The notes under the pieces are model-generated. The model saw only the letters and a list, made by a program, of their open reading frames with translations. It was not told where the DNA came from and did not search any database. Positions 1 through 48,459 of a DNA stretch of 48,459 bases are shown here, one piece after another; positions within the stretch are counted from its first letter, which is position 1, and every line of letters begins with the position of its first letter. The stretch covers positions 1-48,459 of IMG/VR virus record IMGVR_UViG_3300032316_000351; one strand, written 5' to 3'. The position numbers were made by a program, and so were the translations under genes. The DNA is from a virus.

Positions 1-19
1 ACCAGTTGAGAGTGCTCAA
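1..19 (-). CDS. Start of the next downstream gene (partial)
   Basis: Only the first six codons are inside the window. A TTG start at 19-17 is preceded by TTAGGAG with a six-base spacer, the same kind of ribosome site seen on the other genes, and the frame is open to the window edge (M-S-T-L-N-W). It begins 29 bases after the recombinase stop codon, as expected for the next gene of the same leftward operon. Product unknown. Confidence 0.45.
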
Positions 20-48
20 TGTATTCTCCTAACTCTGCCTGACGAGCG

Positions 49-843
49 TCAGGACGCCTTCTTCTTTGTTTCAGCTGCTGGCGCAACTGTCTCTTGCTTC
101 GGGCCGAACACGATGTCGAGCATACGCTCGATCGACAGGTTTTCCTGCTCAACGACACCGCCGAGCCTTCCTTGCACGCGCTCGCCGGCTTCGTACAACG
201 GCGTGCGCTCAACGTACATCCGGCGCACACGGTAAGGCCCCTGTGTTGGATCCGGATTTGGAAATTCCTCGATTGTTACTGCGCCGAGGATGTCGTAGAA
301 ATACGGAGCCTGAATCGCGAGCTGCCCCTGCAGGTACGGCCGCGAGCGCCCGTCCTGTCCCGACCGTGCCATGGCAGTAAGGACCACGGCCTCGAGCGGC
401 GCGGTGGGGTGCATCGTCAGGTCACGCAGGTCACGCAGAAGCGCGCCCATGTGACGAAGAAGCTCGCCCCACTGCTGCTGGCTCATCTGCTGCTTGCCAG
501 CGATATTCTCAAGGCACTTCACCTGAAGCTCTGAGACAGAGTCGATGATGAGCGACTTGAACTGATGCTTACCAAGCTGAAGCCACTGAAACGTCTTCAG
601 CACAGTGTCGTAGTCGCGAATCTGAACAACACACGTGTCCCATGTGCCATCCGCGACCGGAGGCTCCTCGCGGAGCGGATCCCAGTACTTGACGACGATG
701 GGAAGGAAGCGATGGCCGCCTTCTACGTCGAGCATCAAGCGAGGGTACGGAGCAGTAACGGCGAATGTTGACTTTCCAACCTTGGCGCGCTAGGACTCGC
801 CGTAGACCATGATAGTCAATGATCGAGCAACGGCGTTTGTCAT
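49..843 (-). pseudogene. RecA-like NTPase, Sak4-type recombinase, interrupted by an amber codon in Walker A
   Basis: The reading frame starts at ATG 843, which overlaps the stop of the upstream HNH gene as ATGA and has a strong AAGGAGGTGG site. It runs to TGA at 49 (264 sense codons plus one internal stop). The protein resembles phage Sak4-type single-strand annealing recombinases: a P-loop near residues 15-26, a Walker B-like run (SLIIDSVSEL) and a long helical middle. Codon 18 is TAG (790-792), inside the P-loop. Removing the nine bases TAGCGCGCC would give G-E-S-K-V-G-K-S, a regular GxxxxGKS. The stretch downstream of the amber remains fully open for 230 codons and could be re-initiated at TTG 738 or ATG 735, but that product would lack the ATP-binding loop. 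TAG ends several other genes here (polymerase, thymidylate synthase homologue, GNAT), so general amber recoding is unlikely. I infer a damaged gene, a sequencing error or an unusual readthrough. Next to a Cas4/RecB-type nuclease the expected role is recombination. Confidence 0.7.
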
Positions 844-1451
844 TTGGCACCACCTCCTTCATGCGCCGCCTTAGCGACGCGTCCGGCAGTGATGGCTTTC
901 TTCCATCTCTGCATCTTTGTAGGGTCTTTCCGAGTCCAATGCGCGTCGCCGCGATTTTTCTCGGCTAGTTGTTTGTTATGAATAAGCATCCTAGCTTTAT
1001 TCTTTTCACTGTTTCGTCTAGCCTCTTGCATTTTTTCATTTTGCTCACGCGACATAGTTCTTTTTGCGTTTCGCCATGCGTCCACTGAATTGTCGCTCGG
1101 TGTGCCCCATGACAAATGATCTGGGTTAAGGCATTTGTTGTTGTCGCATGAGTGAAGCACCCACAGGCCTTCTGGCCGCTCTCCTCTGTAGATCGTGCAC
1201 ACTACAATATGAGCGCCAATACTAACTCCAGGCTCTGCAGTAATCTTGGGTATGTATTTGTAGTTAGGGTACCCAGAGTACTCCCAGCAGCTAGTCTTAT
1301 CGCCTGCAGTTACATTTAGAACCGAGTGGATATTTTCTATCGTCACTTCGCCTTGACAAGTCGCGAGATGCATTGAATACGCCTTAGGGCCTCTCATAGG
1401 AGAGAGGCAGCGCACGCAAGTATATCCGCGTCTAGTCTGCGGCATTGTCAC
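840..1451 (-). CDS. HNH endonuclease with N-terminal zinc finger, probably a free-standing homing endonuclease
   Basis: 203 residues. The core matches HNH_3-type nucleases: C-W-E-Y-S-G, then AH-V-V, then a run ending VLHSCDNNKCLNPDHLSWGT followed by SDN, which supplies the H-N-H residues and nearby cysteines. Residues 12-32 form C-x2-C-x12-H-x3-C, a likely zinc finger. The C-terminal third is Lys/Arg rich, as in DNA-binding tails. GTG 1451 overlaps the upstream stop as GTGA and has AAAGGA five bases before it; ATG 1445 is an alternative. The gene lies directly upstream of the interrupted recombinase. By eye it is more A+T rich than its neighbours, which fits a mobile nuclease gene. A role in phage DNA processing cannot be excluded. 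Confidence 0.8.
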   Translation of the reverse strand: MTMPQTRRGYTCVRCLSPMRGPKAYSMHLATCQGEVTIENIHSVLNVTAGDKTSCWEYSGYPNYKYIPKITAEPGVSIGAHIVVCTIYRGERPEGLWVLHSCDNNKCLNPDHLSWGTPSDNSVDAWRNAKRTMSREQNEKMQEARRNSEKNKARMLIHNKQLAEKNRGDAHWTRKDPTKMQRWKKAITAGRVAKAAHEGGGAK

Positions 1452-2371
1452 TCAGTTCCTTTCTTTTCGGTTTCGTAGTAACCATATGGGTCGGCTACTT
1501 CGAACATTTCAGAAATTGCCTGCTCTGCTGCGCTGCCATCGTCAATCATGTGGCACACGGTATAGAACTGACATTTCCAGCTACAGTCGCGGCTAGGCCG
1601 CGGATACGCAACGAACGCGGGGTCCTCGCCGTCGTCAAGCGCCTTTCGCGCGCGCATAAGATCAGCGATAGTGCCATGGATGCGCTTCCAAAACGAGCGC
1701 AGCGTGAACACATTATGCCGAACCTCGACTTGCTCATAGAACGGCGGCTTAGCGTTGGCAGAGCGCTTTACTTTCTTGAGAAGAGTAAAGATACCACCGT
1801 CGCAGCGTTCGCCGTCTTGGTTGGTCGTTGCCTCGAGCAGCATATATGTAAGAATCTGCTCGTTCATGTGAGACATCTTGTTGAAATCAGTGAATGAACC
1901 GCCGACGGTTTTAAAGTCGCGAAAGAAACGCACACCATCCGCCTTGCGACGAACGCGCATGTCAAGCTTGCCCTGGAGCTCGACCTCACCGTTGAACAGC
2001 GGAGCGATGATGACCTCTTCGGTGGAGATCATCTCAAGCTCGAGGTCGATGCCTTCGTCATCAACCCACTGAAGATAGCCCTCGAGCATGATGCGCCCGA
2101 GCTCGGCCTCATTGTCAAGGTCGTGAGTGTCACGCCACTGCTCGGTTAGGATTTCCTTGTCCCGTTCGACAAGATTCGCGTGCGCCTCGAGAAGCGGCGT
2201 GCCCTGCGAGTAGTACTCATCGAGCGCGGCATGAATTCGCGTGCCGAGCGCAAGGGCGCCAGTAAAGTCCTTAGATCGCGGCTGCAGGCGACGGTAGTAC
2301 GTAAGCCACCACTTTCGCCTGCAGTCCTTGAACGTCTGAATCTCAGAGTTTGATAGTCGCACTACACTCAC
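1448..2371 (-). CDS. Cas4/RecB-like PD-(D/E)XK exonuclease
   Basis: 307 residues. The start region (LSNSEIQTFKDCRRKWWLTY) is the typical opening of Cas4/RecB-family nucleases. GTRIHAALDEYY gives the conserved His, ELQGKLDM-R the first acidic residue, and FFRDFKT the D-x-K pair of the PD-(D/E)XK site. Cysteine 17 and the C-terminal cluster C-S-W-K-C-x5-C match the four cysteines that hold an iron-sulphur cluster in Cas4/AddB-type enzymes. The GTG start at 2371 overlaps the helicase stop by four bases. In phages this family supplies 5' or 3' resection for recombination and replication. Its position just before a Sak4-type recombinase suggests an exonuclease-annealase pair, but the recombinase is broken here. 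Confidence 0.85.
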   Translation of the reverse strand: MSVVRLSNSEIQTFKDCRRKWWLTYYRRLQPRSKDFTGALALGTRIHAALDEYYSQGTPLLEAHANLVERDKEILTEQWRDTHDLDNEAELGRIMLEGYLQWVDDEGIDLELEMISTEEVIIAPLFNGEVELQGKLDMRVRRKADGVRFFRDFKTVGGSFTDFNKMSHMNEQILTYMLLEATTNQDGERCDGGIFTLLKKVKRSANAKPPFYEQVEVRHNVFTLRSFWKRIHGTIADLMRARKALDDGEDPAFVAYPRPSRDCSWKCQFYTVCHMIDDGSAAEQAISEMFEVADPYGYYETEKKGTE

Positions 2372-4173
2372 AGTTTACCGTCCTTGTCGTCACGAAGCAT
2401 TGAGAGCAGCTGCGCCTTGTCGCGCACGATCTGCTCGAAGTTGTCTGCCTTAGTGTCGAGCGCCTGGATCACGCGCTCCTCGATGGTGCCGTCGGTTACG
2501 TAGTCGGTGATGATGATTGAGTCGTGAATCTCTGACCCGATTCGGTGCACGCGATCAAGCGCCTGCTTGTAGTCGACAAGCGACCAGGGGCGCTGCAGCA
2601 TAACAAGACGGCGCGCCGCGGTAAGCGTGACTCCGACACCGCCGGCCTGCGCTGTAAACAAGATCCACTTGATATGGCCGGACTGAAAGTCGTCAATCGC
2701 CTCTTGTCGCTCGTCCTCGCTCTGTGCGCCTGTAATAAGGCCGTGCGGAATCTTGGCCTTTGCCATCGCGGCGCTGAGAATCTCAATAAGCTGGCGAGAC
2801 ACGGCACATACCGCGACGCTGTCGTCGCCAAAGTCGCCGGACGAGATGTCGTTCATAAGCGCGTCGACCTTGGCGGACGGCTCGGCAAGAATGACACGCG
2901 GCTCGCCTGTTGTCTCGTCGACTATAATCTCTGCGTACGATGACGCGAACTGCAGCAGTCGCGTTGTCTGCGTGAGCGGGCTTGGCGCGGTAAGCGCCTC
3001 GCCGCCTTCCAGCTCGGCGATCATCATGTCGCGCATCTGCTGATACGCCTTCTTCTGCTTGGTAGACATCTCGACGTCGCGGCGCTCGAACATGACCTCG
3101 GGTAGCCAAGGCAGCACGCGTTTCTTGAGCATGCGGCGCATGCGCGGGTTGATTGCCGCGTAGAACTCGTCCTGCATGTGCGGCTTGACGCCGAGCACCA
3201 TCATGCCGCCGAATGCGTTGAGCATCGTGTCGACGGTGCGGTCGACCCAGCGGGTTTTGCTCGGCCATTCCTCTGGCGACAACCAGTGCAGGATCGACCA
3301 GAGATCGAGAACGTCATTGGCGATGGGAGTTCCGGTAAGCGCGAACCGGAATGGCGCATCGGCGGTTGCCGCCCAGAGCGCACGAGTCTGCTTGCTCTTG
3401 GGCTCCTTGCTGCGGTGGATCTCGTCGGCGATAACGCTCTGGAACTCGATCTCATTGAGTTCCCGCTTGTGAACCTCGCAGCGGTTTTCGCTGACGCGCT
3501 CGTCGTGGCCACCGCAGTCCTTGCATCGAGCGAGGGCAACCGATCCGTAGGAGGCGAGGCGCGAGTGCGACCGTAGAGATTCCCAGTTGATGACGTACAC
3601 GTCCGCGTCGGTGGCTAGTTGCTTACGGCGCTGACCGGCGCTGCCCTTGATGACCTCGACGTTGACGCCTGGCCACCAGAGCGCGAACTCACGCATCCAA
3701 TTCTTCTTGAGCGTGTTCGGGCAGACGATGAGCGCGGGAAACACCTGCTCGCCCTGGTCCTGCAGGCGCTTGAGCGCGCGGATTGCCTGCGCGGTTTTGC
3801 CAAGGCCGGGCTCGTCGGCAAGAAGTGCGCGCCGCGCGGTGGCCAGGAACTCAACTCCTGCCCTCTGGTGGGGAAACAGGTCGGTATTGTCGCCATTCTC
3901 GAGGGTCTCTAGGTCACGAAGAGCGTTGGCCGGGTCGATACGCGTAGTGCGCTCATTTGCGGCCCATTCGGTCAATCTAGGCCCAATTTCGAGGTCGTCA
4001 CGGAACGTGGATCTAAGGGCTAAGCACGTGGCCCACCCCAGCGGCGCGCGCCATACCTGTTCTTTGTTAGACCAGCTCGCGCCGGGGATACTTTTACAGA
4101 GTTCTTTGTACCGCCATTCGGCATCAATCAGGATGGACTTGCCTTCGGCGTCCAGCTCTGTCTTTACTGTCAC
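2368..4173 (-). CDS. SNF2-type superfamily 2 helicase
   Basis: 601 residues from GTG 4173. I chose this start because GGAAGGAG lies seven bases before it; the frame is also open from ATG 4203. An N-terminal region with an SPxxx-W-S-N-K-E-like stretch resembles HARP-like modules. Motif I is DEPGLGKT (about residue 125), motif II is DEIH, motif III is ALTGTP, and motifs V and VI are GGVGVTLTAA and QALDRVHRIG. A probable zinc-binding insertion (C-x2-C followed by C-x2-H) sits between motifs Ia and II. The enzyme is an ATP-driven DNA translocase, probably used in replication restart or fork remodelling. It is co-transcribed with the RecB-like nuclease and follows the resolvase. Confidence 0.9.
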   Translation of the reverse strand: MTVKTELDAEGKSILIDAEWRYKELCKSIPGASWSNKEQVWRAPLGWATCLALRSTFRDDLEIGPRLTEWAANERTTRIDPANALRDLETLENGDNTDLFPHQRAGVEFLATARRALLADEPGLGKTAQAIRALKRLQDQGEQVFPALIVCPNTLKKNWMREFALWWPGVNVEVIKGSAGQRRKQLATDADVYVINWESLRSHSRLASYGSVALARCKDCGGHDERVSENRCEVHKRELNEIEFQSVIADEIHRSKEPKSKQTRALWAATADAPFRFALTGTPIANDVLDLWSILHWLSPEEWPSKTRWVDRTVDTMLNAFGGMMVLGVKPHMQDEFYAAINPRMRRMLKKRVLPWLPEVMFERRDVEMSTKQKKAYQQMRDMMIAELEGGEALTAPSPLTQTTRLLQFASSYAEIIVDETTGEPRVILAEPSAKVDALMNDISSGDFGDDSVAVCAVSRQLIEILSAAMAKAKIPHGLITGAQSEDERQEAIDDFQSGHIKWILFTAQAGGVGVTLTAARRLVMLQRPWSLVDYKQALDRVHRIGSEIHDSIIITDYVTDGTIEERVIQALDTKADNFEQIVRDKAQLLSMLRDDKDGKL

Positions 4174-4257
4174 TCTGTCACTCCTTCCGTATGCAGATAA
4201 CATACTAACACAAAATCTGCAGAAAGTAATAGTTTTTCTCTAGTATGTACAGATTTT
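4174..4257 (-). promoter_or_regulatory. A+T-rich gap with interleaved inverted repeats
   Basis: This is one of the few real gaps on the left. Two perfect 8-base inverted repeats interleave: ACATACTA (4200-4207) with TAGTATGT (4241-4248), and AAAATCTG (4212-4219) with CAGATTTT (4250-4257). A third partial copy (ATCTGCATAC, minus strand, 4198-4189) follows. The order A-B-A'-B' permits either tandem operators or an RNA pseudoknot. No convincing -35/-10 pair was found. Position suggests control of the helicase, nuclease and recombinase genes downstream. Confidence 0.4.
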
Positions 4258-4725
4258 TTACTGGAGTAGTACTATTGGCTTCCAGCCAAGCTTCACTAAA
4301 CGCAACAAACCGTGCCGTATCGAGTCGTTCGCATGGCCACCACCACCGACGTGCCAGGTGCCGACCTTGCGAAGCGCGTCGTTGGGAAACATCTTCTTGG
4401 CGTCCGACGGCGACTGAAACACAAGCTTGGTATCGGGATCTACATCATGGTCGCGCATGATCTGCTTGAGGGCGCCGATCTGCTCAAGACTAAACGGCGC
4501 TTGCGAGTTACGCACGGTCTGAGCGTTGATGATGAACCGCTCACACACGACGTCAAACTCAACGTTGTTCGCCGCGCACCATGCAAACGTGTCGCGGACC
4601 GGGCGAGCAAACTCATCGGGCTGGTATTCGCCAGAGGACAACAACGCTGGCTCATTGTTCAGGCTAAGAAAGCTGATTCCGGTAGTTTTACCAGGATCAA
4701 CCGCGAGTACGTACTTCACGTCCAT
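4258..4725 (-). CDS. RuvC-like Holliday junction resolvase
   Basis: 155 residues from ATG 4725, preceded by AAAGGTGG; the longer open frame upstream only reads through the neighbouring gene. Residues 4-16 (KYVLAVDPGKTTG) are the typical RuvC beta-strand with catalytic Asp10. Glu62 lies in VVCERF, and GHANDSIRH near residue 134 supplies the last acidic residue of the RNase H-like fold. The protein should cut branched DNA during recombination or before packaging. It overlaps the deaminase gene by ten bases and belongs to the same operon. Confidence 0.85.
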   Translation of the reverse strand: MDVKYVLAVDPGKTTGISFLSLNNEPALLSSGEYQPDEFARPVRDTFAWCAANNVEFDVVCERFIINAQTVRNSQAPFSLEQIGALKQIMRDHDVDPDTKLVFQSPSDAKKMFPNDALRKVGTWHVGGGGHANDSIRHGLLRLVKLGWKPIVLLQ

Positions 4726-5039
4726 ACCACCTTTGCTACTCCGATACGAGCAAGACGGCGTTCGCACCGCTTGCATGGCTTTGACAGCGCAGGGGTGCCG
4801 TCTCTGCCAACACGCGCGACATACACTGTTGCGCCGCGCGCACGTGTGCCAGCTGCAGCAATTGCCGCCTCTTCCGCGTGAACATGCGCGATACGCCAGT
4901 TATTCGAGTCCGCTGTGCGAAGTTTCTTATTCGTCGCCTCAGCCACAACCACCCCGTTCGCGACGACAACGCACCCATGCCGATACCTGCACTTGCTTGT
5001 CGCAGCAATGTCAATTGCCATTTCAAGAAAGCGATTCAC
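4716..5039 (-). CDS. Small zinc-dependent cytidine/deoxycytidylate deaminase-like protein
   Basis: 107 residues, GTG start overlapping the previous stop as GTGA. The zinc site is plain: H54-A-E56 within HVHAEE, and P88-C89-K-R-C92. These supply the His, catalytic Glu and two Cys ligands of the cytidine deaminase superfamily. It is much shorter than the second deaminase at 7466-7960 and lacks that protein's extra cysteines, so the two are probably not redundant copies. The substrate cannot be read from the sequence: a free nucleotide (dCMP or deoxycytidine) is most likely, and a nucleic acid base is possible. Confidence 0.75.
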   Translation of the reverse strand: MNRFLEMAIDIAATSKCRYRHGCVVVANGVVVAEATNKKLRTADSNNWRIAHVHAEEAAIAAAGTRARGATVYVARVGRDGTPALSKPCKRCERRLARIGVAKVVWT

Positions 5040-5644
5040 TTTTCTGACCTGCTCTGTATGTACTCCAAAGCCAGTGCGATAAGCTCCGCGCTGTCCGAAA
5101 AGTGACCAAGACCAGAATTACACCTAAAGCATAGAATACCGCGAATCTTTCCCGTATCGTGATTGTGGTCTATACACGCGACATTTTTTCTAGTCTCGGC
5201 TTTGGAGCCGTGTGGAACAAGTTTAGTTTTACAGATCTCACATTTGCCTTCTGACCGAGCAAAGACGTTGAACATTTCTTCTGGGGTAACGCCAAATGAC
5301 TTAGCGTACTGTGACAGCTTGAAATGATGTCTACAGTATCCTTTCATATGATGATCTTGCTCGCAGAGCTCGACCTCACATAGCGTGCCGCAGCGTCTTT
5401 TGTGCCTAGACATAGAATGGCTTCTGGTCTGAAGCCCGCAGACTGCGCACTCAAGAATTTCTAACTTCGAGAAACCTTTCTTACGCTTCTCTATGATTTC
5501 CGGGTCTGCCCCCTGTCGCTTAGCTGTCTCGCTGGCAGCTGCGCGCCTATCCTGATCTTCCCATGCTTTTTTCTGTGCTTTAGACCGAGCGATCTTGGTT
5601 TTCGGCTTAGCACAGTGCGCCTTTAGCGACTCAGAGCGTGACAT
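5036..5644 (-). CDS. Endonuclease VII-like nuclease with N-terminal zinc finger
   Basis: 202 residues. The C-terminal half carries the recombination endonuclease VII signature: C-x2-C (CEIC), then IDHNHDTGKIRGILC and F-R-C-N, with His and Asn catalytic positions. A middle C-x4-C/C-x2-H region probably binds zinc as well. Residues 66-85 form C-x2-C-x11-H-x3-C, a finger almost identical in spacing to that of the HNH protein at 840-1451. The basic N-terminus and relatively A+T-rich composition by eye suggest a free-standing mobile nuclease inserted between polymerase and deaminase. A genuine junction-resolving role is the alternative, although a RuvC-like enzyme is already present. Confidence 0.8.
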   Translation of the reverse strand: MSRSESLKAHCAKPKTKIARSKAQKKAWEDQDRRAAASETAKRQGADPEIIEKRKKGFSKLEILECAVCGLQTRSHSMSRHKRRCGTLCEVELCEQDHHMKGYCRHHFKLSQYAKSFGVTPEEMFNVFARSEGKCEICKTKLVPHGSKAETRKNVACIDHNHDTGKIRGILCFRCNSGLGHFSDSAELIALALEYIQSRSEK

Positions 5645-5646
5645 AT

Positions 5647-7485
5647 CTAGTACTTATCTCCCCAGTTTTCAAGAGGGCCGTCGACGTCAGCCGAAAGCGG
5701 TACCGCCCAACCTTCAGTAGTTGTCATACACTCGCGCACCGTGCGCATAACCTCATCGGTGCTACCTCTCGGGCACTGAAGCACAATCTCATCGTGTACA
5801 GGAACAATAAGGAGCTCGGTTAAATCTGCTTGATCCATTTTGATCAAGTTTGCCTTAAAGATCTCCGCTGCCGATGACTGGACCAAGTAATTCACAAGAG
5901 TGTACACTCTATTGTCGTCGCATGGTACTCGCCGGCCAGTCCACGTTCGGACGTATCCTTGCCCTTCCTCGCGCAGCCTGCGCATTCCGACATCTTCAAT
6001 TTGCTTCGTGAACATTGAAACTCCCGGAAACCTGCGATCAAACGCGTCTGAGACAGACTGCATTTGCTCTTTAGACACGCCGGCGGTGAGTGCCTGCTTC
6101 GCGACGCCTGCGCCGTACAGACGACCATAGACCATGCTTTTCACGAGACCGCGGCGCTTATCGCTCTTCGACATTGACGGGTCGCCGTACACTTCACGGC
6201 CAATTTCCGTGAACGGGTCACTTCCAGTAGCATCGGCATGGTTGAACATGTTGATCAGTCCCGGGTCGTTTGACATGCTAGCTACAAGGCGAAACTCAAC
6301 CTGGTCGAGATCGGACGTGATAATCACGTGATCCTCGTCCTTTGGAATGAAGGCGGTACGCACCGTGTCATCGCCCTTCGGCAGCGTCTGCAGCGCAGGG
6401 TCGGTAATCGACATCCGCGACGTGCGCGCGCCTAGAGTCTTCACCGACGGGTGAACTACGCCTCCGATAGACTTGGTTAGGAAGTTCAGAAAGTACGTGT
6501 TCGCTAGCTTGTCAGCCTTGCGCTGCTTGAGCACGATCTCAGCGAGCTGCCTAACCTCATCATTGCCGTTGATCTGCAGCATCTTGAGTTGGTCCTTGGT
6601 ACACGACTTCTGCCCGGTAGGAGTTGTCTCCGTGATCTCAGCTCCGAGCTTCTCGAACAAGCGCACAAGCTGAATGTTGCTCGTGATCGAGGTTCCGCCG
6701 TACGTCTGCTTTGCCCAGGTCTTAACCGACTCGGCGTACTCGGTGAGCTCATCGTACTTGCGCTGCGAGTACTCAAGATCTACGCGGGCGCCATTGAGTT
6801 CCATCCGCGTGACAATTCGACGCGCAGCCATCTCGAGCTCGTACGGACGGTTATACGCACCGCCAGGGCCGCACTTGTCCCAGAACATGTGCCACAGGCG
6901 CATCGTCAAGACTGTGTCAAGCGCACCGTACGCCCAGTATGGTTGGAAGTTGATCGGGACAGTGCCCCACGTCCAGCCGTTCTTGGCCAGCTCTGCGTCG
7001 AGTGTGTCCTGCAGCGCCACCGCGCGACCGTCGACGTGCAACGCCGCGAGGCGCTTGAGCGCGCCGGAGCCGAGAGGGTCGATGATATGAGCCATGATCA
7101 TCGTGTCATGCGCACGGTGCCATGGCATTTCCCAGCGTGATCGAATGTCAAACCAGCGCGCCTCGAATGCGATGTTGTGACACACGATCGGGCCGTCGAA
7201 TCGGTCCATGGCCTCGTAGAAGACGCCGGACCATTCCTCCCATGGAATCGACCAGCCCTGCATCCCATCGCCGACTTGCACCAGGCGCAGACGCCCGTGC
7301 CATGGTGACAGCGCATCACCGCGAGGGTTGCCAGGTAGCTCCCCGGTCTCAGTGTCAATCGCGATTGCGTTTAGCGGGCGGCGCTCACCGAGCCAGCGAA
7401 GAAACTCACCGGCCTTGTCGACAGAGTCGACAAGGTGAAGCTGAACATCCGCTAGGTTATTTGTTTCAGACAAGCGAGTCAACAT
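5647..7485 (-). CDS. Family A DNA polymerase with 3'-5' exonuclease domain
   Basis: About 612 residues if it starts at ATG 7485; TTG 7482 and TTG 7473 are possible alternatives. The open frame extends to 7644 only because it shadows the deaminase gene. Exonuclease motifs are AIDTETG (Asp44), CHNIAFEARW and YGALDTV. Polymerase motif A is DLDQVEFR (about 390), the O-helix is RRGLVKSMVYGRLYG (about 445), and motif C is VPVHDEIV (about 567). There is no 5'-3' exonuclease domain, as in T7-type and many actinophage replicative polymerases. A Tyr occupies the O-helix position equivalent to E. coli F762. It ends in TAG and is followed two bases later by the endonuclease VII-like gene. Confidence 0.95.
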   Translation of the reverse strand: MLTRLSETNNLADVQLHLVDSVDKAGEFLRWLGERRPLNAIAIDTETGELPGNPRGDALSPWHGRLRLVQVGDGMQGWSIPWEEWSGVFYEAMDRFDGPIVCHNIAFEARWFDIRSRWEMPWHRAHDTMIMAHIIDPLGSGALKRLAALHVDGRAVALQDTLDAELAKNGWTWGTVPINFQPYWAYGALDTVLTMRLWHMFWDKCGPGGAYNRPYELEMAARRIVTRMELNGARVDLEYSQRKYDELTEYAESVKTWAKQTYGGTSITSNIQLVRLFEKLGAEITETTPTGQKSCTKDQLKMLQINGNDEVRQLAEIVLKQRKADKLANTYFLNFLTKSIGGVVHPSVKTLGARTSRMSITDPALQTLPKGDDTVRTAFIPKDEDHVIITSDLDQVEFRLVASMSNDPGLINMFNHADATGSDPFTEIGREVYGDPSMSKSDKRRGLVKSMVYGRLYGAGVAKQALTAGVSKEQMQSVSDAFDRRFPGVSMFTKQIEDVGMRRLREEGQGYVRTWTGRRVPCDDNRVYTLVNYLVQSSAAEIFKANLIKMDQADLTELLIVPVHDEIVLQCPRGSTDEVMRTVRECMTTTEGWAVPLSADVDGPLENWGDKY

Positions 7486-7960
7486 CCTCTCGAGAAAAGA
7501 TCGAGACGCGCATTCCGCACGACCTGAGGTACTCGACGACAAGCTCTGGCTTGCGGTGCTTATCAGCGTCGCGCAGGCGCATGACGACACGGGAAAGACC
7601 AGAGTTTGACACAGCCTTGGCGCACGACATGCACATGGACTCACTGACGTAGATCGTCCCTCCCTCGACCTGCGAGCGATCCACGTACAGAAGCGCGTTC
7701 AACTCGCTATGAATGCTCGGGCACTGATCATAGGTGTTATCAAGCGGAGCCTTACCCTGCGCGCGTGGGCAGAAGTCAATGCACTCACCGTTGCGCGGGT
7801 AGCGCGCCGCTGGCCCGTTATAGCCGGTCGAGCAGATGCGATTGTTCGCCGACACGACAACCGCGCCAATTCCAGCACGGGAACAGCGACTGCGCAGAGC
7901 GACAATATCCGCTACAGCCATCCATGTCTCGTCCCACGACGGGCGATCAATCGTCGTCAT
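7466..7960 (-). CDS. Deoxycytidylate deaminase
   Basis: 164 residues from ATG 7960, preceded by GAGGA; the frame upstream overlaps the 62-residue gene and is not used. The zinc site is H84-S-E86 in PSIHSELNAL plus C110-x2-C113. Cysteines near residues 60-64 and 80 resemble the second zinc site found in T4-type dCMP deaminases. The opening (SWDETWMAVADIVALRSRC) is typical of this family. The enzyme converts dCMP to dUMP for thymidylate synthesis. Together with the neighbouring thymidylate synthase homologue and dNMP kinase it forms a deoxynucleotide supply cluster. It overlaps the polymerase by up to 20 bases. Confidence 0.88.
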   Translation of the reverse strand: MTTIDRPSWDETWMAVADIVALRSRCSRAGIGAVVVSANNRICSTGYNGPAARYPRNGECIDFCPRAQGKAPLDNTYDQCPSIHSELNALLYVDRSQVEGGTIYVSESMCMSCAKAVSNSGLSRVVMRLRDADKHRKPELVVEYLRSCGMRVSIFSREDVDSLV

Positions 7961-8135
7961 CGCGCGCGTCCTCGATCGCGGACCCCGCGCCAAGAACAAT
8001 GCTGCGCGCAATGAGATCAAGTGCCTCACGGCGGGTGAACCCGGCGTTTTTGAGCTCCTGGTACAGCTCGTGCATTTGAATTGCGCCTGCACGAAGCGGA
8101 CTAACGCCGCTTGCCTCGGTGCCTTCGTTGTCCAT
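7947..8135 (-). CDS. Small conserved-looking phage protein, function unknown
   Basis: 62 residues with GAGGAG before ATG 8135. It lies exactly between the thymidylate synthase homologue and the deaminase, overlapping the latter by 14 bases. The middle (MHELYQELKNAGFTRREALD) predicts a compact helical protein, and the end is a run of Asp residues. Short proteins with a YxxLxxAGFxxxEAL pattern are common in actinophage genomes, but I know no function for them. Confidence 0.75.
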   Translation of the reverse strand: MDNEGTEASGVSPLRAGAIQMHELYQELKNAGFTRREALDLIARSIVLGAGSAIEDARDDDD

Positions 8136-8147
8136 TCGACTGCTCCT

Positions 8148-9008
8148 CTACTTCGACTTTTCTTCGTTGTTGCGAATCGACCGCATCATTGAGTCAGTGA
8201 ACCAGCGCTCATTGTCGTCCAACCGCTCAAGCGCTGCAGTGTCATGAACGGCTTCGATGCAGTTTAGCGCGCTACTCGCTACGTCCGACCAAGCACCACC
8301 GGTGATAGTAGGCACGTTAGTGTAGCTGCTCGCGTACTCGAGCTTTTCTGCCGCGTCGTAGTTCTGCTCGTAGATATGCAGCGACCCGACGTGATGCGCG
8401 TACATCCCGGGTTCAATCCCGAGAACAGAGGCCATCGCGATTTGCACGCGAGTAAACTGAAACCAGTCATACGCAGCGCCGAGCCAGACGTCATTTGAAC
8501 GCATGTACACGCTCATGTTCAACTTGCCGTCGCGCACGCGAAATTGATGAAGAATGGTACATGGGTAGTCGCGCTTTTCTGGCTGAAGATCGAGTTGCGG
8601 TGCCCAGATTGTCACAACAGCCTGCCTGGTATCTGGGTCATTTTTAATTCGCTCGATGATAGTTTCATACTGCCCATTCGTGCGCAAGCCGTACGCGCCG
8701 TGAAATAGCCCGTTGTCCTCTGCGTAGTTCGCGAACTGCGGGCCGATCGCAGTTACGAGGTTTGGCACGCTTACGCCAGCGAGTAGCTGAAGTGCCTCGA
8801 CCGCGGCGATACCTGGCACAGTACCGCGGTTAACTCCGAGCGGCAAAGTGTTAAGCGCATCGTCAATAAAAATCACGGCGTCTTCGATTTCGCGTGTTTT
8901 CATTCCACGAGGCGAAACTTCCTTGCCGTTTTCTAAAACCCATTGCACAATGTCGACATAGCCGTTGACGCCATCAGCGACATGCTTGATCTTTACTGCA
9001 GAATCCAC
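8148..9008 (-). CDS. Thymidylate synthase-family enzyme, candidate dCMP hydroxymethylase
   Basis: 286 residues, GTG start overlapping the kinase gene by 16 bases. It aligns without gaps to the E. coli ThyA core: catalytic Cys150 (C146), Arg170 (R166), Asp173 (D169), His211 and Tyr213 (H207, Y209). The position equivalent to ThyA Asn177 is Asp181 (in LGAAYDWFQF). From knowledge of the family, Asn here selects dUMP, while Asp is found in T4 dCMP hydroxymethylase and in the CMP hydroxymethylase MilA. The likely reaction is therefore transfer of a methylene group from tetrahydrofolate to dCMP giving 5-hydroxymethyl-dCMP, rather than dTMP synthesis. Neighbours (dNMP kinase-like, dCMP deaminase, polymerase) fit such a pathway. 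Ordinary dTMP synthesis remains possible until tested. Confidence 0.85.
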   Translation of the reverse strand: MDSAVKIKHVADGVNGYVDIVQWVLENGKEVSPRGMKTREIEDAVIFIDDALNTLPLGVNRGTVPGIAAVEALQLLAGVSVPNLVTAIGPQFANYAEDNGLFHGAYGLRTNGQYETIIERIKNDPDTRQAVVTIWAPQLDLQPEKRDYPCTILHQFRVRDGKLNMSVYMRSNDVWLGAAYDWFQFTRVQIAMASVLGIEPGMYAHHVGSLHIYEQNYDAAEKLEYASSYTNVPTITGGAWSDVASSALNCIEAVHDTAALERLDDNERWFTDSMMRSIRNNEEKSK

Positions 9009-10009
9009 TGCGCGCTCCCAACAGGGTCAAGGCCACGGGCAAATTGCTCGATGGCGCGTCCGTATTGCTCTTTGTCGCCGGAATGAAACCGGCGCACGTA
9101 TTGAGGGTGCGCAAGAGTGCGCACGGGGATCTCCGCGTCGCTTGCCGCGCGCTCTGCCTCGCGCCCAAGTGCGACAGCAATCGGTGACCCTAGAACGCCC
9201 CACAGCCTTTGCAGACGATCAGGGTCACGAATATCGTTCGCGTTCACAATGCCGACGCGTGGCCACAGCGCGTCAGGCAACGCAGAAAGAAGAAACTCGC
9301 CCGAGTTGTTGTTCACCGGCATGAAGGGCAGTCTAGTCTCATCGCCATACTCGCTGGTGATATTTCGCCTATCGCCAAGAAGAAGAACTCGAGGACTGGT
9401 AGAACCAATGTACTCAGGAAACATTGCGCGAAGCGGGGCAGTTTGCTGCTGCGCAAACACGGCGCGATTCACAACCGCTTCGGCCACTCCGCGAAGCGCT
9501 GAGAGACCCTTATCTCCCGGCCTGAGACGTTCAACGACAGACGGGGCAACCGAGATGCCAAAGTCGTATTGCTCGACGATCGCGGCAAGCTCATCTACTG
9601 ACACAAAATCATCACCGCGACGCTCAAGGCGCTCCTGCAGTACTTCAAGAGGCTGAGTCATTACCCATGTTGTCGCGCCGCGAGAGAGCAGAAACAATTC
9701 AACCCACCGCCAACCTGCAGCGCCGAGCAAACCGTACCCGTCCAGATTAGTATGAGGGCGCTTGAGCGGCGCGTACGTGACCTCGCCCCAGTGCCATCGG
9801 TCAGCGATAATTGTTGCTCCAGATGTCGCGAGATCGTCAATCGACATGACGTATTCATTCAACACCCAGCGACGAGATTCCTCGAGCGGTCGACCTTTAT
9901 GGAAGGTGTTAATCGGTGAAGCGCCGGAGATTTTAGATACTGCGCTTTTTATAGCGTCCAGCATGGAGCTTTTTCCGACCGCGTCCGGACCTTCAATAAT
10001 GATGAACAT
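8993..10009 (-). CDS. P-loop deoxynucleotide kinase fused to a uracil-DNA-glycosylase-like domain
   Basis: 338 residues. Residues 1-160 look like thymidylate kinase: P-loop GPDAVGKSS (7-15), ADRWHWGEVTY near residue 70 in place of the DR-Y/H motif, and a lid-like LQERLERRGDD. Residues 205-325 form a second domain: VLLLGD at 208, LPF and N-S-G near 228-236, IVNANDI at 254, VALGRE at 279 and HPQYVRRF at 301. This order resembles the uracil-DNA-glycosylase fold (GEAPG, PF...SG, ALG, HPS), but the catalytic motifs are degenerate. I infer a nucleotide-sensing or base-handling domain attached to the kinase. It is the first gene after a likely promoter and precedes the thymidylate synthase homologue, as expected for a kinase phosphorylating (hydroxymethyl-)dNMPs. 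The kinase call is firm; the second domain is moderate. Confidence 0.75.
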   Translation of the reverse strand: MFIIIEGPDAVGKSSMLDAIKSAVSKISGASPINTFHKGRPLEESRRWVLNEYVMSIDDLATSGATIIADRWHWGEVTYAPLKRPHTNLDGYGLLGAAGWRWVELFLLSRGATTWVMTQPLEVLQERLERRGDDFVSVDELAAIVEQYDFGISVAPSVVERLRPGDKGLSALRGVAEAVVNRAVFAQQQTAPLRAMFPEYIGSTSPRVLLLGDRRNITSEYGDETRLPFMPVNNNSGEFLLSALPDALWPRVGIVNANDIRDPDRLQRLWGVLGSPIAVALGREAERAASDAEIPVRTLAHPQYVRRFHSGDKEQYGRAIEQFARGLDPVGSAQWILQ

Positions 10010-10068
10010 AAGCGTCCTTCGTCGTTGTAGATTGTGATTATATCACACCTTGCGGTTGAGGCGTAGGG
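10010..10068 (-). promoter_or_regulatory. Extended -10 promoter inside a palindromic operator
   Basis: On the minus strand TGATATAAT (10045-10037) is a perfect TGnTATAAT extended -10 element lying about 27 bases before the kinase ATG. It sits inside the dyad TGTGAT-TAT-ATCACA (10033-10047), six-base arms with a three-base centre, so a repressor bound there would block RNA polymerase. No good -35 is present at 16-18 bases. AAGGA near the kinase ATG gives the ribosome site. It probably drives the kinase-to-recombinase operon. Confidence 0.6.
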
Positions 10069-10539
10069 CTATGGGATAACTTCGACGCGATAGATCGCTT
10101 CAATACTTGGGTCAACAGCAGAAGCTTCGTCAAGCAAGCGTTGAGCGACGTTAGTGAGATAGCGCGCGCCGCCTTGATCATACTTGTACAGGGCTTCAAG
10201 TACCGCGTCAGGGTCATCGCTTACCTGCGCCCAGTAGCGGTACTTTTCCGGGAACACCATCATGGCCTCTACCGACGGCTTACATTCTGCGCAAGGAATA
10301 GCCGCCTGCGGCAGCGCGCTTGCCAAGGACTCGTGTAGTCCGTAGCGCTTAACCAGTGGGCACGCGGCACCGTGATACACGAGAGAGACGCCTACGCGCG
10401 ACAGAACGTATGAGCCGCTCTTTGTGCGATACAGCTTAAACTCGATCCATCGATCAGAGTTCCGGCGCCACGAAGTCGAAGATCCCAGGAGAGTCCCGTC
10501 AAATTGCAACTTCCGCGAACCATCCATTACCTCAAACAT
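10069..10539 (-). CDS. Hypothetical phage protein with CxxC motif
   Basis: 156 residues, ATG 10539 with AGGAG eight bases upstream; stop TAG. The N-terminal half is beta-rich (FEVMDGSRKLQF, WIEFKLYRTKSGSYVLSRVG), followed by a His and two separated Cys (Y-H-G-A-A-C; P-C-A-E-C), which could bind a metal. The C-terminal part is helical. Proteins of this appearance occur in other actinophages, but I do not recognise a function. It lies just upstream of the kinase promoter on the same strand, at the right edge of the DNA metabolism block. Confidence 0.7.
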   Translation of the reverse strand: MFEVMDGSRKLQFDGTLLGSSTSWRRNSDRWIEFKLYRTKSGSYVLSRVGVSLVYHGAACPLVKRYGLHESLASALPQAAIPCAECKPSVEAMMVFPEKYRYWAQVSDDPDAVLEALYKYDQGGARYLTNVAQRLLDEASAVDPSIEAIYRVEVIP

Positions 10540-10587
10540 GACGTCTCCTGAGCTCGAGTGCTAGCTTGACATTATTCCGAATCATCT

Positions 10588-10785
10588 TTATTGCTCCGGA
10601 GCGCCTTCAACATCAGGCATAACCGCGTTTATTTCATTTTCTAGTTCTGCGATTCTTTTGTCTCGAGTCTCAATCTCCTGAGTTACCTGAGCCTTTAGAA
10701 CCGCCATCTGGGTCTCGTAATTAGACGTAATCTGCCCAATGCGATTCTGCAGCTCATTGAGAACTAGCTCCAGTGTCTCCGACAT
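10588..10785 (-). CDS. Small coiled-coil protein
   Basis: 65 residues from ATG 10785, which has AGAGG upstream; an in-frame ATG at 10812 has no better site. Nearly the whole chain is a predicted heptad coiled coil (LELVLNELQNRI, then AVLKAQVTQEI and KRIAELENEI) with an acidic tail. No enzymatic motif. It lies between the GNAT genes and the 156-residue gene; role unknown. Confidence 0.6.
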   Translation of the reverse strand: MSETLELVLNELQNRIGQITSNYETQMAVLKAQVTQEIETRDKRIAELENEINAVMPDVEGAPEQ

Positions 10786-10844
10786 TTTACTCTGCCTCTC
10801 TGGTCGTTTCATCCATACATCTACATCAGTCGCTCACGTCCGAG

Positions 10845-11309
10845 CTACCTTAAAACACCCCAGTACCCGTAACCGCGAAATACTGGAGCCTCTTGCGGAT
10901 CAGTGTATTCTTCTCCATAGGTATTGCAAAGACTTTGGAACATAAGTATCGCGTCTGGAGACATCTTAATAGGCGGAGAGAAAATGACATCGTATTTCAG
11001 ACAATAAGATCTCGCCCAAGCGCACAGGGTAGAACCAATAGCTCTACGGCGGTATTCTTCCTCGACATATAGTTCTCTGCAGGCGCCATCTTTAGTCCAA
11101 GATACGTAAGCCTGAGGTAGCGGTTCGGTAAACGATCTTTCCGCAAGCTCGATAACGGTTCCCTCAGTGTTTCTGCTGTCAAAAAACAATGAGGCTACGG
11201 TATCTTCCGAGACCGGGTCAGGAGATACTTCTATCCATGCACCAGCAAAAGCCGCCGGCCATACTCCTGCCTCGATCGATGAATCGACTACTATATTTAG
11301 ATCACTCAT
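10845..11309 (-). CDS. GNAT-family N-acetyltransferase-like protein
   Basis: 154 residues, ATG start, stop TAG. Residues 78-108 fit GNAT motif A: a strand (CRELYVEEE) followed by Y-R-R-R-A-I-G-S-T-L, the acetyl-CoA pyrophosphate loop (Q/R-x-x-G-x-G/A-like, here R-x-A-I-G). The N-terminal region carries W-P-A-A-F-A-G-A-W, shared with the next gene upstream. It is placed directly after the last tail gene, so it could modify a virion protein or a small host molecule. The final Gly of the usual loop is altered, so activity is not certain. Confidence 0.65.
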   Translation of the reverse strand: MSDLNIVVDSSIEAGVWPAAFAGAWIEVSPDPVSEDTVASLFFDSRNTEGTVIELAERSFTEPLPQAYVSWTKDGACRELYVEEEYRRRAIGSTLCAWARSYCLKYDVIFSPPIKMSPDAILMFQSLCNTYGEEYTDPQEAPVFRGYGYWGVLR

Positions 11310-11325
11310 GATCTTTGCCCGTCTC

Positions 11326-11892
11326 TCATAGAATCTCGTCGGCTACATCAAGATCAATAGTCTCAAACTGAGTAAACACTTTTCCAGCATTGAAAAGATG
11401 GTACTCTGACGCTTCGTGGCGCACGCCGTATGTTTGCTCAGCGCGGCTGATCATCTTGGTCACAGGCTCATTGTAAGAATAAGGCTTAGGACCGACGTAC
11501 TCGCTTCTTGTCTGTGCCGTGTGCATGCAAATCATCATAGCGATCGCGCTCGCGATGCCGTTTCCACGTTTTGCCGGCCGAACGTACGTGTCAAATATCT
11601 GACGTAGTTGCTTATCCCACGACATATATGCGTCGGGGTAGTCCCGGGGAAATACGTTAAGAATCGGCTCAGATGACTCAATGATAGTCCCTTCCGGATA
11701 CGTATCATTGAAATACAGCGCTATAGTGTAGATACTTTCTGATTCGATGAAGTTCATCCAGCACCCGGCAAGATCCGATGGCCAGGCGCCAGTGGTAAGG
11801 CTTTCGATAAAGGCTATCCCGTGCGCGTACCCGGGATTCTCAGGGCTCATTGGTATCGCCGAAATAAACGGCCTGCTAAATAAGCTACTCAC
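11326..11892 (-). CDS. GNAT-like protein, paralogue of its downstream neighbour
   Basis: 188 residues from GTG 11892. Residues near 112-125 (TYVRPAKRGNGIASAIAMMI) match the GNAT acetyl-CoA loop R-G-N-G-I-A well. It shares with the downstream gene the element G-x-W-P-x-x-x-A-G-x-W, the phrase F-x-D/S-x-x-x-x-E-G-T-x-I-E and Y-M/V-S-W, so the two genes look like an old tandem duplication. It starts ten bases after the stop of the F5/8-type tail gene. The substrate is unknown. Confidence 0.65.
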   Translation of the reverse strand: MSSLFSRPFISAIPMSPENPGYAHGIAFIESLTTGAWPSDLAGCWMNFIESESIYTIALYFNDTYPEGTIIESSEPILNVFPRDYPDAYMSWDKQLRQIFDTYVRPAKRGNGIASAIAMMICMHTAQTRSEYVGPKPYSYNEPVTKMISRAEQTYGVRHEASEYHLFNAGKVFTQFETIDLDVADEIL

Positions 11893-11901
11893 TTTAGCGC
11901 C

Positions 11902-13182
11902 TTAGCCAACACGGTAGACCCACCAGTCCGAGAAGGTAAAACTCTGCTCGGTACCTAAAAATGACTTGTTCTCGATTTTAATGATAGGTCTAATAACTAT
12001 ATTGTCGCTAGGAATAGTCCAGTCCCACGTGTACACCTTGGTGCTTTGATCCCACACAAGTGGAGTCTGCGCCGGCACTCTAGTGTCGCTTAGATTAGTC
12101 GTTCTTGTGTAATTTACCGGAGGGCCCCAGGAAGTTGCAAGATTGGCTGGTTTAGACTGGCCAGGTACCAGGTTAGCTCCGCCTGAAACTCTGTTGCCCC
12201 AAAACCCACTGAGAAGCGTTGGAAGCAAAGAAAACTGATCAGCCGTAATTGCAGCAAAACGATCTGTAGTTGTCCCAAAACTCGTCACACTTGCAATAGT
12301 TGTCCAGGTTGATCCGTCAGCACTAGATTGCACTCTCCATGAAACAGGGTCGCGGTAGTCGGCGTCATTAGCAGTAAAGAGCCTGTACCCAGCCACAGTG
12401 ACAGGGGCACCGAAGTCAATACGAAGAATAGATCCGGTTCCGGTAAAATTAAGCCACTTGGTACTGGTATTAACTGATCCGTCTCCGGTTAAGTCGCCAG
12501 CATTTGCCGGACCTTCCGCCCCAGGAGATGATCCGTTCGTGTTCGTGTACGTTCCTCCAGACAGATTAGCAAAGTTTTGGCCGATCATTGTGAATCCCGA
12601 CAGTTGCACATAAGAATCTCCACCGCCGCCGCGAATGGCGTCAACTACGAGACGAAAGAAGCGCGCGGTAAGACCCGTCGGGGTGGCAGGGTTTCTCGCC
12701 GAGACGGTTACTCGAGTGCGGTAGGTTGCTCCTCCTACGGCATTTAGCTCAAACTTAGGTTTGAGAATACAGTCGCTCAGGCCGTTCCCTTGCCCTTGGC
12801 GCAGATAGACAGTGCACGCGCCCGACCCGGCTACAATTCCGGCCGCGTACCTGCCGTGCCCTTTAGGCGAGTACGCCGGGTCTGAGTCTGCTGGATTAGA
12901 TGACTCCGTACTAAAACTGTATTCTGCGGTGCCGTCATGTCCAGTAAAGTAATTGCTCTCCGTAATATTGAAAGTTGGGTTAAGACTGTACTGCCAAAAG
13001 GGGTGCGCGGCTGGTAAAGCGTGCGACCCGCTCGTTGGACTTTTATTGTTGCCATAAGCAATATTCCATACACCGGAATTATTCCAGTAGACATAGTTGC
13101 CCGCGGTAAGACTGCTGCCAGACTTTCTTTGAATATCCGCCGGCACTCTAAGTTTTCCGTCTGACGTCTTGTAAAGAATCAT
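11902..13182 (-). CDS. Minor tail protein with F5/8 type C (discoidin-like) domain
   Basis: 426 residues; ATG overlaps the upstream fibre stop as TAATG. About residues 175-315 look like a discoidin/F5-8C carbohydrate-binding domain: FFRLVVDAIRG, LSGFTMIG, LRIDFGAPVTVAGYRLFTAND and SWRVQSSADGSTWTTI. The rest is Gly/Ser/Thr/Asn-rich beta structure typical of tail tips. It is the last of the tail genes and probably contacts cell-wall or capsule glycans. The trailing W-W-V-Y-R-V-G is hydrophobic and may seat the protein on the fibre. Confidence 0.75.
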   Translation of the reverse strand: MILYKTSDGKLRVPADIQRKSGSSLTAGNYVYWNNSGVWNIAYGNNKSPTSGSHALPAAHPFWQYSLNPTFNITESNYFTGHDGTAEYSFSTESSNPADSDPAYSPKGHGRYAAGIVAGSGACTVYLRQGQGNGLSDCILKPKFELNAVGGATYRTRVTVSARNPATPTGLTARFFRLVVDAIRGGGGDSYVQLSGFTMIGQNFANLSGGTYTNTNGSSPGAEGPANAGDLTGDGSVNTSTKWLNFTGTGSILRIDFGAPVTVAGYRLFTANDADYRDPVSWRVQSSADGSTWTTIASVTSFGTTTDRFAAITADQFSLLPTLLSGFWGNRVSGGANLVPGQSKPANLATSWGPPVNYTRTTNLSDTRVPAQTPLVWDQSTKVYTWDWTIPSDNIVIRPIIKIENKSFLGTEQSFTFSDWWVYRVG

Positions 13183-16142
13183 TAGAACACTACCACCAAC
13201 GCATTGGCCGGGAACGTAGACGCTGCCGGCACGCTTGCTGACGCGAACGCGCCGCCATACCAGGCTTCTCTAGTTCCGGTTACGTGGTAGAACCCGGACG
13301 TGGTTATTGTCGTAGAAGTGGGGATGTAGTCTCCGGTAACCTTGCCCCAGTTTACTCCACCAGCGGAGCCGGTGCGAAGCACAGAACTATAGTCAGATGA
13401 AGATCCCACTGTCCCGAATGACAATGTTAGAGTGCCAGAACCTGTCACAGGCGAGCCGGACACGCTAAAGCCAGACGGAGCCGCCAGCCCGACTGATGTA
13501 ACAGACCCAGACCCGGACCCGCTGCCTGGAGTGTACCAGGCAAGATACCCGTTGCTATCCTTACCAAGCACCTTGCTTGCTGAATCACTCGCGCCAGAAG
13601 GAGTTGGTATTCCGATGATCGAAGAAGTCGAACCTGCGCTTAGTGTAAAGTTAGCAGCATTAAACTGAAGGTAAGAATTAGCTCCAGCTTGAAGTCTAAT
13701 TCTAGGATTAGTAGTGCCTGTCAGAGAATCATACCCGGCTTCAATGAATGGGTAGAACGACGACGACCCCATGGCGATGCCTCTACCGCCGCTGTATGTG
13801 ACAGTGTACTTGTTTAGCGCTGAGTCAAACACTGACCCTTTCTCATTAGCAGCAGAAGAGTCTGAAAAGACAATGCTTCCATACTGGTTTCCTGTTCCAC
13901 CGTAGCCTGTAAGACGCAGAACGTTGTTGACGTTGATTCCGCTGTACGTCCCGGAGTCGTCGACAACTACACCGGTGCCAGATCCTACAGTTGTCCCACC
14001 AACAAGCTGACCATTGATGTTAAGCGCTGCTCCGTCCCAGCGCATGTATTTCGAGGAGTTGCCTATTCCAAACTTAGGTGTACCAGAGTCATACCCTAGA
14101 TACCACCCAGCCGTACTGGAGTTAAATGAAGTCTTTCCGGCGCTATAGATCTGTCCGGCGTTCGTCATGACGACGCCGGTTCCGAGACCAGAATTGACAA
14201 GAGACAGAATAGCGCTACCAGTGGCGTCAGCTTTAAAACTTAGCAACGTCCCGATGTCGCCGCTGTTGATGCTTATCGTGTCGGCTGAGATCGTAAGTGT
14301 CTCTGTTGCGCTATTGTACGACAGCGCCTTGCTAGTTCCGCCAACCCTAAATGTAGCAGATCCACCAGTAGCGCTCAACACCCAGTAGTTGTTTGCATTG
14401 AGGTACAGACCGTCGCGATCGGGTGACGTCATGACTGTCTTACCAAATGCGTACGTTGTCCCTTGAATGGTTAGCTTGCCTTTGACTGTTCCACCGGTCG
14501 GGTTTGTTGTCCCCTCGAATGACGAGTCACCAGTTGCAGCATCGACCCAAAACGTCTTTGTTCCACCTGTGTAGCCAAAGATGCCGTTCGAATTCATCTC
14601 GACACGTGTGTTGTTGTCTGAAGTTTTAAATGATCCGCCGCCTGTTAGTTCGATGTCTCCGCCGACTAGCTTAAGCAAGCCAGTCACCGTGTCGTACGTC
14701 AGACTTTTTGTGGCAGAGCCGACGCTAAACGCGGCCGAGCCGCCCGTATTCGAGATTGTCCAATGATTATTCGCGTCAATGCGAATACCATCGCGATTAG
14801 TTAGAACGTTCTGACCAATCTCAATGCGGTCAACAGCGCCAGCAATATCGCGAATACTTAACTTGCCTTTTACTACTCCAGCAGTTGGATTTACCGTGCC
14901 TTCAATGGTAACCGTGCCGTTAGTATGCGCTGAGATTAGATTTCCGGTGTCGGAACTTCCAACCTTAAAAAAGATAGCGCCTGACGGGTATTCCGCAAGA
15001 GTAGATGACGGGCGATACCACCAATTAAATGGTCCAAGGCGAATACCATCCTGCTGCCCCGAGATATTCGGGCCAACCGCGACGCTTTCCGAGCCGGTGC
15101 CCACAAGAAGCTGGCCAGAGATACTTAGACGTCCAAGACTATCACTCGTGTTGAACTTAAGATAGTCGTCGCCTTCTTGAATAAGCAGCGAGCCTTCGCT
15201 TGCATCAAGGCGAAACAGCGCCGGTAGACTGGCCTGCCCGGCTTCATTAGTAACAGTAATACCGCTGCCTACCGGATTCTTAAGAACCGTAATACCCGCG
15301 TACACTGGTGACGAGTACTGAACCTCCGCTCCAGCCGCGTGTGCAAACGGAATCGAGTCAGTCGCGCCACGCACAACGGTAAGAGTTGTCCCGCTTCGCG
15401 ACGTGACGGTAACAAGTTCCTCGGTTGGTAGACCATAGTCTACCTTGATGGTAAACACGCCTGAACTAGGCATACCCGTGGCACTAGAGACAATGAACGT
15501 GGTCGACGTAGCGGTGACAGCGTTGACAAGCGTAGTTGTCGTCGTAATGATCCCGTTGCCGCCGGAAATCTCCAGGCGAGTCTTACCCTCGGGCGTCGGA
15601 TACTGACCAACGCGAATGATCTGCGCGGCGTCAAGTGTGCCTGTTGCAATTTTTCCAGCATTTAGAAATCGAAACGCCGCGTCGCTGAATGGCGCCGGCT
15701 CCCAAGAATCGCCGTCCCACTGGTACGGAGTATACTTAGGGCGACCGTCTGTCGTATCAATCGACGTGTCATACCAAATATCGTCAACAAGGTACGTGCC
15801 CTCATCAGGCGCCGTCGGGCTGAAAAACAATGAGTTCTTGCCGTTTGCCGCGTTTGTAGAATACTCGGCCGAGGCAATCAGCGCGTCAGTAAGACCGTAC
15901 CCTTGCTCCTCGGTCGTGTCACCGGTTGAGTCGCCGCTACTGTACGTCTGCTGAAGAAGCGCAAGAAGCTCCGGGCTGAGCTTATCAAGCGTGATCAACC
16001 CGGGCGCGAGCATGTCCGCGGTAATACTCCAGGCGTCAACACCCGACCGCGGGCGCCGCTCAACGGTCTTAAGTCGCCGATCAAGATCGTTGAGGTTTTG
16101 GCCGAGGTTCTTCTTGGCGGTCCTACGTCGACTGGTTGCCAA
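13182..16142 (-). CDS. Large tail fibre / minor tail protein with internal repeats
   Basis: 986 residues from TTG 16142, which has GGAGGTGGAGG before it; it overlaps the upstream gene by 20 bases. A short basic coiled N-terminus (NDLDRRLKTVERR) is followed by a virion-attachment region that includes LDAAQIIRVG. The middle holds at least three copies of a repeat built on D-G-I/L-x-L/I-x-x-N-N-x-W-x-L/I-S-x-T-G-G-S-A-x-F. The C-terminal part (VTSVGLAAPSGFSVSGSPVT and following) is the Gly/Ser-rich motif common in phage fibres, and the protein ends with a hydrophobic strand. It is a probable receptor-binding or shaft protein of the tail tip. Confidence 0.75.
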   Translation of the reverse strand: MATSRRRTAKKNLGQNLNDLDRRLKTVERRPRSGVDAWSITADMLAPGLITLDKLSPELLALLQQTYSSGDSTGDTTEEQGYGLTDALIASAEYSTNAANGKNSLFFSPTAPDEGTYLVDDIWYDTSIDTTDGRPKYTPYQWDGDSWEPAPFSDAAFRFLNAGKIATGTLDAAQIIRVGQYPTPEGKTRLEISGGNGIITTTTTLVNAVTATSTTFIVSSATGMPSSGVFTIKVDYGLPTEELVTVTSRSGTTLTVVRGATDSIPFAHAAGAEVQYSSPVYAGITVLKNPVGSGITVTNEAGQASLPALFRLDASEGSLLIQEGDDYLKFNTSDSLGRLSISGQLLVGTGSESVAVGPNISGQQDGIRLGPFNWWYRPSSTLAEYPSGAIFFKVGSSDTGNLISAHTNGTVTIEGTVNPTAGVVKGKLSIRDIAGAVDRIEIGQNVLTNRDGIRIDANNHWTISNTGGSAAFSVGSATKSLTYDTVTGLLKLVGGDIELTGGGSFKTSDNNTRVEMNSNGIFGYTGGTKTFWVDAATGDSSFEGTTNPTGGTVKGKLTIQGTTYAFGKTVMTSPDRDGLYLNANNYWVLSATGGSATFRVGGTSKALSYNSATETLTISADTISINSGDIGTLLSFKADATGSAILSLVNSGLGTGVVMTNAGQIYSAGKTSFNSSTAGWYLGYDSGTPKFGIGNSSKYMRWDGAALNINGQLVGGTTVGSGTGVVVDDSGTYSGINVNNVLRLTGYGGTGNQYGSIVFSDSSAANEKGSVFDSALNKYTVTYSGGRGIAMGSSSFYPFIEAGYDSLTGTTNPRIRLQAGANSYLQFNAANFTLSAGSTSSIIGIPTPSGASDSASKVLGKDSNGYLAWYTPGSGSGSGSVTSVGLAAPSGFSVSGSPVTGSGTLTLSFGTVGSSSDYSSVLRTGSAGGVNWGKVTGDYIPTSTTITTSGFYHVTGTREAWYGGAFASASVPAASTFPANALVVVF

Positions 16143-19134
16143 TTTCCTCCACCTCCACGTCTCTGATCAGCTCAAGGTCTACCTTCTCAGGCAGGCCATA
16201 CGCGTCCGGTACGTCTACTTTAAACCCGTAGATCTTCCGAACGATAATATCATCGCGTGGCTCCTGGTCACTGGCAAGACGCAGACGGACAAACGCGTCA
16301 TCAAACAACAGCGAGCACCAGTCCCCGGGCGCGTACGTCCCAACCTGCGGGTCAAGCGACCCGTTAACCGACACGGTCAAATCATCGATTGGTGGGAGAG
16401 CCTCGCTCAGAAAACTCTTCGCTTGATCATATAGATCAATCACGTCGGACTGCGAGTCGATCTGCTCTGTCGCGTCGAGGACAGGCCACCCCTCGCGCAG
16501 GAGCTTCTTTGACGACGCACCGGACATTGGTTGCTTAGTGTCGTCTCCGCCGATCGTCGAGTTCGACCCGGTAACCCACATACGTGTCGCCGCGTTCTCT
16601 GCAGACTCCTCGAACTTGAATGACGCGATGTTTCCGGGGTAGTCGAACACGTACTTATCGGCGCCCAGGCTCTGCAGGCTGCGTACCTCGCCGGGCTCCG
16701 GGTCGTCCGGGTAGTCGTACCCGGAGATCACGAGTGTGCGAGTGAACTTATTGGTCTTTTCATCAAACGCGCAGTCGATGCGATACTCGAATCCGTCAGG
16801 GCCGGATGAGATCTCTTCAAGAACCTCTCCAATGCTTTGCAGATTGCTTCCGATGAAGATGTCGCGGCGGGCAAACACGCCCGCGTTTGTCTCCTGGCTG
16901 AAGTCAATGCCGATATCCGAGTTGTCGGCAAACCCGCCATAGGTACCAGCGTACACTCGCGGGCCAAGCGTGGCAGTGCCTCCGCCTTTAACTTCGATCG
17001 TGTCAGTGAATGCCGCGATTTCGTCGCGGGCAAGCTTGATGTCCTCGAACGCAAAGTCGCTTGTAATCTTGGCGCTTGCCGCGCCTGGAGGGTTGACATC
17101 GTTGCCAGCCGCGTCAGGGTACTCAAGCGAGAACTTAGCGATCGTTCGAAAGCGCACGGTAGAGTTGCTTATGTTCGCTGTCAGGTCTTCTGAAATTGTC
17201 ACGCGCTTGTTCTTCGTGTCAACCGATGCAACGATCGCGTTGGCAGGAATTCCAGTGCCGGACACCGACATTCCCGCGCTAATCCCGGTGACCTTGTCAA
17301 GCGTAATTCTTGGCGAGCCGCTTGTGCCAGTCCCGCTCGCGGCAATGTTCTTTACTTCGCCCGTGGTCTTCTTTGTAAGAGTGATTGTGGTCGCGTTGAA
17401 ACTGTCGATCTTTGCGTCACTCGGCACTCCATTACACGCAACGACCATTCCTTCAACAAGCCCGCTGTTGTCGTCGCCGGCCGCAAGTGTCAGCGTCTGG
17501 CTGCCCTTTTCTGCTTCGACGCGCTTCTGCGCCTTCAACTGCTTTTTAAACGTGAAACGGTTAGCGGACGGTGTCCCGTCGATGACCCAGGTCCCGTTGT
17601 AGCCCTTGTCCGCGGGCGCACCGTACCCCGTGATCGTGACGCTTTCGCCGATGCGATACCCGTGCGGTTTATCAGTGTAGATTGTGATGACTCCGCCGCG
17701 GCTCGTGCGCTTGATGATCTTACGGTTCCGGTCAATTGTGTACGTGACTCGCTTGCTGGTCGGCACCGTGTCAATCTCAAACTCGCCGTCAAACGGCGCG
17801 TTAAGACCTTGAACCTTTACCTTGCCGGTTGCAATGTAGTTATGATTGGTCTCAAACTCGAGAGTAACTACCCACTTCTCCGGGCTTGCTTGATAGTCGA
17901 TTCCACGCTTAGTGATGTTTCGCTGAAAGTACCAGAACGAGTTGCTTAGCGCTTCTCTGTTGTACGCGAGCTTAGTCGCCGAGATAATCTCATCAATGGT
18001 TTCGGTCTCATCAAAGATGTCCATGTCAATCTGCGTGATTGACGTTGGAGTGGTTCGCACTCTTCCGCCGTCGACAATGATCTCGTCGCCGACGCTCGCG
18101 TTGTGGTTTTCTCCAAATGTCAGAGTAACCTTTTTTCCAACAACGCTGAACGCGGTAATGTCAAGCGTGCGGATCCCGTCATCGGCAGTCGCCACGAGAT
18201 CAGTTCCAGGGTTCTCATACTCAAAGCTCAGCTCACTCGGGGTCGCCACTACCGAGTACATTCCATCGAATACCTCGTCGACGTCCTTGACAACAACCTC
18301 TTGCCCGGGAATCAACGTGTGCGGGCGATCGAGAGTGATTCGCGCCGTGCCATCGGTTCGCTGTTTACCTTTTACAGAGTACGTAGCAGTAAACCCTGGA
18401 AGGTACTCATCTCGAGGTATTTCGATACCGGCAAAGTCTTCTGCCGTGCGCTTGACAATATCCCGCACGAACTTGTAGTTATCCATGCTCTTGCGAAACG
18501 TGGCGAGCGTTGTAAGAGTAGTCGAGATAGTTTCCGTCGAGTCGGTAAGAATCGTGAATGTAGTATCGTTGACTACTTGATACACGGTCGCGCCACCGTC
18601 GAGCGCAGGCTGCCCTGTGCCCGCGATGACGATGTCGTCGCCCACACCGAGAAGATGCGGGCGCGGCGCGGAGCCTGTTCCAGTATCTAGCGGCCTTGTC
18701 TTAATTGTAGCTAAACCACCGACTGACGAAAACTCGCCGATCTGAATTGGCGCCTCCATGGCGTAGATGCCAACAGGCGTGCCGGACGATCTGTCAACCA
18801 GCGTTTTCCAGATGAATCGGTGATAGAAGTAACTAATGAACTCAGCTGCCGAAATTGAAAGTGTTCGGTCTTCAGGGTCGTACTCACGAGACCAGATGAT
18901 TCCGCCCCAGACGCACACGTTGTTGCGCATCACGTAGAGCCCGGTACGGCCAGGCATCGTCGAGTTGTATAAGTCGAGATGAAGCGTATCGTCAATGACA
19001 GGGATTGAACCAGAGAACTCACCAGCGCGGCGGATCGCACGACCCCACGACACTCCTTGAAACGGAATCTCAGCGAGAAGAGTGTTCGTCAAAAGATCGG
19101 TAGTGAAATACCGATACCGCACCGCAGTGTCCAT
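16123..19134 (-). CDS. Large minor tail (baseplate hub-like) protein
   Basis: 1003 residues, ATG 19134. The N-terminus (LLAEIPFQGVSWGRAIRRAGEF-type, with PGRTGLYVMRNNVCVWGG) is characteristic of the actinophage tail protein that follows the Dit-like protein and acts as hub or Tal. The middle carries several copies of an about 45-residue beta module with the pattern H-x6-G-x-x-V-x-x-x-x-x-x-F-D/N-G-x-W/Y/F (for example PHGYRIGESVTITGYGAP). No peptidase or lysozyme motif was seen. The C-terminal WCSLLFDDAFVRLRL region resembles the Siphovirus ReqiPepy6-type hub end. It ends in TAG. Confidence 0.75.
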   Translation of the reverse strand: MDTAVRYRYFTTDLLTNTLLAEIPFQGVSWGRAIRRAGEFSGSIPVIDDTLHLDLYNSTMPGRTGLYVMRNNVCVWGGIIWSREYDPEDRTLSISAAEFISYFYHRFIWKTLVDRSSGTPVGIYAMEAPIQIGEFSSVGGLATIKTRPLDTGTGSAPRPHLLGVGDDIVIAGTGQPALDGGATVYQVVNDTTFTILTDSTETISTTLTTLATFRKSMDNYKFVRDIVKRTAEDFAGIEIPRDEYLPGFTATYSVKGKQRTDGTARITLDRPHTLIPGQEVVVKDVDEVFDGMYSVVATPSELSFEYENPGTDLVATADDGIRTLDITAFSVVGKKVTLTFGENHNASVGDEIIVDGGRVRTTPTSITQIDMDIFDETETIDEIISATKLAYNREALSNSFWYFQRNITKRGIDYQASPEKWVVTLEFETNHNYIATGKVKVQGLNAPFDGEFEIDTVPTSKRVTYTIDRNRKIIKRTSRGGVITIYTDKPHGYRIGESVTITGYGAPADKGYNGTWVIDGTPSANRFTFKKQLKAQKRVEAEKGSQTLTLAAGDDNSGLVEGMVVACNGVPSDAKIDSFNATTITLTKKTTGEVKNIAASGTGTSGSPRITLDKVTGISAGMSVSGTGIPANAIVASVDTKNKRVTISEDLTANISNSTVRFRTIAKFSLEYPDAAGNDVNPPGAASAKITSDFAFEDIKLARDEIAAFTDTIEVKGGGTATLGPRVYAGTYGGFADNSDIGIDFSQETNAGVFARRDIFIGSNLQSIGEVLEEISSGPDGFEYRIDCAFDEKTNKFTRTLVISGYDYPDDPEPGEVRSLQSLGADKYVFDYPGNIASFKFEESAENAATRMWVTGSNSTIGGDDTKQPMSGASSKKLLREGWPVLDATEQIDSQSDVIDLYDQAKSFLSEALPPIDDLTVSVNGSLDPQVGTYAPGDWCSLLFDDAFVRLRLASDQEPRDDIIVRKIYGFKVDVPDAYGLPEKVDLELIRDVEVEEIGNQST

Positions 19135-19162
19135 CGTCCCTACCTTAGCCTAGTGTCTTTAC

Positions 19163-21604
19163 CTACGCGAGCCATCCGGATCGGTACTTCAGAGTAACAA
19201 CCGCGGTAGACGCGGCATTTCCAGCATCTACTACCTTCAAAGTATTTGAGCCTGGAACGAGCTTGATCCAATCTGTCACCGCGGCAAGCCTACCTCGCGC
19301 GTACTGCGCTTGATTGTTGAGAAGCACAGATTGCGCGGACGTGTTGATTACGAGTTGGTCTGCTCCGCCGGTTACCGTGCCAGATGACGTTGTTTCCTCG
19401 ATGATCTCCGAGTTTCCGCTCCCTGTCGTGTTTGTCAGCGGAATAGTAGCAAATGAGATCATTCGCCCACCGGTGCTGGTTTGCCCGTCGGCGTTAACCG
19501 GGGCGTTCTCGAACGACGCCAGAGACGACTTAGACCCGTTGCTAATCGGGACCGCCCCCGTCTCAGCGCCAAAGAATTCAATGAGCCCGGTCTTGGTGCT
19601 GCTGCTCGGGATGACATCGTAGTAGTAGCTCGTCGCGTTGATCTTGGTAATGGAGCGGTCTCCGTTAATTCCAACTGGCACTCTTCCGCTTCTTAGCGGA
19701 GTCCTAAGTCGAACAACGTCTCCGGACTCAAACTTATGCGCCGCTGAGGTAGTCACGGTCACTCGATAGTTCTTACCGCTTGCCTTAGCAATGCTCATTG
19801 ACGCTGTGCCAATATTGAACGACGGGACCGCGAAGCTGATGGTATCAGTCGTCGCGGCAAGTACGGTAACCGCGATTTCCGCGCTTGTCGTATTGACTGG
19901 TCGCCCGCAGCCAGCCACATAAACAATGTCATTGGCTCGGTACCCGTGTGGCGACCAGGACGTCAGCGTGATTATGTCATCAGACGTGCTATTTGACGCC
20001 GTGTACGACTTGTACCGCACGGGGCGGGAACGATTCGCGTAATATCGAAGACTTAGCTTATCCGTGGCAACACTGAGGATCTGCGTCGCGCTTACGTTCA
20101 CGGCAGTCGCAACATTGTCAACGGTGATCGAGTCTCCCGCGACAAAAGTTACCTGCGCACTTGAGTTTAGAGTGACAATCGGCGTAACCGCCGTCGCGGT
20201 TGCTGCTCCTGTGGCTAGGGTCGCGAGCGCCGGCACGGACACGGTGAATGTTGTTGTTGTTGGCGTTGACTGAATCTCAAATCGGCCATTGAGCGCAACA
20301 GCGCCGGCAGTGAAACCAGACATAAGAACTTCAACACCGGTGACCAGCCCGTGCGCGGCAGACGTCGTTAACGTTGCGATGTTTGACGCAACTACGCGAT
20401 TCGTGATGCTTACGGTTTCACCGAGCTTGTATGACGTAAACGTTCCAGACTTCGGGATGTTTAGCGCGTATGAAAATGAAGAATCCGTAGGCACGTCGGT
20501 AATAACATGAGTGCCATTGAACGCTGTATCGACGCCGGCCACGGTGACAGTTTTGCCGACGTACAGACCGTGCGGCCCTTGAGTCGTGAGAGTCGCGTAC
20601 CCATCGAAGTATGAGCGCTTGATGACGTTGATCGTCGTCGACCCGCCGGCGAGATTAGTGTTGATCGTTAGCTTTTGATTTGTGGTCGTATTTTCAATCG
20701 TAAGTGGGCCAGTCACCGGGCCATTCACTGTGATGATTCCACCGACAGCCGCATTACCTGAGTTGTTCACCGTGTACTCACCGGTCAACGTGGCGTTCTT
20801 CGGCGAGATTGTTGAAACCTGGTAGCCATCAGTCTCGCTGCCCCACTGATACTTGATCGGGTCAGCAGCGGTGAGATCCGCTCGAAAACGAATCCGCCCT
20901 CGAGCGCTAATAACTTCAATCTCTGGCTGAGATCCGAGGCGCACAAATGCGGCCTTGGTCAGACTGTCGCCCGATTGAACGCTGCCAATCGCCAAAGTCT
21001 CAGCAATGTTACTGCCCGTTGACGCGTAAGTGATCGTCAAACCTGTCGACCCGGTCACCGAAAATGTTCCATTGAACGCAGTTTCATTACAGGCTACAGT
21101 GACAGAGTCTCCAATAATGAATGGATTTACTCCACTGAGCGTCGCTGTTGTGACGTTAGACGCTCTAGACACCCTTGCAATCTTTGCGGTCTTGCTTGCC
21201 TGCCGCTCAACAGTCTTGAGCCACGTGCCAGTATAGACCAAGTTGAGTGCCTGTGCGAGCGTGTCTCTTGCAGCTCGAACCATTCCCGGGTCCGGCACAA
21301 GAATTGAGCCTTCAAGTCTCATTTCACGAGCCTGGTAGCGCCCAGAGACGTCGTAAGAACCGTCTCCAAATGACCGTTCTACTCGTGGGAAGTCTGGTTC
21401 GGCGAGCGTCCACCAATTCTCGATGTCAGTGCAAACCCAGATAACTCCGTCTGCGTCGCGCGTGTTGAACACAAGATTGCCCAGTGACACGTCGCCGAGA
21501 AGCTTCATGCCGGTGATTACCGGCTCCTCCAGAGGTGTTAGCCCCTTGCGAACAAAGTAGTTCTCCTTGCGCTGAAACGCCGGAGTCACGTTTTCGGCTA
21601 CCAT
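19163..21604 (-). CDS. Distal tail-like (Dit) minor tail protein with repeated beta modules
   Basis: 813 residues; ATG overlaps the tape measure stop as TAATG. The first 140 residues (NTRDADGVIWVCTDIENWW, RVERSFGDGSYDVSGRYQAR, LEGSILVPD) match Dit-like proteins of actinophages. About five modules follow of the form A-H-G-L-x-x-G-x-x-V-x-V-x-G-x-x-x-x-F-N-G-x-x-x-I, also used in the next gene. A glycine-serine-rich C-terminal jelly-roll ends at WLA. Position right after the tape measure gene supports assignment as the ring protein joining tail tube to tip. Confidence 0.75.
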   Translation of the reverse strand: MVAENVTPAFQRKENYFVRKGLTPLEEPVITGMKLLGDVSLGNLVFNTRDADGVIWVCTDIENWWTLAEPDFPRVERSFGDGSYDVSGRYQAREMRLEGSILVPDPGMVRAARDTLAQALNLVYTGTWLKTVERQASKTAKIARVSRASNVTTATLSGVNPFIIGDSVTVACNETAFNGTFSVTGSTGLTITYASTGSNIAETLAIGSVQSGDSLTKAAFVRLGSQPEIEVISARGRIRFRADLTAADPIKYQWGSETDGYQVSTISPKNATLTGEYTVNNSGNAAVGGIITVNGPVTGPLTIENTTTNQKLTINTNLAGGSTTINVIKRSYFDGYATLTTQGPHGLYVGKTVTVAGVDTAFNGTHVITDVPTDSSFSYALNIPKSGTFTSYKLGETVSITNRVVASNIATLTTSAAHGLVTGVEVLMSGFTAGAVALNGRFEIQSTPTTTTFTVSVPALATLATGAATATAVTPIVTLNSSAQVTFVAGDSITVDNVATAVNVSATQILSVATDKLSLRYYANRSRPVRYKSYTASNSTSDDIITLTSWSPHGYRANDIVYVAGCGRPVNTTSAEIAVTVLAATTDTISFAVPSFNIGTASMSIAKASGKNYRVTVTTSAAHKFESGDVVRLRTPLRSGRVPVGINGDRSITKINATSYYYDVIPSSSTKTGLIEFFGAETGAVPISNGSKSSLASFENAPVNADGQTSTGGRMISFATIPLTNTTGSGNSEIIEETTSSGTVTGGADQLVINTSAQSVLLNNQAQYARGRLAAVTDWIKLVPGSNTLKVVDAGNAASTAVVTLKYRSGWLA

Positions 21605-24600
21605 TACGCCGCACCCTTTCGCATTTGCTGCGCGATCACGCGTGAAACGCGAGACGCAAGCTGCCGCTCGTCCATTCCTGGTGACGGATACACATTCACT
21701 GTGACCCCGCCGGCGGCTGCAGCGACGGGCGACGCCATCTGGGTCATGTAGTTGATCATTGCCTTGTCACGGGTTGACAGGCCGTTCGGGTCCAAAGGCT
21801 CGACGCGCTCCGCGCGACCAGCCTCTGCAACACGTACCAATGTCCCACCGGCTCGAGGGCGGATAACACCGCCGTACGCGAGGTTTGGGATGGGCGGAAT
21901 GTCATCGCCTGGGTTCAACAGGTTAAATCCTGTAATTGCCATGTTGAGCCCATTGATTAGTCCGTTGAGCAAACCCTTGATTTTGTCAATCACGGCGGAC
22001 AGTCCGTTTGACAGACCAGACCAGAGTGAACTGGCCGCGCTTGAAACTTTACCTGCAAGGTCAGACAAGAACGGCCAGACCGTGTTGTCCCAGAAGCCCT
22101 TTACAAGAGTCCAGGCAATTCGGAAAGGCTGCACAATCCACTTATTAAAGAGCCCGCCGATGCCAGACATAATAGTGGTTATGAAACTCTTCATTGCATT
22201 CAAGAACGGAATGACAAAGGTGTTCCAACTGGCCTGCATCCCGCTCCAGATCAGCTTAAACCCAAACAGGATGGGTTTAAAGGCAAGCGCAATCAAGGAA
22301 ACAATTACCTTGATAATGCCGAGACCAACGCGGAACAGCCCTAGGAAAAGATCAAACACTGGGCTAAGCAGATCAACAACAGCTTGAAAACCCTTCCAAA
22401 TAAGCTGAAATGTCGGAACCAAAGTATTGACGATAAAGCCGACAATCAGACTAAAGATCGGGAAGAGTGCAGTCGACCACCACCAGCCGATGACTCCGGC
22501 AACAATCTTAATGATACCGATCACTAGCTTGAATGCATTAACAATAATGTTGCCCCAGACAAAGCCAATGTACTGTCCGATGGCGCTAAAGATTGGCTGA
22601 GCAAAGTTCCAGAAGTTTGTTACCGCGGTCCCGATTTCTTCAAACGCTGCAGAAAAACCAGGCGCAATCTCGTTTGAGAACCATGACACGACGGTGTCGA
22701 TAACTGGCTGAACGTTTTCAGTCCATAGCGCGACAAACTCGTCAATGTACGGCTGGGCCCCGGAGACGATGCCTTGAACGAGTGAGACAAGACTTTGAAT
22801 CACGCCGCCGACGATGCGAATGAGGAATCCCCACCACTGAGCCAGGACCTTAATCGCGCCGACGAGAACAAACTGAATGACGGGAACGATGAAGGTTCCT
22901 ATAAAGTCGCCAAGCGCCTTGAGCGCGCCAAGCACTCCGTCAATTACGCCTTGGCCTCCACCCATCCAGGCGAACGCTTCTTCAAACGCCGTTTTAAGCG
23001 TGTCCCACGCCTCAGTAAGAGCTCCGCCGATTGCCTCTGCCATATTCGCCAGCGACTCGCGGAATGTTTCACTTTGCGTGTAAGCTCCGATAAGAATACC
23101 AATCACAGCCGCGATAGCAGCAATGATTCCCCACAGTGCGGCGGTGCTTACTCCAAGAACGAGTGCTAGTCCGCCGAACCCACCCTGCGCAAGTGTTCCA
23201 GCAAACCCTAGCCCTAGGCCTTTGAACAAACCGATAACCGCGGCAAGTCCACCGGCCAGTCCTTTAAAGACCGCGATGACACCAATTACTGCGCCGCCAA
23301 TGAACATAAATGCTGTTTTACCGATAGAAAATAGAAGTCTAAACGCTCGAGTAGCGGCAAAAATTACAGCAGCAAACGCTAGAACCTTTGCCACGGTTTC
23401 ATTCGAGAAAAAGTCAGCAATTATTCTCGATGCTTCATTTAGAATATCAAAGAAAACCTGCAGTGCTCCTGCATCAGTAAGCGCGTCAAAAATTCGAGCA
23501 AGATTGTTCGCGATCTCGCCCATTGTTTCCCCGACACCAGTATCCGCCATCTTCTCGAAAGCGGAGAAGAAGCTGTCGATCGCGCCGCCGTCTTGCGCGA
23601 TTGTGTCGAAGAATTTAGCTACGCCTTGGTTATTTCCTAGCTTGATGAAACCTTCAGCAATTTTTGCAACCGCGCGCCCGATCGCAATCGTGTTTGTCGC
23701 GCTATCGCGGAAGAACTGTTCAAGCTCTCCGCTGCCGCTGATTGTCTTGACGAGCGTCTTAAACTTTTCGGTCGCGCCCTCGAACGCATCGAGCAGCATT
23801 TCACCGCCGCTGCCCGGACCAGAAGCTGCCTTACCGATGTCCATCAAGGCATCGAATATGTTCCCAAAAATGCGTCCAAGCTGTCTTGCCACGTCTCCGG
23901 CGTACGACATGGTGTCAGCTAGAGCGCCAGTTTCTTTGTTGACTTGCAGCGACGTCTTCCAGCCGCCTGTTAGCGTTTTGGTCCACTCCGCAAACTCTTC
24001 AGTAAGCGGCCGCGCGGCGTCAAGTAGATCAAGCAAAATGCTGAGAAGATTACTAATCGTTCCGCCAAGGCTACCAATAACCTTGTCATTGGTTTTCCAG
24101 ATGCGCTCAAGATTGCCAAGATTGTCTGCGGTCGTGACAGTCTTTGAAATCTGAATAGCTACCTTGCCGATTGCGTCGCCTGTGCCTTCCAGCAACGGAA
24201 TCAGTCTCGGGAACAGATTCTTGACAAGATTGTCGATCGCAGACGTAAGCTGCGGGAACAGCTTACGCCCCGCCGCGAACTGAAGTTTCTTCAGCTCATC
24301 TTGAATACTAATGATGTAACGAACGAACGCCTGAGCTTCCGGCGACAACTTAGCCATCGCTTCAGCAAACGCGTCAGCACCACCGCCCGCTCCGCCAAAG
24401 CCTTTCTTGAGATCCTCAAGAGCGTCGGCAAGCTCTTCCTCTGCTTCGATGATCGCGCGCTGCGCGTCGCGCCGAGCGCGCTCCGCGTCCACAACGGCGT
24501 CCTGATACTCGCGGAACGCGTCAGCCTCACGCTGCTTAGCGTCTGCCACGTCCTTGCTCGCGTCAGCGAGAAGATCGGCGCCGGCGGACCCAGCCTGCGC

Positions 24601-25497
24601 AGCCTCCTCTTGTTCTTGACGCAGATCATTATTTCGGTCAAGCGAACGGCGGTACTCGAGCTCAGCCTCGCGAAACGCGAGCTCGGCTTCGCGCCGGGCA
24701 GCGCTGTCGACCGGGAGATCAGACGCTGCTGCCAACTGTGTGCGCGCCTGCTCGAGCCGCATCCCTGCGCGTTCTTGTGCGAGCGCGGCTTCCTCGACAT
24801 CAAAGCCGAGCTGCTGCGTCATCTCAGCAGCTTCGCGTTGCGCGTCCTTTAGACGATCAACAGCGTCGGTAGTTTCTTCAATCGACTCCTGGTAGTCGCT
24901 CCAGGCGTCTTCAACCATTCGCGCCGCGCGCTCTTCAACCTCGGCCGCGTTTTCAATCGCGTCCGCGAGACGCCGGCGTGCATCCTCTACGCGCTTCGCT
25001 GCAGCCTCAGCGGCCTCAGCGCTACCGCCACCGCCACCCCCTCCACCGCCGGCGTTCAATCCAGCAGAAATGGCAGCGCCTACGCCAATGAACGCTACCT
25101 TGAGAGCTATTGCGCCTTGGATAAGTGCAGAAAACACTCCAAGAAGGCTGAGTAGAGCTGGCCCTGCCGCTGCTGCCTGAGCGCCAAGCGCAACAAGCCC
25201 ACTGCCCAGCGCCGATATCGCGGCACCTGCACCGGCGAATGCCGGGCCAAGAACGTAGCCCAGCGTGATGAGGCGACTTAGCGAGCGAAATGTGTTTCGC
25301 GCGTCATTCTGGAATTGCCGGCCAAAAAGCCCGCCACCGCCGCCTCCGCGCCGAAATCCTTGCTGAAAACTGCGCCCCACACGGTTGCCCGCGTCATTTC
25401 CAATTCGATCCGCGTCACGAAAGCCCTGACGAATATCGTTCGGGACGCCGCGAGTAATCGCGTGGACAATTACATAAGCGTCACCCACGACTGCCAT
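21604..25497 (-). CDS. Tape measure protein
   Basis: 1297 residues from ATG 25497 with AAAGGAGGTGAG eleven bases upstream. The N-terminus (AYVIVHAITRGVPNDIRQGF) is usual for tape measure proteins. Ala/Gly-rich hydrophobic segments come next (about 80-155), then a nine-glycine run, then a long charged coiled coil rich in AEAA/EEA (about 165-365). Repeated Trp/Phe-rich amphipathic helices follow (about 820-1190), and the C-terminus is GGVIRPRAGGTLVRVAEAG. No peptidase domain was seen. By the usual rule of about 0.15 nm per residue the tail should be near 190 nm long. It follows the frameshifted chaperone genes, as is standard. Confidence 0.95.
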   Translation of the reverse strand: MAVVGDAYVIVHAITRGVPNDIRQGFRDADRIGNDAGNRVGRSFQQGFRRGGGGGGLFGRQFQNDARNTFRSLSRLITLGYVLGPAFAGAGAAISALGSGLVALGAQAAAAGPALLSLLGVFSALIQGAIALKVAFIGVGAAISAGLNAGGGGGGGGGSAEAAEAAAKRVEDARRRLADAIENAAEVEERAARMVEDAWSDYQESIEETTDAVDRLKDAQREAAEMTQQLGFDVEEAALAQERAGMRLEQARTQLAAASDLPVDSAARREAELAFREAELEYRRSLDRNNDLRQEQEEAAQAGSAGADLLADASKDVADAKQREADAFREYQDAVVDAERARRDAQRAIIEAEEELADALEDLKKGFGGAGGGADAFAEAMAKLSPEAQAFVRYIISIQDELKKLQFAAGRKLFPQLTSAIDNLVKNLFPRLIPLLEGTGDAIGKVAIQISKTVTTADNLGNLERIWKTNDKVIGSLGGTISNLLSILLDLLDAARPLTEEFAEWTKTLTGGWKTSLQVNKETGALADTMSYAGDVARQLGRIFGNIFDALMDIGKAASGPGSGGEMLLDAFEGATEKFKTLVKTISGSGELEQFFRDSATNTIAIGRAVAKIAEGFIKLGNNQGVAKFFDTIAQDGGAIDSFFSAFEKMADTGVGETMGEIANNLARIFDALTDAGALQVFFDILNEASRIIADFFSNETVAKVLAFAAVIFAATRAFRLLFSIGKTAFMFIGGAVIGVIAVFKGLAGGLAAVIGLFKGLGLGFAGTLAQGGFGGLALVLGVSTAALWGIIAAIAAVIGILIGAYTQSETFRESLANMAEAIGGALTEAWDTLKTAFEEAFAWMGGGQGVIDGVLGALKALGDFIGTFIVPVIQFVLVGAIKVLAQWWGFLIRIVGGVIQSLVSLVQGIVSGAQPYIDEFVALWTENVQPVIDTVVSWFSNEIAPGFSAAFEEIGTAVTNFWNFAQPIFSAIGQYIGFVWGNIIVNAFKLVIGIIKIVAGVIGWWWSTALFPIFSLIVGFIVNTLVPTFQLIWKGFQAVVDLLSPVFDLFLGLFRVGLGIIKVIVSLIALAFKPILFGFKLIWSGMQASWNTFVIPFLNAMKSFITTIMSGIGGLFNKWIVQPFRIAWTLVKGFWDNTVWPFLSDLAGKVSSAASSLWSGLSNGLSAVIDKIKGLLNGLINGLNMAITGFNLLNPGDDIPPIPNLAYGGVIRPRAGGTLVRVAEAGRAERVEPLDPNGLSTRDKAMINYMTQMASPVAAAAGGVTVNVYPSPGMDERQLASRVSRVIAQQMRKGAA

Positions 25498-25557
25498 AGA
25501 CTCTACTCACCTCCTTTCCCGCTAGATCTATTCTTACCTGTTTTTAAGAACTGACTC

Positions 25558-26303
25558 TTACTTTAGCGGTGCGTCAAGCCCTCCGCCGAACGGTAGTTCT
25601 GCGTCTGGGTTAAACGTCGATGCCGGAGCAAATGGCTTGACCGTTTTGGGCTTGGGGCTAAACGGGTCCGGAAGAGGTTCGTCTTCAACATCAAGATCAA
25701 TGTCGTCGGGCACGCCGAAGCGCCCATCGTTTGGAGCTTTGTCCTTAGGCAGAGCATAGCGGTAAGGAATCTTGTATAGCGTCGGGTAAATACTTTCTCT
25801 AATTCCTGACTTAGCGCGCGCCTCTTCTTCAGAAGAAGGCGTGTAGTCAGCCTCAAACATGTAGTGAAGAACATCTAGCATGTCAGAGGCGTTCATTTCT
25901 GCCAAGTCGAGACCTTGCATTTTTGCCCAACCATTCACGTAGGGCCAGAGATCTAGTCCCCAGCTGGCGAAGGATCGGGCTGCGTCGTAGGGCGCGTCGC
26001 GTACTGCTCCACCAGCCAGCCCGTGATCTCGCCAAGAGTCTCGACCGAGACGATGCGATCTGGGTCATCAAGAAGAGCTTCGAAGCGCGCGTAGTCTTCA
26101 GAAACGATCACGTAGTTGAAGAACTTAGTGACAGTTTCAGCAGCAGCACTTGGGTCATCGTCGTCTGTGCCGGCCACTAGACTAAGCAGGAACTTACCCT
26201 GAATGGCCGGACGGCAGGAGAAAGTCTCGCCGTGAAGAGCGAACTGCAAAGGCTCGGCGCTTGCCTCGCCGCCGCTGCCAAAATCCTTGAATCGAGTAGT
26301 CAT
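25558..26303 (-). CDS. Tail assembly chaperone, long form made by -1 frameshift
   Basis: The second open frame (to TAA at 25558) is in the -1 frame of the gene at 25953-26303. It is open across the overlap from about 26068, and the joined text reads naturally (S-F-A-S-W-G-L-D-L-W-P-Y-V-N-G-W). A plain start at GTG 25938 lacks a ribosome site, so a gpG-gpGT type -1 frameshift is the best explanation. The best slip site I see is C-GCC-CTA around 25988-25995, where a tRNA on CCT can re-pair with CCC. The canonical heptamer is absent. The long form helps load tail tube protein on the tape measure. Confidence 0.7.
25953..26303 (-). CDS. Tail assembly chaperone, short form
   Basis: 116 residues, ATG 26303 with AGAGGA upstream, stop TAG. 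It is small, acidic and helical (FKDFGSGG, F-A-L-H-G-E-T-F-S-C, AAAETVTKFFNYV, F-E-A-L-L-D-D-P-D), the usual form of the gpG-like chaperone that precedes the tape measure gene in siphoviruses. It acts in the infected cell and is not expected in the virion. Confidence 0.85.
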   Translation of the reverse strand: MTTRFKDFGSGGEASAEPLQFALHGETFSCRPAIQGKFLLSLVAGTDDDDPSAAAETVTKFFNYVIVSEDYARFEALLDDPDRIVSVETLGEITGWLVEQYATRPTTQPDPSPAGD

Positions 26304-26336
26304 GTGACGTATTCCTCTGTGTATCGCGGTGTCTTT

Positions 26337-26356
26337 GCCGCTGAGGTTTCAACGGC
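26337..26356 (-). other. Intergenic hairpin upstream of the chaperone genes
   Basis: Minus strand GCCGTTGA-AACC-TCAGCGGC: eight base pairs (one G-U) with a four-base loop, in the 60-base gap between the gp10-like gene and the chaperones. It is not followed by a T run (AAAGACACC follows), so it looks more like an mRNA-processing or stability element than a terminator. Confidence 0.4.
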
Positions 26357-26363
26357 ACGTGGA

Positions 26364-26744
26364 CTACAGTATCAAACGAAGCGAGTCTGTTAGGTAGTGA
26401 TTTGCACGAGTACCAGGATGAGATACCTGTCGAGCATACACAATTCTTCCCCCGGACGAAAATCTTAGATGCTTGCCTTTTCCAATAATTTGGTGCGGCT
26501 TAGAACCTTCGTGATGCACAAGCGCGTAGTTTAGCTGTGAACCAATTTTCAGCTCCTGAGTCGGCCCGCGGCGGTAGTGCCGCATGTGAATTGAAGCCAT
26601 GAGGGCGCCTGAGCGTTTTCCAACTCTGGATTTAGCTGCCATGACGATTAGTCTTCCGCGACGATGCAGCCATCTGCCTACAGCCCCTTGCGGTTCATTG
26701 AGGAAAAAATCAAGCTCCGCTGTGCGCAAGCGAACAATCGCCAT
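26364..26744 (-). CDS. HK97 gp10-like head-tail joining / tail completion protein
   Basis: 126 residues; ATG overlaps the preceding stop as TAATG; stop TAG. The motifs SRVGKRSGALMASIH, Y-A-L-V-H-H-E-G-S-K-P-H and HPGTRANHYLTDSL are those of the HK97 gp10 family of neck proteins. Such proteins assemble at the head-tail interface. It lies between the tail terminator and the chaperones. Confidence 0.8.
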   Translation of the reverse strand: MAIVRLRTAELDFFLNEPQGAVGRWLHRRGRLIVMAAKSRVGKRSGALMASIHMRHYRRGPTQELKIGSQLNYALVHHEGSKPHQIIGKGKHLRFSSGGRIVYARQVSHPGTRANHYLTDSLRLIL

Positions 26745-27247
26745 TACGGCACGCCGAGCGTGATTTGCATGTTGACCACTTGCAGACCGCCTTCAGCCAC
26801 AGGGGCTTCTACCGTGGAGATTACTCCAAGGCCAAAGCCTCCGTCATCCCATCCGTCAAGATCTGCAGCCATTTGCATAAGAGTCCACGCGTCTACCGCG
26901 CTGATTTCCGCGCCTTCCTGAATTTTTTCTGGAGTTGGTGCTTTCCCATGGTTACTGACCACGGGGATGCTCCGCGCGATAGAAACCTGCAGAACAGCGC
27001 TTCTCGGAGAATTACAGCGCTGCGGCCGCGAAGCTTCGTCTCCTGGCGGCCCCAGGTACATTTGAATAAACCCTACTGCAAGCTGCTCGCAGTCGATTAT
27101 TGGCTGCCCCATCGTCCAGTACCTGCGATTAGGGACAGGGACGTTGTACGACTCGAATGCTGCTACTGCTCGCTCGAGTACCCCACTCATCAATTGAACG
27201 AGGTTTAGCGCGGACTCGTCGACATCAGCAATACTAGTAATCGGCAT
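26744..27247 (-). CDS. Tail terminator-like protein
   Basis: 167 residues, ATG 27247. The order of elements (an N-terminal helix, R-R-Y-W-T-M-G-Q-P-I-I-D-C-E-Q-L-A-V, F-I-Q-M-Y-L-G-P-P-G, then Q-V-S-I-A-R-S-I-P-V and a C-terminal V-V-N-M-Q-I-T-L-G) is typical of the tail terminator of actinophages, which caps the tail tube and joins it to the neck. Placement two genes before the chaperones supports this. Confidence 0.65.
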   Translation of the reverse strand: MPITSIADVDESALNLVQLMSGVLERAVAAFESYNVPVPNRRYWTMGQPIIDCEQLAVGFIQMYLGPPGDEASRPQRCNSPRSAVLQVSIARSIPVVSNHGKAPTPEKIQEGAEISAVDAWTLMQMAADLDGWDDGGFGLGVISTVEAPVAEGGLQVVNMQITLGVP

Positions 27248-27253
27248 CTTTAC

Positions 27254-27448
27254 CTACGACTCAGTGTTTGAAGGCTTTGGAGCGGATTTCGCGCTTTTAC
27301 GGCTAGTACGGCTGGTAGACGGCTTTTCGTCCGTCTCAGCGGTCTGAGCGGCCTCGAATTGAGCGGTTTCGGGCTTTGAAGCGCGCTTAGTGGGCTTCTT
27401 TACCGCGCCAGGCATATCCTCGGGACGAAAATTAGTAATCACAAACAT
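27254..27448 (-). CDS. Small basic, low-complexity protein
   Basis: 64 residues with AGAAGGAG before ATG 27448. After a short ordered start (FVITNFRPEDMPGAV) the chain is Lys/Ser/Thr/Ala/Pro-rich, with TSRTSRKSAKSAPKP near the end. It looks like a disordered, possibly DNA- or tube-binding peptide. It occupies the place where a head-tail stopper would be expected, but it is too small and disordered for that family; no function assigned. Confidence 0.6.
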   Translation of the reverse strand: MFVITNFRPEDMPGAVKKPTKRASKPETAQFEAAQTAETDEKPSTSRTSRKSAKSAPKPSNTES

Positions 27449-27468
27449 GTCGCTCCTTCTTCCAGAAA

Positions 27469-28608
27469 CTATAGAGTGCTTCCGATGTTGTAGGCGCTAA
27501 TGACGCTGGTAGATAGCTTGATGCGGACGTTTCCAGAAATGATCCGGACAGTTTCTGAAACGCTAGGATTAGTGAGCGATGGACGAGTAGCGTAAAGATC
27601 GTACTGCCCGACGTCTACCATTCCCAGAACTCCGAGGACATCTCGATATCCGGCTGTAAGAGTCACAGTCTCGTCTGACGCGTCCACCGTGGCGCCATCT
27701 TGAAGAGTAGTGCTCTTACTTCCGCTGTAATTTAGAATGTCAAGTGAAAGATCCCAGCCCGTGCCATCGGTTAGCCACTCGGCATCGATAGAGGCAAGTG
27801 ATGCTGTCATTGACCCGCCGTCAGGGGTGACAATCAGGTCGATAGCGCTTTCGCCGTAGATCATCGGCTTGGAAACAGATCGCCGCGCGCGAGGCATGTC
27901 GGGCGAAAAGACTCGTGACTTTGAACGAGCGCGGTCAGGGTTAACTGACTTCAGGAAAAGGTCGACCGCGTATAGGCCCGTGCGCATATCATCGACAAAA
28001 TCTTGATTGTCGAGCAGAGTAAACGAAACGCCTTGCCGAGAAACCGTCGTAACGCGTTCAGGAAGTGCGCAGTCATCTCCTGACCAAAGCTTGACAAACT
28101 CCATAGCAAGAATGCGCGCAGCAGCTGCCCCGGCGGCCGGCGGATACGAGCCATATGTGTACGTTACTTCGACGTTGCATGGGGTCCACGGGATTCCAGC
28201 CGCGGCTTGAAGAGTCGAATGATCTACGAGGTAATATTTGCTCGAGTCGATAATGCCGCCAGACCGGTTACGCACCGCGTGAATTTTGACGACGGGGCGA
28301 CCACGTAGGCGAATACGGGACATCGGTGACAAGCCGTCAGAGGTGATTTCGGCATAATTGTCAAACTCCTCAGAAGGAATGTTGTAGATGTCCCGATCGA
28401 GAAGAACTGGGTTGTATGTTTTTGAAGAAGCGCCGAGGCGATAAGTCTTAGCCGCGCAGACGTAGCGCTCAGTTACAGTCGCGATGCCACCATACCGGCG
28501 ACCAGATAGCGCCCATAGAATCTGCGACGCTGCCTTACACGCATCGTATGAGTACTCGGCTTCGGCGTAGTCGCCAAGCTGATCCGGTGTCACCCAGAGA
28601 TTCGTCAT
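27469..28608 (-). CDS. Head-to-tail adaptor fused to an LtfC-like beta-sandwich domain
   Basis: 379 residues, ATG 28608, stop TAG. Residues 1-235 match the actinophage head-tail connector: WVTPDQLGDYAEAEYSYDAC, ILWALSGRRYGG, TVTERYVC, IRLRGRPVVKIHAV, VEVTYTYGSYPP and MEFVKLWSGDDCALPERVT. The last 120 residues (IDLIVTPDGG, DLSLDILNY, QDGATVDASDETVTLTAGY, GQYDLYATRP) look like the LtfC/p132/Gp6 beta-sandwich, which in other phages is usually a separate small protein. The fusion may place that sandwich around the neck. Confidence 0.75.
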   Translation of the reverse strand: MTNLWVTPDQLGDYAEAEYSYDACKAASQILWALSGRRYGGIATVTERYVCAAKTYRLGASSKTYNPVLLDRDIYNIPSEEFDNYAEITSDGLSPMSRIRLRGRPVVKIHAVRNRSGGIIDSSKYYLVDHSTLQAAAGIPWTPCNVEVTYTYGSYPPAAGAAAARILAMEFVKLWSGDDCALPERVTTVSRQGVSFTLLDNQDFVDDMRTGLYAVDLFLKSVNPDRARSKSRVFSPDMPRARRSVSKPMIYGESAIDLIVTPDGGSMTASLASIDAEWLTDGTGWDLSLDILNYSGSKSTTLQDGATVDASDETVTLTAGYRDVLGVLGMVDVGQYDLYATRPSLTNPSVSETVRIISGNVRIKLSTSVISAYNIGSTL

Positions 28609-28642
28609 CGAGCCCTCGCTAGTAGTTCTGGCCGATAAGCGA

Positions 28643-28691
28643 GACGGGCGACGCGCCTGTGTTAAATCAACACATCAGCGCGCCGCCCGTC
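28643..28691 (-). terminator. Long stable hairpin after the major tail protein gene
   Basis: Just after the TAA of the major tail gene the transcript can fold a nearly continuous stem: GACGGGCG with CGCCCGTC (outer 8 pairs), CGCG with CGCG, then TGTGTT with AACACA around a five-base loop, about 18 pairs over 49 bases. It is followed by a weakly T-rich stretch (TCTCGCTTATC), so it may be an intrinsic or partial terminator or an mRNA 3' end protector. It separates the abundant tail tube transcript from the adaptor and later genes. Confidence 0.65.
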
Positions 28692-28698
28692 AAGCGCA

Positions 28699-29517
28699 TT
28701 AAGCGGTCGGATCCTCCGTGGACGCGATGATGAAGTCGATCGCGCCGTCGGGGTTGTACTCCTCGCTGCCAGGCACGTTGTAGGCCGTGGTCGAGGTCTG
28801 CGACGCGAAGTCGTTAACTGCAGTGTACGCGCCGGTAGAGTCATTCCAAGTGTAGAAGCCCTTAAGGCCGCTACCAGGCGCCCAGGCCGAGCGAGCGTAC
28901 GAGTACGGACGTTCTGCTGCCACGGGGAACTCCCAGCGACCGTCTGGCCCGTCGCCGAATATCGCGTTGCCAAGACCGTAGCCCTCGAACGTATTGGCGA
29001 GCAGGCCGTTCTCGATCACGCGATCGCCTGACTGGCGAAGCTTTGCGTACGGGAATACCCAGTGGAAGTACGGGAGGGTAGCCGCGCGGCGACCTTCCTT
29101 AATGGCAAAGGACCAGACTTCGAGTGCGACGCCGTTACCTGCAGGGTCGTCGCCAACAGCGGGTGCTGCCCAGCCGATGCTGCTGCGACTCGGCGCGGCG
29201 AACGTACCGAGGTTCTTGCGAAGCAGCAGACCGCCGGAAATCAGAGCAGTAAGCTCGGGGTCGGGCTCACAGATCGCGAGCTCCATGGTGATGCGCTTGA
29301 GAGTGTCAGGCGACTTGTATGTGACGCACACGGTGCCATCCGCTGACTTCTCGGTGATCTCATCGCCCTCTTCGTACTCAGGCGTAAACGACACGCGCAT
29401 GAACGCGGAGGTCGTGTAGCTGTCACCAGCATTATTGAGCAAGTTTCCATCGGCGTTTAGTCGAGTTACTCGAATCGACACGCCCTGGATACTCGCGGCG
29501 TAATCTTGAGTAGGCAT
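28699..29517 (-). CDS. Major tail protein (tail tube)
   Basis: 272 residues with TTAGGAGAAAG before ATG 29517. Diagnostic runs are IRVTRLNADG, MRVSFTPEYEEGDEI, VCVTYKSPDTLKRI, MELAICEPDPELTALISGG, ALEVWSFAI and PYFHWVFPYAKLRQSGDRVI, which match major tail proteins of actinophage siphoviruses. It should polymerise into the tail tube around the tape measure. It lies upstream of the adaptor and terminator genes rather than after them, which is unusual. Confidence 0.85.
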   Translation of the reverse strand: MPTQDYAASIQGVSIRVTRLNADGNLLNNAGDSYTTSAFMRVSFTPEYEEGDEITEKSADGTVCVTYKSPDTLKRITMELAICEPDPELTALISGGLLLRKNLGTFAAPSRSSIGWAAPAVGDDPAGNGVALEVWSFAIKEGRRAATLPYFHWVFPYAKLRQSGDRVIENGLLANTFEGYGLGNAIFGDGPDGRWEFPVAAERPYSYARSAWAPGSGLKGFYTWNDSTGAYTAVNDFASQTSTTAYNVPGSEEYNPDGAIDFIIASTEDPTA

Positions 29518-29558
29518 AACAGCTTTCTCCTAATTTAGTTACTCGTGGCTGCCGTGGA

Positions 29559-30422
29559 TTAAGCCGTCAGATCAACTCTGACAGCGAAGTGGCACGATGG
29601 GTCAAAGTACGCCGCAGCCGGGCGAACCGCCTTGATGCGCATGTCGTTGATTGTCACATTGGCGCCCTGAGCGAGATTCTCGTTCATAAGTTCAGGCTTG
29701 CCGAGGTGAACGTCTACAGGCCCTGTGCCGTACATCCACTTATTAGTCAGAGTTGCTGTAGTGTTCGATACGCTGATCGGGCCGTCTCCGGAGTATCCGG
29801 AGCCAACCACGACGGAGGTGCCGAGTATTGTCGTCAGCTTATCATCTGACCGATACAAGTGCTCAGACCCAAGCGCCGAAGCAACATCTCTGGTTACGTG
29901 GATCACGCCACCGGCCCCAGATGGAGAATCAGCGAGCGCGCCTTCAAGATACGCGAGAGCTCGTGCTGCTGATGCTGCCGAAGTGCCGTTGACTAGCGAC
30001 GCGGCACCTTCTTTACGAAGGTACGCGTTGCTATTTGTAGCTTCCTGGGCGGCAGCACCAGACCAAAGCTCGAACTCAACCGCCTTCTGCGTCGCCGCTT
30101 CAAGCTGCGTGAGAACCCGCCTCAACCGGTCCTCGCCCGTGATACTGAAGATCGAGCGAAAATCTTCTACCTCGATGCCGAACGGGACGTACTCGCGGAA
30201 GCGAATATCGCCCTCGGCGTTGTAGATTTCTCCGTCAGTAGCCTCGACATCTTCGAGGGTAAGAAGTGAGAGGGTCATCTGCGAGTCAAACTCGTACGAA
30301 AACCCTCGCACCCAGCGCTCATCGTATTCGCGAGCCGTGTGCTTCATCACACGGGCGACGCTCAGGAGCCCAAAGGGGGCGGGTTCCAGTTCAGGAGCGG
30401 GGTACACTCCGCGAAACACCAT
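29559..30422 (-). CDS. Second HK97-fold capsid-like protein (candidate minor/pentamer capsid protein)
   Basis: 287 residues with GGAGGAG before ATG 30422. It is clearly distinct from the major capsid protein upstream but has the layout of an HK97-fold subunit. There is an N-arm, then YVPFGIEVEDFRSIF and RVLTQLEAATQKAVEFELWSG (long helix), then a nucleation region with Ala-rich helices (SAARALAYLEGALAD). I-H-V-T-R-D-V-A-S-A-L comes next, and the C-terminal beta strands end in HFAVRVDLTA. Some large-capsid phages use separate hexamer and pentamer proteins, and that is my preferred reading. A neck or decoration protein is the alternative. Confidence 0.55.
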   Translation of the reverse strand: MVFRGVYPAPELEPAPFGLLSVARVMKHTAREYDERWVRGFSYEFDSQMTLSLLTLEDVEATDGEIYNAEGDIRFREYVPFGIEVEDFRSIFSITGEDRLRRVLTQLEAATQKAVEFELWSGAAAQEATNSNAYLRKEGAASLVNGTSAASAARALAYLEGALADSPSGAGGVIHVTRDVASALGSEHLYRSDDKLTTILGTSVVVGSGYSGDGPISVSNTTATLTNKWMYGTGPVDVHLGKPELMNENLAQGANVTINDMRIKAVRPAAAYFDPSCHFAVRVDLTA

Positions 30423-30486
30423 TTGATTCTCCTCCAGGTCCTGAGCGTCGAGCCGTGTGACTATGGCTTGCTATTCGCTATTCGGC

Positions 30487-32502
30487 TTAGTACTCGATAG
30501 CCGCTGCGGTCGCGCCACCGGTCGTGTCGCGGAGAGCCGCGGCAACGCCGTTGATGCTGATCGTCGAGGTGACCTTAAGGCCCTCAACGCCAACCTTGGC
30601 AACGCCCTCGAAGGTCTCAACGAACATCTTGTAGTCGTTGGTGCCGACGAGGCTGGAATCGCGGATAATGCCGAGATCCAGGGTGCCGCCGTCGAGGAAG
30701 AGGAACGTGCCCTCGGCGAACAGGTACCACGTGAACGAGTCAGCGAACTCGTTGAGCGCGCCGGTGCTCTGAGCACCGTACACGTTCTGATCGAGCGAGT
30801 ACGAGGCAACCACGCCGCGAGCGGAGAGGTAACCGTCGATCTCACCGTAGGCATTGAGCAGGTTGTCGCCAGGCATCGACAGCGCGAGGTCAGCAGCCAT
30901 CGCGTCCTTCACCCAGTTGGGGGCGATAAGACGGAGAGGAGCGTCAGCCTCGAGGCGATGCCGCGAGCGGTAGGCAACAGCGGCGCGGGAAACCTGCACG
31001 AGGAAGTCGCGGCCGAAGCCGATGAGCGACGTCGTCGTGACGGCGGTGCTCCCGTCGCCAATCTTGCCAAGGAGGTACTGCTCAGCCTCGCGGGCGTGCT
31101 GGATCAGACCGAGCTCGTTGTGACGAGCGATCAGCTCCGGGTACGCCCGAGTGGCGAGGTTGCCAAACTGCATCTGCAGCGTGACGGCATCGGTGGCAAC
31201 CGTGGTCTCAGAAGCCGCGGTAACCGTGAGGCTCGCCTTGGTTGCGGGATCCGGCGTGTTGTCCGCGTCGTTAGCCGCGGTCCACACGCCGACAGCGTTA
31301 GCGTAGTCGGTCAGGATCGGCGGGGTCACGAAACGAATACCGCCACGGTCGGCCTGGAAACGCGGAAGCGCATCGCGGACCGGACGAGCGGTGGTGCCGA
31401 TGCCGAAGATCTCGTAACGGTTGACGAACGGAGCCTGGTGACCGCCAGCGGCGACCAGAGCCTCGGGACCGACAACGTTCTGAATCTTCGTCCAGTTCTC
31501 CTCGGGGTCAGAAGAGAGGATGCGATCCTCAGGGAACTGGGTGGTGACGCTAGCAACGATGTGCTGCTCACCGTCGCCGCCGTTCACACGGCGAAGACCG
31601 TGAAGTCGCTTGGCCATAGCCTCTGCGACCTCGGACATGTTGGAGAGGGGGCTGCCGGCCGTGTAACCCGGAATATCAGCGCCCGCCGTGATAGCCACGG
31701 GAGCGGCGGAAGTCCGGGAAGTCGGACGACGGTCAGCCGGAACCTCGATGTCGAGGTTGTCGCCCTCATGGGCTGCGGCAGTCACTGGTGCCTCCGGGTT
31801 CTCTTGCGTTGTGGTGGACTCTTCAGTTGTTGAAAGCTCGGCGACTGCCTCGCTCTCGGTTGATGCCTCGGACGCCTCGGGCGTCTCGGCAACAGTGTCT
31901 GAGGTGCTCTCCTCGCTCGTGGCCAGCTCGGCCTCGGCGGGGGTCTCCTCGACTGTGGTCTCTTCAGACGCAGCCTCGGCTGCCTCCTCAATGACCACGG
32001 AAGCCTCGGCAACTGCCTCGGCCTCGGTCTCAACGGCTGCCTCGGCGACCGTCTCGGTCTCCGTAGCAGCGGTCTCAGTAGCATCGGTCGAAAGCTCGGA
32101 AGCCTCGTCCACAGTTGTCGACGCCTCGGTCATCGGCTTCTTCGACTCCTCCTCGTCCATGGGAGCGGGAGCCGGCGCGGGTGCCTCGTCCTCGTCCTCG
32201 TCCATGTCCTCGGAAGCGTCGACAGAGTCGCCGTCCTCGGTCTCGGCGCCCTCGCCCTTAACGCGCATTGCAGCCTCGGCAGCTCGGCTAGCGAGCTCCT
32301 GAGAAGCAACATCACGGCGCTTGACTTCACCGCGCACGGTGTCAAGCATATCGGCGAGCGACGTCATCGCGTCGACTGTCTGCGGAGTAGGATCCTCCTT
32401 CTCGACCGTCTCGAATTCGCTGATGATAGCACTCTGAAGCTCAGCGAGCTGATCCTCGCCAAGCTCGGAGAGCTGATCTAGCATCTCCTTGATACGGTCC
32501 AC
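30487..32502 (-). CDS. Major capsid protein with long acidic N-terminal scaffold-like extension
   Basis: 671 residues from GTG 32502, preceded by GGAGGAGGGACA. Residues 1-75 are helical and charged, and 75-245 are almost pure Glu/Ala/Thr/Ser/Val (low complexity). From about 275 the chain is an HK97-type capsid: Y-E-I-F-G-I-G-T-T-A-R-P-V-R-D-A-L-P-R-F, ADRGGIRFVTPPILTD, AREAEQYLLGKIGDGS, LRLIAPNWVKDAMAADLALSM, WYLFAEGTFLFLDGGTLDLG and LVGTNDYKMFVETFEGVAKV. The N-terminal part probably acts as an internal scaffold (delta domain) removed by the protease encoded just upstream. A large scaffold would fit a capsid bigger than T=7. Confidence 0.85.
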   Translation of the reverse strand: MDRIKEMLDQLSELGEDQLAELQSAIISEFETVEKEDPTPQTVDAMTSLADMLDTVRGEVKRRDVASQELASRAAEAAMRVKGEGAETEDGDSVDASEDMDEDEDEAPAPAPAPMDEEESKKPMTEASTTVDEASELSTDATETAATETETVAEAAVETEAEAVAEASVVIEEAAEAASEETTVEETPAEAELATSEESTSDTVAETPEASEASTESEAVAELSTTEESTTTQENPEAPVTAAAHEGDNLDIEVPADRRPTSRTSAAPVAITAGADIPGYTAGSPLSNMSEVAEAMAKRLHGLRRVNGGDGEQHIVASVTTQFPEDRILSSDPEENWTKIQNVVGPEALVAAGGHQAPFVNRYEIFGIGTTARPVRDALPRFQADRGGIRFVTPPILTDYANAVGVWTAANDADNTPDPATKASLTVTAASETTVATDAVTLQMQFGNLATRAYPELIARHNELGLIQHAREAEQYLLGKIGDGSTAVTTTSLIGFGRDFLVQVSRAAVAYRSRHRLEADAPLRLIAPNWVKDAMAADLALSMPGDNLLNAYGEIDGYLSARGVVASYSLDQNVYGAQSTGALNEFADSFTWYLFAEGTFLFLDGGTLDLGIIRDSSLVGTNDYKMFVETFEGVAKVGVEGLKVTSTISINGVAAALRDTTGGATAAAIEY

Positions 32503-32631
32503 TGTCCCTCCTCCGGGCCAGTCATGACGAACGAGACATGATTCGTTCGTCTCGCTTATCAGTCAAGGCTGAGGGACTTCAACGCAGTAAGCGCGGAGGC
32601 ACTCCACCCAGGACTGAATATTATATGGTTT
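32503..32631 (-). promoter_or_regulatory. Leader of the major capsid gene: -10 box and hairpin
   Basis: The 129-base gap is the longest in the window. On the minus strand CATATAATATT (TATAAT at 32625-32620) lies about 118 bases before the capsid start; the best -35 at 17 bases is TTCGCT, weak. Downstream of it a perfect nine-pair stem GACGAACGA / TCGTTCGTC (32526-32534 with 32543-32551, eight-base loop) stands just before the GGAGGAGGGACA ribosome site. I read it as a capsid promoter plus a 5' mRNA stabilising or processing hairpin. Confidence 0.5.
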
Positions 32632-35600
32632 TTAAGTCAGCAAGCGAAGAAGCTTGCTTAGTTCACTTGAGATTTCAGATTGGTTCATAAAGTCCCCGCC
32701 GCCCTTGTAGCTCTCGAGAACCTTTGTTGCTTCCGCCGCGTCTTCATCACCGATCTTATCGGCGACACGAGTGATCATATCCTCGATTAGATCCTTCAAT
32801 GCGGGAGGAAGATCGCTGTAGCGGACCTTGGCCGCGTCCTGCCCGAACGGGAGAGGCAGGTTGGCGATGACCTTCCCTAGCTCGGCAGCTGTACCCCGAA
32901 CGTTCTCCAATGCTTCCGGATTGAGCGCTCCCGCGTCAAGTCGATCGATCATGTCGATCAATTCATTGGCTGAAGTCGCGGCACGCTCGTAATCGCCAGC
33001 ATTCTCGTTGTTCTCGGCTTCTTCAATCTTTTCGATCACGCTCGTAAGGCCTGACTCACCGATATTTTGCTTAAGGCGAGCAAGTACTCGACGGAAGCGA
33101 CCGCGGTCATCGCGAGGTTGAGTTTCCGGGGTGTAGCGTCCATCTTCCTGGTCGGAACCCTCAGGAAGCATGGGAACATCCTCGACGTCGACCGCAGGGA
33201 CCGGCGCGCCGAACTCCGCGATTCGAGCTCGCATCTCTTCGAGTGTCTCATCGATCTCAAATGATGCGTTTGACTTCCACTTGTCCGGGATCAGATCAGG
33301 CCGCCCGAGTTGGCGTGCTCGCTTCATAATGTGTCGACGAATCTGCGCGCGCTTGGACTTCTTGCCGCGGCCGTACGCTTGAATCGAATCTTTAAGAGAG
33401 TCGATGTTGCTAATCGGGTATGACCCGTCTGGAAGAGCTTTGCCTTCCTTAGCCATCTTCATGCGATACGCCGTGCTGTCGCCAAAACCGTCGTCGTAGC
33501 TCGGCTCGCCCTTGACACGCAGCGTAAGCTCAGACATCCGCGAGCGCAGGCGCTCCGCTTGCTCAGCCTTAGCCGCCGAGAAAGTCTCTCTGATCGGATC
33601 AATCTTAGCCGAAAGTTCCGCTTGCTCCAACTGCTCTAGTTTTTCGATGCGAGATGCAAGATCCGCCATCGGGTCGGACTTGAGCTTGGCGAGGACACTC
33701 GCGCCCGCCGCAACGAGCGCGACCACCTGCCCAGATGCGACACGCGCGCGGGCGATCGGGAACCCAGGCACGTTAACCTGGCAAACCGCGACCAGCTCGA
33801 GGTTGCCCTTGATCGGACGCCAGTCACCAGACGGCGCCGAGGCACGAAACGCGCGAACCTGCTCAGGAGTAACGCCAGGGCGCAGAGCGCCAGCAACCCA
33901 GATACCAAAGCGGTCCTCACCGGCATGAACATCAGCAACTGCCGAGGCCGTGTCGTCGTAGTGACGAACAGCTTGCTCGGCGCTTGCCTCGAGCGAAGCG
34001 TGACCACCGGCGAGCGTCAGCTGCCCGACGGGGATATCAGTACCGTCGTCGGCGCGAATAACCCCCGTGTGGAAGTACGAGTACTTGCTTCGGCTACGCG
34101 GCGGGCGAGTGCCAAACGCCATTCCGATATGATCAACGTGCCAAGCAGCGATGTGCCCAAACACGCGACCATCGTCGGTCACTGTCAACGCGGTAGGCTT
34201 ATCCATTTGCGGGTCATCGAACCAGTCGCGGGGCGGAACCACTGGAATCGCTCCAGCGATCATGCCGCACGCCACGATTGCGGACGCCTCGGTCGGGTCA
34301 ACCTGCTCGACGTAGATTCCATCCGGGACCACGTCGTCCTCCTTCTTGGTAGCCTGCTCGTTCTGATCCTCGACCAGCTTAATGCCGCATTCCTGGAACG
34401 CAGGCTTTGGTACAAGGGTAACTGCCATTACGCGTGCCTTATGGATACGGATCTTGTCTCCGCCGATCCGATCCTCGCTATCGTCGCCAGCCTCAGCCTC
34501 GCCATGCTTTGCCTCGAACTGGTCAAGGTCGGCGGAAACACCGCGAATGAAGCCCTCGCGAACCAAGCGCTCGGCTTCCTTGCCGTACGCGCCCGTGTCA
34601 AACACTCCATAGGCGTTTCCGATGCCGTTCTCGACGCGCTCCATTTGATCAATCCGACCAACGACGACGGAACCCTCGTGGCCATCCGCGGTTTTAATCT
34701 GCCACATGAGCGGGAGCGGGAGCTCGCGAATACCAATCGCGCCAGGCTCAAAGCTCCGGCCATCGCCTGATTCCATGTCCTCGGGGATGACGAGCGGAAT
34801 GCAGAACTTGGAACCTTCTCCAGGCTGAGAGCCACCCGCCATAAGAACACGATCCTTTGCTGCTCGAGCCTGCGCGTTCAGCGCAGTCGTGAACACGATG
34901 TCGTCTTCAGCGCGGATAACATCGGTCGAAAACATTCCCTTGTTGCGCCCGTACATTTGACGGTGAAGCTTGTCGCCCGTCCACAGGCCGGTCGCTTCCT
35001 TGTGACGAAGCGCGCAGTAGCCCTTCGCTCGAGGACCCATATACTTGGCAAGATGCCGAACGCAGCGCGTCCAGTCGCCCGGCGTGTTCCAACGAATCTT
35101 GGCCGCGCCCTTGCCGTATAGCCAGTAGCGACGCAGCTTCTCCGCGTTACCACGGTTGCGATCCGCGCCGCCCGCTGAGACAAGCGCAACAATCTCTCCG
35201 CGTGAACCCCACAGTGGAGTAAGCATCGAGTCGCGCATAGCCTCAAGAGCCGCGACAACAGCTTCTGCGCCGTCAACCTGCGCGAGCACGTCCTCGAGAG
35301 TTGGATCATCGAGAACAATGACCGGAGGCGGAGTAGGTGAGTTAAGATCCCGGATGATCTTCTCGTCCTTGACCCACTCGCCGTCAACGCGCTTGAACGT
35401 CATTGGTTCGATAGAGTCTGAAGACGCGGGCACAAGCGAAACCAAGTCCATTACCGCGCGAGGGTCGTCCTGCGCGACAATTGCCATGTAGAGCGGCGCG
35501 ACGTCAGACGTCTCAGGCGTCAGCTCGCGCGACTCGCCCTTAGGTGTCGCCGCAGCGTAGACTGCCTTACGAGATTTCTTATCTTCGACAATGTTTGGGT

Positions 35601-37254
35601 CAACTAGGACAGGGTTGTACCATGCTCGATTGGGATAGACGTACTTGCCATTACGGCCATTTTGCCGCTCATCGAGCCAGTCCCGCAGCATCGGGTGGTT
35701 GTACGCGTTCTGCACCTTCTGCGGGCGATACGTACTGTCCTTTTTAGGGTCCTCGTAGTAGCGAGTCTCATCGCCGTCAATCTGCTCTTCTTCTCGAGTT
35801 TTATCGTACTCGGAGCGCTGATCAGCCACCCATGACGGCCAGTCCGAGAGAAGAAGACTGACATCATTAGCCGTCAGTGGCGGAAGGCGATTAGGCAGAG
35901 ACGCAACAGGGGCATCCGCGACCGCGCGGGGTTCGCCTACGATGCCGCGAAGATCGAGCGGCCTATCATCAATGATTGGGCGCTGCTGTGGTGCTGGTGC
36001 GCCTTCCTCGTCGACAGGCCCGGTCTGATTAGCTGGAACAGTCTCGCTTGAACCGTCGTCAAACTTAACAGTTACAGTCTTGTCATCCGGGTTAATCGAC
36101 GAAATGTTCCCCGAGCGACCGCCAGTGATCGACACCCGCGACCCGTTCTTAGCAAACCGCCCGGTGCGATCGCGCACCTGCTGGCTAGCCTTCTTCGATC
36201 GCTCTTCAGGAGTGTACGAACCGTCGCCGTCTGAGACCTTGATACCAGTGTCGCCCGCGGCAACGACAACAGTGTCAATAAGATCCCAGTCAACTTCGAA
36301 TAGTGCGGTCTCGACCAACGACGCTTCTTCCGCGTCGATGTCATAGACTGACACCGGAGCAAACGGGCTCTCTTGTAGACGGGCAGAAATGATAATTGCC
36401 GCCTGCGCGTCAATAACGATGTGAGCTTTGTCACAGGTGTCATACGGGTCGTCCAGCATGCGGTCATACCCTAGAGGATCACCGTCAACAGTGGCAAAAT
36501 CTTGCCAGCAGCCGTCGTCCCAAACTGAAATGGATCCAGCTTCATCGACCATGTACAGTCGGTCGATCCCTGAACCGTCAAGACGTACGCGTGCCACGAA
36601 TTCTGGCGCCGCATCCTCGTCGAGCTCAAACGCGAGTTTGAACGGGTCAACGTCTGCATCATAGTCTGTGGCCATGCGGTAATCATCAAGCGAGTACCCG
36701 CCTGCACGCATAGCTTTCTTGTTTTCACGCTCGACGATCGCACGCGCCCAACGCCATGCTGCATCGCCACCCCACAGAGCCCAGGCAATACGCCCACGTG
36801 ACGGGAAACCGTCCTCGCCCGGCTCGTAGCCCTTAGCCTTCTTGTCAATCTCGTGGCGCGGGAAGTACTTAGCGATATGGCGAATCTTCTCAATACCGAT
36901 TTGCCCGCCCTGCGCAAGCGTTCTCGCTGTATTCACGCCCACAGGAGTTCCACCGCGCTTAAACTCCTTGCGCCACTCGAGCGCGCGCTTAGCCTCAGCT
37001 TGCACACCCTTCGGGATCGTGTACATGCGCCCAGACGCGGTAACAACGCGGATGTCGAGATTCGACACCGCGCTGCTGGCGAGATCAAACGCACTAGTTG
37101 GCGCAGACAGATTCTCAGTTGTCCATGACTCTGTAGAACGTAGCGAGGCCACACTTCCGCTAGCAACGACAATGTTGGCGCTCTCGTCTACAACCGCGGC
37201 AGAGCTGCCGTCGATGAAAAGTAGACGCGAACCATTGCGGCCAACGAGCTCCAT
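32632..37254 (-). CDS. Large multidomain protein containing the capsid maturation protease
   Basis: 1540 residues. I choose ATG 37254 because GGAGAAGG lies nine bases before it; the frame is open to TTG 37263. About residues 90-165 is a conserved helical block (EWRKEFKRGGTPVGV to RGRIAWALWGGDAAWRWA). A small beta module R-D-x-T-G-R-F-A-K-N-G-S follows at about 365-420. A second basic block lies near 700-780 (GNAEKLRRYWLYGKGAAKIRW). Residues 810-1000 resemble the HK97-type prohead protease (FCIPLVIPEDM, VREGFIRGVSADLD, V-M-A-V-T-L-V-P-K-P-A-F). Residues 1020-1190 (FGHIAAWHVDHIGM, YSYFHTGVI, GQLTLAGGHASLEA, GIWVAGAL) match the actinophage capsid maturation protease. The last 350 residues are helical and scaffold-like. 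It lies just before the capsid gene, as expected. Confidence 0.75.
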   Translation of the reverse strand: MELVGRNGSRLLFIDGSSAAVVDESANIVVASGSVASLRSTESWTTENLSAPTSAFDLASSAVSNLDIRVVTASGRMYTIPKGVQAEAKRALEWRKEFKRGGTPVGVNTARTLAQGGQIGIEKIRHIAKYFPRHEIDKKAKGYEPGEDGFPSRGRIAWALWGGDAAWRWARAIVERENKKAMRAGGYSLDDYRMATDYDADVDPFKLAFELDEDAAPEFVARVRLDGSGIDRLYMVDEAGSISVWDDGCWQDFATVDGDPLGYDRMLDDPYDTCDKAHIVIDAQAAIIISARLQESPFAPVSVYDIDAEEASLVETALFEVDWDLIDTVVVAAGDTGIKVSDGDGSYTPEERSKKASQQVRDRTGRFAKNGSRVSITGGRSGNISSINPDDKTVTVKFDDGSSETVPANQTGPVDEEGAPAPQQRPIIDDRPLDLRGIVGEPRAVADAPVASLPNRLPPLTANDVSLLLSDWPSWVADQRSEYDKTREEEQIDGDETRYYEDPKKDSTYRPQKVQNAYNHPMLRDWLDERQNGRNGKYVYPNRAWYNPVLVDPNIVEDKKSRKAVYAAATPKGESRELTPETSDVAPLYMAIVAQDDPRAVMDLVSLVPASSDSIEPMTFKRVDGEWVKDEKIIRDLNSPTPPPVIVLDDPTLEDVLAQVDGAEAVVAALEAMRDSMLTPLWGSRGEIVALVSAGGADRNRGNAEKLRRYWLYGKGAAKIRWNTPGDWTRCVRHLAKYMGPRAKGYCALRHKEATGLWTGDKLHRQMYGRNKGMFSTDVIRAEDDIVFTTALNAQARAAKDRVLMAGGSQPGEGSKFCIPLVIPEDMESGDGRSFEPGAIGIRELPLPLMWQIKTADGHEGSVVVGRIDQMERVENGIGNAYGVFDTGAYGKEAERLVREGFIRGVSADLDQFEAKHGEAEAGDDSEDRIGGDKIRIHKARVMAVTLVPKPAFQECGIKLVEDQNEQATKKEDDVVPDGIYVEQVDPTEASAIVACGMIAGAIPVVPPRDWFDDPQMDKPTALTVTDDGRVFGHIAAWHVDHIGMAFGTRPPRSRSKYSYFHTGVIRADDGTDIPVGQLTLAGGHASLEASAEQAVRHYDDTASAVADVHAGEDRFGIWVAGALRPGVTPEQVRAFRASAPSGDWRPIKGNLELVAVCQVNVPGFPIARARVASGQVVALVAAGASVLAKLKSDPMADLASRIEKLEQLEQAELSAKIDPIRETFSAAKAEQAERLRSRMSELTLRVKGEPSYDDGFGDSTAYRMKMAKEGKALPDGSYPISNIDSLKDSIQAYGRGKKSKRAQIRRHIMKRARQLGRPDLIPDKWKSNASFEIDETLEEMRARIAEFGAPVPAVDVEDVPMLPEGSDQEDGRYTPETQPRDDRGRFRRVLARLKQNIGESGLTSVIEKIEEAENNENAGDYERAATSANELIDMIDRLDAGALNPEALENVRGTAAELGKVIANLPLPFGQDAAKVRYSDLPPALKDLIEDMITRVADKIGDEDAAEATKVLESYKGGGDFMNQSEISSELSKLLRLLT

Positions 37255-37255
37255 G

Positions 37256-38299
37256 CTAGTCAACCTTCTCCTCCGTTACAGGACCGCCGGACACCCAGGC
37301 GCGGCAGGTCCTCGCCGAGGCGCACTTGAAATCAAACGCTTCGCAGTACCCGAGCTCGCCAGCCGCGTCAATCGCGTCAAACTCGTCGGCGTCATCGGTA
37401 AGACCAGACGAGATGCAATTCTTCATGCTCGGTGTCACAATGAACACCGCGCAATTTCCACAGCGCTGACGCTTTGCCGATTCGGCGTCGACGTTCCACT
37501 CCTGGGCAAGCGCGGACCAATACTCATCATTGGGCTCAGCGGGATTCAGCGGCCCGTACATTGCAGTGTCAATCGCGTTCTGGCGATTCCTAAGATTGAG
37601 CGCGATGTCCTGAGTAGCAGGCGGGCAGGCGCCTGCCGCAGCAGTGATACCTTCCTGCACGTCCTCGTACTTCTTAACCTCGGCGAACGTCAGCTCGTCG
37701 TCATCGGAGAGCTTGGCCCAGGCTTTGATAATTTCCGGCTTGACGTCGATGACCTGTAGCCCGTCAAGCGACTCGTCATCGGCTGGAAGCTTAAACCACC
37801 CGTCACCTTCGCGCAGATAGATGCCATCAGCGCCGCTGTAGATTAGATCCTGAACTTCCTGAGTGTCAGGGTCAACCGTTACGAACAGCGACTCGTCCGC
37901 CGCTGGCGCATCCGGGCTGAACGCCATTGCTACCTCCAAGTCGATGCTTCTCTCGATCGCCTCGGCTGGAACCTCAGCGGCCAGAGAAGATGCCCACAGG
38001 CCATCGGAATCTTCAACTGCTCGTATCGTATAGATCCTACCAAAACTCGAGAACGTTATAGCTCCAGTTTTAGGGTCAATATCGACCGAGTCACGCGAAT
38101 CAACCGGGTATTGGCGCTCAACGCCGTCATACCCGCCGACGTAGACATACGTGACGCCATCCTGCTCGACAACTAGCCGTGGCGAGTACGCTACTCGGGG
38201 AACAACCTGACCCTCGTCCTCACTATCCAGAACCGCCGGACCCCAGGCAAGATACCCCTGGTCTTTGACCTCGTCAGGCGCCTGTCGTAATTTGCGCAC
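37256..38299 (-). CDS. Protein with Cys-rich C-terminal domain, possibly metal or iron-sulphur binding
   Basis: 347 residues, GTG start, stop TAG one base before the next ATG. The first 190 residues are beta-rich and acidic (VAYSPRLVVEQDGVTYVYVG, ITFSSFGRIYTIRA). The C-terminal 110 carry eight or so cysteines arranged R-C-G-N-C-A-V-F, N-C-I-S-S-G, L-G-Y-C-E-A-F-D-F-K-C-A-S-A-R-T-C. The C-x2-C...C...C spacing with flanking aromatics recalls high-potential iron-sulphur proteins, but a zinc knuckle is equally possible. It sits between the giant protein and the protease and is probably a virion or capsid-assembly component. Confidence 0.6.
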   Translation of the reverse strand: MRKLRQAPDEVKDQGYLAWGPAVLDSEDEGQVVPRVAYSPRLVVEQDGVTYVYVGGYDGVERQYPVDSRDSVDIDPKTGAITFSSFGRIYTIRAVEDSDGLWASSLAAEVPAEAIERSIDLEVAMAFSPDAPAADESLFVTVDPDTQEVQDLIYSGADGIYLREGDGWFKLPADDESLDGLQVIDVKPEIIKAWAKLSDDDELTFAEVKKYEDVQEGITAAAGACPPATQDIALNLRNRQNAIDTAMYGPLNPAEPNDEYWSALAQEWNVDAESAKRQRCGNCAVFIVTPSMKNCISSGLTDDADEFDAIDAAGELGYCEAFDFKCASARTCRAWVSGGPVTEEKVD

Positions 38300-38310
38300 G
38301 TCATTCTCCC

Positions 38311-41300
38311 TTAGCTAATCTTGTCCATGGCGGCCTTGAGCTTTGCGCGCTCCTCAGGCGAAATATCGGGCAAAGCCTCGCCCTTAGAGATAAAGATCTG
38401 CTCAATCGGAATACCACCGAGTGAGAAAATCCCGCGTGCCTTCAAGGCGGCGATTAGATCATCGCGCATACGAGCCTCGGGGATAAGCACGTGATCAAGG
38501 TCAGACCAGCCAAGACGATGCTTGAGCATTAGCTCATACGTGTACGGAGTAATGTTTTTAATGATGTCAGCCGTGTTGGAGCGCTTGCCGAACTTGTCAC
38601 TTTTGTTCGCATACATATCCAGGCGCTCGAATACAGCCTCGGGCCTAAACACGATGCGAGGTCTGGAATTATACGAGTCCGAATACACTGTCGTGTCCGG
38701 GCGATAGCCCTTCGGAGCAGTAAACACGTAGTCAGCTCCGCCAGTCACGGCATCACTGGTAGACGACATTCCGTTCCGGCCAATACCCTCAGTCCAGCGC
38801 GAAGTTGTTGAAAGCAAACCATCGTGCGGGCTACCGAACAGCTCCAGGTAGTACTCAAGCCACGCCGCGCGGCGCTCATCCTCTGGCCCGCTATAGAGCA
38901 GCTTCCCTGTCGCCGTTTCCGACGGCGGAGTAATTGAATGAAGAATCGCCTTAACACCAGTAGCCTTAGCGATTTTCTCAGCAACCTCGGGAGGAAGCCT
39001 GTACTCAATGCGCCCGTCCGCTCCAGACACGACGCGAACGTCTTCTAGAGCAAAACCCCACTTCTTGTAGATCTCCTCAAGCTTAGCTTCACGAGGCGGG
39101 CCGGAAAGATTCTTAGTCGGGTTAGTTTTCTTGCCGAACAGGCTAAGCACACGATTCTCAATCAGTACCCGTGCATCTTCCTGAACGGCCGGACGCGCAT
39201 CGCGCACGCCCGCCGCGGTCATTACCTTGGCGATGTCGTCCTCGGTAGCGTTACCGGGGAGAACCACCTGCACAAGATTATGGAACGCCTTAGGGCCGCT
39301 CGATGACGGGTTAGCCCCGTCGCTCGTGTTTGCCCGGTGCAAGATAACCGTAGCGGGGCCGCTATCCGTGTCGACAGTGAACTCGTACGTTCGACCGTAC
39401 CCGTTCTTGTACGCCGAGTCCGGCGCAATGCGCATCAGCCCGTCCTGATCGCGACGGAGCTTACGGATTCTCAACTCCGTGCTCTTTACATCCGGATCGC
39501 CAAACACCTTCTTAGCCAAAACGGCACCGGCCCAGCTGGTCAGACGATACTTGAGCATGAGCTTCTCGTCGCCGCCCTGATCGAGCACACGAGTGACGCG
39601 CACATCCAAGTCTTCAACATCACCCGCGTCAGTCGCAACAGATGCACCTCGAGTTGCGGAGTCGGCGTCTTGACGAACATAGTCAATTGCTCCGCTCATT
39701 GACTTCACGTCTTCAAAGTTCGACTGATTCCAAGACTGCGGCTCATCGACGACAACCGCGGGCGCACCAGTCTGAATCGGCTTGCTTGACTTCTTAGGAG
39801 TGTTGCTCTTCGCGACCGGCATGTCGCCAGTGCCAGACACGACAACCTTCTTGACCGAGCGAGCCTTCTTGGTCTCGTCCGGGAACTTCACGTCGACGTA
39901 TGTTCCGTTCGGCTGCAGCTTAACGACAGTACCCTCGTTGCCCTGCGCGTCAGTAACCTTCGCGCCGACCCAGATCGGGTTGCCATTTGCGTCAGGCAGC
40001 GTGGGCGCGCCTGGCGGAGGAGTAGGTATGTCGGCTGTCTCCGCAGCAGCGGGCGCCGCCTCTGGCTCAGATACGTCAGCCTCGGGCTCGCTGTCATTGT
40101 TGTCATCCTTGAACGACGTGTAGTGCTCGCCGGAGACCGGGCCAATCTTCTCGAGGCCGCCGTAGATTGACGCGAGCGCGTCGTCAAGTGTTCCGACACC
40201 CATACCAGGCTTCAGCGCGATCGACCATGACTTATCGTCACCGTTGTAGCGATAGCCGGCCTTCTTGAGTGCGTCCTTGATCGGGAAAGTCTTACCCTTC
40301 ACGGTCAAAGTTACGCCGGCGACCTTGCCATCGTACTTACCCCAGGCGTTGTAGTCGCTAACAAGATCGCCCTTGATGCTGTATTCAATTCCGTCGCCAA
40401 CCGTACCCGAGTAGTCGATCGCTTCAAGCGCGCTCTTCGATACAGACTTAACCACGCTGCCGGGCGTCTCCATCTTCGGCAGCTTAAGATCAAGAGAGTC
40501 CGCGGCGGGAGGCTCACTTGCGGCAGGCTCCGGCTCAGGCGTTTCTTCAACATCTGGAGCAGTATCTAGTTTGTCAATGGTCTCAAGAATATTTTCAAGT
40601 TCGACATCGTCGGTGTCAAAGTCCCCGTCGCGGAAAACAACTACAGGCGCGTCCTTTGCCCCCTCCGCGCCCGGCGGGATAAGAGCATAGTAGTTGGGGA
40701 ACTCGCGCCACTCCCAGCCCTCGCTCTCAAGATACTTTGTCGCCTCGACGTAGTTCGAGTCACCGTCAGCGTCCCAGCGCGCCTTAGCTTCTTCTGGAGA
40801 CTCTAGATTAGGCGTAGCGGGCGCCTCGGGAACCGCGGGCTCTGCGGCTGCAGGCTCTGGAGCTGCAGGAGTTGGCATCGTCGGAGCATTGTCCTTAGGC
40901 TCTGGAACCGACCAGCCCTTGTCCTCGAGCACGGAGATCAAAGCGCTTACGCTGATCGGAGTTTCGTACCCTCCGGGAGGCGCGATGTCGACAACGGAGT
41001 CACCGCTGTACATTGCCTCGTAGATATTCCAGCGCTGATCCTTAGCCAGGTCAAAGATATCGGCATTCGAGTATTTACCGTTTTCACCGTCGGCCAGCGA
41101 TTCTGCGATGTCCGCGTAGGCCGCACTAATCGGCATACGCTCGTACTCGTACGCGGCCTTCGGCCCATTCAGCACAACGTCGGACACGATCGCGTCGATG
41201 TCGTCACGCCCATCGCTTGTTAGACCGTCACGTATTGCAGGGAGTAGCGCACTCGGTATGAAAACCGATTGCGGATTCTTATCGTAGTACGCAGGGTGCC

Positions 41301-44300
41301 GAAGCCGCAGATAGTTGTACATGTCCACGGCAGGCTCAATACCAAGGGCATCAGCGATAGCGTCCACGCCGACCCCTCCCTGCAGGACGGGCTCGAGAGC
41401 CATGAGCGCATCGATCTTGCTCTGGAACGTGGAAGTGTCCTCAGGCTCCCCCGCGGAAGGCGCTTCAGGCGCTTCAGGCGCTTCAGGTTCAGAAGCTGGA
41501 GACTCGTCAGAGTCTGTCAGAATCTCGAGCGTCTTCGTCGAACGCACAATCTTCTTACCCGACGCGTCCTTGACAAACACATACTTTGGGTTCTTATCAA
41601 ACTTGACAACCTCAGCCTCGAGCCCGTCCTTTGTAGAACGAACCTTCATGCCGATCTGCAACGGCGTTCCGTCGCTTGACAGGTAGGCGTCCGTCGGTGG
41701 CGTGGGCTCAGGCTCAGGCGACGGCTCATCAACCGTAGCAGCAGGCGGGGTGTAGTCGTCAGGGACACCAGCGGGCTCCGGCGTAGCAACACCGGCAGGC
41801 GTTTCCTTCTCGTCATCAACGTACGTGTTAACATGCGTCTCTGGCTGCTCATCATTCAAGCTCACGTAATCAAGAATGTACTGACGACGCGCCTTTAGCT
41901 TATCCGACAGCTCCTTGGCTTGCTCAGGATCCTGCACGATCGCGCCGACCATGTCTTCGATCTTGTCCGGAGTCATCGGCAGAAGCTTACGTGCGCTCTC
42001 GCGCAACTGATCCGTCGACATGCTACCAAACACTGCAAACGACTGCGCGTTCTTATTCTGGTCGCGCAGTGTGTCAAGCTCAGTGACTTCGTTGCCAAAC
42101 GCGCCACCCTTCGGCGCGCCCTGCGCCCGGAAGATAAGCGCACCACCCGGGTCAACACGCACCGGGTTACCATCCGCGTCAGTGACAACGTTATCAAACA
42201 CGAGACCAGCGACATCCCAGTTCGCGAGCCAGGCGTCAACAGCGAAACCGTCCTGCACCTTCTCGAGGTAGTCCTGCTCGTCGAGGCGCGAACCAAAATC
42301 GCTCGTCGCGCCGTCAATCATCGGCGACACCGTCACCAGGTCGCCATTGCCGTCGCGACCCAGATAAATTCCTGCCGCGTCAACACCAGCCGCACGATAC
42401 AAAGCCGACGCGAGCGTTTCGTTCTGCGCGTGCAAATCGCTCTTCGGGTACTTCACGTAGTAGCGGTTACCATCCGCGTCCTCGTACGTGCCACCCTTGT
42501 TCGAGCCCATCTGACCGCCGACCTGCTTCCAGTCAGAGATATCGAACTCTGACAGCGCAGTCTCGTCCCGGACCGCTGCGATCTCGTCAGCCGCGATCGA
42601 CTCAGCAGGCTCAATGTCGGGCTCATCGGTCTCAGTATCAGCGTCAACGCCGTCACCGGCGTTCGCCACGTCACGCAGAATCTCGTCCGTGTCGAATCCC
42701 TGAATCTGCAGCGCGTCGCGAATAGCCTCGACGGGGATCTGTGCAGTGTAACCCTCGTCAAGCGGGTACTCAAACGAGCCAAACCCGGTGCCATCCTCGA
42801 CGCCGGCGCGAAGCTGCTCGATCAGATCGTTCGTCTCCCACATCTCCGCAAGATACAGAGGGCTATCCGTGAAGCCCTCCGGGACGCCCTCATAGTTATC
42901 ACCCTCAGGGTACTCAGGCTCATACGCGTCAGGGCTAACGTCGTGGTAACCTTCCGGCATCTCGACGTATTCATTCTCGGACAGCAACGACGAGTAATCG
43001 CCATTCGCGTTGTACCGCGCCCACTCTGGCGTAGTCATCGGGCGAAGATTAACGACGTACGTATCCTTGGTTTCGCCACCGTACGTAGGCGCGGTCTCCT
43101 TTGTCACCGAATCCACGACGTACTGACCCCAGACGACATCCTCGTGCTCGTGGAAGAACCAAGAAAGACGCTCGATGTTCATTGACGTAGCTTCACCGGC
43201 GTCCAGTCGAAAAACAACACCCGCAGTGTTATCATCTGACTTAAAGTTGCGCTTCGCATACGAGTCAGCGGTCGACTCTTCCCAGGTCCAGCTAGACGGA
43301 GCAAAGTTAATGACTGAACCTTCAGTCGTGTACAACTCAAAGTCTTCGTCAAAGATCGACATGTCGACGCCTCGGAATACCGGCCTCTGATTCGCTGACG
43401 CGCCAGCGGCAAGGATTTCCGCGAACGCGCGATAGATTTCAGAGCCTTCCTCACCCGCCGCGAACGCGCTCTTTGACTCCTTAAAATCGTCAATACTGCC
43501 AAGCTGCTTATAGATCTCGCTAGCAAGCGCAGAAACTGCGTTGTAATCAGAATCGTCAATACCGCTGTAGTCCGCGAGGGCTTTAGCCACTTCCCTTAGC
43601 CCGGTGCTGACTACTCCCCCGTCCCCATTGTCGATGTGCTGGAACAGTCCCCACCAACTTGCAATAAGAGCCTTATCGCTGTCGCTTGCCGTGTCGCTCA
43701 TCACTCCAGCAAGCGCTGGCGCCAAGAACTCAGCAATGGCGGCGCGATTTGCCCCGGCCTCAGATTCATCGGCGGGGATCGGAAGCTGCATCGTGAAATC
43801 GCGAAGCTCACGAACACCAGGCTGGAGCTCATCGACATCGATCGCGGAGATTTCCGCCGCGATATTCAGCTTCTCGAGCTGGCGCTGGCTAACGTAGACA
43901 TCAGGCTCGGCTTCCTCTACGCTTTCTTCCTCGAGAATCTCGTCAAGCTCATCGGCAACAACCTCTGGCTCCTGCTCGCGAATCTCAGCCAGCGGCGCGC
44001 TGTCGCCTTCGCCGCGCGACTCGTTGAGTGCGTCACGGTTCTGCGAATCACCAGCGCGCGAGTCGTACATGTCCGCGACAAGCCCGTCAATGTCAACACC
44101 GCGCTCCTGCAGCGCCAGGTACAGCGCCTCGGCAGGGACGTACTCGTCGCCGCCGTCAAACGCGAGCTTGCCCGAACCGGTCGCCGTGTTATTGACCTTC
44201 TTCTTAGGCTTCGGGCCAGGCTTGCTCTTCTTAGGCTTCGGCGCGTCCTCGTCGTCATCGCTCGGCTCGTCGTCGAGCTGCTCAAGGAACGAATCCGCGA

Positions 44301-47300
44301 AACTCTTATCGTTGACCAGCGCCTCGGCAAGCGCCTCGGTCAGCTGCTCTTCGCTAAACTTCTGCGCGAGAACGCGGGGGTCGTCAGTGTAGTCGGCGCT
44401 GTCCTCGTCGACACGACCCTCAGGCTCGAAGAAATCCAAGTTCATCTTGTACGCGCCGTCGGGCACGTTTGGAAAATCAAATGAATCAGTTGCGGCTTCT
44501 GGCTCTTCAATAATAGCTACGGGCTCTAGCTCAGTTTCGACCGTAGGCGCGGGAGCTGCTTGAGGAGCGGCTGGCTTCGCGGCCTGGACTACCTCGTACT
44601 CTTCATCAGCTTCGGCGTGCCTGAACGACTGTGTGCTGCCGTCGTCGTATGTGACATCCGTACGACCCTTCGAATTCGGACCGTATCCGTTCTGCTCGTC
44701 GAAGAACTTATTCATGCTTTTAACACGACGCCACTTGCTGTCGCTACCCTTGACCCAGTCGCCTTCAGCGATACGCCGATGAGAAACCATTTCCGGCGTA
44801 CCCTCCGGCGCGGATGGCACAGCAGGCGCAGACTTGCCGGTCGGAATAATCGGAAGCTTCGCGTTCTTCGGATCGCGGACGATCTCGTACTCTTGACTTG
44901 TGTCAGAGTGCGGGAACGACTGAACTAGACCACCCTTGTAGTAAACATCGGTACGCCCTGTGGAATTAGGCTTAAATCCATTTACGTCGTCATAAAAACG
45001 CTCAACACGGGTGACCTGGCGCCATTCGCCGTTCTCCTGACGCACCCAGTCGCCTTCATTGATGTTGCGATGCGACAGTAGCTCAGGCTCACCTTCAGGG
45101 ACAACAGGTTCAGCTGACGGAGCTTCTTGAGCTTCAGGCTCAGGGATAAGCTCAGGTTCCGGCGTTGTTGACTTTGACTCAACGGGCTTGCCGGGTGGAA
45201 TAACCGGAAGCTTCGCGTTCTTCGGATCGCGAATAACGTCGTATTCCTTGCTCGTGTCGCTATGCGGAAACGACTGAGTCGATCCATCCGTGTACACGAC
45301 GTCCGTGCGACCTGTCGAACTTGGCTTAAAACCATTCGCGTCATCATAGAAGCGCTTGACAGACTTAATCTTGCGCCACTTGCCGTCATCGCCGTTGACC
45401 CAGTCATCCTCGAAGAAATTGCGATGCGACAACGGCTGAGGAGTGCCGTCAGGCATATTCGACTTGCTATCCGGAACGTACGGTGCCTGCACCTCTGGCC
45501 AAGAGTCTTCACCGTCACCCGCACTGCTCGGCTTGCGCACAGTGTCAAGAAACTTTGCGTTCTTCTCAGAGTGAATAACGCTATACTTGGTATCAGCGTC
45601 AGAGTGCAGGAACGACTCAGTTGACCCGTCGGTGTACGTGATATCAGTGCGGCCCTTCGAATTTGGGCCAAAACCATTATCATCGTCGTAGAACGAAGTC
45701 TTCGTCTTTACAGTGCGCCACTCGCCGTCCTTGCCAAGAACCTTGTCGCCCTCGTAGATATCGCGATGATTCTCGAGAACCGACTCTTCGCCGTCAAGGG
45801 ACGCGCCAGGCTCGGGCTTCTCTGGCCTATCCTTCAAGCGATTCAGTGCATCATTAGCCTCACGCGTCGCATCCCAGCGATCCTTCTGAAACTTCTGCGG
45901 CAAATCAACGTCGCCCGACGTCGCCAAATCGTTCTGTGCGTCGCTCCAAACCTCGTCATCGCTCAGCGCCTCAGAGATCGTGTCACGAGACTCACCATTG
46001 CGGACCATGTCGACAATGCTCGAGTCAACGCCAACCTTGTCAAGAGCGTCCGCCATGCGCTCACGAGACTTGTCGTATCGCTCTTGCGCGATGTCAGGCA
46101 GAGCCGCTTGCACGCCGTCCCAGTTGTAGAACGACCGGCCCTCGACCTCGAGCATGCCCTTATTCTGCTTGACCCGAATAACATCGCCATTCAGATCGGT
46201 CGTGTACTCGATATCGTCAATGAACTCTGTCGACTTGCGATCAAATGATGGAGCAGCGGCAGGGCCTGACTGCTCGGCCTGCCACTGCGAACGCTCCTCG
46301 GCACTGCCGGGTGCATCAAGCTTCCGCGGGCTATCCGCCGTCTCCGGAAACTCAGCGGTCCAGTTGTCAGGGACGCTTCGCCCAAACGCGTCAACGCCAC
46401 GAGAAACCTGGTCCTCGAGATCGGCTGTGCGCGTGTAAACATGCTTATCGTACTCAGCCTGGCGCTTCTTCGACCAGGCAGCGACCTTCTCAGCAGTCGC
46501 CGCATCATCAATCTCCGCCTTAGCCTTCGCGTCAGCGTCCGCGGCCTTCTTCGCGTCAGCCGCTACCGAGTTATCCTCGACGATGCCGAGCGTGTCCGCC
46601 CAGTCCTGCGCGTAGCCAACAACACGCTTGCTACCATCCGTGGAGCGAATCTCATAGAGAGGAAGATCCTTATTCCACTTACCAGACGGGTCAGCACCGC
46701 CGCCGCGAAGATCAAACGTGCCCGGATTCTTCTGATTAACGCCGCCAGCCTTGTTGACGCGGGCGCCAAGTTCCTTGTCGATCTTGCTGTAGCGCGTGAT
46801 TGTGTACTCATCGTCCGTGAACACGTCAATACCATCACTGGACGCGCTCTCGTCCTTGCGCCATCCCGCGGGCGCGCCAACCATCTCAGGAACAACAGTC
46901 TCGAAGTCACTCGTAATCGCGTCATCCGGCCCGTCACTATCGACGCCGTCTGGCAACGCGGTATCCGGCAGCATTGCCTTCGCGCCCTCGGTCTTGTTCG
47001 CGGGCACGCGAACAACTGAACCGTCCGGCAACTGTAGATCAAGACTTGACCCGTCGTTCGGGTAGCCGACAACACGACCAATCGTCATCTCCGAGCCGCC
47101 GCCAGGCAGACCCATGCGGAAACGCATCGGCGCGCCCATCTCCGCGAACCGGCCCTTACGGTCACGGCGCTGCGCACGTGCACGCGCCGAGCGCGCCGCA
47201 CGCGAGTTACCGTCAGCGATCAACGCCTTGAGCGGGTCTCCGACAACAAACACTGCGGGGACAGACCCGGGAGGTAGCGCGGCCAGACGGGCACGAGCGT

Positions 47301-47781
47301 GATCCGCCTCGACGCTGCCCGGCTCATACGAAAACGCCGCCGCGACCAGCGGTCGAGCATCAGGAGCAATCTCCGGGTCAACGCTCAGCCACTGCGCCTG
47401 ACTGCGACGCAGCGCCGATGCGGTCATCGCGTGAGGCGCCGTCGAGGAAGGGTGCCCAACCGGCAATAGGTCAGTGTTACGAGGCTCCACACCCTCTCTA
47501 GCCCCGTGAGCAGCCAACGAAAGAAACGCCGACAGCGCCCGAATCGCCGCAAGACGACGAGCCTCGGGCTCAAGCGCGCGGAACTCGTCCAGTGCCCGGT
47601 TCACAACGCGCGCCGCGGACAGATACGTCACCTGGCGCTCAGGCGCGATCATCGCATTGTTGTCACGAAGCAGAGACAGCACGTCACGGCGCAACGAGGA
47701 ACGCTTAGACGGCGAGAAGTTCTTCGCGCGGGCAGGATTACGCGAACCAGCCTCGACAAGACGGTCGATTGGGCTTCTCAC
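38311..47781 (-). CDS. Giant multidomain protein (3156 residues) with ADP-ribosyltransferase-like and HipA-like kinase domains
   Basis: GTG 47781 overlaps the previous stop as GTGA and has GAAGGAG upstream. Layout by approximate residue: 50-160 a DLLPVGHPSS module like that of the preceding gene; 205-268 a GRFA-type small barrel; 669-1067 four tandem about 80-residue repeats; 1370-1560 an ADP-ribosyltransferase-like domain (V-F-R-G-V-D, I-N-F-A-P-S-S-W, then E-H-E-D-V-V-W-G). A kinase-like domain of HipA/PI4K type follows at 1745-1970 (Gly loop G-S-N-K-G-G-T-Y, K in YYVKYP, E in NETLA, N-W-D...D-N, D-P-G-G). Then come barrels at 2040 and 2600, a DUF5710-like module near 2440-2550, and a conserved domain at 2970-3150. 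Domains are joined by Pro/Glu/Ala linkers. It is probably packaged in the capsid or injected; cleavage by the phage protease is possible. Confidence 0.7.
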   Translation of the reverse strand: MRSPIDRLVEAGSRNPARAKNFSPSKRSSLRRDVLSLLRDNNAMIAPERQVTYLSAARVVNRALDEFRALEPEARRLAAIRALSAFLSLAAHGAREGVEPRNTDLLPVGHPSSTAPHAMTASALRRSQAQWLSVDPEIAPDARPLVAAAFSYEPGSVEADHARARLAALPPGSVPAVFVVGDPLKALIADGNSRAARSARARAQRRDRKGRFAEMGAPMRFRMGLPGGGSEMTIGRVVGYPNDGSSLDLQLPDGSVVRVPANKTEGAKAMLPDTALPDGVDSDGPDDAITSDFETVVPEMVGAPAGWRKDESASSDGIDVFTDDEYTITRYSKIDKELGARVNKAGGVNQKNPGTFDLRGGGADPSGKWNKDLPLYEIRSTDGSKRVVGYAQDWADTLGIVEDNSVAADAKKAADADAKAKAEIDDAATAEKVAAWSKKRQAEYDKHVYTRTADLEDQVSRGVDAFGRSVPDNWTAEFPETADSPRKLDAPGSAEERSQWQAEQSGPAAAPSFDRKSTEFIDDIEYTTDLNGDVIRVKQNKGMLEVEGRSFYNWDGVQAALPDIAQERYDKSRERMADALDKVGVDSSIVDMVRNGESRDTISEALSDDEVWSDAQNDLATSGDVDLPQKFQKDRWDATREANDALNRLKDRPEKPEPGASLDGEESVLENHRDIYEGDKVLGKDGEWRTVKTKTSFYDDDNGFGPNSKGRTDITYTDGSTESFLHSDADTKYSVIHSEKNAKFLDTVRKPSSAGDGEDSWPEVQAPYVPDSKSNMPDGTPQPLSHRNFFEDDWVNGDDGKWRKIKSVKRFYDDANGFKPSSTGRTDVVYTDGSTQSFPHSDTSKEYDVIRDPKNAKLPVIPPGKPVESKSTTPEPELIPEPEAQEAPSAEPVVPEGEPELLSHRNINEGDWVRQENGEWRQVTRVERFYDDVNGFKPNSTGRTDVYYKGGLVQSFPHSDTSQEYEIVRDPKNAKLPIIPTGKSAPAVPSAPEGTPEMVSHRRIAEGDWVKGSDSKWRRVKSMNKFFDEQNGYGPNSKGRTDVTYDDGSTQSFRHAEADEEYEVVQAAKPAAPQAAPAPTVETELEPVAIIEEPEAATDSFDFPNVPDGAYKMNLDFFEPEGRVDEDSADYTDDPRVLAQKFSEEQLTEALAEALVNDKSFADSFLEQLDDEPSDDDEDAPKPKKSKPGPKPKKKVNNTATGSGKLAFDGGDEYVPAEALYLALQERGVDIDGLVADMYDSRAGDSQNRDALNESRGEGDSAPLAEIREQEPEVVADELDEILEEESVEEAEPDVYVSQRQLEKLNIAAEISAIDVDELQPGVRELRDFTMQLPIPADESEAGANRAAIAEFLAPALAGVMSDTASDSDKALIASWWGLFQHIDNGDGGVVSTGLREVAKALADYSGIDDSDYNAVSALASEIYKQLGSIDDFKESKSAFAAGEEGSEIYRAFAEILAAGASANQRPVFRGVDMSIFDEDFELYTTEGSVINFAPSSWTWEESTADSYAKRNFKSDDNTAGVVFRLDAGEATSMNIERLSWFFHEHEDVVWGQYVVDSVTKETAPTYGGETKDTYVVNLRPMTTPEWARYNANGDYSSLLSENEYVEMPEGYHDVSPDAYEPEYPEGDNYEGVPEGFTDSPLYLAEMWETNDLIEQLRAGVEDGTGFGSFEYPLDEGYTAQIPVEAIRDALQIQGFDTDEILRDVANAGDGVDADTETDEPDIEPAESIAADEIAAVRDETALSEFDISDWKQVGGQMGSNKGGTYEDADGNRYYVKYPKSDLHAQNETLASALYRAAGVDAAGIYLGRDGNGDLVTVSPMIDGATSDFGSRLDEQDYLEKVQDGFAVDAWLANWDVAGLVFDNVVTDADGNPVRVDPGGALIFRAQGAPKGGAFGNEVTELDTLRDQNKNAQSFAVFGSMSTDQLRESARKLLPMTPDKIEDMVGAIVQDPEQAKELSDKLKARRQYILDYVSLNDEQPETHVNTYVDDEKETPAGVATPEPAGVPDDYTPPAATVDEPSPEPEPTPPTDAYLSSDGTPLQIGMKVRSTKDGLEAEVVKFDKNPKYVFVKDASGKKIVRSTKTLEILTDSDESPASEPEAPEAPEAPSAGEPEDTSTFQSKIDALMALEPVLQGGVGVDAIADALGIEPAVDMYNYLRLRHPAYYDKNPQSVFIPSALLPAIRDGLTSDGRDDIDAIVSDVVLNGPKAAYEYERMPISAAYADIAESLADGENGKYSNADIFDLAKDQRWNIYEAMYSGDSVVDIAPPGGYETPISVSALISVLEDKGWSVPEPKDNAPTMPTPAAPEPAAAEPAVPEAPATPNLESPEEAKARWDADGDSNYVEATKYLESEGWEWREFPNYYALIPPGAEGAKDAPVVVFRDGDFDTDDVELENILETIDKLDTAPDVEETPEPEPAASEPPAADSLDLKLPKMETPGSVVKSVSKSALEAIDYSGTVGDGIEYSIKGDLVSDYNAWGKYDGKVAGVTLTVKGKTFPIKDALKKAGYRYNGDDKSWSIALKPGMGVGTLDDALASIYGGLEKIGPVSGEHYTSFKDDNNDSEPEADVSEPEAAPAAAETADIPTPPPGAPTLPDANGNPIWVGAKVTDAQGNEGTVVKLQPNGTYVDVKFPDETKKARSVKKVVVSGTGDMPVAKSNTPKKSSKPIQTGAPAVVVDEPQSWNQSNFEDVKSMSGAIDYVRQDADSATRGASVATDAGDVEDLDVRVTRVLDQGGDEKLMLKYRLTSWAGAVLAKKVFGDPDVKSTELRIRKLRRDQDGLMRIAPDSAYKNGYGRTYEFTVDTDSGPATVILHRANTSDGANPSSSGPKAFHNLVQVVLPGNATEDDIAKVMTAAGVRDARPAVQEDARVLIENRVLSLFGKKTNPTKNLSGPPREAKLEEIYKKWGFALEDVRVVSGADGRIEYRLPPEVAEKIAKATGVKAILHSITPPSETATGKLLYSGPEDERRAAWLEYYLELFGSPHDGLLSTTSRWTEGIGRNGMSSTSDAVTGGADYVFTAPKGYRPDTTVYSDSYNSRPRIVFRPEAVFERLDMYANKSDKFGKRSNTADIIKNITPYTYELMLKHRLGWSDLDHVLIPEARMRDDLIAALKARGIFSLGGIPIEQIFISKGEALPDISPEERAKLKAAMDKIS
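44570..45772 (-). repeat. Four tandem protein repeats inside the giant gene
   Basis: Four copies begin near 45772, 45430, 45082 and 44790. Each reads H-R-x-x-x-E-G/D-D-W/K-V, then W-R-x-V/I-K/T, F-Y/F-D-D/E-x-N-G-F/Y-x-P-x-S-x-G-R-T-D-V/I, Y-x-x-G-S-T-x-S-F-x-H, E/K-Y-x-V-I/V, and the first three close with K-N-A-K-x. Copies two and three are most alike. Each probably folds as a small SH3-like barrel with a variable linker. DNA periods are about 340, 350 and 290 bases. Confidence 0.8.
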
Positions 47782-48459
47782 TGCTCGACTCCTTCAATGC
47801 GTGGTAGCAAATCCGCGTCCCGAGAAACACGACCGCGGCTAGCGAGTTCGTACGCGCGACGATACGGGTCATCGCCATCGCGCACCGCGCGACGCCAAAC
47901 CGCGCGCAATGGCTCGATCATCTCGTAACCCTCACCGGAAAACTCCGCCAGCGAAAAGATCGCGTGCTCAGGCGACTCATAGTCAGAATGCGTCACCAGA
48001 CGTACAGCGAGCGCTTCCTCGATCGGATCAACTCCCGACGCCGTCACTCCACGAGACGACTTCGGGTGACCAGACGGCAACAGGTCATTGTCCTGCGTGT
48101 AACTCGACTTCGCCGGCCGCCCGGACTTCAACAAACGCAGAAACGCGTTCACGCGCGCCATCGCCCATGCGTCGCGAGGGACGCCAGGGCGATGCGACGA
48201 TGAGTACGCACCAGCACCACGGCGATACACAGCCTTGAGCATCGCAAGAGTCGCCCGGCGACCATCGCCGGCCTTCTCGTTGTGCTTCTCCATCTTGCTT
48301 CGCAGCGCGTCCTCGGTGCGCTTCGAAAACTGAATTGACCTCGCGCTCTTCCGCTCCGCGGAACCAGGAGCGTTACGCTTCGAGCCCTTAATGCGATCCT
48401 TCTTCGGGGCCGGTCGAGACGCCGCCGCGGAAATCGAAATCTCGATCTCCGTCTCGTCA
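47778..48459 (-). CDS. C-terminal part of a head protein (5' end outside the window)
   Basis: The frame is open from the right edge of the window to TGA at 47778 (226 residues seen); an internal ATG at 48293 is not the real start because the text upstream is continuous. The chain contains ATLAMLKAVYRRGAGAYSSS, HRPGVPRDAWAMARVNAFL and DNDLLPSGHPKSS, a block widespread in actinophage head proteins next to portal and protease. A related DLLP-x-GHP-x-S element opens the giant protein that follows. It may be the end of a portal or MuF-like fusion protein; which one cannot be told from this part. Confidence 0.65.
   Translation of the reverse strand, partial: DETEIEISISAAASRPAPKKDRIKGSKRNAPGSAERKSARSIQFSKRTEDALRSKMEKHNEKAGDGRRATLAMLKAVYRRGAGAYSSSHRPGVPRDAWAMARVNAFLRLLKSGRPAKSSYTQDNDLLPSGHPKSSRGVTASGVDPIEEALAVRLVTHSDYESPEHAIFSLAEFSGEGYEMIEPLRAVWRRAVRDGDDPYRRAYELASRGRVSRDADLLPRIEGVEQ

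Follow-up and report, generated by a model that had tools for sequence, protein, structure and literature searches.

A nine-base in-frame insert with an amber codon interrupts the Walker A loop of sak4 beside an HNH endonuclease gene in one phage lineage

In bacteriophage T4 a homing endonuclease gene lies beside gene 60, whose bypassed insert of 50 nt is described as possibly protective against the nuclease (PMC5009743), and T4 MobA is assigned to the HNH enzymes (PMC2988022). The locus reported here lies in a window of 48,459 nt, the whole of the DNA stretch that was analysed (IMG/VR virus record IMGVR_UViG_3300032316_000351). It resembles the mobA/gene 60 pair (PMC5009743) in that a homing endonuclease gene adjoins a gene with a short insert that opens with UAG after a sense codon. 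It differs in that the insert has 9 nt against the 50 nt of T4, in that a matched landing codon, a special structure and a repetition of the insert among relatives are missing, and in that a full-length product is only putative.

The closest named relative of the interrupted gene encodes the RecA-like recombinase of the Actinomycetia phage DSL-LC01 from Dishui Lake (84% protein identity), in which helicase, PD-(D/E)XK nuclease and Sak4 genes follow one another in the order also found in the window, where sak4 stands behind genes for a helicase and a Cas4-like nuclease. Unlike the window, DSL-LC01 and six other annotated actinophages have sak4 genes that are free of internal stops and whose Walker A loop is intact, and none has an annotated HNH gene at that place. 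The HNH gene of the window is similar to free-standing HNH homing endonucleases (phrog_1872, the T4 mob genes) in its HNH_3 domain and in separating two genes that are neighbours in relatives, whereas its target and activity are putative and its best matches among annotated phages show less than 60% identity. A literature search for a phage recombinase with a premature stop beside a homing endonuclease in metagenomes returned nothing related by title.

The amber codon in sak4 and its distribution

The locus comprises the following features (L001 is a second IMG/VR contig, and L002 and L003 are two further relatives).

49..843, minus strand: Sak4-type RecA-like recombinase gene, interrupted; codons 1-17, TAG, 246 open codons, TGA (translation, phrog_124, AAA_24)
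784..792, minus strand: in-frame insert of nine bases that separates the Ser codon of the Walker A loop from the Lys codon and consists of TAG (790-792) and two further codons (missing in 79 of the best 80 relatives, identical in L001)
766..804 (approximate bounds), minus strand: Walker A region, YGES-(insert)-KVGKST (translation, relatives)
817..1446 (approximate), no strand assigned: DNA without counterpart in L002 and L003, that is, the HNH gene, the new sak4 start and the first sak4 codons (blastn breakpoints 1447 and 816/783, boundary letters)
840..1451, minus strand: free-standing HNH endonuclease gene (HNH_3, E 1.7e-9; phrog_1872, E 1.9e-19), missing at this site in all other relatives examined
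1448..2371, minus strand: Cas4-like PD-(D/E)XK exonuclease gene, the conserved upstream neighbour (PDDEXK_1, E 4.6e-23; phrog_1218)

Translation of the minus strand from ATG 843, which is preceded by the strong Shine-Dalgarno sequence AAGGAGG, gives MTNAVARSLTIMVYGES and then meets TAG at 790-792, within the Walker A loop; behind it the frame goes on as RAKVGKSTFAV and stays free of stops for 246 codons up to TGA at 49-51. When read through, the frame matches the Sak4-like family phrog_124 (E 4.9e-29) and, among Pfam profiles, AAA_24 (E 1.4e-14). The initial annotation had named a Sak4-type recombinase starting at ATG 843 behind an excellent ribosome site, and both statements agree with these results; its view that the frame stays open past the TAG also stands, the 230 codons that it counted being slightly too few. 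AlphaFold gave poor models both for the read-through frame (mean pLDDT 41.5) and for the intact protein of L003 (40.4), and these were left out.

IMG/VR relatives were searched with the 246 residues behind the TAG, and the best 80 of 250 loci were compared. In 79 of these best 80 the sequence reads YGES-KVGKS[T/S] without a gap, and the one remaining locus, L001, carries the same nine bases letter for letter, so that the pattern GxxxxGK[S/T] is broken by the insert in the window and in L001. Since the relatives read YGES-KVGKS without the nine bases, the insert-free form is taken to be ancestral. It had been proposed from the window alone that a three-codon insertion both terminates translation and upsets the spacing of GxxxxGKS, with an alignment of close relatives as the check, and that alignment bears the proposal out. 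A scan of the whole of IMG/VR for a Walker A motif gapped by 3-33 extra nt found one stretch only, on the contig of L001, and gaps of 34-64 extra nt gave no stretch, the ungapped motif being present in at least 120 stretches.

Three sources of the insert were considered and rejected. By inspection the nine bases copy neither flank, which excludes a tandem duplication as well as the 9-bp target-site scar of a transposon, and copying from elsewhere in the window was discarded because the 11-letter neighbourhood has 25 matches (with up to two mismatches) where 26.4 are expected by chance.

The L001 contig (6393 nt) equals window positions 37-6429 save at positions 445 and 466, two differences that lie 21 nt apart, are both silent in the sak4 frame and fall outside the insert. 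Window and L001 form one lineage, possibly from related samples; no publication on the sample of L001 was found. Because the same nine bases occur in two non-identical contigs, a single sequencing error is unlikely. An assembly or sequencing artefact of another kind, such as a chimera common to related data sets, would agree with the fact that both carriers break off at nearly one spot (window position 1 and, for L001, window position 37), but it is hard to reconcile with the recurrence of the nine bases, unchanged, in a contig with SNPs elsewhere and with the lack of any other noticed lesion in the window's major genes, and we regard it as unlikely. The assembly error considered in the initial annotation thus loses weight through a second contig with two nearby SNPs and the same insert, albeit one that may stem from a related sample. 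At its edge (1-50) the window includes only some 20 nt of the gene that follows sak4.

The HNH gene beside the interrupted sak4

An HNH gene had been reported to adjoin the interrupted sak4, and its HNH_3 match indeed lies directly upstream. The first possible start of this gene is GTG 1451, although ATG 1445, at the position where sak4 starts in the relatives, is the more likely one. It is flanked directly by the Cas4-like gene on one side and by sak4 on the other, two genes that are adjacent in relatives that lack it. Of 202 loci, which are redundant with several per contig, six had no Cas4-like match and 196 had both neighbours; the distance from the Cas4-like gene to sak4 was 45-122 nt in 192 of the latter and 662 nt in the other four, namely the window and three loci of the L001 contig. 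In blastn comparisons L002 and L003 align with the window up to 1447 and resume from 783 or 816, and at the left boundary the HNH start occupies the place of the relatives' sak4 start while the sak4 of the window has a new one. Only two of 15 records contain phrog_1872, the window and the contig of L047, in which it is far from sak4, and close relatives of the HNH protein were found in IMG/VR on the contig of L001 alone.

The most likely explanation, favoured over a new regulatory trick, is a natural and recent knock-out, and on balance we think it probable that the interrupted sak4 represents a genuine loss-of-function allele of recent origin in a lineage with a newly acquired HNH gene. This is supported by the confinement of both insert and HNH gene to the window and L001 among the relatives examined; the conserved frame behind the TAG fits a recent event, and since a 17-residue product is not expected to function, a recent knock-out is the likeliest reading. 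In this lineage, which belongs to a freshwater-type actinobacterial phage group, a free-standing gene for a putative HNH homing endonuclease has been inserted next to sak4 on its Cas4-like side; it occupies the former translation start of sak4, which now has a new one. The nine-base insert of the same lineage, whose first codon is TAG, would end translation after 17 codons, and even if the stop were read through the spacing of the Walker A loop would still be wrong, so that the allele should yield no ATP-dependent Sak4 protein. The phage would depend on host recombination, on another recombinase encoded outside the fragment or on intact copies in co-infecting phages. The insert itself most likely arose through a minor mistake of repair at the 5' end of sak4, possibly made during HNH invasion or cleavage there. 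If the knock-out is real, an uncultured phage lineage persists although its recombinase, next to a homing nuclease, is broken, and the locus would illustrate what homing naturally costs, or causes as a by-product, in a gene that some phages cannot do without.

A narrower form of the knock-out explanation, in line with the homing scar raised as a possibility in the initial annotation, holds that the HNH enzyme cuts the conserved DNA that encodes the Walker A loop and that the nine-base product of repair protects its carrier, nuclease and immunity mark forming one cassette. Among the relatives examined neither the HNH gene nor the insert is found without the other, some 50 nt separate the insert from the end of the HNH gene, and a second lineage-specific nuclease gene, for an Endonuclease VII (5036-5644), is found in the same operon; moreover, conserved sequences are described as the usual targets of homing endonucleases (PMC2988022), and the insert of T4 gene 60 may give protection against the adjacent endonuclease (PMC5009743). 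Against this, the association comes from one lineage, the target of the HNH enzyme is a candidate only, and an element that destroys the recombinase of its host phage would presumably hamper its own spread unless the RecA of the bacterial host serves instead. In addition, the divergence of sak4 between the window and its relatives is not raised beside the HNH gene, no step indicative of a co-conversion tract being found there. We therefore hold this form to be possible but doubtful. With a single lineage the arrival of the HNH gene and that of the insert cannot be ordered or causally linked, and a causal connection between them is plausible but unproven.

Possible routes of translation past the amber codon

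Decoding of the TAG by a suppressor tRNA or a reassigned code might explain why the frame behind the TAG is open and conserved, and since the window is a fragment a tRNA gene could sit outside it. However, TAG is an ordinary terminator here, ending 11 of the 32 major genes of the window, by which a reassigned code was rejected. No tRNA gene was found in the window, none of the 11 tRNA places detected in five of 14 records has a stop anticodon, and the part of DSL-LC01 covered (45 kb and 49 kb, with 45001-79999 excluded) has three ordinary tRNAs only. As far as the window fragment and the examined relatives go, a suppressor tRNA is improbable. A readthrough product would still have a loop three residues too long, and we regard readthrough as very unlikely.

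Ribosome bypassing as in T4 gene 60, with take-off at the UCC before the UAG and resumption nine bases on, would restore a normal Walker A loop. The UAG directly follows this candidate take-off codon, the insert length is a multiple of three, landing at GCC would give KVGKST next, and an HNH gene adjoins as in T4. On the other hand, no in-frame UCC or UCU landing codon was present in the stretch scanned and GCC pairs at two of three letters only; the scans of IMG/VR for gapped motifs revealed no further case; and the RNA of 121 nt has no unusual structure (z -0.50, with 55 of 200 shuffles folding as well), which led us to reject a structured bypass signal. Bypassing appears highly improbable, and the deliberate regulation considered in the initial annotation, whether by readthrough or by bypass, finds no support in an ordinary stop codon, a window without tRNA, an unremarkable fold and an unmatched landing codon.

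The most elaborate possibility, that a single mobile cassette comprises the HNH gene and the nine-base insert, the latter being protective, and that ribosomes hop from UCC to GCC (with two of three letters pairing) to make an intact Walker A loop, as a minimal independent counterpart of T4 mobA/gene 60, is extremely improbable. If the hop or the protection were true, the locus would be a second and minimal example in which a nuclease goes together with translational bypass.

Two further routes were discarded. A group I intron was rejected, an intron RNA search of positions 1-3000 having returned two chance-level snoRNA matches only. Reinitiation just past the TAG would have to use the next in-frame starts, TTG/ATG at 733-738, with loss of the whole Walker A loop and from a place with no evident ribosome site.

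Sak4 function and operon neighbours

DNA binding and annealing by Sak4 of phage HK620 are reported to be ATP-dependent (PMC5928155), and Sak4 of the staphylococcal phage phi11 is described as essential for phage growth (PMC5499656), so that complete loss of the protein would be expected to carry a cost. PA73 Sak4 mutated at the Walker A lysine is nevertheless described as retaining much or part of its recombineering activity (PMC5928155, PMC5499656), and the loop might therefore matter less, though the same could not be said of the stop.

Behind the TAG the window differs from L002 by six amino-acid-changing and 109 silent codons and from L003 by 10 and 94, respectively, L002 and L003 differing from each other by seven and 76. 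Split by hand, the window branch carries about 4.5 changed and 63.5 silent codons, and this split of the L002/L003 codon differences gave no sign of relaxed selection on it. The conservation of the downstream frame relative to L002 and L003 accords with the earlier suggestion of a recent insertion with no decay behind it. A recent insertion would account for the absence of relaxation, but continued expression would do so equally, and the open downstream frame of both carriers, with only two silent differences, would also fit ongoing selection, which argues against a knock-out.

The Endonuclease VII-like gene mentioned above (minus strand; PF02945, E 4.1e-17) lies between the DNA polymerase gene and the next gene; it is missing at this place in L002 and L003, was found in two of 16 records only (the window and the contig of L001) and is a second lineage-specific nuclease gene in the sak4 operon. 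In Gordonia phage Phendrix (193-2492) the genes for helicase, exonuclease and Sak4 are interspersed with small extra genes and with one for a GIY-YIG endonuclease, and from this case the helicase/exonuclease/Sak4 operon may be a repeated target for homing nucleases.

Follow-up and report, generated by a model that had tools for sequence, protein, structure and literature searches.

Why would a virus join a nucleotide kinase to a domain resembling a uracil-DNA glycosylase (UDG), and is that second domain degenerate or does it still read a base? The question is raised by a gene on the minus strand of the window (here the whole stretch of DNA analysed, a 48,459-base virus record that is probably a fragment). 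The gene spans 8993..10009 (-), ATG start and stop included, and encodes a kinase-UDG fusion protein of 338 aa, referred to below as KU.

A conserved fusion gene

KU was read as one uninterrupted 338-codon frame (8993-10009 (-)). A purine-rich GAAGGA site is directly 5' of the ATG, and on the minus strand GAAGGACGCTT precedes it, a plausible ribosome site. The stop overlaps the GTG start of a thymidylate-synthase (TS) homologue (8148-9008) by 16 nt. Full-length relatives with 45-70% identity were present on 60 viral contigs, so the open reading frame is not a chance one. With the C-terminal domain as query, 131 stretches were confirmed; relatives amounted to 66 distinct sequences in 126 loci, and residue invariance was counted over 65 distinct sequences with a mean pairwise identity of 57%. 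Conserved KU patterns had no relative among 84,980 bacterial and archaeal species genomes (one per species). The whole protein was modelled by AlphaFold2 with pLDDT 91 and pTM 0.92. The original prediction of a fusion was confirmed: a single 338-aa ORF combines a thymidylate-kinase-like half with a 140-aa UDG-fold domain. KU is a real, conserved and under-annotated domain fusion, and no paper on a kinase-UDG fusion was found in the open-licence literature.

The kinase half

The N-terminal nucleotide kinase domain (residues 1-195, 9425..10009 (-)) was matched over residues 1-150 by PHROG_761 'thymidylate kinase' (E = 1.3e-11). A profile of 20 KU relatives matched YorR of prophage SPbeta (2axp/3kb2, E = 5e-11) plus thymidylate kinases, and the full KU model also matched YorR/TMPK structures by fold; annotation, profile and fold thus agree with the thymidylate kinase-like N-terminal half that had been claimed. 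Both marks of a thymidylate kinase-like dNMP kinase are present. The P-loop GxDxxGK[ST] reads GPDAVGKS (residues 7-14, 9968..9991 (-)), with G7, D9, G12 and K13 invariant in 65/65, and the TMPK-type DR motif reads DRWHWGEVTY (residues 70-79, 9773..9802 (-); DRFVYSNLVY in YorR), its sampled positions being invariant in 65/65. SPbeta YorR (2axp, 3kb2) is the closest solved kinase to this half and, unlike KU, has no UDG domain. When the kinase pattern WHWGEVTY was searched as well, every match returned also had the C-terminal domain. Operon context suggests that the substrate of the kinase is modified dCMP.

The C-terminal domain

The C-terminal domain (residues 196-338, 8996..9424 (-)) was assigned to the UDG fold by its AlphaFold2 model, Foldseek and HHalign. 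Modelled alone, it had pLDDT 84, and the top 37 Foldseek matches of this model in the PDB were all UDGs, nearly all of them family-4 UDG/UdgX (best match E = 2.7e-5, probability 1.00). TM-scores were moderate, about 0.6 on the query and 0.45 on the larger targets. Foldseek on the model of residues 195-338 therefore points to a predicted UDG fold and not to an unrelated one. For profile comparison, a family-4/UdgX alignment was made from plasmid genes, and HHalign was run locally at zero threshold with 200 column shuffles as control. The C-terminal profile scored 31.1 against family-4/UdgX (shuffle maximum 21.6, with 0/200 shuffles reaching 31.1), 49.8 against the phage G type (shuffle maximum 30.9) and 54.9 against AXL3 (shuffle maximum 24.3). 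The motif order originally read in residues 195-338 (LLLGD, LPF, VNAND, VALG, HPQY) is the UDG order, and it was borne out by Foldseek and by HHalign with its shuffles. A Pfam scan of KU alone gave no UDG match, which is why annotation misses the domain; the best Pfam UDG match among family members had E = 0.011. The PDB search by sequence profile returned kinases only, the UDG being seen by the fold and profile-profile routes.

Compared with family-4 UDG, two segments are trimmed: that from N256 to LG is ~25 residues (40-47 in family 4), and that from LG to H301 is 19-22 residues (33-42 in family 4). The F-to-N spacing is kept (27 in KU, 26-27 in family-4 UDG). Across 53 close pairs, the median dN/dS was 0.076 for the UDG half and 0.092 for the kinase half. 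Judged from these ratios, the C-terminal domain is under purifying selection, kept for a function.

The base pocket

The UDG-superfamily motifs (an acid or polar motif 1, an aromatic, Asn and HPx) are all present in KU, in order. In the unsupervised HHalign alignment, G212-D213 coincides with GE, F229 with the xPF Phe, N256 with the motif 3 Asn, ALG with ALG, H301 with the HPx His and R307 with the Arg six residues further on. Motif 1 is G-D-x-R-N (residues 212-216, 9362..9376 (-)), in which D213 takes the place of UdgX E52; D213 was present in 65/65 sequences, and R215 and N216 in 62/65. Likewise found in 65/65 were F229, the base-stacking Phe (UdgX F65; 9323..9325 (-)), N256, the pyrimidine-reading Asn (UdgX N91; 9242..9244 (-)), and, within motif 2 HPQYVRR (residues 301-307, 9089..9109 (-)), H301 (UdgX H178), the pair H301-P302 and R307 (UdgX R184). 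Invariance of F229, H301 and R307 was partly selected for, as these residues were in some search patterns; D213 and N256 were in none.

Motif 3 Asn of UDGs pairs with the uracil edge, and human UNG accepts cytosine when this residue is replaced by Asp. Since N256 is invariant, a uracil-type ligand is indicated. N216 stands in what we take to be the place of UNG's C5-facing residue, so a polar 5-substituent would be possible.

In UdgX, the mutants E52A, F65A, N91A and H178A lost most or all activity, F65A being unfolded (PMC10776899). E52 is common to family-4 UDGs and able to activate water, and R184 helps substrate binding (PMC10359453). The original prediction had noted the lack of an obvious catalytic Asp/Asn at motif 1 and called the glycosylase half degenerate. 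The observation is correct for the UNG-type catalytic position, residue 214, which is variable among relatives, but family-4/UdgX enzymes also lack one there and carry the acid at position 2 of GE, D213 here, so the lack of Asp/Asn at 214 does not imply degeneration. The label 'degenerate' had to be given up, as the acid lies one residue earlier, at the GE-x-P-G place, and all five UdgX counterparts are invariant in 65/65. In sequence and model, the family-4-type base pocket looks complete (D213, F229, N256, H301, R307) and the UDG half looks functional.

KU thus shares with TM0511, TthUDG and Msm UdgX the fold, the acid/Phe/Asn/His/Arg positions and the F-to-N spacing; it differs in having GD and not GE, in the two trimmed segments and in its fusion to a kinase. 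The family-4 motif GE[AG]PG is absent from KU, GDxRN standing in its stead. Cysteines for a 4Fe-4S cluster are likewise absent, there being no Cys in residues 196-338 and no invariant Cys in the alignment. So is the UdgX KRRIH R-loop with its covalent His, the segment after N256 having 25 residues.

Gene cluster and probable cytosine modification

The neighbouring TS homologue (8148..9008 (-)) is a thymidylate-synthase superfamily enzyme of the dCMP type (PF00303, E = 6e-26), with CMP 5-hydroxymethylase MilA as its best PDB match. Its catalytic C150, its deoxyribose pair R128 and S171 and its D181 at the cytosine-specificity site align with MilA C155, K133, A176 and D186, respectively. Enzymes that prefer deoxyribose and cytosine have R, S and D at the MilA K133, A176 and D186 sites (PMC5175136), and the equivalent specificity residue in T4 is Asp179 (PMC6400193). 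The specificity-site D was found in 30/30 distinct TS homologues tested, and also in those of phage G, AXL3, PW916 and Sixama. The candidate dCMP hydroxymethylase proposed earlier is accordingly dCMP-type by three specificity residues (PMC5175136), its sequence being compatible with a hydroxymethyl or a methyl product. The dCMP deaminase that had also been claimed follows the TS homologue (7466..8092 (-); PF00383, E = 1e-15, PHROG_174). DNA polymerase A (5647..7644 (-); Pfam and PHROG) belongs to the same gene cluster, and directly upstream of KU is a 156-aa protein of no assigned function (10069..10539 (-)), without a Pfam or PHROG match.

Among distinct loci long enough, the TS homologue adjoins KU in 64/64, the dCMP deaminase is present in 60/60 and polA in 58/58. 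The 156-aa upstream gene, with ~61-83% identity, was found in 62/62 relatives long enough, and its product is likely a pathway partner. The earlier claim of a base-binding domain on a dNMP kinase is upheld as a UDG-fold domain within a dCMP-modification operon, and the gene set is probably a cytosine-replacement cassette. An all-alpha dUTPase-type gene (PF08761) was present in 15/17 records (13 related contigs, DSL-LC01 and phage G), and an argument from the lack of a dUTPase was therefore dropped; PF00692 dUTPase was absent.

Two side observations concern the window. A second, short deaminase-family gene (107 aa, 4716-5039 (-)) is in the same cluster and occurs in only some relatives. Upstream of the cluster, two adjacent genes (10845-11892 (-)) are alike in sequence pattern, and the first of the pair has a weak GNAT acetyltransferase match.

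Relatives and related systems

A direct KU orthologue (49% full-length identity, same operon) is the 'thymidylate kinase' WJZ48531 of Actinomycetia phage DSL-LC01, a metagenome-assembled phage in whose record the UDG domain is not recognised. Glycosyltransferase-like genes, a UDP-galactopyranose mutase and dUTPase_2 lie a few kb downstream of its cassette (L134, 7285-10903); further decoration of the modified base by the sugar genes is possible.

The fusion, which the earlier reading had proposed to survey in other phages, recurs as a two-domain protein in Stenotrophomonas phage AXL3, Pseudoxanthomonas phage PW916 and Bacillus phage G; in each case a dCMP-type TS homologue and a dCMP deaminase are encoded next to it. 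In phage G, gp315 keeps the domain order of KU, and its C-terminal domain matched PF03167 directly (E = 3e-13). As for KU, the neighbouring genes encode a TS homologue of D type and a dCMP deaminase. Identity to KU is 22%, motif 1 is QNPG and a longer loop after motif 3 is retained. In BFVD, gp315 was the best fold match of KU, with a few other full-length matches. The gp315 relative L131 also has both domains, and a scan for further phage-G-like fusions gave nothing new. In a 504-kb phage (L132, 4989-6649), the dCMP deaminase has an apparent in-frame intein-like insert, and the kinase preceding it carries a truncated UDG-domain remnant.

AXL3 gp29 and the PW916 ORF were found through a relaxed search and have the domain order and cassette of KU. 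They share the motifs HPQYWKRF and WVNADEL, and their both-domain profile matched KU with P = 5.6e-13. Their motif 1 is GEDFG, compared with GDxRN in KU, and at the sequence level this GE is a bridge from KU to family 4. AXL3 gp29 is annotated as a thymidylate kinase only, and the PW916 ORF is unannotated. A PRA-PH pyrophosphohydrolase adjoins the fusion gene; in AXL3 it is in place of the all-alpha dUTPase-type. In MetaGPA modified contigs, PRA-PH is found together with domains of TS and of dCMP deaminase (PMC8670742). AXL3 has a separate ThyX gene, and its cassette genes are annotated 'thymidylate synthase' and 'thymidylate kinase' (PMC7504290). Of 37 restriction enzymes, only 2 cut its DNA, and the sites of both consist of A and T alone (PMC7504290). 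Replacement of cytosine would be expected to give this result; the DNA behaves as if its G:C pairs were modified.

UDG domains are also found at the N-terminus of PolA in SPO1 (gp31), Serbin and Lebethron (loci L139 3962-5161 for SPO1, L148 and L149), phages that encode modification enzymes of the TS family. The Serbin and Lebethron domains have GD-x-x-N in common with KU, but the fusion partner is a polymerase and not a kinase, and the reading Asn is Pro or Ser. The divergent TS homologue of Serbin and Lebethron also has the specificity-site D. In Gordonia phage Sixama the TS homologue is D-type, the kinase lacks the UDG half and Pfam detected no UDG gene. Weak matches in Streptomyces phage Satis and Brevundimonas had no kinase-UDG context and were discarded.

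Possible functions of the fusion

The explanation we prefer, tentatively and at somewhat below even chances, is that KU is a bifunctional cytosine-replacement protein: a kinase for (hydroxymethyl)dCMP whose UDG-like pocket excludes uracil-type nucleotides. The coupled TS homologue would hydroxymethylate (or methylate) dCMP, and the kinase half, as the pathway implies, would phosphorylate the modified dCMP, and perhaps dTMP too, toward the triphosphate. The UDG-like half, less certainly than the kinase role, would act as a checkpoint against pyrimidines of the uracil type. Its ligand would be dUMP or, chiefly, 5-hydroxymethyl-dUMP, a mutagenic product to be expected from the action of the nearby deaminase on hydroxymethyl-dCMP, and binding would probably lead to cleavage of the glycosidic bond. 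This nucleotide would then be removed prior to phosphorylation and incorporation. Hydroxymethyl-dUMP is an attractive candidate ligand because cutting dUMP would cost dTMP; that drain on dTMP synthesis also counts against the checkpoint if dUMP is what is hydrolysed. UDGs act on DNA and are not known to hydrolyse free dUMP efficiently. Their normal need for DNA also weighs against a checkpoint, and R307 is kept, as would be expected for a DNA substrate too. The UDG half is not essential to such pathways, since Sixama combines its D-type TS homologue with a kinase that lacks it. The narrower proposal, a phage mononucleotide N-glycosidase fused to an hm-dCMP kinase that destroys hm-dUMP (or dUMP) before phosphorylation, is in our estimate unlikely; if true, the enzyme would be a viral functional counterpart of cellular DNPH1, with an unrelated fold.

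The same pocket could belong to a true DNA glycosylase that removes U or hmU arising from deaminated (hydroxymethyl)cytosine, with kinase fusion serving only to express the two together or to bring the glycosylase to where replication takes place. This is possible, if on the unlikely side: all five catalytic or substrate-binding residues of UdgX have counterparts, the 13 related contigs and DSL-LC01 (all genome fragments, in which other repair genes may be missed) yielded no stand-alone PF03167 gene, and the related PolA-fused domains of SPO1, Serbin and Lebethron belong to enzymes working on DNA. However, family-4 UDG has 11-22 more residues in the segments that follow motif 3 and precede motif 2, and the domain is joined to a mononucleotide kinase whose operon serves nucleotide biosynthesis. 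Rather unlikely, in our judgement, is a non-catalytic nucleotide sensor or substrate-selecting lid, by which the kinase would accept modified dCMP and reject dUMP or dCMP without bond cleavage. Variability at position 214, a motif 1 that depends on lineage (GDxRN in the window, GEDFG in AXL3, QNPG in phage G) and loss of the reading Asn (P or S) in the PolA-fused relatives would suit such a domain, but D213, F229, N256, H301 and R307 are invariant at 57% mean identity, beyond generic binding need.

Two further explanations have little weight. A conventional route to thymidylate (from dCMP through dUMP and dTMP to dTDP), with an incidental C-terminal domain, would be implied for AXL3 (PMC7504290) and DSL-LC01 by the names under which the genes are annotated, 'thymidylate synthase' and 'thymidylate kinase'. 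It is very improbable given the TS specificity-site D in every member tested, the additional ThyX of AXL3, the resistance of AXL3 DNA to G/C-site enzymes (PMC7504290) and the purifying selection on the C-terminal domain. That the UDG likeness is a chance motif match, residues 195-338 having another fold, is scarcely credible: KU has no direct Pfam UDG match and the best family member reached only E = 0.011, but Foldseek, HHalign with its shuffle control and phage G gp315 all stand against it.

Implications

Phages that replace cytosine must exclude plain dC and uracil-type by-products from their DNA; the literature searched described no checkpoint of this kind coupled to a kinase. The 'thymidylate kinase' and 'thymidylate synthase' genes of the cultured phage AXL3 can be re-read as a likely cytosine-modification cassette, which fits the published restriction resistance. 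The occurrence of the UDG fold on two enzymes of DNA precursor supply or synthesis (a dNMP kinase and PolA) in phages with TS-type modification suggests that the fold serves more generally to read bases.
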